A stretch of DNA of 37,714 nt from Deltaproteobacteria bacterium. Its GTDB lineage: Bacteria; Campylobacterota_A; Desulfurellia; JAGGSF01. Positions 1 through 37,714 of the stretch are shown piece by piece. The notes below the pieces were generated by a model, which did not search any database, was not told where the DNA came from, and saw nothing but the letters and a program-made list of their open reading frames with translations. Positions within the stretch are counted from its first letter, which is position 1; the number at the start of each line of letters is the position of its first letter. The stretch is from positions 1-37,714 of the forward strand of contig JAGGSB010000009.1 in the NCBI GenBank assembly GCA_021159305.1, in the 5' to 3' direction. The translations under genes and the position numbers were made by a program.

Positions 1-68
1 TTTTAAATCGTAAATCTAATAAAAACAGTTCACTTTTAATTTTTAAATGACAATAAAAATAATTTTTG

Positions 69-96
69 TTGACAAATGTATAAAAATATTCAAAAT
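69..96 (+). promoter_or_regulatory. Predicted sigma-70 promoter of the first glutamine synthetase gene
   Basis: A perfect -35 box TTGACA (69-74) is followed, after 16 nt, by a -10-like CAAAAT (91-96, 4 of 6 consensus bases). Transcription would start near 103. That leaves a leader of about 27 nt before the start codon at 130 and excludes the upstream in-frame ATG at 76. Bases 1-68 are AT-rich and show nothing else recognisable. Inferred from motif matching only. Confidence 0.5.
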
Positions 97-120
97 AGCC
101 AGCAACAAATGAGTATTTAT

Positions 121-125
121 GGAGG
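121..125 (+). promoter_or_regulatory. Ribosome binding site that decides the start of the first glutamine synthetase
   Basis: GGAGG lies 4 nt upstream of the ATG at 130. The in-frame ATG at 76 has no such site and falls inside the predicted promoter, so 130 is the better start. Confidence 0.7.
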
Positions 126-129
126 CAAC

Positions 130-1632
130 ATGAGTAAATCTGTATCTATGAATCCCAATAGATTAGTACAATATTTACAAAAACCAGCGGAGGAATTCAC
201 TAAAACAGACCTAATTAAATTCATAAAAGAAAATAACATTGAAATAGTTAACTTTAGATATGTAGGTGGAGATGGTAATCTAAAAACACTCAATTTCGTA
301 ATTAATAGCGAAGAACATTTAGATCAACTATTGGCTATAGGAGAAAGAGTTGATGGTTCAAGCCTTTTTACCTATGTAGATGCAGCCTCCAGCGATTTAT
401 ATGTCATTCCTCGCTACAAAACAGCTTTTGTAAACCCATTCTCCTCTATTCCTGCTGTGGACATACTATGTTCTTATTATACATACGAAGGGGAACTCTT
501 ACCCAGTGCTCCGGAAAACATACTAAGAAAAGCGCAACAAGTACTAAAAAAGAAAACAGGAATGACATTAGAAGCTTTAGGAGAGTTGGAATATTATATC
601 ATTTATGAACCAGATAGTGATTTTTATCCAGTTAGTTCTCAAAAGGGTTATCAAGAATCCTCCCCATTTTGCAAGTTTGAAAAGCTAAGATGTGAAATTA
701 TGCAAGCTATTGTTCAAGCGGGAGGAAAGGTAAAATATGGTCATTCCGAAGTGGGCAATATTTCCGATGGAAACCGTAAAATGGAACAACATGAAGTTGA
801 GTTTCTTCCTACACAATTAGAGGATGCGGCAGATCAACTCGCTATTGCAAAGTGGATGATAAGAATGTTGGGGCAAAAATATGGAGTTTCTATAACCTTT
901 GCTCCTAAGATTATAGTAGGACATGCTGGAAGCGGTTTGCACATTCACACCCGACTGCTCAAAAATAAAAAAAATATGTTGGTAAAAAATGGCAAATTAA
1001 GTGATATAGCCAAAAAGGTTATTGCGGGGTACTTGGATTTAGCTTCTTCATTGACTGCTTTTGGTAATACTGTTCCTACTTCCTATTTAAGATTAGTTCC
1101 CCATCAAGAAGCACCAACCAACATCTGCTGGGGGGAGAGAAACCGCTCTACACTCATTAGGGTACCTTTGGGATGGTTAGGCAAGTATGATATGGTTAGG
1201 AAAGTTAATCCTCAAAGCAAAGAAGAAATTCCAAAGTTTATTGAGAAGCAGACCATAGAACTTCGATCTGCTGACGGTTCAGCTAATGTCTACTTATTGT
1301 TAGCAGGGATGGCAGTAGCCGCCCGTCATGGATTGGAGATGGAAGATTCATTGAAATTGGCTGAAAAGCTTCGTGTAAATGTGAATATCTTTTCCCCAGA
1401 ATATGAAAAACTTCAGGAAAAGTTACCTCATTTACCATCTTCATGTTGGGAATCAGCCGAAGTTCTCTTAAAGGATAGGGAAATATATCAAGCATATAAT
1501 GTTTTCCCAGCGGGCGCAATTGATAATATAGCAAAAAAGCTCCGTGATTACGATGATAAAAACTTGAGTGAAAAGCTTTATGGCAAAGAAGAAGAAATTG
1601 AAAAGTTGGTTAAAAAATACCTGCATTGTTAA
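130..1632 (+). CDS. Glutamine synthetase, Bacteroidota-type (about 500 aa)
   Basis: This 500-aa protein is a type I-fold glutamine synthetase, which makes glutamine from glutamate, ammonia and ATP in the cytoplasm. The expected active-site motifs appear in order: VDGSSL, GELEYY, GHSEVGN, QHEVEF, AGSGLHIHTRL, PHQEAPTN, ERNRSTLIRVP and ELRSADGSANVYL. These supply the usual metal-binding Glu residues, the ammonia-loop Asp, the catalytic His and the ATP/glutamate Arg residues, so it should be active. Its N-terminus (MNPN..VQYLQKPAEEFTK, VGGDGNLKTLNFV) and length resemble, from memory, the roughly 500-aa enzymes of Bacteroidota and not the classical GSI-alpha encoded next door. No adenylylation-site motif is recognised. 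Start 130 is chosen from the GGAGG site and promoter. The gene is apparently monocistronic: it converges on an mnmG remnant and is followed by a second, different glnA. Lateral acquisition is possible but not shown here. Confidence 0.9.
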   Translation: MSKSVSMNPNRLVQYLQKPAEEFTKTDLIKFIKENNIEIVNFRYVGGDGNLKTLNFVINSEEHLDQLLAIGERVDGSSLFTYVDAASSDLYVIPRYKTAFVNPFSSIPAVDILCSYYTYEGELLPSAPENILRKAQQVLKKKTGMTLEALGELEYYIIYEPDSDFYPVSSQKGYQESSPFCKFEKLRCEIMQAIVQAGGKVKYGHSEVGNISDGNRKMEQHEVEFLPTQLEDAADQLAIAKWMIRMLGQKYGVSITFAPKIIVGHAGSGLHIHTRLLKNKKNMLVKNGKLSDIAKKVIAGYLDLASSLTAFGNTVPTSYLRLVPHQEAPTNICWGERNRSTLIRVPLGWLGKYDMVRKVNPQSKEEIPKFIEKQTIELRSADGSANVYLLLAGMAVAARHGLEMEDSLKLAEKLRVNVNIFSPEYEKLQEKLPHLPSSCWESAEVLLKDREIYQAYNVFPAGAIDNIAKKLRDYDDKNLSEKLYGKEEEIEKLVKKYLHC

Positions 1633-1641
1633 TCACTTTAC

Positions 1642-1800
1642 TTAAGCTATCTTTCTCTTCTTGAGATAAATCTGAAGAATAATTAAAGCAGCAGGTGTCA
1701 CACCTGAAATATGGTTTGCTTGTGCCGAAGACCCTGCTTTTATCCTTGCCAATTTCTCTTTTATTTCGTTGGAAATATCTTTTGATTGTAACCTATCTAT
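1642..1800 (-). pseudogene. mnmG: Remnant of the 3' end of a second mnmG (gidA) copy
   Basis: Read on the reverse strand, this stretch encodes 52 residues plus stop that align without gaps to the C-terminus of the intact MnmG encoded at 5849-7726. I count 35 of 52 identities. The last 18 residues, ending in KKRKIA, are identical, and a 32-nt exact DNA match lies at 1661-1692 versus 5868-5899. The remnant has lost residues conserved in MnmG: the family motif LGQAxRISG reads SAQANHISG, replacing Leu, Gly and Arg. No homology continues beyond about 1800, so some 570 codons are missing and no start is present. It is a decayed duplicate or rearrangement scar lying tail-to-tail with the glutamine synthetase at 130-1632. 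The intergenic region 1633-1867 holds this remnant plus the glnA leader. Confidence 0.85.
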
Positions 1801-1802
1801 AA

Positions 1803-1867
1803 CCACAATTGTAACATTGTAGTGGTAAAAAAGTTTTGTTTGCTATAAAATAAAAAAGGAGGATGAA
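1803..1867 (+). promoter_or_regulatory. Leader and possible promoter/operator region of glnA
   Basis: A -10-like TATAAA is at 1844-1849, but no good -35 box lies 16-18 nt upstream. An imperfect dyad with outer arms CCAC (1803-1806) and GTGG (1822-1825) sits just upstream and could be an activator or repressor site. The ribosome binding site GGAGG is at 1858-1862, 5 nt before the glnA ATG. The dyad's meaning is inference. Confidence 0.3.
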
Positions 1868-3199
1868 ATGAGGAAAGATGAAGCAAAGGAATTTGTTTTA
1901 AAAACAGTAAAGGAATACGATGTTAAATTTATAAGGTTTTGGTTTACCGACATTTTAGGCTTTGTAAAATCTTTCGCCATTCCGGTAGAGGGGTTAGAAA
2001 AAGCCCTTGAAGAAGGAATGGGGTTTGATGGCTCATCCATCGAGGGTTTTGTGCGCATAGAAGAAAGTGATATGATTGCAAGACCGGATCCAAACACATT
2101 TACATTGCTTCCCTGGAGACCGAAGGAAAAGGCAGTGGCAAAGATGTTCTGCGACATCTACTGGCCAGATGGCAGGCCTTTTGAAGGAGATCCCAGGTAT
2201 ATACTCAAGAGAAATATGAAAAAGGCTCAGGATATGGGATTCACCTACTATGTTGGACCGGAGTTGGAATACTTTTATTTCAAAAGTGCCGAAAATCCAG
2301 AGCCTTTAGACCAGGGAGGATATTTTGATATGCCTCCTCAAGAGCTTGCTACAGGGCTCAAGAGAGAAACCATCCTTACATTGGAGGAGATGGGTATTCC
2401 AGTAGAATACAGTCATCATGAAGTTGCCCCCTCTCAACACGAGATAGACCTCCATTACACGGATGCGCTTACTATGGCCGATAATATGATGACTCATCGT
2501 ATAGTGGTAAAACATATAGCAATAGAACATGGAGTGTATGCTACATTCATGCCCAAACCCTTATTCGGTGTAAATGGAAACGGAATGCATGTCCATCAGT
2601 CTCTGTTTAAAGGTGATACCAACGTATTTTTCGATCCCAATGATGAATATCACCTTTCAAAGACAGGGAAATCCTACCTTGCAGGACTTTTAATATATGC
2701 TCCAGAAATTACTGCTGTCATTTGTCAATGGGCTAACTCATACAAGAGACTTATTCCTGGATTTGAAGCCCCTGCTTATATCTGCTGGGGAAGAAGAAAC
2801 CGTTCAGCTCTGGTAAGAGTTCCGGAATACGAACCAGGAAAAGAAAAAGCTACTCGCTTAGAGCTTCGTGCGGCGGATCCGGCATGTAATCCTTATCTTA
2901 CATTCAGTACAATGTTAGGGGCAGGCCTAAAAGGTATAGAGAGCAACTTAGAGCCACCCGAACCAGTAGAAGAGGATGTATTCACTCTTTCAAAAGAAGA
3001 GAGAAAGAAGAGAAACATAGGTCTTATGCCCGGAAATTTGGGAGAAGCAGCGGCACTCATGAAAAAGAGCTACTTAATGAAAGAAGTTCTCGGAGATCAT
3101 GCATTTGAAGCTTTCTTGAGAAATAAGGAAAAGGAATGGAACGAATACAGGTCACAGGTAACAGAATACGAGATAAAGAAGTATTTACCGATTTTGTAA
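1868..3199 (+). CDS. glnA: Glutamine synthetase type I-alpha
   Basis: This 443-aa enzyme carries all class I glutamine synthetase signatures: GFDGSSIEGF (Asp54), GPELEYFYF, HHEVAPSQHEIDLHY, NGNGMHVHQSL, RRNRSALVRVP and ELRAADPACNPYL. Length and sequence fit the GSI-alpha branch (Firmicutes, Thermotogae, archaea), which lacks the adenylylation loop of the longer GSI-beta enzymes. Arg63 in EGFVRIEESD corresponds to the Arg that mediates feedback inhibition of the Bacillus subtilis enzyme. Regulation is therefore more likely by feedback and transcription than by adenylylation. A strong GGAGG precedes the ATG. nadE, which needs glutamine as nitrogen donor, follows 11 nt after the stop and is probably co-transcribed. 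This is the second glutamine synthetase in 3.2 kb and belongs to a different subfamily from the first. Confidence 0.95.
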   Translation: MRKDEAKEFVLKTVKEYDVKFIRFWFTDILGFVKSFAIPVEGLEKALEEGMGFDGSSIEGFVRIEESDMIARPDPNTFTLLPWRPKEKAVAKMFCDIYWPDGRPFEGDPRYILKRNMKKAQDMGFTYYVGPELEYFYFKSAENPEPLDQGGYFDMPPQELATGLKRETILTLEEMGIPVEYSHHEVAPSQHEIDLHYTDALTMADNMMTHRIVVKHIAIEHGVYATFMPKPLFGVNGNGMHVHQSLFKGDTNVFFDPNDEYHLSKTGKSYLAGLLIYAPEITAVICQWANSYKRLIPGFEAPAYICWGRRNRSALVRVPEYEPGKEKATRLELRAADPACNPYLTFSTMLGAGLKGIESNLEPPEPVEEDVFTLSKEERKKRNIGLMPGNLGEAAALMKKSYLMKEVLGDHAFEAFLRNKEKEWNEYRSQVTEYEIKKYLPIL

Positions 3200-3203
3200 G
3201 GTG
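3198..3203 (+). promoter_or_regulatory. Ribosome binding site that decides the TTG start of nadE
   Basis: AAGGTG overlaps the glnA stop codon and lies 7 nt before TTG 3211. It places the nadE start exactly where homology to the nitrilase domain begins (RIGLAQIN) and argues against extending the frame into glnA. Confidence 0.6.
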
Positions 3204-3210
3204 TGGCAAA

Positions 3211-4938
3211 TTGCGCATAGGTTTAGCGCAGATTAATGCCATCGTGGGTGACTTTGGGGGCAACACCAAAAAGATATTGCAAGCTGTTGATAATGCAAGA
3301 TCTTTAGGTGTTGACCTCCTCACACTCCCTGAACTTGCAATTTGTGGTTATCCGCCGGAAGACTTGTTGCTTAAATCACAGTTCATTGAGAAAAATCTAA
3401 AGTGCCTCGAAAAGATTATAGATTATTCTTCTAATATTGCTATCATAGTAGGATTTGTTGATGTAAAAAGTGATATCTACAATGCCGCAGCGGTGATCTA
3501 TGATAAAAAACTCATGGGAACATATCATAAGATTTACTTACCCAACCATGGAGTGTTTGATGAAAACAGGTATTTCCGGGCAGGTAATGCATGTACTACA
3601 TATAAGATAGCAGGCGTTAATGTAGGAGTGAGCATCTGCGAGGATATATGGTATGAAGCAGGGCCGGTTACAGTTCAATCCTATGCGGGGGCAGAAGTAA
3701 TAGTCAATATAAATGCTTCTCCTTATCATTTTGGCAAGAGAAAGTTTAAAGAAAAGATGCTTTCCGTTCGGGCTTTAGACAATACAGTTATAGTGGTATA
3801 CAATAACCTGGTTGGGGGACAGGATGAACTTGTCTTTGATGGAAATAGTATGGTTTTTGATGAAAAGGGACAAATGCTTGCAAGAGGAAAATCATTTGAG
3901 GAAGATTTTATAACAGTGGATTTGAATATCAATTCTATTTTTAAAAGTCGTCTTCACGACCCCAGGAGAAGAAAAGAAGTATTAAGTTTTGAAGAAAAAA
4001 GATGGAAAACGGGTCATGTGGAAGTATCTCAAACTCCTATAATTAGTCCGAAACCTGCTCTACCACCAAGAGAAATAGTTGAAAAAGATCCCATAGATGA
4101 AGCTTATAAGGCTCTTGTTTTAGGAACACGTGATTATGTGCATAAAAATGGTTTCAAAAAAGTGCTGGTGGGTCTTTCTGGCGGTGTAGATTCGAGTTTG
4201 GTAGCCATGATAGCCGTAGATGCCTTAGGAGCATCCAATGTGGTGGGTATATCCATGCCATCTAGGTATTCTTCAGAAGAAAGTATATTAGATGCAGAGA
4301 TTCTCTCTAAAAATCTGAATATGAAGTTTTTGACCATTCCTATTGAAAAGACCTTTTCGTCTTATCTTGAAACATTAAAACAAGCCTTTAAAGGCACAAA
4401 GCCAAATGTGGCCGAAGAAAACATTCAGGCCCGCATAAGAGGTAATATTCTTATGGCGATATCCAATAAATTCGGATGGCTTGTTTTAGCCACGGGGAAC
4501 AAGAGTGAAACAGCTACAGGATATTGCACCCTTTACGGAGATATGGCAGGAGGATTCGCCGTCATAAAAGATGTTCCAAAAACTATGGTTTACAAACTGG
4601 TAGAACATAGAAATAAAATAGCAGGATTCGACCTCACGCCTCAAAATGTTTTAACCAAGCCCCCCTCTGCCGAACTCAGACCCGACCAAAAAGACATAGA
4701 CACACTTCCTCCTTATGACTTACTCGACCCCATACTTCAAGCTTATGTCGAAGAGGATAAAGCTATAGAAGAGATCATCGGCATGGGTTTTGATAGAGAA
4801 ATAGTGGAAAAAGCAGTTAAGCTTGTCGATAAAAGTGAATACAAGCGTCGCCAGTCTCCTCCAGGTATTAAGATAACTTCCCGTGCCTTCGGCAGAGACA
4901 GAAGACTACCCATAACATATTATCCTCTATGGAAATAA
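3211..4938 (+). CDS. nadE: Glutamine-dependent NAD+ synthetase
   Basis: This 575-aa two-domain enzyme amidates nicotinic acid adenine dinucleotide to NAD+ using glutamine. The N-terminal nitrilase-fold glutaminase domain (about 1-260) shows its triad: Glu41 in LPELAICGYPPEDLL, Lys107 in YHKIYLPN and Cys143 in SICEDIWYE. The C-terminal synthetase domain starts near 295 and has the PP-loop SGGVDSS at 323-329, ATGNKSE, and the ELRPDQKDIDTLPPYD segment typical of glutamine-dependent forms. The frame stays open upstream into glnA, but homology begins at the TTG at 3211, which has AAGGTG 7 nt upstream. Coupling to glnA makes metabolic sense because NadE consumes glutamine. The 3' end overlaps the convergent radical SAM gene by 19 bp. 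Confidence 0.94.
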   Translation: MRIGLAQINAIVGDFGGNTKKILQAVDNARSLGVDLLTLPELAICGYPPEDLLLKSQFIEKNLKCLEKIIDYSSNIAIIVGFVDVKSDIYNAAAVIYDKKLMGTYHKIYLPNHGVFDENRYFRAGNACTTYKIAGVNVGVSICEDIWYEAGPVTVQSYAGAEVIVNINASPYHFGKRKFKEKMLSVRALDNTVIVVYNNLVGGQDELVFDGNSMVFDEKGQMLARGKSFEEDFITVDLNINSIFKSRLHDPRRRKEVLSFEEKRWKTGHVEVSQTPIISPKPALPPREIVEKDPIDEAYKALVLGTRDYVHKNGFKKVLVGLSGGVDSSLVAMIAVDALGASNVVGISMPSRYSSEESILDAEILSKNLNMKFLTIPIEKTFSSYLETLKQAFKGTKPNVAEENIQARIRGNILMAISNKFGWLVLATGNKSETATGYCTLYGDMAGGFAVIKDVPKTMVYKLVEHRNKIAGFDLTPQNVLTKPPSAELRPDQKDIDTLPPYDLLDPILQAYVEEDKAIEEIIGMGFDREIVEKAVKLVDKSEYKRRQSPPGIKITSRAFGRDRRLPITYYPLWK

Positions 4939-5843
4939 TTTTTGCCCTGCCATGTATCTCTCTTGATCAATGTCTCTTGTATTAAATTTAATGTCTCTCT
5001 TTTCCTTAAAGACCAGGCAGGAGATAGAAGTTCATCCGCTCTTGGGTCTCCCATCAACCTTTGAATTACAGCATTCGGAGGCAACAACTCTAAACTATCT
5101 ACCAAAATATCTACGAATTCTTCTTGCTCCAATGGTCTATACTTGCCATTTTCATACATCTTTGCCAACTTAGTTCCCTTTACCACATACAGATGATGAA
5201 ATTTAATACCATCTATCGATAGTTTTGATAAAGCCTTTACCGTTTCCAGCATATCCTCTTTTGTCTCTTCAGGAAGACCCAATATGATATGGACACAGAT
5301 CAGTATGTTTCTATTTGCAGTCATCTCCACCGCTTTTAAAAAATCCTCATAGCTATGACCTCGATTTATGAGTTTCAAGGTCCTGTTATGGATAGACTGA
5401 AGACCATATTCAATCCATACCTGATATTCTTTGGCATAACTTTGTATCAAATCCAGTATCTTTTCATCTACACAATCCGGTCTTGTTCCTATGGAAAGAC
5501 CCACAATATCTTCACAGGATAAAGCTTCGTCGTACAGTGATTTTAATACTTCATAAGGTGCGTAGGTGTTGCAAAACGACTGAAAATAGGCGATAAACTT
5601 CTTTGCCTTGTATTTTTTCCTTAAGAATATCTCTGCTTGAGTAATCTGCTCGGAGATGGAAAGACCCTTTCTGTATGCACCCGTGCCTGAACCATAAGCA
5701 TTACAGTAAATGCAACCTCCATATCCCTTTGCGCCATCTCGATTGGGACAACTAAGTCCCGCATCTAATGCAATCTTCTGCACCCGACAATTAAAGGTCT
5801 TGCGTAAAAATGTGTTGAGATCATAATATCGCTTTTTACACAT
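4920..5843 (-). CDS. YhcC/TIGR01212-family radical SAM protein
   Basis: The 307-aa protein matches the TIGR01212 (E. coli YhcC-like) radical SAM family, whose reaction is not established to my knowledge. Cys32, Cys44 and Cys47 in SCPNRDG...GGCIYCNA would ligate the [4Fe-4S] cluster that cleaves S-adenosylmethionine. GLSIGTRPDCVDE, EYGLQSIH and GLPEETKEDM follow, as in Elp3-like radical SAM barrels. The gene starts 5 nt after the mnmG stop and has no obvious ribosome binding site, so it is probably co-transcribed and translationally coupled with mnmG. Its stop lies inside the 3' end of nadE (19-bp convergent overlap). Partnership with the tRNA-modifying MnmG and with glutamate/glutamine genes hints at a role in tRNA or nitrogen metabolism; that is inference only. 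Confidence 0.88.
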   Translation of the reverse strand: MCKKRYYDLNTFLRKTFNCRVQKIALDAGLSCPNRDGAKGYGGCIYCNAYGSGTGAYRKGLSISEQITQAEIFLRKKYKAKKFIAYFQSFCNTYAPYEVLKSLYDEALSCEDIVGLSIGTRPDCVDEKILDLIQSYAKEYQVWIEYGLQSIHNRTLKLINRGHSYEDFLKAVEMTANRNILICVHIILGLPEETKEDMLETVKALSKLSIDGIKFHHLYVVKGTKLAKMYENGKYRPLEQEEFVDILVDSLELLPPNAVIQRLMGDPRADELLSPAWSLRKRETLNLIQETLIKRDTWQGKNYFHRG

Positions 5844-5848
5844 TTTAT

Positions 5849-7726
5849 TTAAGCTATTTTTCTTTTTTTGAGATAAATCTGAAGAATAATTAAAGCAGCT
5901 GGTGTTATGCCAGAAATGCGACCTGCTTGTCCCAAAGATGCAGGTTTTATATTTGTCAACTTTTCCTTCACCTCATTGGAAAGACCAACCATATTATAAT
6001 AATCTATGTCTGGAGGCAATTTTAAATATTCAAACTTTTTAAATCTTTCCACCTGCTCTTTTTGTAATTTAATATAACCTTCATATTTCATCTGAAAACT
6101 CACTTCATCTTTCACATCCTGTGGTAAATTTTTTAACCCCTCATCAAATACATACAATTCATCAATATTTACTTCTGGTCTTTTCAAAAGTTCTCTCAAG
6201 GTAACAGGATTTTTGATGTGAGATGTGCCTACATTTTTCAACATACTGTTAGTGGCAGCATTGGGCTTAAGTCTAATCTCGCCCAATTTTTCCAGCGTTT
6301 TTTCAATATCTTCTTTTTTATTTAAGTATTTTTTATATATACTGTCATTTATCAGTCCCAGTTCATGCCCAAATGGCATAAGTCTTAAATCTGCGCTATC
6401 TTCTCTTAAAAGCAGGCGATATTCGGCTCGGGATGTAAACATCCTGTAGGCTTCCTTTGTTCCTTTTGTTACCAGATCATCTATCAGAACACCAATGTAG
6501 GCTTGAGAACGGTCTAAAATAAGAGGCGATTCTCCTCTTACATATTTTACCGCATTGATGCCTGCCATGATTCCCTGAGCAGCGGCCTCTTCATAACCTG
6601 TGGTGCCATTTATCTGACCGGCAGAGAATAGTCCCTTTATCAATTTCGTTTCCAGGGATGGCTTCAACTGAATAGGGTTGACATAGTCAAATTCAATGCC
6701 ATATCCGGGTTTTATAATCTCCGCCTTCTCCAATCCCTTTATGCTTCTTACCATCTTTATTTGAACATCTATGGGCAAACTGGTAAACAAGCCGTTGGGG
6801 TAATATTCGGTAGTATTTATCCCCTCTGGTTCAATAAAGATCTGATGCCTCTCCTTACCTGAAAATTTGACAATCTTGTCTTCAATAGAAGGACAATACC
6901 TTACTCCTCTGGATTTAATAATTCCCGTAAAGATGGGAGAACGATCAAAGCCACTGCGAATGATATCATGCGTCTTCTGGTTTGTGTATGTGATATAGCA
7001 AGGTATCTGTTCTCTCTCTATCTTTTCCGTAGAGAATGAAAAAGGATGAGGGGGTTCATCTCCGTATTGAGGTTCCATTGAGCTAAAATCAATAGTGCGC
7101 CCGTCTAAACGAGGACAGGTTCCGGTCTTTAATCTTCCTATTTCAAAACCTAATTTCCTCAAACAATCCGATAATTTCTCGGAAGACGGTTCACTAATTC
7201 TTCCTCCTGACCAGTGTTTTAGTCCAACATGAATTAAACCCTTTAAAAATGTTCCCGTGGTTAGTATAACCGTTCTTCCTAAAAATACTTCGTCTATTGA
7301 TGTTTTTACGCCCCTTACTATATTGTCTTCTACTAATATTTCATCAACGATTGCCTGTTTCAATCTGAGATTTGACTGATTTTCTATTATCTTTTTCATC
7401 CTCTGACTGTAGAGTTTCATATCTGCCTGGGCACGAGAAGACCATACTGCAGGACCTCTGCTCATATTCAGACGGTGGAATTGAATGCCTGTCTCATCTA
7501 TATTTTTTGCCATCTCTCCGCCCAGAGCATCTATTTCCTTTACCAGATGCCCCTTTGCCCTTCCTCCGATAGATGGATTACAGGACATATGAGCAATTCT
7601 ATCTGCATCTATAGTAGTAAGGAGTACAAAATGACCCATTCGGGCTGAGGCTAAGGCAGCTTCACAACCCGCATGTCCTGCCCCCACCACAATTACATCG
7701 AATTCTTTGGGATAAGTCGTTAGCAT
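5849..7726 (-). CDS. mnmG: tRNA uridine-5-carboxymethylaminomethyl modification enzyme MnmG
   Basis: MnmG (GidA) is the FAD-dependent partner of MnmE and installs carboxymethylaminomethyl or aminomethyl groups at C5 of wobble uridine in certain tRNAs. The 625-aa length is normal. Seen: the FAD-binding GAGHAGCEAA (residues 15-24), SCNPSIGGRAKGH with Cys49, RYCPSIEDK with Cys278 (the two conserved redox/catalytic cysteines), GQINGTTGYEEAAAQG, the FTSRAEYRLLLREDSADLRL block, and the C-terminal MnmE/tRNA-binding domain ending GQAGRISGITPAA. MnmE is not in the window. A TTGACA promoter lies so close to the ATG that the mRNA may be leaderless, and no Shine-Dalgarno sequence is visible. A degraded copy of this gene's 3' end lies at 1642-1800. 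Confidence 0.96.
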   Translation of the reverse strand: MLTTYPKEFDVIVVGAGHAGCEAALASARMGHFVLLTTIDADRIAHMSCNPSIGGRAKGHLVKEIDALGGEMAKNIDETGIQFHRLNMSRGPAVWSSRAQADMKLYSQRMKKIIENQSNLRLKQAIVDEILVEDNIVRGVKTSIDEVFLGRTVILTTGTFLKGLIHVGLKHWSGGRISEPSSEKLSDCLRKLGFEIGRLKTGTCPRLDGRTIDFSSMEPQYGDEPPHPFSFSTEKIEREQIPCYITYTNQKTHDIIRSGFDRSPIFTGIIKSRGVRYCPSIEDKIVKFSGKERHQIFIEPEGINTTEYYPNGLFTSLPIDVQIKMVRSIKGLEKAEIIKPGYGIEFDYVNPIQLKPSLETKLIKGLFSAGQINGTTGYEEAAAQGIMAGINAVKYVRGESPLILDRSQAYIGVLIDDLVTKGTKEAYRMFTSRAEYRLLLREDSADLRLMPFGHELGLINDSIYKKYLNKKEDIEKTLEKLGEIRLKPNAATNSMLKNVGTSHIKNPVTLRELLKRPEVNIDELYVFDEGLKNLPQDVKDEVSFQMKYEGYIKLQKEQVERFKKFEYLKLPPDIDYYNMVGLSNEVKEKLTNIKPASLGQAGRISGITPAALIILQIYLKKRKIA

Positions 7727-7735
7727 AATAATATA

Positions 7736-7763
7736 AATTTAGAAACTTAAGCTATTCTGTCAA
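7736..7763 (-). promoter_or_regulatory. Predicted promoter of mnmG, giving an almost leaderless transcript
   Basis: On the reverse strand a perfect -35 TTGACA (7763-7758) is separated by 16 nt from a -10-like TAAATT (7741-7736, 4 of 6 matches). Initiation 6-7 nt downstream would fall at about 7729, only 2-3 nt before the ATG at 7726. The lack of any purine-rich ribosome binding site before mnmG fits a leaderless message, but the -10 is weak. The remaining gdhA-mnmG spacer (7764-7810) shows no clear terminator. Confidence 0.4.
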
Positions 7764-7810
7764 GGTCCTGATATATAGATGTCTTATGTGCCTTCCTCGT
7801 GATTTTACAC

Positions 7811-9160
<1,350 letters not shown>

Positions 9161-9203
9161 TTACCTCCTAAAAAAATTCGGATGTATCAGATGTGAGAAG
9201 TTC

Positions 9204-9232
9204 ATTATATAGATTTACAATTACCATGTCAA
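9204..9232 (-). promoter_or_regulatory. Consensus-perfect sigma-70 promoter of gdhA
   Basis: On the reverse strand TTGACA (9232-9227), a 17-nt spacer and TATAAT (9209-9204) match the sigma-70 consensus at every position. Transcription should begin near 9197, leaving a leader of about 40 nt that ends in AGGAGGT before the ATG at 9157. Bases 9233-9298 contain nothing else I recognise. Confidence 0.8.
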
Positions 9233-9298
9233 ATTTACGCATTGCCTCTGTGGTTACTATTTAAAAATGACATAAGTTAGATGGTTTTTGAAGTAGTA

Positions 9299-9328
9299 GC
9301 CCTTCCAATATAGTAAAAAAGGAAGGGC
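9299..9328 (-). terminator. Stem-loop after the OFA transporter gene, possible terminator
   Basis: GCCCTTCC (9299-9306) and GGAAGGGC (9321-9328) form a perfect 8-bp GC-rich stem with a 14-nt AT-rich loop, starting 22 nt after the stop codon of the transporter. No run of U follows on the transporter strand, so it is not a textbook Rho-independent terminator. It may instead protect the mRNA 3' end or act with Rho. Confidence 0.45.
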
Positions 9329-9350
9329 CGCTAATAGATTGATTTATGCT

Positions 9351-10598
9351 TTATGCTTCTTTCTTCTTGGGAGGTGACATCAACGCAAGGGCGAGTATGA
9401 TTCCTACAACTGCCAGTATTGTTACGGGCACAAAAGATGACAAATAACTGCCTGTCATGTCTCTAATTCTTCCCGAAATGTAAGGGCCTATGAAGGCACC
9501 GGCACCATAGGCGAGGAACATTATGGCATAGTTTCTTGGATAATATTTAGTACCGAAGAAAGAACCTGTTGCAGTGGGTCCAATAGCCAGCCAACCTCCT
9601 AAACATCCCCACAGCATAGCAAAAGAAATCATAAATAATGCAGTTCTGCCTTCTCCAGCACCAAAGTACATCATCATTGAGGCAAGGATGATTATTACAA
9701 ACGATAAAATGGCACCACCACGGGGAGTCAATTTATCTGTTAACCAGCCGAAGATTGGTCTACCGATACCATTGAAGATGGCAAATATCGCAACGGCTGT
9801 TGCAGCAGCGCCTGCACTCAACTTTATAATTTCCTGTCCCACAGGACTGGAAATTATAATAGCCATAAGTCCGGCAGTAACTCCTATCGCATAGCACAGC
9901 CATAATCCATAGAAACGCGCTGTTTTCAGCATTTCGGATGGACTCAACTCAACAGCAGCAGCTGCAACATGTGCTGATGGTTCCCAGCCGGCAGGTTTCC
10001 AGCCCTGGACAGAAGGAAACCTGAGGGGCAACGATAAAATTACCAATATTATAATAAACGCTACACCCAGATAGGCGAAGGTAGACATAGGACCGACAGC
10101 GTCAATAAGAGCCTTGGCTATGGGAGCTGTAATTAAAGCTGATAGACCAAAGCCCATCACCGTAGTACCAACAGCGATACCTCTTTTGTCTGGAAACCAC
10201 CTCGCTGCAACTGCTACGGGGCATCCATAGACCATTCCTACGCCAAATCCACCCAATATTCCATAAACCAGCGTGAGCATACCCATACTCTTTGCCTGAC
10301 TGGCTAAGATCCAGCCGAGACCCACTAATATGCCGCCTATGATTGACATCTTTTTTGGTCCCCACTTTTCCATCAGACCGGAGACAAGGAGCATAGCAAT
10401 TGCGAAAACTACTAAAAATACCATAAAAGGATATCCACTTTCTGTAGCACCAACATCAAAGAGTGATTGTAAAGGTTTTCTAAAAACACTCCATGAATAA
10501 ATAGTGCCGAGACATATATTTATCAATAATCCAGCGATAACGAATATCCATCGCCCACTCTCAGCACGCATCCCTAAGATTTTCTCTTCCTCTGCCAT
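9351..10598 (-). CDS. OFA (oxalate/formate antiporter) family MFS transporter
   Basis: A 415-aa integral membrane protein with about twelve hydrophobic segments spread over its length. The N-terminal GLLINICLGTIYSWSVFRKPL is the hallmark of the oxalate/formate antiporter family of the major facilitator superfamily. GGFGVGMVYGCPVAVAARWFPDKRG, the usual loop motif between helices 4 and 5, also fits. Family members exchange or import small carboxylates (oxalate, formate, lactate, pyruvate); the substrate here cannot be read from sequence. The start is ATG 10598, set by GGAGGG 6 nt upstream. A TTG two codons earlier directly abuts that site and is unlikely. It has its own promoter and a roughly 100-nt leader and is probably a single-gene transcript. 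Confidence 0.88.
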   Translation of the reverse strand: MAEEEKILGMRAESGRWIFVIAGLLINICLGTIYSWSVFRKPLQSLFDVGATESGYPFMVFLVVFAIAMLLVSGLMEKWGPKKMSIIGGILVGLGWILASQAKSMGMLTLVYGILGGFGVGMVYGCPVAVAARWFPDKRGIAVGTTVMGFGLSALITAPIAKALIDAVGPMSTFAYLGVAFIIILVILSLPLRFPSVQGWKPAGWEPSAHVAAAAVELSPSEMLKTARFYGLWLCYAIGVTAGLMAIIISSPVGQEIIKLSAGAAATAVAIFAIFNGIGRPIFGWLTDKLTPRGGAILSFVIIILASMMMYFGAGEGRTALFMISFAMLWGCLGGWLAIGPTATGSFFGTKYYPRNYAIMFLAYGAGAFIGPYISGRIRDMTGSYLSSFVPVTILAVVGIILALALMSPPKKKEA

Positions 10599-10604
10599 TA
10601 TCAA

Positions 10605-10610
10605 CCCTCC
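10605..10610 (-). promoter_or_regulatory. Ribosome binding site that decides the start of the OFA transporter
   Basis: GGAGGG on the reverse strand with 6 nt to the ATG at 10598; spacing to the in-frame TTG at 10604 would be zero. Confidence 0.7.
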
Positions 10611-10708
10611 TTAATTAAACTTTAGTAACATTATTTCTGCTTACCTTTAGATAAACATAACCAAACAATTTAATTTTCTTCCTTCACCTCCCTTACGAAA
10701 TTTTATAA

Positions 10709-10737
10709 AATATAAACTTATAATAAGTATATGTCAA
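10709..10737 (-). promoter_or_regulatory. Predicted sigma-70 promoter of the OFA transporter
   Basis: On the reverse strand TTGACA (10737-10732), 17 nt, then TATATT (10714-10709, 5 of 6). Initiation near 10702 gives an untranslated leader of about 100 nt. That leader holds a second purine-rich AAGGGAGG (10694-10687) but no convincing leader ORF or riboswitch. Confidence 0.65.
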
Positions 10738-10760
10738 GTATTAATTAAAATTTAACTTTT

Positions 10761-10828
10761 CCTAAGAATCCTAAGAAAATAACAAGTGCAAGTAAAAACT
10801 TGACTAAGATAAAGCTTTGATGCATAGT
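10761..10828 (+). promoter_or_regulatory. Predicted promoter and repeats upstream of tRNA-Arg and the envelope superoperon
   Basis: TTGACT (10800-10805), 17 nt, then CATAGT (10823-10828, 4 of 6) would start transcription near 10835, just before the tRNA at 10839. Upstream lies a direct repeat CCTAAGAA (10761-10768 and 10770-10777). A short inverted repeat CAAGT-AAAA-ACTTG (10789-10802) overlaps the -35 box; both could be operator sites, though chance is possible in AT-rich DNA. The divergent transporter promoter is 63 nt away. Confidence 0.45.
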
Positions 10829-10838
10829 ATTTAAGCGA

Positions 10839-10914
10839 GTACCTGTAGCTCAAGGGATAGAGCGCAAGACTCCGGATCTTGAGGTTGGGGGTTCAAATCC
10901 CCCCAGGTACACCA
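10839..10914 (+). tRNA. tRNA-Arg, anticodon CCG
   Basis: A 76-nt cloverleaf can be drawn: acceptor stem GTACCTG (10839-10845) pairs with CAGGTAC (10904-10910). The anticodon stem CAAGA/TCTTG encloses the loop CTCCGGA, giving anticodon CCG for codon CGG. The T-arm has a GGGGG stem and TTCAAAT loop, and 3' ACCA is encoded. Anticodon CCG reads only CGG, which should be rare in this AT-rich genome. The next gene starts 8 nt after the CCA end, so tRNA and mRNA are probably made as one transcript and cut apart. Confidence 0.97.
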
Positions 10915-10922
10915 TTTAAGAT

Positions 10923-11204
10923 ATGAAAAAAATAGGTGATGTTCTAACTGAGATTTTAAAGGATTGGCGATGTGGAAAGTTAGGTGATGAGGTGCGCATT
11001 AGAGAAAACTGGAGAGAAATAGTAGGTGACATTGTATATAAAAATACTCGGGTTGTAGGAATAAGAAATAAGGTATTAAGGGTAGGAGTGAGTTCCAGTG
11101 CATGGGCCATGGAACTCACTTTTATAAAAGATAGAATAATAGAGAATATCAATCATCTGTGTGGGAAGACAGCTGTTGAGGATATCTATTTTAAGGAGGC
11201 ATGA
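10923..11204 (+). CDS. DciA-like DUF721 protein
   Basis: A 93-aa protein with the core of the DUF721/DciA family: W..IVGDIVYKNTRVVGIRNKVLRVGVSSSAWAMEL, an N-terminal helix, and a C-terminal IIENINH segment. DciA is the ancestral loader of replicative helicase DnaB in bacteria lacking DnaC/DnaI, and this domain binds helicase or DNA. The protein is short but contains the whole KH-like domain. It begins 8 nt after tRNA-Arg, with only a weak ribosome binding site, and ends 3 nt before the next ATG. Assignment to DciA function is by family. Confidence 0.8.
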   Translation: MKKIGDVLTEILKDWRCGKLGDEVRIRENWREIVGDIVYKNTRVVGIRNKVLRVGVSSSAWAMELTFIKDRIIENINHLCGKTAVEDIYFKEA

Positions 11205-11207
11205 GAA

Positions 11208-12473
11208 ATGGTAATAGGTATTGTAGGTTTGGGGTATGTAGGGTTGCCTATTGCCATAGAATTTGGAAAGAAATTTGAATGTGTGGGGTTTGACATAGAT
11301 GAAAGTAGGATAGAGGAATTAAAAAAAGGTATAGATAAGACAGGAGAGGTAAAGGAAGAATTAGAGGATACATCTGTGATTTTTACCTCCAATGCCTGCC
11401 TTTTAAAGAGATGTGATGTGGTTGTTGTTGCTGTTCCTACACCTATAAATAATCACAATATTCCTAATCTTGAAGCTTTAAAACATGCAAGTAGAATTGT
11501 GGGAGAAAATATAAAGAAAGGAGCGATTGTTGTTTATGAATCTACTGTTTACCCTGGTGCAACAAATCTTGTATGCAAACCCATAATTGAACAAGCCTCA
11601 AAAGGTAACAACTTTAAGATAGCTTATTCTCCGGAGAGGATAAATCCTGGTGATAAAGAACACCGTTTCTCGGATATAGTGAAGATAGTGTCAGCAGAAG
11701 ATGAAGAAACATTGAATGTAGTAGTTTCTTTATATAAAAGTGTGGTAAAAGCAGGTATATATAGAACATCTTCTATAGAAGCGGCGGAAGCGGCAAAGGT
11801 TATAGAGAATACGCAAAGGGATCTGAATATAGCTTTGGTGAATGAACTTTCCGTCATATTTCATAGACTGGGATTGGATACAAAGGAAGTATTAGAAGCA
11901 GCTGCCACCAAATGGAATTTTTTAAAGTTTTCACCAGGTTTAGTGGGTGGACATTGCATAGGGGTTGACCCTTATTATCTCACCTATAGAGCAGAAGAGA
12001 TGGGCTACCATCCCGAGGTAATTTTAGCAGGAAGGAGAACAAATGATTCTATGCCTAATTTTATTGCTAGTAATATAGTAAAGATGCTTATTAAACAAAA
12101 TATTCCTGTTAATGGTGCAAGGTTGGCTATTCTTGGCCTTACCTTTAAAGAAAATGTGCCAGATTTACGCAACACGAAGGTTTATAACTTGGTGGAAGAA
12201 CTTTCTTCTTATGGTATAGAGGTTTATCTGCATGATCCATTAGCCGACGAAGAGGATGCTTATGATATTTTTCATCGTCATCTCTGTTCTTTTGATGATT
12301 TTACTGAGCTGGATGGCTTTTGTATATGTGTAAAACATAGATCTTATATGGACCTTGACATAAGAGAGTTAAGACAATATTGTCGGATAGACAAACCGTT
12401 GTTTGTTGATATAAAAGCTATATTTAGTGAAAGGAATGTTCAAAAGGCAAATTTTGTGTATTGGAGGTTGTAA
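11208..12473 (+). CDS. UDP-N-acetylhexosamine C6-dehydrogenase (TviB/WbpA/WecC family)
   Basis: The 421-aa protein belongs to the UDP-glucose/GDP-mannose dehydrogenase superfamily, which oxidises the C6 hydroxyl of a nucleotide sugar to a carboxylate in two NAD+-dependent steps. Seen: Rossmann GLGYVGLP (residues 7-14), VPTPI, YESTVYPGAT, SPERINPGD, the catalytic GGHCIGVDPYYL with Cys250, and the C-terminal GLTFKENVPDLRNTK. The SPERINPGD and ATKWNF...GGHCIGVDPYYL blocks resemble Vi-antigen TviB-like enzymes that oxidise UDP-GlcNAc or UDP-GalNAc, more than UDP-glucose dehydrogenases. AAGGAGG (11193-11199) precedes the ATG. No partner epimerase or aminotransferase is in the window; the product probably feeds a surface polysaccharide. 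Substrate is inferred. Confidence 0.88.
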   Translation: MVIGIVGLGYVGLPIAIEFGKKFECVGFDIDESRIEELKKGIDKTGEVKEELEDTSVIFTSNACLLKRCDVVVVAVPTPINNHNIPNLEALKHASRIVGENIKKGAIVVYESTVYPGATNLVCKPIIEQASKGNNFKIAYSPERINPGDKEHRFSDIVKIVSAEDEETLNVVVSLYKSVVKAGIYRTSSIEAAEAAKVIENTQRDLNIALVNELSVIFHRLGLDTKEVLEAAATKWNFLKFSPGLVGGHCIGVDPYYLTYRAEEMGYHPEVILAGRRTNDSMPNFIASNIVKMLIKQNIPVNGARLAILGLTFKENVPDLRNTKVYNLVEELSSYGIEVYLHDPLADEEDAYDIFHRHLCSFDDFTELDGFCICVKHRSYMDLDIRELRQYCRIDKPLFVDIKAIFSERNVQKANFVYWRL

Positions 12474-13217
12474 TTGGTAAAAAAATTAACAGTTCTTTTT
12501 CTTTCACTTTTTTTGGTTGCCTGCGCAGCGAATAAAAAGATGATACCAGAGGAATCGGAGAAAGGTGCATTTGAGTGGTATAATAATGGTATACAATCTT
12601 ACATAAATCACGATTATGTAGCGGCGGAACATGATTTGCGTATGGTGAGAGAGCAGCATCCAGGTAGTGTTTATGCCAAGAAGGCTTATCTAAAGTTAGG
12701 TGATGTTTATTTTGCTAAAGGTGAGCATATACTGGCTCGTGAAGCTTACGGGCGGTTTATAAAGTATTATCCTCACTCTCCTGATGCAGTGTACGCACAA
12801 TACAAAATTGCTACCTCTTTCTGGCGGTGTAGAAATTCCTATGATAGGGATCAAACCCCTGTAATAAAGGCGTTAAAAGCGTTTGTGGGTTTAAAGAGAG
12901 ATCATCCTTCAAGTTCGTTTGCTTGCCAGGCGGATACTTATATTATGCAGTGTGTGGACGAAATTTACAGGCATGAATTATTTGTCAGTAAGTTTTACTT
13001 TCGACTGCACGATTATAATGCGGCATTGAATAGACTTACATTCATGTCTCATCACTTTTCAGATTTGAACTTTACAGATGAGATGTTGTATCTTTTAACA
13101 ATGAGTTATTATTACCTGAACAGGCGAGAGGATGCTCAACTTTTTTTCAATGAACTAAAGAGAAAATATCCACAAAGTGAATTTGTTGAAAAGATAAAGG
13201 ATAAAATAGAGAAATGA
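12474..13217 (+). CDS. bamD: Outer membrane assembly lipoprotein BamD-like
   Basis: A 247-aa lipoprotein with TPR-like repeats of the BamD (YfiO) type. The N-terminus MVKKLTVLFLSLFLVAC is a lipoprotein signal with lipobox LVAC and modified Cys17. The start is TTG immediately after the preceding stop codon, with GGAGGT (12463-12468) 5 nt upstream. Tandem helical hairpins follow (YVAAEHDLRMVREQHPGS, AREAYGRFIKYYPHSPD, AQLFFNELKRKYPQSE), with the YPxS endings typical of BamD repeats. In the Bam complex it docks on BamA POTRA domains and helps insert beta-barrel proteins; bamA lies in the same gene run. The family also includes general tol-pal-like TPR lipoproteins, so BamD is likely but not certain. 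Confidence 0.82.
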   Translation: MVKKLTVLFLSLFLVACAANKKMIPEESEKGAFEWYNNGIQSYINHDYVAAEHDLRMVREQHPGSVYAKKAYLKLGDVYFAKGEHILAREAYGRFIKYYPHSPDAVYAQYKIATSFWRCRNSYDRDQTPVIKALKAFVGLKRDHPSSSFACQADTYIMQCVDEIYRHELFVSKFYFRLHDYNAALNRLTFMSHHFSDLNFTDEMLYLLTMSYYYLNRREDAQLFFNELKRKYPQSEFVEKIKDKIEK

Positions 13218-13576
13218 GGCTTGTTTTAAAGAAAGAGATATTGGAAATTGTAAAGGATAGTTTAAATGGGGAATTGTGGGAATTAGATGAGCCACCCGCG
13301 GATGTATTTGAAAAGGGCAATGAATTATACATAGAGATAGAGATACCGGGAATTGAGTTGAAAGATATTCATGTGGTATATACAGGTGATAAAATTGTTG
13401 TTTATGGTGTAAAAAAGAGAGCTGTTTTAGGGAGGAGTGTAAAATATATGAGAGCAGAGAGAGTGTTTGGTGGATTCAAGCGGTTAGTATTGCTTCCAGT
13501 AGCAGTTGATGGGAATAAGATAAGGTCTGTATATAAAAATGGTGTATTGACTGTGATTTGTGAGAAGAGGGTATAA
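13214..13576 (+). CDS. Small heat shock protein, Hsp20/alpha-crystallin family
   Basis: A 120-aa protein with an alpha-crystallin domain at about residues 25-118: PADVFEKGNELYIEIEIPGI, the MRAER..GGFKRLVLLP segment and the terminal KNGVLTVICEKR. Small heat shock proteins hold unfolding proteins in an ATP-independent way. The N-terminal region is short and no C-terminal I-x-I extension is visible after the domain, which may limit oligomer size. Its ATG overlaps the bamD stop (ATGA) and its own stop is 3 nt before lon, so it appears to be made with the Lon protease, a holdase-protease pair. No heat-shock promoter or CIRCE element is visible. Confidence 0.9.
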   Translation: MRLVLKKEILEIVKDSLNGELWELDEPPADVFEKGNELYIEIEIPGIELKDIHVVYTGDKIVVYGVKKRAVLGRSVKYMRAERVFGGFKRLVLLPVAVDGNKIRSVYKNGVLTVICEKRV

Positions 13577-13579
13577 TTT

Positions 13580-15928
13580 ATGGAACTGAAAGATGAAGAA
13601 ATTAATATTCCCGATGTGCTTCCAGCTCTTCCGTTAAGAGATGTGGTTATATTTCCGTATATGATTATACCACTTTTTGTGGGAAGAGACTTTTCTATAA
13701 GGGCAATAGACGAAGCTCTTTCTAAAGATAGATTGCTTATGCTTGTTGCGCAGAAAAGGCCAGAGGACAATGAGCCAGAGGCGGAGAATATTTATACAGT
13801 AGGGTCAGTGTCTCTTATCTTGAGAATGATAAAACTTCCCGATGGAAGAGCAAAGATATTAATACAGGGTTTATCTAAAGCGAAGATTACGGAGTTTAAA
13901 AAGGGAAAAGCCTTTATGGAAGTAGGTATAAAAGTGATAAAAGAAGAAGGCGTGAGAGGTCATGAGGAGCAGTTAGAAGTTGAAGCACTGGTGAAGAATA
14001 TAAGAACTCAATTGGACAAGCTTGCTTCATTGGACAAGAATATTCCTGCTGATTTGGTTATTGTTGTAAATAATATCGACGAACCAAATAAATTTGCTGA
14101 TGTTGTAGCTTCTAATATTCATTTGAGGACAAAAGTTGCTCAGGAGATTTTGGAAACTGTATCTTTAAGGGATAAATTGTTTAAGTTGAGTGCTTTTTTA
14201 GATAAGGAAATTCAGCTTTTGGTAGTGAGGGATAAAATTCAAGATGCAGCGAAGGGAGAAATATCAAAGACACAAAAGGAATATTTTTTAAGAGAACAGC
14301 TTAAAGCGATTAAAAAAGAATTAGGTGAAGAGGGAGAGGGTGTTGATGAAACAGAGGAATTGAAAAGAAAGATTGCTGAAGCTAAAATGCCTAAACTTGC
14401 CAAGAAAGAAGCGCAAAAACAATTATCCAGATTATCAAAGATGCATCCTGATAGTGCGGAAGCCACAGTAGTGAGAACATATTTGGATTGGATGGTTTCT
14501 GTGCCCTGGAGCAAGTCTACAAAGGATTATCTGAATATAAAAGAAGTAGCGAAGGTGCTGGATGAGGACCACTACGACTTAAGAGAGGCAAAGGACAGAA
14601 TTTTAGAGTATCTCTCTGTGAGGAAATTAAAGAAGGAGACCAAAGGTCCTATTTTGTGTTTTGTAGGACCGCCTGGTGTTGGGAAAACATCTCTGGCTAA
14701 ATCTATCGCTCGAGCAATGGGCAGGAAGCTGTGTAGAATATCTTTAGGAGGGATGCGGGATGAAGCAGAGATAAGAGGACACAGGAGAACATATGTAGGA
14801 GCACTGCCGGGAAGAATAATTCAGGGGTTAAAACAGGCAGGAACGAAGAACCCCGTATTTGTATTAGATGAAGTAGACAAATTGGGAACAGATTTCAGAG
14901 GAGATCCTGCATCCGCTTTATTGGAAGTGCTTGACCCTGAACAAAATTGTGAATTTGAAGACCATTATTTGGGCGTGCCTTTTGATTTATCTAAGGTATT
15001 TTTTATTACCACCGCCAACACTACAGAGAGCATTCCGTCCCCTCTATTGGATAGAATGGAAGTCATAAAGATTCCAGGCTATACGGTAGAGGAAAAGACG
15101 AAAATTGCTCAGCGTTATATCTTGCCTAAAGAGATTAAAAACAACGGTTTAGAGAAATATAATATTGGCTTTACGGACAATGGTATAAAAAAGATCATTG
15201 AAGACTATACAAGAGAGGCAGGCGTGAGGAATATGGAAAAAGAGATAGCTTCTATCTTAAGGAAAATTGCACGTCATATAGCAGAAAAGGCTACAGAAAA
15301 TAAGACATTTCGTATAACAACGAGAAATATAGGTACGTATTTAGGTGCCCCTAAGTATTTTACAGAAGAGAAGCTGGACAAATGTTATACAGGTGTAGCT
15401 ACAGGGTTGGCCTGGACACCAGTGGGCGGAAGTATCCTGTTTATCGAAGTGGTGAAAGTGAAAGGTTCGGGAAAGCTTATGCTTACCGGCTCCTTGGGGG
15501 ATGTGATGAAAGAATCTGCCCAGGCTGCAGTAACTTATGCACGCGAGCATTATAAGGATCTGGGTTTAAAGGAAGATTTTTATCAAAAGATAGACTTGCA
15601 TATTCATGTTCCCGAAGGTGCTACGCCAAAAGATGGACCATCTGGGGGCGTGGCAATAGCCTCCGCGATTATCTCCTCTTTATCCGACAAACCAGTGCGC
15701 AATGATGTTGCCATGACTGGAGAACTTACCCTAACAGGAAGGATATTGCCGGTGGGAGGGATTAAAGAAAAATCACTGGCCGCATTGCGAGCAGGTATCA
15801 AAGAAATAATTGTACCTCTTCTAAATAAGAAAGATGTGGGAGAGGTTTCTAAAGAGATTGTTGAAAAAGTGAAGTTTCACTATGTGGAAGACATGACTCA
15901 AGTAATTGATCTCGTTCTTATAAAGTAA
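13580..15928 (+). CDS. lon: ATP-dependent protease La (Lon)
   Basis: A full-length 782-aa cytoplasmic LonA. The N-terminal substrate-binding domain begins LPALPLRDVVIFPYMIIPLFVGR; a coiled-coil region (about 205-300) follows. The AAA+ module has Walker A GPPGVGKT at 363-370, the ISLGGMRDEAEIRGHRRTYVG segment and Walker B FVLDEVDK. The C-terminal protease has catalytic Ser688 in KDGPSGGVA and Lys731 in VGGIKEKSLAA, spaced 43 residues apart as in E. coli Lon. It degrades damaged and regulatory proteins. It is the third of a tight bamD-hsp20-lon set and is separated from lolC by 11 nt; no separate heat-shock promoter is visible. Confidence 0.97.
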   Translation: MELKDEEINIPDVLPALPLRDVVIFPYMIIPLFVGRDFSIRAIDEALSKDRLLMLVAQKRPEDNEPEAENIYTVGSVSLILRMIKLPDGRAKILIQGLSKAKITEFKKGKAFMEVGIKVIKEEGVRGHEEQLEVEALVKNIRTQLDKLASLDKNIPADLVIVVNNIDEPNKFADVVASNIHLRTKVAQEILETVSLRDKLFKLSAFLDKEIQLLVVRDKIQDAAKGEISKTQKEYFLREQLKAIKKELGEEGEGVDETEELKRKIAEAKMPKLAKKEAQKQLSRLSKMHPDSAEATVVRTYLDWMVSVPWSKSTKDYLNIKEVAKVLDEDHYDLREAKDRILEYLSVRKLKKETKGPILCFVGPPGVGKTSLAKSIARAMGRKLCRISLGGMRDEAEIRGHRRTYVGALPGRIIQGLKQAGTKNPVFVLDEVDKLGTDFRGDPASALLEVLDPEQNCEFEDHYLGVPFDLSKVFFITTANTTESIPSPLLDRMEVIKIPGYTVEEKTKIAQRYILPKEIKNNGLEKYNIGFTDNGIKKIIEDYTREAGVRNMEKEIASILRKIARHIAEKATENKTFRITTRNIGTYLGAPKYFTEEKLDKCYTGVATGLAWTPVGGSILFIEVVKVKGSGKLMLTGSLGDVMKESAQAAVTYAREHYKDLGLKEDFYQKIDLHIHVPEGATPKDGPSGGVAIASAIISSLSDKPVRNDVAMTGELTLTGRILPVGGIKEKSLAALRAGIKEIIVPLLNKKDVGEVSKEIVEKVKFHYVEDMTQVIDLVLIK

Positions 15929-15939
15929 AGGGCAGATTA

Positions 15940-17094
15940 TTGGTAGAGAAATTCATTGCTTTGAGATACCTGGGGGGCAAGAAGAGTTTTATTTCTCTTA
16001 CCTCTTTTTTTTCTGTTTTAGGAATTACGGTAGGAGTAGCTGCATTAATTGTAGTTTTGTCTGTGATGAACGGTTTTAATTCCACGCTGACGGAAAAGAT
16101 ACTGGGGGTCAACCCTCATGTGATAGTGATGAGCTATAATCATTTTTTCAGTGAAAAAAGAGTAGCGGAAATAGAAAAAATGGGCTACCAATCTTCGCCT
16201 TTTTTGCTTTCTCAATGCATCGCATCATCTGGCAGGGTGAGTGTAGGTGCATTGATTAGAGGAATAAATTTTGAGAATGCACCGGTGAAAAGATATTTTT
16301 CCGTTGAGAAGCAGGGTGTAATTGTAGGTGAAGAGTTGGCTAACATTTTAGGCATAGGGGTCGGGGATAAAGTAAGATTGGTTTTCCCCTCGATGAAAAA
16401 AACGGCCCTGGGTTCTGTACCTATGTCCTGGGAAGGCAAAATTAACGGTATTTTTAATTCAGGCATGTATGACTACGATGCATCCATGATTTTTATACCA
16501 CTTAATAAAATGCAGGAAATTTTAGATATGAGGGGAGTAATTACAGGGATGGGCATTTACCTGAAAAATCCTTTTAAAGCAAGAGACATAGTAAGAAACA
16601 TGTCTGCGAGACTTTCCTATCCACTTTATGCTCGGAGTTGGATGGATATGAATAGGAATTTTTTTTTCGCCTTAAAATTGGAAAAAGTGACTATGTTTAT
16701 CGTTCTTTCCTTAATTGTTCTGGTGGCCATTTTAAATATTTTAAGTAGTTTGACGATGTCCGTAATGGGTAAAGTAAAAGATATTGCTGTGTTGGTTTCT
16801 ATGGGAGCAACATCTACTAATATTAAAAAATTATTTGTTATTCAAGGCTTTATCTTGGGACTAAGCGGTGTAGCAATGGGAAATATATTGGGTTTTATTA
16901 TCTGTTTTGTCTTGAAAAAATATCATTTTATAAGTCTTCCCTCTAATGTATACTATGCCACTACCCTTCCTGTGGATATTCATTTAATGGATGTGGCTAT
17001 TATTTCGTTGTTTACTCTTTTTCTTTCTGTTTTTGTTTCGCTTTATCCGGCACACAAAGCCTCTAAATGTAATGTAATAGAGGTTCTAAAGTGA
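15940..17094 (+). CDS. lolC: Lipoprotein-releasing ABC transporter permease (LolC/LolE family)
   Basis: A 384-aa inner-membrane permease. It begins FIALRYLGGKKSFISLTSFFSVLGITVGVAALIVVLSVMNGF, the canonical first membrane helix of LolC/E (written here as the family pattern: ALRYL, GITVGVAAL, VMNGF). A periplasmic domain (about 45-245) is followed by three C-terminal helices in the FtsX-like arrangement, ending LYPAHKASKCNVIEVLK. With LolD it extracts lipoproteins for transfer to the outer membrane. The start is a TTG with AAAGGG about 8 nt upstream; no ATG fits. Only one permease gene is present, so the transporter may use two copies of it, as in LolF-type systems. GTGA overlap with lolD shows coupling. 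Confidence 0.9.
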   Translation: MVEKFIALRYLGGKKSFISLTSFFSVLGITVGVAALIVVLSVMNGFNSTLTEKILGVNPHVIVMSYNHFFSEKRVAEIEKMGYQSSPFLLSQCIASSGRVSVGALIRGINFENAPVKRYFSVEKQGVIVGEELANILGIGVGDKVRLVFPSMKKTALGSVPMSWEGKINGIFNSGMYDYDASMIFIPLNKMQEILDMRGVITGMGIYLKNPFKARDIVRNMSARLSYPLYARSWMDMNRNFFFALKLEKVTMFIVLSLIVLVAILNILSSLTMSVMGKVKDIAVLVSMGATSTNIKKLFVIQGFILGLSGVAMGNILGFIICFVLKKYHFISLPSNVYYATTLPVDIHLMDVAIISLFTLFLSVFVSLYPAHKASKCNVIEVLK

Positions 17095-17768
17095 ATTTTT
17101 TGATTAAAGCCTGTGGTATAAAACGTTCTTTTTTCAGCGGAGGAAAGAGAATAGAGGTTTTAAAAGAGCTGGATCTGGAGGTATACGAAGGAGAGATAAT
17201 AGCGATAATAGGTGTTTCTGGTTCTGGAAAAAGCACCCTGCTCCATATTTTGGGATTAATGGATGCACCAGATGAGGGAGAACTTATATTTTTAGGGTTG
17301 AAAAATCCTTTTTCTCTCGGTGAAAAAAAGGTTGCATCTCTGAGAAATAGGGAAATAGGTTTTGTTTTTCAGTTTCCTTCTTTACTTCCTGAGTTTAGTG
17401 TGTTAGAAAATGTATTGATGCCGACATTTATTGGAGGGTTTAAAAATAAAGAGAAACGGGCAACGGAGCTTTTAAAAAGTATGGGTTTAAAAGAAAGCCT
17501 TTTTAATAGGAGAAGCTACATGCTTTCGGAGGGCGAGAAACAAAGGGTTGTTTTGGCGAGAGCTTTAATAAACAAACCTCGGTTGGTTATAGCAGACGAA
17601 CCGACGGCGAGCTTAGATGAAAAAACGGCTGCAGAGATATTCGATTTAATTAAGAACATTAATAGGTTTTATGGACAGACATTTATTGTAGCTTCTCATG
17701 ACAGAACATTCTTAAGTAGGTGTGATCGCTCGTTTTTCCTTCATGGGAGTAAATTATATGAAACTTAG
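17091..17768 (+). CDS. lolD: Lipoprotein-releasing system ATP-binding protein LolD
   Basis: A 225-aa ABC ATPase of the LolD/MacB group. Walker A GVSGSGKST is near residue 42, the Q-loop region is FVFQFPSLLPEFSVLENVLMP, the signature LSEGEKQR is near 145, and Walker B LVIADEPTASLD is near 165. The signature replaces the usual LSGGE first Gly with Glu; the second Gly that contacts ATP is kept. It starts with GTG overlapping the lolC stop (GTGA) and overlaps bamA by 11 nt. It would energise lipoprotein release by the preceding permease, serving lipoproteins such as the BamD and TPR proteins encoded here. Confidence 0.92.
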   Translation: MNFLIKACGIKRSFFSGGKRIEVLKELDLEVYEGEIIAIIGVSGSGKSTLLHILGLMDAPDEGELIFLGLKNPFSLGEKKVASLRNREIGFVFQFPSLLPEFSVLENVLMPTFIGGFKNKEKRATELLKSMGLKESLFNRRSYMLSEGEKQRVVLARALINKPRLVIADEPTASLDEKTAAEIFDLIKNINRFYGQTFIVASHDRTFLSRCDRSFFLHGSKLYET

Positions 17769-20010
17769 ATTGTTGTTTTTTATTTTTGTTTTTTCCTTGT
17801 TTTCTGTTTCTGTGTTTGCTCAAGATGTGGTAAAGGTGGATGTTAAGGGGTTGGTAAGAACAGATAAGCTTACTGTAATGGATGTTATAAAAACGAAGGT
17901 AGGGGGAAAATATAGCATAGAGAAAGTTGATAACGATGTTCGTCGCATATATAGCTTGGGGTTTTATAATAACGTAGAAGCAGATGTTGAAGATGTAAAA
18001 GGCGGGCGGAGTGTTACCTTTATACTGAAGGAAAAGCCGTCTATAAGATTTATTACCTTTGTTGGAAATAAAAAGTTTAAAGATAAAGAGTTACTCAAAA
18101 ATTGTGAAACAAAACCTTATCGAATACTCACCCCAGATTTGGTAACAGAGAGTATAGAAAGAATGAAAGCATTATATACAAAAAAAGGTAGATATCTCAC
18201 TGAAATCTTCTGTTCTGTTAAATCTGTTCCGGAAAATAGGGTGGACATTGAATACACCATTCATGAGAGTAAGAAAGTAGTAGTAAGAAATATAAATATA
18301 ATTGGTAATGAACATATAAAAAATAGTGTTATTGAAAAGGCAATGGTAACCCACAAAAAACACGGTCCATATATTCTTACATTTTTACCCTGGTTTTATA
18401 CAGGTAGGTTTAATGAAGATGCTGTTTTGATGGATAAAGAGGCAGTGAGAGATGTTTATCTAAAGAAGGGTTACGCTGAGGTGAGTGTAAAGGATCCTAT
18501 AATAGCGGTTGATGTTTCTCGTTCCTGTATAGACATGGATATATCATTAAAGGAGGGACAAAGATATACTCTAAAAAATATAGAGTTTAAAGGCGAGGAG
18601 CCTTATAATATTGAGTTTCTGAAGAAACAAATGAAGTCTAGGGAAGGAAAGTTTTTCAATGGTGTCGCTTTTAGACAAGACATAATGAAGATAACTGACC
18701 TTTATGGGCAGAAAGGCTATGCATTTTGTGATGTAAAACCCATTATTCATTTGGATAAAAAGAATAAAATGATTGATGTTACCTTTGTTATAGATAAGAG
18801 ACATAAAATTTATATAGATAGGATAGAAATTGTGGGCAATGAGAAGACAAGGGACAATGTAATTAGAAGAGTGCTGAAATTAAAAGAGAGAAGTCTCTAC
18901 AACTCCAAGTATTTGAGAGACAGTAGAAGAGGGCTGTATAAAACAGATTATTTTAAAGAAGTGACAATTACTACAAAACGGGTGGATAAAGAAGATAAGC
19001 TCAATGCACGGGTAGCAGTGAAGGAGAAACACACCGGGTCATTTAATGCTGGAGTGGGTTATGGTACATTTAATAAATTCAGTGTAATGGGCAGTGTGAT
19101 GGAAAGAAATCTTTTGGGGACAGGGTTGCATGCTTCGTTCAGCGGGAACATAGGTTCTCGTACCTCATTGTTTGATCTTACAGTAACTCAGCCCTGGCTA
19201 TTCAATAAACCCATCTCTCTTTCTGGAACACTATACAATTCAAAGTATGACTATACAAGTTATGATGAGCATGCTTATGGAGGTAAGATAACGCTTGCTC
19301 GTAGGTTTTTTGATAATACATTGAAGATAGGTTCTACCTATGGTCTTTCCTTAGAAAAGATAGATATAACGGAGTCAAACCCCAGTAAGTATCTTAAGGA
19401 TCAGGAGGGAAGACATACCGAAAGCTATGTTACTCCATTTATAGAAAGAGATACATTAGATAGCAGTGTTTTTCCCACCAGCGGTGCTCTCTCAAATGTT
19501 TCTGTGCGTGTTGCAGGACTGGGCGGAACAGAGAGATATACAAAAACTGTCGCTTTCCATTCCATTTATCATAAGTTATTTTCATCACCCCTTATAGCTC
19601 ATGTAAGGGGAGAAGCGGGATATGCAACGGGTATTTCAGGTAAGCATGTTCCTATTCAGAATAAGTTTTTCTTGGGAGGCATAGATAGTGTGAGAGGTTT
19701 TAGCGAGGGGAAGATTTCTCCCGAGGATGATGAGGGAAATTATATCGGCGGCGAGAAGGAGATTGTATTTAATTCTGAGTTGATCTTTCCCATATTGACT
19801 GAGTTGAATTTTTATGGTGTGGCTTTTTATGATATGGGTAATTGTTGGAGGATGACAGAAAGTCTATCTAGCTTAAGAAAGGGAGCAGGATTGGGTTTGA
19901 GGTGGATTTCTCCTTTAGGACCGATGAGAATAGAATGGGGCAAGAACCTTTCTCCCAAAGGAGACGAGAAGGGCTCAGTATGGCACTTTACAATGGGAAT
20001 GGTATTTTAA
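17758..20010 (+). CDS. bamA: Outer membrane protein assembly factor BamA
   Basis: A 750-aa Omp85 protein that inserts beta-barrel proteins, including LPS transport porins, into the outer membrane. A signal peptide (MKLRLLFFIFVFSLFSVSVFA) is cleaved before QDVV. Five POTRA domains follow to about residue 430 (GFYNNVEADVEDV, GNKKFKDKEL, VRNINIIGNEHIKNSVI, YTLKNIEFKGEEPYN, YIDRIEIVGNEKTRDNVI are typical starts). The barrel carries the conserved FLGGIDSVRGF motif of loop 6, and the chain ends on an aromatic residue (GMVF). Start 17758 is chosen for the signal peptide and GGGAG 8 nt upstream; the frame is open 36 nt further into lolD. skp follows after 9 nt. Confidence 0.96.
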   Translation: MKLRLLFFIFVFSLFSVSVFAQDVVKVDVKGLVRTDKLTVMDVIKTKVGGKYSIEKVDNDVRRIYSLGFYNNVEADVEDVKGGRSVTFILKEKPSIRFITFVGNKKFKDKELLKNCETKPYRILTPDLVTESIERMKALYTKKGRYLTEIFCSVKSVPENRVDIEYTIHESKKVVVRNINIIGNEHIKNSVIEKAMVTHKKHGPYILTFLPWFYTGRFNEDAVLMDKEAVRDVYLKKGYAEVSVKDPIIAVDVSRSCIDMDISLKEGQRYTLKNIEFKGEEPYNIEFLKKQMKSREGKFFNGVAFRQDIMKITDLYGQKGYAFCDVKPIIHLDKKNKMIDVTFVIDKRHKIYIDRIEIVGNEKTRDNVIRRVLKLKERSLYNSKYLRDSRRGLYKTDYFKEVTITTKRVDKEDKLNARVAVKEKHTGSFNAGVGYGTFNKFSVMGSVMERNLLGTGLHASFSGNIGSRTSLFDLTVTQPWLFNKPISLSGTLYNSKYDYTSYDEHAYGGKITLARRFFDNTLKIGSTYGLSLEKIDITESNPSKYLKDQEGRHTESYVTPFIERDTLDSSVFPTSGALSNVSVRVAGLGGTERYTKTVAFHSIYHKLFSSPLIAHVRGEAGYATGISGKHVPIQNKFFLGGIDSVRGFSEGKISPEDDEGNYIGGEKEIVFNSELIFPILTELNFYGVAFYDMGNCWRMTESLSSLRKGAGLGLRWISPLGPMRIEWGKNLSPKGDEKGSVWHFTMGMVF

Positions 20011-20019
20011 GGAGGTATT

Positions 20020-20526
20020 ATGCAAAGAGTTTTGTTTTCTTTTGTTTTGTTATTCTTTTTTACCAGCACTGCCTTTTCTTTGAATGTAGGTGTTGTTGAT
20101 TTGCAGAGAGCATTAAATGAGTGTGAGGCGGGGAAAGTTGCAGTGCAAAATTTGAAAAAGACAGCAGAAGTAAAGAAAAAAATTATTGAGAGAAAAAAAG
20201 CAGAGTTGACGAAATTGCGTGAGGAGCTTTCCAAAAAAACTTTGAAAGAAACAGAGAGAGGCAAGAAAGAAGCGCTCTATGAAACAAAAGCTAGGGAATT
20301 GCAAAATTTTATGGGAAAGGTTCAGGGGGAAATTTCAAATAAAAGCAATGAGTATCAAAGTAATATTCTAAAAGGCCTTGTGGATATGACTAAAAAGATA
20401 GCGAAGAAGGAAAAAGTAGATATTGTGATAGAGATACACGGTGGGATAGTTTATTTCAGTCCTACAATGGATTTAACGGATAAACTCATAAAGGCATATA
20501 ACAAATTTACTCAGAAGAAGAGATGA
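20020..20526 (+). CDS. skp: Periplasmic chaperone Skp/OmpH
   Basis: A 168-aa secreted protein. The signal peptide MQRVLFSFVLLFFFTSTAFS is followed by LNVGVVDLQRALNECEAG, the standard OmpH/Skp opening. A long charged coiled coil covers about residues 45-120 and the chain returns at IVIEIHGGIVYFSPTMDLTDKLIKAYNK. Skp trimers hold unfolded outer-membrane proteins in the periplasm for BamA, encoded just upstream. AGGAGGT precedes the ATG; the stop overlaps lpxD (ATGA). Confidence 0.92.
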   Translation: MQRVLFSFVLLFFFTSTAFSLNVGVVDLQRALNECEAGKVAVQNLKKTAEVKKKIIERKKAELTKLREELSKKTLKETERGKKEALYETKARELQNFMGKVQGEISNKSNEYQSNILKGLVDMTKKIAKKEKVDIVIEIHGGIVYFSPTMDLTDKLIKAYNKFTQKKR

Positions 20527-21557
20527 AAGTAAGTGATTTGGCTAGAGCTTTACAAATTAAATTTGTGGGTAACGAAGAATTAGAAATTAGTGGTGTTGCT
20601 TCTCTAAATTCGGCGAAAGACAACGATTTGGTTTTTGTGGCGCATGAAAGCTATGCTGAAGGTCTGAAATTAACCCGTGCGAGGGCTATTCTCGTAGCCG
20701 AAGGTTTTAATTGTTCCCGTTTTCCGCAGAAGACATTTTTTCTTTCTCCCAATCCTCAACTTTCCTTAGCCAAGGTTTTATCATTGTTTTATCCTCCGAA
20801 AGTACATTTTAGAGGAATAAGCGAAATGGCATCTGTGGATAGTAGTGTTAAATGTGATGAGGATGTGGGTATAGCTCCATTCGTTTATGTTTCTAAGAAT
20901 GTTCATATTGGGAAGGGAACGCAGATTTTTCCTTTTACATATATTGGTTCTGATGTGGATATAGGAGAGAACTGTCTGATTTATTCGCATGTGGTGTTGA
21001 GGGAAGGTACAAAAATAGGCAATAGAGTGATCTTGCAACCTGGGGTTGTAATCGGTAGTGATGGATTTGGATATGCGGAAAGAGGAGATGGTTCGAGAGA
21101 AAAGATTATGCAGGTAGGTAAGGTAGTTATAGAAGATGATGTGGAAATTGGAGCAAATACCACTATAGACAGAGCGACATTTGATGAAACGCTGATAAAA
21201 AAAGGCACCAAGATAGACAATCTGGTTCAAGTTGCTCACAATGTGGAAATAGGAGAAAATAGTGTAATAGTAGCTCAAGTAGGTATTGCAGGCAGCACAA
21301 AGATAGGAAAAAATGTAATTTTAGCCGGTCAGGTAGGCGTGGTTGGACACATAAGGATTGCTGATGATGTTGTTGTTGGTGCCAAATCTGGTATCCCTGG
21401 AAATATTAGAAAAAAAGGTACATATTTTGGCATACCGGCGATAGAACACAAAAGGGCACTGAAGAATATGGCGATGGTCAATAGACTGCAGCAATTTTAT
21501 GAACGGGTGAAACTTATTGAACAGAGATTGGAGAAGGTAGAGGAGAAACTAAAATGA
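20523..21557 (+). CDS. lpxD: UDP-3-O-acylglucosamine N-acyltransferase
   Basis: LpxD adds the second primary acyl chain (N-linked) to UDP-3-O-acyl-glucosamine in lipid A synthesis, using acyl-ACP. The 344-aa protein has the N-terminal uridine-binding domain (about 1-100), a left-handed beta helix of hexapeptide repeats (ENCLIYSHVVL, VGKVVIEDDVEIGANTTIDRATF), the catalytic His239 in LVQVAHNVEIG at the same number as in E. coli, and a C-terminal helix (residues 310-344). It overlaps skp and fabZ by 4 nt each. LpxC, which must act before it, is not in the window. Confidence 0.96.
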   Translation: MKVSDLARALQIKFVGNEELEISGVASLNSAKDNDLVFVAHESYAEGLKLTRARAILVAEGFNCSRFPQKTFFLSPNPQLSLAKVLSLFYPPKVHFRGISEMASVDSSVKCDEDVGIAPFVYVSKNVHIGKGTQIFPFTYIGSDVDIGENCLIYSHVVLREGTKIGNRVILQPGVVIGSDGFGYAERGDGSREKIMQVGKVVIEDDVEIGANTTIDRATFDETLIKKGTKIDNLVQVAHNVEIGENSVIVAQVGIAGSTKIGKNVILAGQVGVVGHIRIADDVVVGAKSGIPGNIRKKGTYFGIPAIEHKRALKNMAMVNRLQQFYERVKLIEQRLEKVEEKLK

Positions 21558-21988
21558 TGGATATAGAGGAGATTAAACGCATTTTACCCCATCGCCCACC
21601 ATTTTTACTCATTGATAGGATTATTGATGCGAAAGAGGGTTCTTCCATCACGGCGATAAAAAATGTAACCTACGATGAGCCGTTTTTTGTTGGTCATTTT
21701 CCTCATAAAGCGATTATGCCTGGCGTTTTGATTGTGGAAGCTATGGCTCAAGCAGGCGGTGTTTTGTGTTTTTTATCTTTAGACGAGAAGGGACCGACGA
21801 GTGATAAGGTGGTGTATTTTATGGGGATAGAAAGGGCAAAATTCAGAAAACCTGTGATACCTGGTGACAGTTTAGAGTTGAAGGTAAATATAGTAAAGAG
21901 AAGAGGGAACATTTGGAAACTTGCAGGAAAAGCATTTGTTGAGAAAAATGTTGTGGCAGAAGCAATTATAATGGCTCAGGTAGTTTAA
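21554..21988 (+). CDS. fabZ: 3-hydroxyacyl-[acyl-carrier-protein] dehydratase FabZ
   Basis: A 144-aa hot-dog-fold enzyme that dehydrates beta-hydroxyacyl-ACP in fatty acid elongation. Active-site His48 lies in VGHFPHKAIMPGV and Glu62 in LIVEAMAQAGG; the N-terminus has the family LPHRPPFLLIDRI. It shares the hydroxyacyl-ACP pool with LpxA and LpxD, which explains its place between them. ATG 21554 overlaps the lpxD stop and has AGGAG (21541-21545) 8 nt upstream; the adjacent ATG at 21557 is less well placed. Confidence 0.96.
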   Translation: MMDIEEIKRILPHRPPFLLIDRIIDAKEGSSITAIKNVTYDEPFFVGHFPHKAIMPGVLIVEAMAQAGGVLCFLSLDEKGPTSDKVVYFMGIERAKFRKPVIPGDSLELKVNIVKRRGNIWKLAGKAFVEKNVVAEAIIMAQVV

Positions 21989-22753
21989 ATGATTCATCCT
22001 ACGGCGATAGTAAGTAAGAAAGCAGAGATTGGAAAAGATGTAGAGATAGGACCTTATAGTTATATAGGGAAAAAGGTGCAAATAGGAGACAATACAAAGA
22101 TTGGTAATAATGTAATAATAGAAGATTACACAACTATTGGGGAAAATTGCAATATTTTTCATCATAGTGTATTGGGTACTGTTCCTCAAGATATTAAGTT
22201 TAAAGATAAAGAGACGCAACTTATTATTGGTGATGATAATATTATCAGGGAATTTGTTATGATTAATAGAGGAACAGGGTATGGTGGAGGTGTTACTCGT
22301 ATTGGAAATGGAAATTTTATTATGGCTTATGCCCATATTGCACATGACTGTATGATTGGGAACAATGTAATTATGGCCAATGTAGTGCAGTTAGCAGGTC
22401 ATGTTATCGTTGAGGATTTTGCCTGCATAGGTGGGCTTGCAGCTGTTCATCAATTTGTTAGAGTTGGTGCATATTCTATGGTTGGTGGTGTGAGTGGAGT
22501 TTCTCAGGATGTTTTGCCTTATATCTTAGTAGTAGGCAATAGAGCCAAACCGTATGGTATAAATGTTGTAGGACTGTGCAGACACGGATTTAGTAGAGAA
22601 GATATAAAGACAATCAAACAAGCCTATAAGATTATATTTCGTTCTCATCTTTTGTTAAAAGAAATAATAAAGGAATTAGAAAAGGAAGAATCTCCGTATA
22701 TAAAGAAAATCCTGGAATTTGTACATTCTTCTAAGCGTGGTTTTTGCAGGTGA
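21989..22753 (+). CDS. lpxA: UDP-N-acetylglucosamine O-acyltransferase
   Basis: LpxA starts lipid A synthesis by moving a 3-hydroxyacyl chain from ACP to UDP-GlcNAc. The 254-aa protein opens MIHPTAIVSKKAEIGKDVEIGPYSYIG and continues as hexapeptide repeats. His119 in YAHIAHDCMIGNNV corresponds to catalytic His125 of E. coli. The C-terminal helical domain (about 190-254) contains RHGFSREDIKTIKQAYK. The ATG directly follows the fabZ stop. In many genomes lpxI follows; here lpxB follows directly. Acyl length and the possibility of GlcN3N substrates cannot be read from sequence. Confidence 0.96.
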   Translation: MIHPTAIVSKKAEIGKDVEIGPYSYIGKKVQIGDNTKIGNNVIIEDYTTIGENCNIFHHSVLGTVPQDIKFKDKETQLIIGDDNIIREFVMINRGTGYGGGVTRIGNGNFIMAYAHIAHDCMIGNNVIMANVVQLAGHVIVEDFACIGGLAAVHQFVRVGAYSMVGGVSGVSQDVLPYILVVGNRAKPYGINVVGLCRHGFSREDIKTIKQAYKIIFRSHLLLKEIIKELEKEESPYIKKILEFVHSSKRGFCR

Positions 22754-23847
22754 AGAGATTACTTTTGGTTTGCGGTGAGCCATCAGGAGAAAAATACGCC
22801 TCTTTATTAATAAGAGAGTTGAAAAAGTTGGATGATATAGACTTTGTTGGGTTGGGTTCACATTTTGTTAAAGATGAAATTGAGTTATTAGCCGATTATA
22901 GGGATATATCTGTTGTTGGAGTGAAAGAAGCAGTGCCAAAGCTTAAAAGGGCACTTGAGATATACGGTAAGATAAAAGATGTAATAGATGATGTAGATGG
23001 AGTAGTTCTCATTGATTTTCCAGAATTTAATTTTAAGGTGGGGAAACTTGCTTATAAAAGAAAGAAGAAGGTTGTCTACTATGTTGCTCCTCAGGTTTGG
23101 GCCTGGAGGTCCTATAGAGTGAAAACAATGGCAAAATTTTGTGACAAGATTATCACTGTTTTCCCTTTTGAACGCGCATTTTATAGAAATTTTCCTCATC
23201 ATGAAAAGGTTTTTTATTTTGGTCATCCTATCTTAGATGTATTGGATGGGAAAATAGGTATTCATAAAGAAGAAGATATAGTACTACTGCTTCCTGGTAG
23301 TAGAAAGGACGAGATAAGTTACAATTTACCTATTATATTTGATGCAGCGAAGAACTTGAAGAAAAGACTCCCTAAATTCACATTTGTGTGGGCAACAGGT
23401 GGGAATGTGGATACAGATTTTATAAAAAATGTAAAAAATAAATATCCGTTTATAGAAGTGGCAGAAGATACCTATCACATGATGGACATCTCAAAGATAG
23501 CTATTGTGGCTTCTGGCACCGCTACCTTAGAATGTGCCGTGTTTGGGTTGCCTATGATTATCGTGTATAAAATATCTCGTTTAAGTTATCTTTTAGGTAG
23601 GATACTTGTTCGTCGAGTAAAAGATATTGGATTGCCTAATATTATAGCGGGAAAGAAAATCGTTCCGGAACTTATTGGAGGAAATGCCACTCCATCTTAT
23701 ATAGAAGAATTAATTATTCATATATTGACCAATAGGAGTATATACACCAGTCTCAAGGATAGATTATCGGGGGTGAAAAGCTCTCTGGGAAAACCTGGTG
23801 TTTCTTATTCTGCGGCTTCGCTTATCTATAATTCTTTTTATTCCTGA
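22750..23847 (+). CDS. lpxB: Lipid-A-disaccharide synthase
   Basis: LpxB (family GT19) condenses UDP-2,3-diacylglucosamine with lipid X to make the lipid A disaccharide at the inner membrane. The 365-aa protein has LLLVCGEPSGEKYA near the N-terminus (equivalent of GExSGD), the hallmark PQVWAW near residue 114, LLPGSRKDEI, and the donor-site ATLECAVFGLPMIIVYK. I chose GTG 22750, which overlaps the lpxA stop (GTGA); an in-frame TTG at 22744 is a less likely alternative. The gene needed to make lipid X (LpxH, LpxI or LpxG) is not adjacent. Confidence 0.94.
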   Translation: MKRLLLVCGEPSGEKYASLLIRELKKLDDIDFVGLGSHFVKDEIELLADYRDISVVGVKEAVPKLKRALEIYGKIKDVIDDVDGVVLIDFPEFNFKVGKLAYKRKKKVVYYVAPQVWAWRSYRVKTMAKFCDKIITVFPFERAFYRNFPHHEKVFYFGHPILDVLDGKIGIHKEEDIVLLLPGSRKDEISYNLPIIFDAAKNLKKRLPKFTFVWATGGNVDTDFIKNVKNKYPFIEVAEDTYHMMDISKIAIVASGTATLECAVFGLPMIIVYKISRLSYLLGRILVRRVKDIGLPNIIAGKKIVPELIGGNATPSYIEELIIHILTNRSIYTSLKDRLSGVKSSLGKPGVSYSAASLIYNSFYS

Positions 23848-24419
23848 TGTGGACTTTTCTTATCTTTCTTCTATTAAGATTTTACCGTTTGTTTTTTAAA
23901 GTAAGGGTTAGCTGGAGTTTTAAGAGAGAAGATATTCATTCTCCTGTAGTATATGTATTTTGGCATGGGAACATGTTCGTTATGCCATTTCTTTATAAGG
24001 GTGGCTGTATAAAGACACTTGTCAGCACCCATCATGATGGAAGGTTAGCTACTCAAATTATACGTTTTTTTAGTATTGGTAATATTCCTGGATCCAGTCA
24101 CAGAAAACCTTACCAGGCATTTAAATTGATGTTGAAGGCAATAAAAAAGGAAAATTGCGATATTGCTATTACGCCGGATGGACCGACAGGTCCTTATCAC
24201 AAGATGAAAAAAGGACCACTGGAATTAGCTTATTTGGCGAAAGTACCTATAGTTCCTATAAGAGTAAAACACAGAAGAGCATGGCAACTCAAGAGTTGGG
24301 ATAGATTTTTTATCCCTAAACCTTTAAGTGAAGTGAGTGTTAAGTTTTTAGAACCTGTTTATGTTAATGACAAACAAGACATAGAAAGGATAAACTCTTT
24401 TATTGGTGATGTTTTATGA
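23847..24419 (+). CDS. DUF374 acyltransferase, LpxJ-like lipid A late acyltransferase candidate
   Basis: A 190-aa acyltransferase of the DUF374 family. Seen: an N-terminal hydrophobic segment (1-18), VFWHGNMFVMP with His40, STHHDGRLA (60-68) carrying the catalytic His-Asp pair, PGSSHRKP, and AITPDGPTGPYHKMKKG (from residue 107), all family landmarks, then KSWDRFFIPKP. LpxJ of Helicobacter and Campylobacter, a non-canonical lipid A secondary acyltransferase, is a DUF374 protein. Position between lpxB and lpxK, with 1-nt and 4-nt overlaps, strongly suggests a lipid A acylation step. No LpxL/LpxM homologue is in the window. The exact acceptor and acyl position are inference; a phospholipid acyltransferase role is the alternative. 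Confidence 0.87.
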   Translation: MWTFLIFLLLRFYRLFFKVRVSWSFKREDIHSPVVYVFWHGNMFVMPFLYKGGCIKTLVSTHHDGRLATQIIRFFSIGNIPGSSHRKPYQAFKLMLKAIKKENCDIAITPDGPTGPYHKMKKGPLELAYLAKVPIVPIRVKHRRAWQLKSWDRFFIPKPLSEVSVKFLEPVYVNDKQDIERINSFIGDVL

Positions 24420-25393
24420 ACATTATGTGGATAAGTAAAATTCAAAAGACCTTACTTCCCTTGCTTTTTCCTCTTTCTATTGTCTTTGGGAAAGTATTAT
24501 ATTTGCGCAGAATTTTGTACAACAGTCTTTTTTCTAAGAAGATTACGGATATTAAGATTATTGGCATAGGCGGTATTACCTTAGGAGGTGCAGGGAAAAC
24601 ACCGGTTGTTATAAGGATAGCTAAAGCATTGAAAGATAGAGGTAAGAGTATATGTGTTATAGTAAGCGGATACGGAGGAAAGATAAAAGTTCCTGCTCTT
24701 GTTTCTGATGGGCATGATGTGTTTTTTGATACACCTTTTGTCTCCGATGAGGCATTGCTTATTGCCGGTAAGGCGAATGTTCCTGTGATTAGCGCTAAAG
24801 ATAGAATAAAGGGTGTTGAATATGCTAAAGATATGGGTTTTAAATATGTAATCTTAGATGATTCTTTTCAATATTTGAAAGTAAAGAAAAACTATGAGAT
24901 ATTGGTGTTGAATGGAGAAAATCCCTTTGCGGACGGACTTCTATTCCCTGCAGGAGGCTTGAGAGAAAATAAAAATTGTGTAAAATTTGCGGATCAGGTA
25001 ATTTCAGTGTATAAAAGTAAGGTTGATAGTACAGTATGTATAGGTAAAAAGGCAGTATTTAAACCTGTAGGTATATTTAGTAGAAAGGCTGAGAGAATTT
25101 TCCCTCGTAGTGCTTTTATCTTTTGTGCTATTGGCAACCCACTGTCTTTTAAAAGCAGTGTTAAAGAGATGAATATTAGGATTGTAGGCGAAAGATTTTT
25201 TATGGATCATCATATATATACCAGTGCGGATAAGGAGAAACTCCTTAACTTAAAATATAAGACAAATGCTGATGTTTTACTCACCACCACTAAAGATATG
25301 GTAAAATTAAAAGATTTTGATTGTGCGTATTTAGATTATACCTTGGAAATAAAAAATATAGATGATTTGATAAGAGAGATAGAGAATGCTTAG
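24416..25393 (+). CDS. lpxK: Tetraacyldisaccharide 4'-kinase
   Basis: LpxK phosphorylates the 4' position of the lipid A disaccharide using ATP, on the cytoplasmic face of the inner membrane. The 325-aa protein has the expected N-terminal hydrophobic helix, then the P-loop GGITLGGAGKTP near residues 52-63 (family: GNxTxGGTGKTP), VSGYGGK, the conserved DDSFQY (DDGFQH in most members), and PAGGLRE. Gly-to-Ser and His-to-Tyr changes in DDSFQY are modest variants. ATGA overlap with the preceding acyltransferase and 8-nt overlap with msbA. Confidence 0.92.
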   Translation: MNIMWISKIQKTLLPLLFPLSIVFGKVLYLRRILYNSLFSKKITDIKIIGIGGITLGGAGKTPVVIRIAKALKDRGKSICVIVSGYGGKIKVPALVSDGHDVFFDTPFVSDEALLIAGKANVPVISAKDRIKGVEYAKDMGFKYVILDDSFQYLKVKKNYEILVLNGENPFADGLLFPAGGLRENKNCVKFADQVISVYKSKVDSTVCIGKKAVFKPVGIFSRKAERIFPRSAFIFCAIGNPLSFKSSVKEMNIRIVGERFFMDHHIYTSADKEKLLNLKYKTNADVLLTTTKDMVKLKDFDCAYLDYTLEIKNIDDLIREIENA

Positions 25394-27113
25394 ATTAGTT
25401 ATCAAAAGATTATTTGTATATGTAAAACCTTACATTAAGTATTTAATCATATCCAGTATATCAATGGTAATTGTGGGAGGATTAACTGCCCTTATTGCCT
25501 ATTTAGTAAAACCTGTTTTGGATGATATATTTATTTCTAAAAACAAACAGATGCTTATTCTTTTACCTATAGCTGTAGTAATTGTTTATCTTCTAAAGGG
25601 TATTTTTACTTATCTTCAAAGCTGGTATGCGGCTTATGTAGGTGAAAATGTATTGTTCAAGATAAGGAATAACCTATTTGAATGCATATCTATGCTTTCT
25701 TTAGATTTTTTTGACCGTTATCATACGGGGGAGCTTATCTCCAGGGTAATGAATGATACGGAAATGCTGCAGGAAGTTGTGGCTCGCACTATACCGGACG
25801 CGATAAGAGAGTCATTTACCGTTGTTTTTCTACTTGTTGTTATATATATGAACAATGTGAAGTTGGCTCTCATCTCTACCATTGTTTTTCCTATAGCTGT
25901 TTATCCCCTGGTAAATTTAGGTAATCGCTTGAGAAAGATTGGCAAAAAGAGACAGGAAACAGTGGCAATGGTTACCACCATTCTTCAAGAAGCATTCACA
26001 GGAATAAGGGTGATCAAGGCGTTTGCCACAGAGAAAAAAGAATCAAAAAAATTTGAACAAAAAGGAAATGATTTCTTAAAGATAAACTTGAAATCGGTGC
26101 GTGTATCAGAGCTCGTTTCTCCTTTGATGGAGTTTATCGGTGCGATAGGGCTTGCTTTTCTCATCTGGTTTGGCGGCTATTTAGTGTTTAAAGGAACTAT
26201 TACCGTTGGTGGTTTTTTCTCATTCGTAGCCGCTTTATTTATGCTCTATAAACCGTTTAAATCTATCGCTCGTGCCTATGGTAAGATGGAGTCTGTTCTT
26301 CCTGCTGCTGAGCGTATATTTGGAATGATGGATAGAAAACCCACAGTGATAAATAAGAAAAACGCAATAGAATTTGTAGAATTAAAGAAAGGTATAAAGT
26401 TTGAAAATGTTTCTTTTTCCTATGAAGATAAAGAGGTTTTAAAAGATATAAACCTGTTCATTCCTGCAGGAGAAATTGTTGCTTTTGTGGGCGAGAGCGG
26501 AGGAGGGAAATCCACATTGATGGATCTTATTCCTCGTTTCTATGATATAAACACCGGTTGTATATGTTTTGATGATACGAATGTAAAGGATTTTGAGCTG
26601 TCTTCTTTACGCAGACACATCGGCATTGTGTCTCAGCATACATTTTTGTTCAATGACACCGTGAAGAACAATATATCTTATGGTATGGACGGTAAAGCGA
26701 ATATGGAGGATATCATAAGGGTATCTACGGCAGCCTTTGCTCATGATTTCATTCAGAAATTACCTCATGGTTATGATACGGTGTTAGGAGAGCAGGGATT
26801 TACGCTTTCAGGCGGTGAAAGACAGCGTATAGCTATTGCTCGGGCTTTGTTAAAGAATCCCCAAATTCTCATTTTGGATGAGGCAACGGCAGCATTGGAT
26901 AGCTCGTCGGAGGAAATCGTTCAAAAAGCCTTAAATACTTTAATAAAAGGAAGAACAACATTGATTGTTGCCCATAGGTTTTCTACTGTTTTGAATGTTC
27001 CTACAATTGTGGTGATAAAGGATGGAAAGATTATAGATTGCGGAAATCATCAGGAATTATTTGGTCGCTGTGATTATTATCGTAAATTGTATAAGATGCA
27101 GTTTAAAATATGA
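25386..27113 (+). CDS. msbA: Lipid A export ABC transporter MsbA
   Basis: A 575-aa fused ABC exporter: six membrane helices (about 1-315) followed by a nucleotide-binding domain. Seen: YHTGELISRVMNDTEMLQ in the first cytoplasmic helix, KAFATEKKE, Walker A GESGGGKST near 370, the Q-loop VSQHTFLFNDTVKNNISYG, signature LSGGERQRIAIARAL near 475, and Walker B ILILDEATAALD. MsbA flips lipid A-core to the periplasmic leaflet. Being placed between lpxK and waaA supports this over a drug exporter. Overlaps lpxK by 8 nt and waaA by 4 nt. Confidence 0.92.
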   Translation: MLRLVIKRLFVYVKPYIKYLIISSISMVIVGGLTALIAYLVKPVLDDIFISKNKQMLILLPIAVVIVYLLKGIFTYLQSWYAAYVGENVLFKIRNNLFECISMLSLDFFDRYHTGELISRVMNDTEMLQEVVARTIPDAIRESFTVVFLLVVIYMNNVKLALISTIVFPIAVYPLVNLGNRLRKIGKKRQETVAMVTTILQEAFTGIRVIKAFATEKKESKKFEQKGNDFLKINLKSVRVSELVSPLMEFIGAIGLAFLIWFGGYLVFKGTITVGGFFSFVAALFMLYKPFKSIARAYGKMESVLPAAERIFGMMDRKPTVINKKNAIEFVELKKGIKFENVSFSYEDKEVLKDINLFIPAGEIVAFVGESGGGKSTLMDLIPRFYDINTGCICFDDTNVKDFELSSLRRHIGIVSQHTFLFNDTVKNNISYGMDGKANMEDIIRVSTAAFAHDFIQKLPHGYDTVLGEQGFTLSGGERQRIAIARALLKNPQILILDEATAALDSSSEEIVQKALNTLIKGRTTLIVAHRFSTVLNVPTIVVIKDGKIIDCGNHQELFGRCDYYRKLYKMQFKI

Positions 27114-28318
27114 TCTTTTTGTATAATCTCTTTATTGTTTTAGCTTTACTTCTCGCATCCCCTTTTCTTATTTATAAGATTTTTGTCAACAAAAGATGGC
27201 GATACAGGGTAAAAGAACGTTTTTTACCTAAAAAAATAAAAAAGGATAATTTTTTTTTACTCCATGCTTCATCCTTAGGTGAGATAAATGCATCTAAAGT
27301 ATTGATAGATGAGTTAAAGAAGAGATTTTCTTTAGATGTTGTGGTTACTACATTTACGGATACGGGTTTTAAAAGGGCAAAACAGTTGTATTCTTCCGTT
27401 TATTTTCTTCCCTTAGATATCTTTTTCCTTTATTCAGTGATGTTTTATAATAAACCAAGATTTGCGGTTCTTTTTGAAACGGAGTTATGGCCTTCCTTGG
27501 TATATTTTTTAAAGGCACATCACATTCCCATATTTATCGTGAACGGAAGAATGAGCAAAAGAAGCTTTAAGTGGTATCGTTTCTTTTCTTTTTTCTTTAA
27601 ACCTGTTTTGCAGATGTTTGATGCTATTTTTGTGAGAAGTGAAGATGATAAATCGAGGTTTCTTAAACTAACAGATGGCAGGGGAATCATAAAAGTATGT
27701 GGCAACATAAAGGGATTTCCGCCTGTTGAAGAGACAAAAGAGGTAGATTTGTCACCACAATATGATGTAATTACATTTGGTAGTATACATGCAGGAGAAC
27801 TTGATATAATAATACCTGTTGTAAAAAAGCTTATAAATAAAAAAAGAATGATTGTAGTAGCTCCTCGTCATTTAGAAAAATTATCTCTATTTGAAAAGAG
27901 ATTGAAGGAAGAAAATATTGATTATAGAAGAAGAACCGAAAAAAAATGGGGGAATACAATACTCTTAGACACATACGGGGAATTGGTTTCTTTTTATAAA
28001 AATAGTAAAGCAGTATTTATTGGGGGTAGTCTAATCCCCAATATAGGAGGACATAATCCCATAGAAGGACTTCTATCTGAGAGGAAGGTAATATTTGGTC
28101 CTTTTATGGATAATTTTAAAGAAGAGGTAGATAGAATTATTAGGATGGGATTGGGGTCTTATGTGTATAGTGGAGAAGAATTAGCAGAGAAGATGGAAGA
28201 GGTTTTGCAAGAGAAAAACGGGAAAAATGAGGGATTTTTTGATTATTATAAAAATGTTCTTTCTTGCTATGTGGATGGTATTGAGAAACTATTGATGAGT
28301 GACGAAAAAAACCTATAA
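27110..28318 (+). CDS. waaA: 3-deoxy-D-manno-octulosonic acid (Kdo) transferase
   Basis: WaaA (KdtA, family GT30) attaches Kdo from CMP-Kdo to lipid IVA. The 402-aa protein has an N-terminal membrane anchor (about 1-22), LHASSLGEINASK with the putative catalytic base Glu58, FETELWPSLV and VNGRMSKRSFKWY, then the C-terminal CMP-Kdo site: GSIHAGE, APRHLEK, DTYGELVSFYKNSKAVFIGGSL and GGHNPIEG. One or two Kdo additions cannot be told from sequence. ATGA overlap with msbA; waaF starts 8 nt downstream. Confidence 0.95.
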   Translation: MIFLYNLFIVLALLLASPFLIYKIFVNKRWRYRVKERFLPKKIKKDNFFLLHASSLGEINASKVLIDELKKRFSLDVVVTTFTDTGFKRAKQLYSSVYFLPLDIFFLYSVMFYNKPRFAVLFETELWPSLVYFLKAHHIPIFIVNGRMSKRSFKWYRFFSFFFKPVLQMFDAIFVRSEDDKSRFLKLTDGRGIIKVCGNIKGFPPVEETKEVDLSPQYDVITFGSIHAGELDIIIPVVKKLINKKRMIVVAPRHLEKLSLFEKRLKEENIDYRRRTEKKWGNTILLDTYGELVSFYKNSKAVFIGGSLIPNIGGHNPIEGLLSERKVIFGPFMDNFKEEVDRIIRMGLGSYVYSGEELAEKMEEVLQEKNGKNEGFFDYYKNVLSCYVDGIEKLLMSDEKNL

Positions 28319-28326
28319 TATATACA

Positions 28327-29376
28327 ATGAATTTTAAAAAAATTCTTGTCGTTCAAACCTCCTTTTTGGGAGATACAATACTAACACTGCCATTAATAAA
28401 AAGTATTAAAAAGAGTTTTCCTGATGCTGTAGTCTTTTGTTTAACTATACCTCAAAACGGTGGTGTATTTTCAGGTAATAAAGATATTTCTGGGATAATA
28501 ACATATGACAAGCATGGTAAAGAAAATGGCATAAGCGGTTTTATAAGAAAACTAAAAGAAATAAAGCAAGAGCACTTTGATGTTTTAATATCTGCTCATC
28601 GTTCCATGCGTACTTCATTGCTTGTTCTGTTTTCGCATATCCCATTGAGAATAGGTTTTTCTGATTCTGCTATGCCTTTTGTGTATAACAGGATTGTGAA
28701 AAGGGATCTCCACATTCACGAAGTGGAAAGAAATCTCTCTCTTTTAAACCCTTTAAATATTGGTAAGGAAAAATGGAGTTATGATGCAGAACTTTATTAT
28801 CCTGAGGAAGCGAAGGCATTTTGTGGCAACATATTTGAAGCTTATGGAGTGAGAACCGAACTGAAGATAGGTATAAATCCATTTTCTATATGGCCTACTA
28901 AAAAGTGGCCCAAGGAAAGATTTAAGGCTCTTGCAAAGCGTATTACAGATGAGCTGCATGGTCGGGTGTTCGTCTGTGGAATGGAAAGGGACAAAGAAGA
29001 AGCCTCTTTTATAAAGGGTGACAATGAACGTATTATAAATCTTGCTGGAAAGACAAAATTGAAAGAACTATTCTGTCTGATCTCTCAAATGGATGTTTTT
29101 ATAACCAATGATTCTGGTCCTATGCATATTGCTTGTGCTTATAATGTTCCTACGGTGGCTATATTTGGTCCTACAGTGCCCGAGTTTGGTTTCTCTCCCT
29201 GGGGGAAGAGATGTACTGTAGTGGAAAGAAAGGGCTTGAAATGTCGTCCCTGTGGAAAGCACGGAAATTTTCGTTGTCGTGAGGGACATTTCAAGTGTAT
29301 GCTGGATATTTCCGTAGACGAGGTTTTTGTAGCAATGAAGAGGTTTGTAGATGAGAATACTCGTCATTCGTTTTAG
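28327..29376 (+). CDS. waaF: LPS heptosyltransferase (WaaF-like, family GT9)
   Basis: A 349-aa GT9 enzyme that transfers heptose from ADP-heptose to the LPS inner core. The N-terminal ILVVQTSFLGDTILTLPLI carries the conserved GD acceptor-site motif; NPFSIWPTKKWPKERF and TNDSGPMHIA.....TVAIFGPT form the donor site. The C-terminus has four cysteines, C306, C309, C317 and C324, in CRPCGKHGNFRC...KC, a pattern seen in many GT9 enzymes that could hold a metal. A related gene follows with a 26-nt overlap, and the two share a 21-nt exact match (29154-29174 and 30154-30174), as expected of tandem paralogues. Which of the two acts first is not decidable here. Confidence 0.88.
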   Translation: MNFKKILVVQTSFLGDTILTLPLIKSIKKSFPDAVVFCLTIPQNGGVFSGNKDISGIITYDKHGKENGISGFIRKLKEIKQEHFDVLISAHRSMRTSLLVLFSHIPLRIGFSDSAMPFVYNRIVKRDLHIHEVERNLSLLNPLNIGKEKWSYDAELYYPEEAKAFCGNIFEAYGVRTELKIGINPFSIWPTKKWPKERFKALAKRITDELHGRVFVCGMERDKEEASFIKGDNERIINLAGKTKLKELFCLISQMDVFITNDSGPMHIACAYNVPTVAIFGPTVPEFGFSPWGKRCTVVERKGLKCRPCGKHGNFRCREGHFKCMLDISVDEVFVAMKRFVDENTRHSF

Positions 29377-30391
29377 TTCGCTGGGCGATGTAGTACTTTC
29401 TACAGCTTTTATTTATTCTTTAAAAAAAATATATTCTAATGCATTTGTTACTTATGTAACAAAATGTAAATACAAAGATGTGATAGAGGGCAACCCTTCT
29501 GTTGATCGTGTTGTATGTTTGGAGGAAAATGAGTCTATAGTTTCCTTAGTACATAAAATAGAGGATAGATTTGATATTCTGTTTGATCTCCATAATTCTC
29601 TACGCAGTAATATGTTATCTTTCTTTATAAAAAAAAGGAGATGCCTACGCCTTTGCAAACATACACTGTTTAGACTCTCTTTGATAAAAAAAAATAGATT
29701 TTTAAGATTACTCTCTATTAAAAAACCTTTGGGCGGAGTGATTGAATGGCAATTATCTCTGCTGGGCGTTCAGAATAAAAGATTTTTTCCTCATCTCTTT
29801 GTAGATAAAGACACAAAGAACAATGTGTCAGAAATGATGGGTAACCACTTTAAAGATAGATTTTTAGTGGGTTTTGCAGCGGATAGCAGGTGGAAGACGA
29901 AGATGTGGGGATCAGATAAATACAGTGCATTGGCTGAGAAAATACTATCCTGGAATAAAAATGCTGTTTTATTTTTGTTCGGAGAGAATAAAGAGATAGG
30001 CGATCGGATTGAAATTGTTTGTCCTCACAGGATATACAACCTTATGGGTAGATTGACGATAAAAGAGGTAATTGCATTGATTAGTTTTATGAATATTTTT
30101 GTGAGTAATGACTCCGGATTAATGCATATAGCAAATGCTTTTCGTATTCCACTGGTGGCTATATTTGGTCCTACGGTTAAGGAGTTTGGTTTTTATCCTC
30201 GAGGTGAAGAGGTAAGGGTGGCGGAGGTAGATGTGCCGTGCCGTCCTTGCTCGCTTCATGGAACAGATGTATGTAAAAAGGATTACCAATGCATGAAGAT
30301 GATTTCAGTTGATGATGTTTTTGATAAAGTAAAGGAGGTATCGCAATATGCAAACCAGCGTGCCCGTTCTTCTATATCATCATATAAATGA
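29351..30391 (+). CDS. Second GT9 heptosyltransferase
   Basis: A 346-aa GT9 glycosyltransferase paralogous to the preceding gene. ILVIRFSSLGDVVLSTAFI opens the acceptor domain, and SNDSGLMHIANAF..PLVAIFGPTVKEFGFYP is the ADP-heptose site. Cys297, Cys300, Cys308 and Cys314 repeat the four-cysteine C-terminal pattern of its neighbour. RFSSLGDVV resembles WaaC-type first heptosyltransferases and WaaQ-like enzymes, so with the upstream gene it may build the two-heptose inner core; this is inference. The ATG lies inside waaF, forced by the position of the GD motif, with AGAGG about 8 nt upstream. It overlaps the next gene by 44 nt. Confidence 0.87.
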   Translation: MRILVIRFSSLGDVVLSTAFIYSLKKIYSNAFVTYVTKCKYKDVIEGNPSVDRVVCLEENESIVSLVHKIEDRFDILFDLHNSLRSNMLSFFIKKRRCLRLCKHTLFRLSLIKKNRFLRLLSIKKPLGGVIEWQLSLLGVQNKRFFPHLFVDKDTKNNVSEMMGNHFKDRFLVGFAADSRWKTKMWGSDKYSALAEKILSWNKNAVLFLFGENKEIGDRIEIVCPHRIYNLMGRLTIKEVIALISFMNIFVSNDSGLMHIANAFRIPLVAIFGPTVKEFGFYPRGEEVRVAEVDVPCRPCSLHGTDVCKKDYQCMKMISVDDVFDKVKEVSQYANQRARSSISSYK

Positions 30392-31439
30392 GGAAGGGAT
30401 CCCACCCGAGCTTTTTGAGGAACAGTTAAAATTCTTAAGGGGAGAAGGTTATAAGTCTATTGGATTAGAAGAGCTTGCCCTGTATATGAAAGAAGGCAAA
30501 AAAAACTGGCAGAAGGCAGTGTGTATTACATTTGATGATGGTTATTTAGACAATTGGGTTTATGCCTGTCCTTTGCTTAAAAAGTATGAATTTAAAGCCC
30601 TGCTTTTCTTGGCTACATGGATGGTGGAAGAAGAGACAACCACCAGTTTCAATCTGCAGGATGTATGGCAGGGGAGAATAAAAAAAGAGAGGCTGTCCCC
30701 CTGTATGTCTACCTGGAGTATAGTAGATAATTATCCAGCAAAGACAGAACGAAGATTATGCTGGGAAGAAGTGAGACAAATGAATAAAAGTATTTTTGAT
30801 GTGCAATCTCATACTAAGCGTCATCGTAAAGTTTATGCAGATGGTAAAATTAGAGGGTTTAATCAGCCCAGAAAGAAAAATAGTATATGGGAAAGTATAG
30901 ATGGTGATGAACGTTACGGAACACTTAATTTTTTGAGAAAACCAGAGTTGGCAAACAATCGTTTTATTCCCGATAAACTGCTGAATGATGAATTAGCTGA
31001 GTATGTATTGAATAATGGCTATGTGAATTTTTTTAAACAAGACAGGTGGAAAGAAAAATTGGAAGATATAGTGAAAGATTATCACAAAAGACATGGAAAA
31101 ATAGGAAGAATGGAAACAGACGAAGGACGCTGTGAGAGGATAAAAAATGTATTATTCATAGGCAAGGGGGAAATAGAAGGTGAGATAATGAAGAGATGCT
31201 CTGCATTTAGTTGGCCCTGGGGAGCATACGATGATTTGAGTATAAAAGTAGCACAGGAAGTGGGGTTTAAGTATCTATTTACCGCTAAGCCCGGTTCTAA
31301 TTCGCCAGGTGATGATGTGCTTTTTATAAAGAGATTTAATGTGTGGAAGAAGGATTTGAACTGGTTTAAGTCTCGCATTAGGCTTTATTCAAATAAATTG
31401 AGAGCAAGGTTGTATGGCGGTATGTATAGAAAAATTTAG
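30348..31439 (+). CDS. Polysaccharide deacetylase (CE4) with an internal insertion
   Basis: A 363-aa protein of the NodB-like carbohydrate esterase 4 fold. Motif 1 TFDDGYLDN holds Asp63/Asp64, motif 2 SHTKRH holds metal ligands His155 and His159, and SWPWGAYDD (288-296) replaces the usual RPPxG motif 3. The roughly 130 residues between motifs 2 and 3 are far longer than the 40-50 of minimal CE4 domains and contain a charged helical stretch (about 215-285). No signal peptide is visible, so it probably acts in the cytoplasm on a sugar-lipid intermediate, perhaps an LPS core or O-chain unit. AAAGGAGGT 8 nt upstream fixes the start despite a 44-nt overlap with the heptosyltransferase. Substrate unknown. 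Confidence 0.85.
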   Translation: MQTSVPVLLYHHINEEGIPPELFEEQLKFLRGEGYKSIGLEELALYMKEGKKNWQKAVCITFDDGYLDNWVYACPLLKKYEFKALLFLATWMVEEETTTSFNLQDVWQGRIKKERLSPCMSTWSIVDNYPAKTERRLCWEEVRQMNKSIFDVQSHTKRHRKVYADGKIRGFNQPRKKNSIWESIDGDERYGTLNFLRKPELANNRFIPDKLLNDELAEYVLNNGYVNFFKQDRWKEKLEDIVKDYHKRHGKIGRMETDEGRCERIKNVLFIGKGEIEGEIMKRCSAFSWPWGAYDDLSIKVAQEVGFKYLFTAKPGSNSPGDDVLFIKRFNVWKKDLNWFKSRIRLYSNKLRARLYGGMYRKI

Positions 31440-32478
31440 CGTTCTGCATATAGATACGGAGAAGAGATTTGGCGGAGGACAAAAACAGGCTTTAATTCTG
31501 GCAAGAGGATTGAGGAATGAGGGGATAGAAAGCGTATTTGCTTTAAAAAAAAGTGCTGTATTGAGGGAAAAAATAGGAAGTGAGTTTGAATGTGTTACAT
31601 TTTCTTTTAAAGGAGAATGGGACCTGCAAAGTGCACTAAAGATTTTATCTTTTGTGAAAAAAAGGAATTTTTCTATTGTTCATTCTCATACTGCTCATGG
31701 TGCTTTTTATTCTGCTTTTTTAAAGCTTTGGGGAATAAAGACAGTGCACACTAGAAGGGTTAGTTATCACATCAAAGGATTTTTAAAAAAAACCAAATAT
31801 AGGTTACATGATGCCATTGTCTGTGTTTGTTCGTCTATTAAAGATAATTTTTCTTTTATTGATGATAGAAAATTGTATGTTATACATAGTGCAGTGGATA
31901 TTAGGGGAAATGATATTTCAAGGAGCGTGGCAAGAAAGAGACTGGGGTTGCCTGTAGATGGAAAAGTAATATTGAATGTAGGAAACATTTTACCCATGAA
32001 GGGACAAAAGATATTATTGGATGCTTTTGCTTTATTGAATAGAAGGATTTGTCTTTTGATTGCCGGAGATGGCGACAAAAGTATATTACAAAGGATGATA
32101 AACGATAAGGGGTTAAGCAATGTTTATCTGTTGGGCTTTGTAGATGATGTAGAAAAACTTTATCCTGCTACGGATGTAGTGGTGATCAGTTCTACAGAGG
32201 GGGAAGGCTCGCCTGCGGTGTTAAAAGAGGCATTCTGGTTTGGTATTCCCGTTGTGGCTACGGATGTAGGAGGGATAAGAGAGATAGGTGAAGGGGCATG
32301 CCTCATTGTTCCTCCCGATGATGCATCGGCCATTTTTCATGCTGTAGAGCGCATTTTTAAAGATGAAAAATTGAGGGATATGCTTATTGAAGCAGGTAAA
32401 AAAAGGGTTTATCTTTTTTCTCCTCAAAATATGGTAAAAAGGTATATAGATGTGTATGAGAAGGTTTTATGGGCATAA
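31414..32478 (+). CDS. Glycosyltransferase, GT4 family
   Basis: A 354-aa GT-B glycosyltransferase. FGGGQKQALILARGLRNEG is the typical N-terminal glycine-rich segment. NVGNILPMKGQKILLDAF opens the donor domain, and STEGEGSPAVLKEAFWFGIPVVATDVGG contains the EX7E retaining-transferase motif of family GT4. Position after two heptosyltransferases and a deacetylase suggests it extends the LPS core with a hexose or hexosamine; the sugar is unknown. Start ATG 31414 has AAGGT 5 nt upstream and overlaps the deacetylase by 26 nt. It overlaps uvrC by 10 nt. Confidence 0.88.
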   Translation: MAVCIEKFSVLHIDTEKRFGGGQKQALILARGLRNEGIESVFALKKSAVLREKIGSEFECVTFSFKGEWDLQSALKILSFVKKRNFSIVHSHTAHGAFYSAFLKLWGIKTVHTRRVSYHIKGFLKKTKYRLHDAIVCVCSSIKDNFSFIDDRKLYVIHSAVDIRGNDISRSVARKRLGLPVDGKVILNVGNILPMKGQKILLDAFALLNRRICLLIAGDGDKSILQRMINDKGLSNVYLLGFVDDVEKLYPATDVVVISSTEGEGSPAVLKEAFWFGIPVVATDVGGIREIGEGACLIVPPDDASAIFHAVERIFKDEKLRDMLIEAGKKRVYLFSPQNMVKRYIDVYEKVLWA

Positions 32479-34265
32479 GATTGAATATATTTGATAACAA
32501 AACCCAGCTTCAAAACATACCGCAGAAAACAGGAGTATATCTCATAAGGAATAGAGAAGATGAAATAATTTATGTGGGGAAAGCTAAGAATTTGAGAAAG
32601 CGGGCATCTTCTTACCTGCACCCAGAAACCCTTTCACCGTTCAAGCAGGCAATGGTAAATGAAGCAGGGGAAATAGAAATTGTCGTGGTAGAAAAAGAGA
32701 AAGAGGCGTATCTGTTGGAATGCAGTTTCATCAAGGAATATCGTCCTCCCTATAACATCGTTTTGCGAGATGATAAGAGTTACCCCTACCTGAGGCTTAC
32801 ACTGTCCCAGAAATTTCCCTCTCTTACATTAGCTCGACGTGTAAAAAAGAAAGGTGATCTCTATGTTGGACCTATTACTCCTGTAAAAAAATTAGGAGGA
32901 ATACTAAGGGTTTTACGGAGAACATTTCCTATAATTCAGAGGGAAATCAGTTTTTGTCTAAAGAGGAAAGAACCCTGCATCTACTATCAGATGGGGCTGT
33001 GTTCCGCTCCTTGTTGCGGAAAGATTAGTGAAGAAGGATATGGGAAAATAGTGGAGGAATTAAAGCTGCTTTTACAGGGGAATGGAAGAGAATTGGTAAA
33101 AAAACTAAAGGAGCAGATGAAGCAATGCGCAGAAAATTTAAATTTTGAGAAAGCTGCAAGATTGAGGGATAGGATAAATGCGGTCAGGCTTTTTTACAAA
33201 GGACAAGAGATTGTAGAAATGAAAAACTATACGGCAGATGTTATAGGCTTTGCCTATGAGCATGGTGCTTTGTGTGCTAATATTCTTTCGGTCAGAGGCG
33301 GTAACATCACTGCCAGTCGTTCATTTTTTTTGGAAAATGTGGACGATTCTTTTGAGATAAGGGAAAACTTTATTGTACAATATTATTTAAAAGGTGAGTT
33401 TCTTCCGAAAGAAATTGTAACAAGTAAGTTGACAAAAAGAGAGATAATACAGGAGTTATTGAATACAAAATTGGTCGTGCCCAGGAGAGGTAAAAAAGTG
33501 AATCTCTTAAGAAAAAGTGAGGAAAATGCGCAAACAAATCTTGAGATATATCTTCGGAAGGTGCATATAGAAGATGTAATATTAGAAAAGATAAAAGAAT
33601 ATTTGTCTTTAAAAAAGATTCCTTATATATTTGATGTATTTGATGTTTCCCATATTGGAGGAACGAATGTAGCAGGTGCGAGCGTGAGATACAGCAGGGG
33701 ATTTGTCAAGGGTATGTATAGGCGTTTTAGTATGGAAAAAGGTGTTTGTGATCTGGATTGGATGTGTGAGCTTGCGATGAGGCATATAAAGAATATACAG
33801 GAAGAGGGAAGGAGCATGCCGCATGTGATTTTGGTAGATGGAGGAAAGAGGCATGCAGATGTTGTAAGAGAAGTTGTTCCTCACTGTATTTCTGTGGCAG
33901 GCATTGCTAAAGAGAAAATAAATGATAGAGTGAGAAGGGCAAAAGGGGATGTTTTGGATAGGATTTATACGAAAGAAGGTAGAATGGATGTGGACGATGA
34001 TGTCTTGCGTTTTTTTCAAAAGCTGAGGGATGAGGTGCATAGGTTTGCATTGAGTTTTCATCGCACAAAGAGGAGAAAAATGGCGCTCACCTCCCTGTTA
34101 GATAGGGTTGAGGGTGTAGCTCAGGCCAGAAAAAGGTTGCTTTTAAGACACTTTGGTAGCATAGAGGCAATTGCTAAGGCAGATTGTAATAAAGTGGCTA
34201 AGGTGGGAAAGATAAGTATGAAACAGGCTTATCGTCTGGTTGAGAGATTCAGGGAAATATCGTGA
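32469..34265 (+). CDS. uvrC: UvrABC system protein C
   Basis: UvrC makes both incisions flanking DNA lesions in nucleotide excision repair. The 598-aa protein has the GIY-YIG nuclease (GVYLIRNREDEIIYVGKAKNLRKR, from residue 22). A four-cysteine cluster follows, C163, C170, C178 and C182 in the CIYYQMGLCSAPC region, where UvrC proteins carry an iron-sulfur cluster. Then come a UVR domain (NFEKAARLRDRI), the RNase H-like nuclease (FDVSHIGGTNVAGASV, HVILVDGGKRH) and C-terminal helix-hairpin-helix motifs. It is a DNA-repair gene buried in an envelope operon, overlapping its neighbours by 10 nt and 4 nt. Confidence 0.96.
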   Translation: MGIRLNIFDNKTQLQNIPQKTGVYLIRNREDEIIYVGKAKNLRKRASSYLHPETLSPFKQAMVNEAGEIEIVVVEKEKEAYLLECSFIKEYRPPYNIVLRDDKSYPYLRLTLSQKFPSLTLARRVKKKGDLYVGPITPVKKLGGILRVLRRTFPIIQREISFCLKRKEPCIYYQMGLCSAPCCGKISEEGYGKIVEELKLLLQGNGRELVKKLKEQMKQCAENLNFEKAARLRDRINAVRLFYKGQEIVEMKNYTADVIGFAYEHGALCANILSVRGGNITASRSFFLENVDDSFEIRENFIVQYYLKGEFLPKEIVTSKLTKREIIQELLNTKLVVPRRGKKVNLLRKSEENAQTNLEIYLRKVHIEDVILEKIKEYLSLKKIPYIFDVFDVSHIGGTNVAGASVRYSRGFVKGMYRRFSMEKGVCDLDWMCELAMRHIKNIQEEGRSMPHVILVDGGKRHADVVREVVPHCISVAGIAKEKINDRVRRAKGDVLDRIYTKEGRMDVDDDVLRFFQKLRDEVHRFALSFHRTKRRKMALTSLLDRVEGVAQARKRLLLRHFGSIEAIAKADCNKVAKVGKISMKQAYRLVERFREIS

Positions 34266-35905
34266 AAAAAATATTCCTGTTAATTATATTTTTTTCCTTG
34301 TGTGCATGTGCTACGCCCCAGATTAAAACATATCATTCGTCGTCTCTTTATTATCATTATATGCTTGCTCATATCTACATAAATGAACATAAGATTGATA
34401 AGGCAAAAGCAGAATATGAATGGATGCTAAAGAATAGCAAAAAGCCGCTTTTTTATGAGGAATATGCCAGGCTTTTAGCAAGAGGGGATCCTGAAAAGAG
34501 TATTCGTCTTTTGCGAAGGGCTATTGATATGGATCCGGATAGAAAATCTGCCTATCTTTTACTATCTGGTTTGCTCTTGCAGCTTTCAAGGGTTGACGAA
34601 TCGGTTGTTGTGCTTCGTGATGCGTCTCACAGGTTTCATGATGCGGATATATATTTGAGATGGGGGCTTATCACTGTGAGCAAGGGTGATGTTGCAGAAG
34701 CCTTAAAGATATGGAGAGAAGGGTTGTCTTTTAATCCTGATGATACCTCATTACTTTTTTACATTGCCTTAGAATACAGGGAGGGACATTTTTACAAAAC
34801 TGCTCTTGTCTATGCTAAGAAAGCATACAGTTTGAATGAACAATCAGCTAAGTTAGCTCTTTTAGTAGGGGATATATATATGGATGAGGGTAAGTTAAAA
34901 AAGATGGTTTCTTTTTATGAATATGCCTTAGACAAGGTGGGAGACAAGGTGCCTTTGTTGATTGAGCTTTCACAGGCTTATGAAAAATTGAATATGCCGC
35001 AAAAGGAAGAAAAAATATACCAGCGACTTCTTAAGCACGAGGAAGATATAGATGTTATGGAGAGACTAGGTATATTGTATATTAAAAGAGGAGAGTATAA
35101 AAAAGCCGTTGATGTTCTGGATAGATTGCGCAGAATTGAGGAGAGTGATCGCGTCAATTACTTTTTGGGCTTGGCTTATTATCTTAAGGAAGATTACCCG
35201 CAGGCATTAAAATTTTTCTCTTATATAAAGATAGGTAGTGGTTTTTACTCTTTGGGTGTGCAGAGAACTGTAGATATGTATAAAAAAGAAAAAAAAATGA
35301 AAGAAGCCATTGAAGTTTTGAATAAGGCTATAGACTTAAAACCGTTAGATAGCGAGTTGTATTTTTCACTCGCCTCTTTGTATGAGGAAAAAAAGGACTG
35401 GTTGAAGGTTGTGGATGTTTTACAAGAGGGAATGAGCAGGATTCCTCTTGATGTAAACTTCCCGTATTACTTAGCAGATGTGTACTATGTAGATTTGCAC
35501 GATGTAAATAAGAGTATTGATTATCTAAATAAAGTATTAAATATAGACCCGAATAATGCCTCCGCTTTGAATTACTTAGGTTATCTGTATATAGATGAGG
35601 ATATAAATGTAAATAAAGGCATGGAGTTGGTAAAAAAAGCATTGAGTATTTCTCCAAACAATGGATATTATTTGGATAGCTTAGGCTGGGGTTATTACAG
35701 GCAGGATGATTATAAAAAGGCGTTGGAGTATTTAGAAAAGGCATTGAATGCAGTTGAAAATGAACCTGTTATCATGCTACACTTAGCCAATTTATATGTA
35801 AAGTTGAACAGAAAAAAAGAAGCAATGGATATGGTAAATAAAATTTTAAAGATTAAACCGGACGACAAAGATGCAAGAGAATTTCTCCAAAGTATCCAAA
35901 AATAA
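34262..35905 (+). CDS. TPR-repeat lipoprotein
   Basis: A 547-aa protein. MKKIFLLIIFFSLCAC is a lipoprotein signal (lipobox LCAC, Cys16). The rest is about a dozen tetratricopeptide repeats of 34 residues, for example DVAEALKIWREGLSFNPDDTS, KKAVDVLDRLRRI, NKSIDYLNKVLNIDPNNASALNYLGYLY and YKKALEYLEKALNAVENEP. TPR arrays act as protein docking scaffolds, so it is probably a periplasmic outer-membrane assembly or envelope adaptor; the partner is unknown. It starts with GTG overlapping the uvrC stop (GTGA). It would be a cargo of the LolCD system encoded upstream. Confidence 0.88.
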   Translation: MKKIFLLIIFFSLCACATPQIKTYHSSSLYYHYMLAHIYINEHKIDKAKAEYEWMLKNSKKPLFYEEYARLLARGDPEKSIRLLRRAIDMDPDRKSAYLLLSGLLLQLSRVDESVVVLRDASHRFHDADIYLRWGLITVSKGDVAEALKIWREGLSFNPDDTSLLFYIALEYREGHFYKTALVYAKKAYSLNEQSAKLALLVGDIYMDEGKLKKMVSFYEYALDKVGDKVPLLIELSQAYEKLNMPQKEEKIYQRLLKHEEDIDVMERLGILYIKRGEYKKAVDVLDRLRRIEESDRVNYFLGLAYYLKEDYPQALKFFSYIKIGSGFYSLGVQRTVDMYKKEKKMKEAIEVLNKAIDLKPLDSELYFSLASLYEEKKDWLKVVDVLQEGMSRIPLDVNFPYYLADVYYVDLHDVNKSIDYLNKVLNIDPNNASALNYLGYLYIDEDINVNKGMELVKKALSISPNNGYYLDSLGWGYYRQDDYKKALEYLEKALNAVENEPVIMLHLANLYVKLNRKKEAMDMVNKILKIKPDDKDAREFLQSIQK

Positions 35906-36419
35906 TCTTCCAAATATTCTTTCCTTATCAAGAATATTTTTGACTATACCAATAGTTATTTGTATTTATACGGGTACTGATTTTTCCAATATTATTGCTA
36001 TATTGCTTATTCTTGTTGCCGCTGCTACCGATGTTTTAGATGGTTTAATTGCCAGACGGATGAAATTGGTCACTGATGTTGGGAAATTTCTTGATCCCCT
36101 ATCCGATAAGATTCTCATATGTTCTATATTCATAACAATGATAGAAACCATTCATATTCCCTTTTGGGCGGTTATTCTTATTATAGTTAGGGAGCTTTCT
36201 GTAACCAGTTTAAGGAGTATGGCTGTCCAGAAAGTGGTGTTGGAAGCAAAGTGGGCGGGCAAATGGAAGACTGCTTTGCAGCTTATCTGTATATTGTTAC
36301 TTTTGTCTAAATTTAAGATATATGGATTATGTCTATTTTATCTTGTTGTGATTTTGACTTTATTTTCTGGCGCAATGTATTTTATATCCTATTTTAAGAA
36401 GTATGATAAAAATCCTTAG
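35871..36419 (+). CDS. pgsA: CDP-diacylglycerol-glycerol-3-phosphate 3-phosphatidyltransferase
   Basis: PgsA makes phosphatidylglycerol phosphate, the first step to phosphatidylglycerol and cardiolipin, in the inner membrane. The 182-aa protein has NLPNILSLSRI at the start, several membrane helices, and the complete CDP-alcohol phosphatidyltransferase motif with Asp54, Asp57, Gly58, Ala61, Arg62, Gly71, Asp75 and Asp79 in DVLDGLIARR........GKFLDPLSD. RELSVTSLRSMA and KWAGKWKTALQ are typical of PgsA rather than phosphatidylserine synthase. It overlaps the TPR gene by 35 nt and the next gene by 17 nt. The ATG at 35871 lacks a strong ribosome binding site but is the only ATG before the conserved region. 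Confidence 0.92.
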   Translation: MQENFSKVSKNNLPNILSLSRIFLTIPIVICIYTGTDFSNIIAILLILVAAATDVLDGLIARRMKLVTDVGKFLDPLSDKILICSIFITMIETIHIPFWAVILIIVRELSVTSLRSMAVQKVVLEAKWAGKWKTALQLICILLLLSKFKIYGLCLFYLVVILTLFSGAMYFISYFKKYDKNP

Positions 36420-37245
36420 GATGATAAAGGTAGAGCATACTGTCTTTGCCTTCCCCTTTGCCTTTGTGGGTGCGTTGATGGCAATTCATGCTATACCCCC
36501 TTTAAGAATTATTTTTTTTATCGTTGTTGCGATGATCAGTGCTCGTTCGGCGGCGATGACTTTGAATAGGATTATAGATCGAAGATTTGATGCGTTAAAT
36601 ATACGCACGAAAAATAGAGAGATACCAGCAGGCAAGGTGAAAGTAAGAAATGCGTGGATATTTACCATTGCTTCACTTATCGTATTTGAGTTTTCTGCAT
36701 TTTGTTTAAACAATTTGTGCTTTATGCTTTCTCCCATTGCCCTTTTTTTTATTCTCACTTATTCTTATAGCAAGAGATTCACGCCTTTATGTCATCTGTA
36801 TTTGGGAGCCACGGATGCGATTGCTCCTTTGGGTGGCTATATAGCGGCAAAAGGAGCTTTTGGGTTAGATGCAATTTTTCTTTCTTTAGGTGTGATGTTC
36901 TGGATAGCAGGATTTGATATTCTGTATAGTCTTCAAGATGTGGAATTTGATAAAAAGGCAGGTCTTTATTCCTTGCCCGTGTCTTTGGGCGAAGATAAAG
37001 CTTTGATTATTGCTCGTCTGTTTCACCTTTTTACTGTTGTTCTGTTTTTCCTTGCCTTTTATTATTGCGGATTGCATATCTTTTCTTATATAGCTGTTGT
37101 TATATCTGCTTTCCTCCTAATCTATGAACACCTGCTTGCCCGTCCTCGTGAGTTGGATAAGATCAATATTGCTTTCTTTAATATCAATGGTTATATTAGT
37201 ATTATCCTGTTTGTGTTTGTTTTTATGGATATTTTAATATTATGA
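36403..37245 (+). CDS. UbiA-family prenyltransferase (menaquinone-type, MqnP-like)
   Basis: A 280-aa polytopic membrane prenyltransferase. VEHTVFAFPFAFVGALMA opens the protein. The first aspartate-rich motif is NRIIDRRFD with Asn55, Asp59, Asp63, followed by TKNREIPAG; the second is SLQDVEFDKKAGLYSLP with Asp179 and Asp183. These match the TIGR01475 'ubiA_other' group, which includes MqnP of the futalosine menaquinone pathway, better than classical UbiA or MenA. It would attach the polyprenyl tail to the quinone head group. No other mqn gene is in the window, so pathway assignment is inferred. Start 36403 includes the conserved N-terminus; ATG 36421 is an alternative. Overlaps pgsA by 17 nt. 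Confidence 0.85.
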   Translation: MIKILRMIKVEHTVFAFPFAFVGALMAIHAIPPLRIIFFIVVAMISARSAAMTLNRIIDRRFDALNIRTKNREIPAGKVKVRNAWIFTIASLIVFEFSAFCLNNLCFMLSPIALFFILTYSYSKRFTPLCHLYLGATDAIAPLGGYIAAKGAFGLDAIFLSLGVMFWIAGFDILYSLQDVEFDKKAGLYSLPVSLGEDKALIIARLFHLFTVVLFFLAFYYCGLHIFSYIAVVISAFLLIYEHLLARPRELDKINIAFFNINGYISIILFVFVFMDILIL

Positions 37246-37634
37246 GTGAGACCTTTTTCATCTGCCAGGCTATATTTGATGTAATGGTCGTATTGTATTT
37301 AGTAGCAGATAAGTTTATACAAAAGAGACAGAAGGTAACATTCTTGACTTTGATGGATATGGCAAAGAACCTAATGGAAAAAGAACGCATTTTGGCCGAG
37401 AAATTAAAATCTGAGATGGAAAATTATAAAAAAGATAGACAGAAACTGTTAGAAGATATTAAACAGAAAAACGAAATGTTTTTACATTTGTTTTCTATCT
37501 GGGAAAAATTGAAGGATAAGCCTGATTTAAAGGATAAAATCTTAAATTTGGAAGAAAAAGGCTATGATATTTCTTCTATTTCAAAGGAATTAAATCTACC
37601 GGAGGAAGAAGTAAAACTTTTCTTTGGGGTTTAA
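37242..37634 (+). CDS. Small membrane-anchored coiled-coil protein of unknown function
   Basis: I do not recognise a named gene. The 130-aa protein has a hydrophobic N-terminal helix (about residues 5-23) ending at a Lys/Arg-rich segment, then a long charged coiled coil (about 40-85, rich in Lys, Glu and Leu). The compact C-terminal segment (about 105-128) reads GYDISSISKELNLPEEEVKLFF, resembling the helix-turn-helix tail of DUF6115/DUF2802-type proteins. The topology suggests a single-pass membrane anchor with a cytoplasmic rod and a possible DNA- or protein-binding tip. Its ATG overlaps the prenyltransferase stop (ATGA). It is the last gene of the run; no terminator hairpin is visible in the 31 nt that follow. 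Confidence 0.8.
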   Translation: MSETFFICQAIFDVMVVLYLVADKFIQKRQKVTFLTLMDMAKNLMEKERILAEKLKSEMENYKKDRQKLLEDIKQKNEMFLHLFSIWEKLKDKPDLKDKILNLEEKGYDISSISKELNLPEEEVKLFFGV

Positions 37635-37665
37635 ATAAAAATACTCAATATATTGCATGAATGAT

Positions 37666-37714
37666 TTATTCTACTTTTATCTCTATAGTCTGAGAATCTT
37701 TTTCTTTATATTCT
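37666..37714 (-). CDS. Possible C-terminal end of a convergent gene, cut by the window edge
   Basis: Reverse-strand translation from the window edge gives 15 open codons (EYKEKDSQTIEIKVE) ending in TAA at 37668-37666. The composition looks protein-like and a convergent gene here would end the forward gene run. It is too short for identification and could be chance. Confidence 0.3.
   Translation of the reverse strand, partial: EYKEKDSQTIEIKVE

Follow-up and report, generated by a model that had tools for sequence, protein, structure and literature searches.

Sequence comparison confirms that a short segment between two glutamine synthetase genes, at positions 1642-1773 on the minus strand, is a genuine remnant of the 3' end of an mnmG gene, ordinary in kind. 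The window, by which we mean the whole 37,714-nucleotide stretch of DNA that was analysed, is the entire contig 9 of a draft assembly (1.08 Mb in 89 contigs; genome G000) and also carries an intact mnmG. On balance, we favor the view that the remnant comes from the end of an mnmG that had diverged and once worked, that most of this gene was deleted, and that its tail was homogenised with the resident gene, leaving the remnant stranded in a rearranging region beside the end of an insertion-sequence-like repeat. Two genomes of the same genus, G001 and G002, served for comparison.

The intact mnmG (5849-7726, minus strand) encodes 625 amino acids, is recognized by NCBIfam TIGR00136 with 878 bits, and has a G001 counterpart that is 95% identical. 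The minus strand of 1645-1800 aligns without gaps to residues 574-625 of this protein, with 35 of 52 residues identical and a stop codon in common (tblastn E 6e-19), and the DNA of 1626-1775 matches the intact gene at 116 of 150 bases (77%; blastn E 1e-30). A 32-nucleotide stretch on the minus strand, 1661-1692, is repeated exactly at 5868-5899 inside the intact mnmG; with 28 mnmG genes from outside the genus, the intact gene shares exact runs of at most 19 nucleotides. These searches against 5849-7726 had been proposed in the first-pass annotation of this DNA, and its sequence, strand, coordinates, residue count, and exact repeat were all reproduced. A search of the whole genome returned only two mnmG matches, the intact gene and the remnant (E 1.9e-13). 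Moreover, Pfam PF13932 (SAM_GIDA_C, the MnmG C-terminal helical domain) recognizes the remnant at an E value of 1e-9, with 38.5 bits against a curated cut-off of 27.1. The first-pass annotation had taken all of 1642-1800 as the mnmG 3' end, which a codon-by-codon comparison upholds only in part: clear homology is restricted to codons 583-625 plus the stop (1642-1773), whereas for codons 574-582 (1774-1800) homology could not be demonstrated, as 15 of 27 bases differ.

Judged from its codons, the remnant cannot yield an MnmG product, because it is truncated, has lost invariant residues, and has no start. Of the 625 residues it retains 52, the open frame extends only 14 codons further upstream, and neither an ATG nor a ribosome-binding site lies ahead of the homology. 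The GQA-x-R motif, present in all 30 of the full-length MnmGs that we compared, reads AQANH in the remnant and has thus lost its invariant G and R, which bears out the earlier statement that conserved residues are changed. Most likely, the remnant itself is functionless. An intrinsic terminator for the first glutamine synthetase gene was not found in a terminator scan of the remnant. An imperfect inverted repeat of mnmG has become, through substitutions in the remnant, a perfect palindrome (CAGGTG-TCA-CACCTG) at about 1691-1705; this palindrome lacks a T run and probably arose by chance.

Identity to the resident gene is unevenly distributed along the remnant. In the upstream part (codons 583-607; 1699-1773, minus strand), 50 of 75 bases are identical and 25 differ, compared with 53 of 57 identical in codons 608-626, the tail that ends in the stop codon (1642-1698, minus strand), where the four differences are all silent and the encoded protein is the same as that of the intact gene (Fisher P 2.5e-4). 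The upstream tract is as distant from the resident mnmG as that of other families of the class, which reach up to 50 of 75. For the tail, the remnant is identical to the resident gene at 39 of 42 positions, versus 19-30 of 42 for intact genes outside the genus. The length of the longest exact run has a permutation P of 0.003 (0.008 with codons kept as blocks), and the best breakpoint, codon 608, has a P of 0.007 (0.024 with codons intact); these mosaic tests, and the dN/dS tests, use a small sample of 132 informative bp, and the breakpoint was chosen from the same data. The closest relative of the remnant is the mnmG of this genus, at 67% amino acid identity to G000 and 65% to G001, with the best other intact protein at 60%, and the KKRKIA terminus is found only in this genus. 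At the DNA level, the remnant is 77% identical to the G000 gene and 75% identical to that of G001, with four and six tail differences, respectively.

The differences are mostly silent, falling 5, 6, and 18 times at the three codon positions (P 0.004), with a dN of 0.14 and a dS of 0.91 between the remnant and the resident mnmG. In our simulations, the duplicate decayed neutrally, and the resident gene evolved at the dN/dS measured between G000 and G001 (0.12). Simulated decay changed a mean of 17.8 residues in codons 583-625, compared with 10 observed (P 0.0007); the P value was still 0.02 when half of the branch was simulated as neutral, and the data fit only when the neutral share was 30% of the branch or less. 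No simulated schedule (0 of 1500 each) kept the last 18 codons to at most four changes, as in the quiet tail. The substitutions are thus not spread as expected without selection, and the silent bias together with the conserved tail points to divergence mostly before decay, or to recombination.

In the reading that we favor, a whole second mnmG would once have stood just beyond the end of the first glutamine synthetase gene (GS1) and convergent to it. This gene would have diverged earlier as a working gene, either in the relative from which it came or as an old second copy, a step suggested by the substitution pattern, because the remnant differs from the resident gene mainly at silent sites. 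Deletion of about 580 remaining codons would have left the last 43 codons and the stop. The last 18 codons would have come from this lineage's own mnmG, by exchange or by copying, through gene conversion or a crossover near codon 607/608 (about window 1698), as the mosaic identity suggests. However, the sequence after the stop codon of the remnant does not clearly match what lies downstream of the resident gene. This counts against a simple crossover, since that model predicts homology at one joint. The scar lies in a segment around mnmG where G000 kept GS1, the second glutamine synthetase gene (GS2), and nadE, and where the sister genome G001 kept a glutamate synthase (GOGAT) cluster. A full second mnmG beside GS1 was not found in any relative, and so we infer both the parent of the remnant and the sequence of steps from one draft genome. 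Neither of two Bacteroidales genomes has an mnmG within 5 kb of GS1, as linkage in a donor would have it. A phage origin was considered and rejected: the 32-mer, GS1, and MnmG have no relatives in the viral contigs searched.

In the main competing origin, the resident mnmG would have been copied by a tandem or segmental duplication, and the copy would have undergone deletion and neutral decay before gene conversion renewed its tail. The two copies share their orientation and lie 4.2 kb apart, the nearest sequence to the remnant is the mnmG of its own genus, and both copies end in the genus-specific KKRKIA. Yet decay predicts about 18 changed residues, against 10 observed, at the probabilities given above, the upstream tract is as distant as mnmG genes are between families, and G001 holds no trace of a duplicate; we therefore consider this origin unlikely, and a recent tandem duplication followed by simple decay is unlikely as well. 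The first-pass annotation had proposed that an mnmG segment was duplicated, or arrived from a relative, and was then mostly deleted; a remnant of a second mnmG is what we find, with a relative or an old copy fitting better as its source, while the simulations speak against its recent tandem duplication (P 0.0007). The well-kept tail, which no simulated schedule matched, could also be explained if the segment were a conserved functional element (an RNA, a leader peptide, or a DNA site) merely descended from mnmG. This is highly improbable given that Rfam scans at gathering and relaxed thresholds returned no family at threshold, that folding of both strands was only modestly better than that of shuffled sequences (z -1.4 and -2.0) and gave nothing convincing, that the homology has no preceding ATG or ribosome-binding site, and that none of the 60 relatives searched has such a segment next to an intact gene of the same kind. 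Conservation in relatives as a functional RNA or intergenic element had been named in the first-pass annotation as a finding that would overturn its reading, and the Rfam scans and the 60 relatives leave the identification as a remnant standing.

An integrative element that targets the mnmG 3' end, as e14 does in icd, could have left an attachment-site scar, in which one copy would be the 3' end supplied by the element, the other the displaced original end, and the 32-nucleotide stretch the crossover core. An in-frame 3' end with its stop, the shared orientation, and an exact core within diverged flanks, identical at both ends, are what such an event would leave. Between the copies, however, lie only GS2, nadE, and a radical SAM gene, with no integrase or other element gene; the end of the intact copy and its neighbor are unchanged in G001, which has no such block; and homology continues 5' of the core, although none is expected there for a displaced end. 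We judge this scenario improbable, and we give very little credence to the broader proposal that mobile DNA in this lineage recombines at the mnmG 3' end, with the 32-nucleotide stretch as its crossover core, and that the glutamine synthetase genes came in by this route. A wrong join of two sequences during assembly, for example at the 32-nucleotide exact repeat, is very improbable too. It would be in keeping with an 89-contig draft in which the window is a whole contig with a repeat at its left end, but the 32-nucleotide stretch is bordered on both flanks by sequence that differs from the assembly's one other mnmG. A false join would therefore require two more mnmG copies that went unassembled, and GS1 and GS2 have intact open frames on either side.

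GS1 (130-1632, plus strand) is intact to its last residue. Its assignment to the Bacteroidota type in the first-pass annotation is borne out by full-length identities of 51% to Bacteroidales relatives and 55-56% to proteins on Parabacteroides, Phocaeicola, and Bacteroides records; the nearest other match among the 60 relatives searched is 39% identical. After an intergenic leader (1801-1867, plus strand) with the ribosome-binding site aaaggagg just before 1868, GS2 (1868-3199, plus strand) encodes a GlnA type I enzyme (TIGR00653, 519 bits), and nadE (3211-4938, plus strand) encodes a glutamine-dependent NAD+ synthase (NF010588). The search for relatives without the glutamine synthetase gene, which had been suggested as a check, succeeded: GS1 and GS2 have no counterpart in G001 or G002, and neither does the long nadE, for which G001 lacks a full-length equivalent. 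The tRNA-modification radical SAM gene MnmL/YtqA (4920-5843, minus strand; TIGR01212) directly follows mnmG in G001 too, and similarity between G000 and G001 breaks at window position 4936, exactly at the end of nadE and not at mnmG. Because G001 has the radical SAM gene next to mnmG without GS2 or the long nadE, this gene was not inserted together with them, which contradicts the earlier idea that a glnA-nadE-radical SAM block was inserted between mnmG ends.

The contig starts 129 bp before GS1, and its first 53 nucleotides (1-53) are the end of a dispersed, insertion-sequence-like repeat with a fixed edge. The repeat is also present at four other contig ends of G000 (both ends of C87, the start of C56, and the end of C5; L106-L109), each time with the same sharp edge (...TTTTTAAATGACA) followed by a promoter-like sequence. 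The genes just behind it are GS1, a flavoprotein reductase gene, a malate dehydrogenase-like gene, a small gene before a Sir2-like gene, and a citrate synthase gene. Insertion sequences in a draft assembly look like this: dispersed, sharp-edged, and at contig ends. The repeat is absent from G001, G002, and relatives in the class, and a search in relatives and plasmids gave no family name. Rearrangement between copies of the repeat may have brought GS1 to its present site.

The other side of mnmG differs between the two genomes as well. On contig C170 of G001, gdhA is followed by a PEP-synthase-like gene, a split GOGAT cluster of five genes, mnmG, and the radical SAM gene, in that order. The corresponding interval of the G000 window (7727-7810) has lost the PEP-synthase-like gene and the GOGAT genes (L061, 304-8105), but a relic, the last 18 nucleotides of the final GOGAT gene (7760-7777, minus strand), persists between mnmG and gdhA (7811-9157, minus strand; NF006929); the gene itself still stands in G001. 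GOGAT was not found elsewhere in G000. G000 has two glutamine synthetase genes and no GOGAT, and G001 has GOGAT with no glutamine synthetase detected; as G001 has GOGAT without glutamine synthetase, loss of the glutamine synthetase block in G001 is plausible. In G002, scored as 100% complete, we found neither mnmG nor an MnmL-type radical SAM gene. Behind the radical SAM gene of G001 (L061, 11110-11217), a repeated segment of about 80 bp, also on C183 and C204, encodes an integrase-like tail; it was set aside as a candidate, having no Pfam support and being absent from G000.

As a scrap of a gene, the remnant matters little, but it marks a segment around mnmG that has been rebuilt at least twice. 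On one side of mnmG, the GOGAT cluster was lost; on the other, glutamine synthetases and an NAD synthase were gained or retained. The sister genome shows the reverse. The locus is thus a compact place in which to study change in nitrogen assimilation in a genome of about 1.1 Mb.

Among known systems, the MnmG C-terminal domain PF13932 is recognized in the remnant, but without the rest of MnmG and without GQA-x-R. The e14 prophage of Escherichia coli, whose integration leaves a 163-bp duplicated icd end (PMC6379469), likewise gives a slightly diverged second copy of a housekeeping gene's 3' end, some kilobases off and in the same orientation; at the mnmG locus, by contrast, the interval between the copies holds no integrase or prophage genes, homology flanks the identical core on both sides, and the intact gene end is the same in the sister genome without the block. 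The remnant also resembles an ordinary bacterial pseudogene remnant of a partly deleted second gene copy, which is likewise in frame with an intact paralogue, has lost essential residues, most of the gene, and its start, and occurs singly. Unlike in such a remnant, divergence here is mostly silent and patchy, which points to a once-functional, diverged source with a homogenised tail rather than to simple decay.
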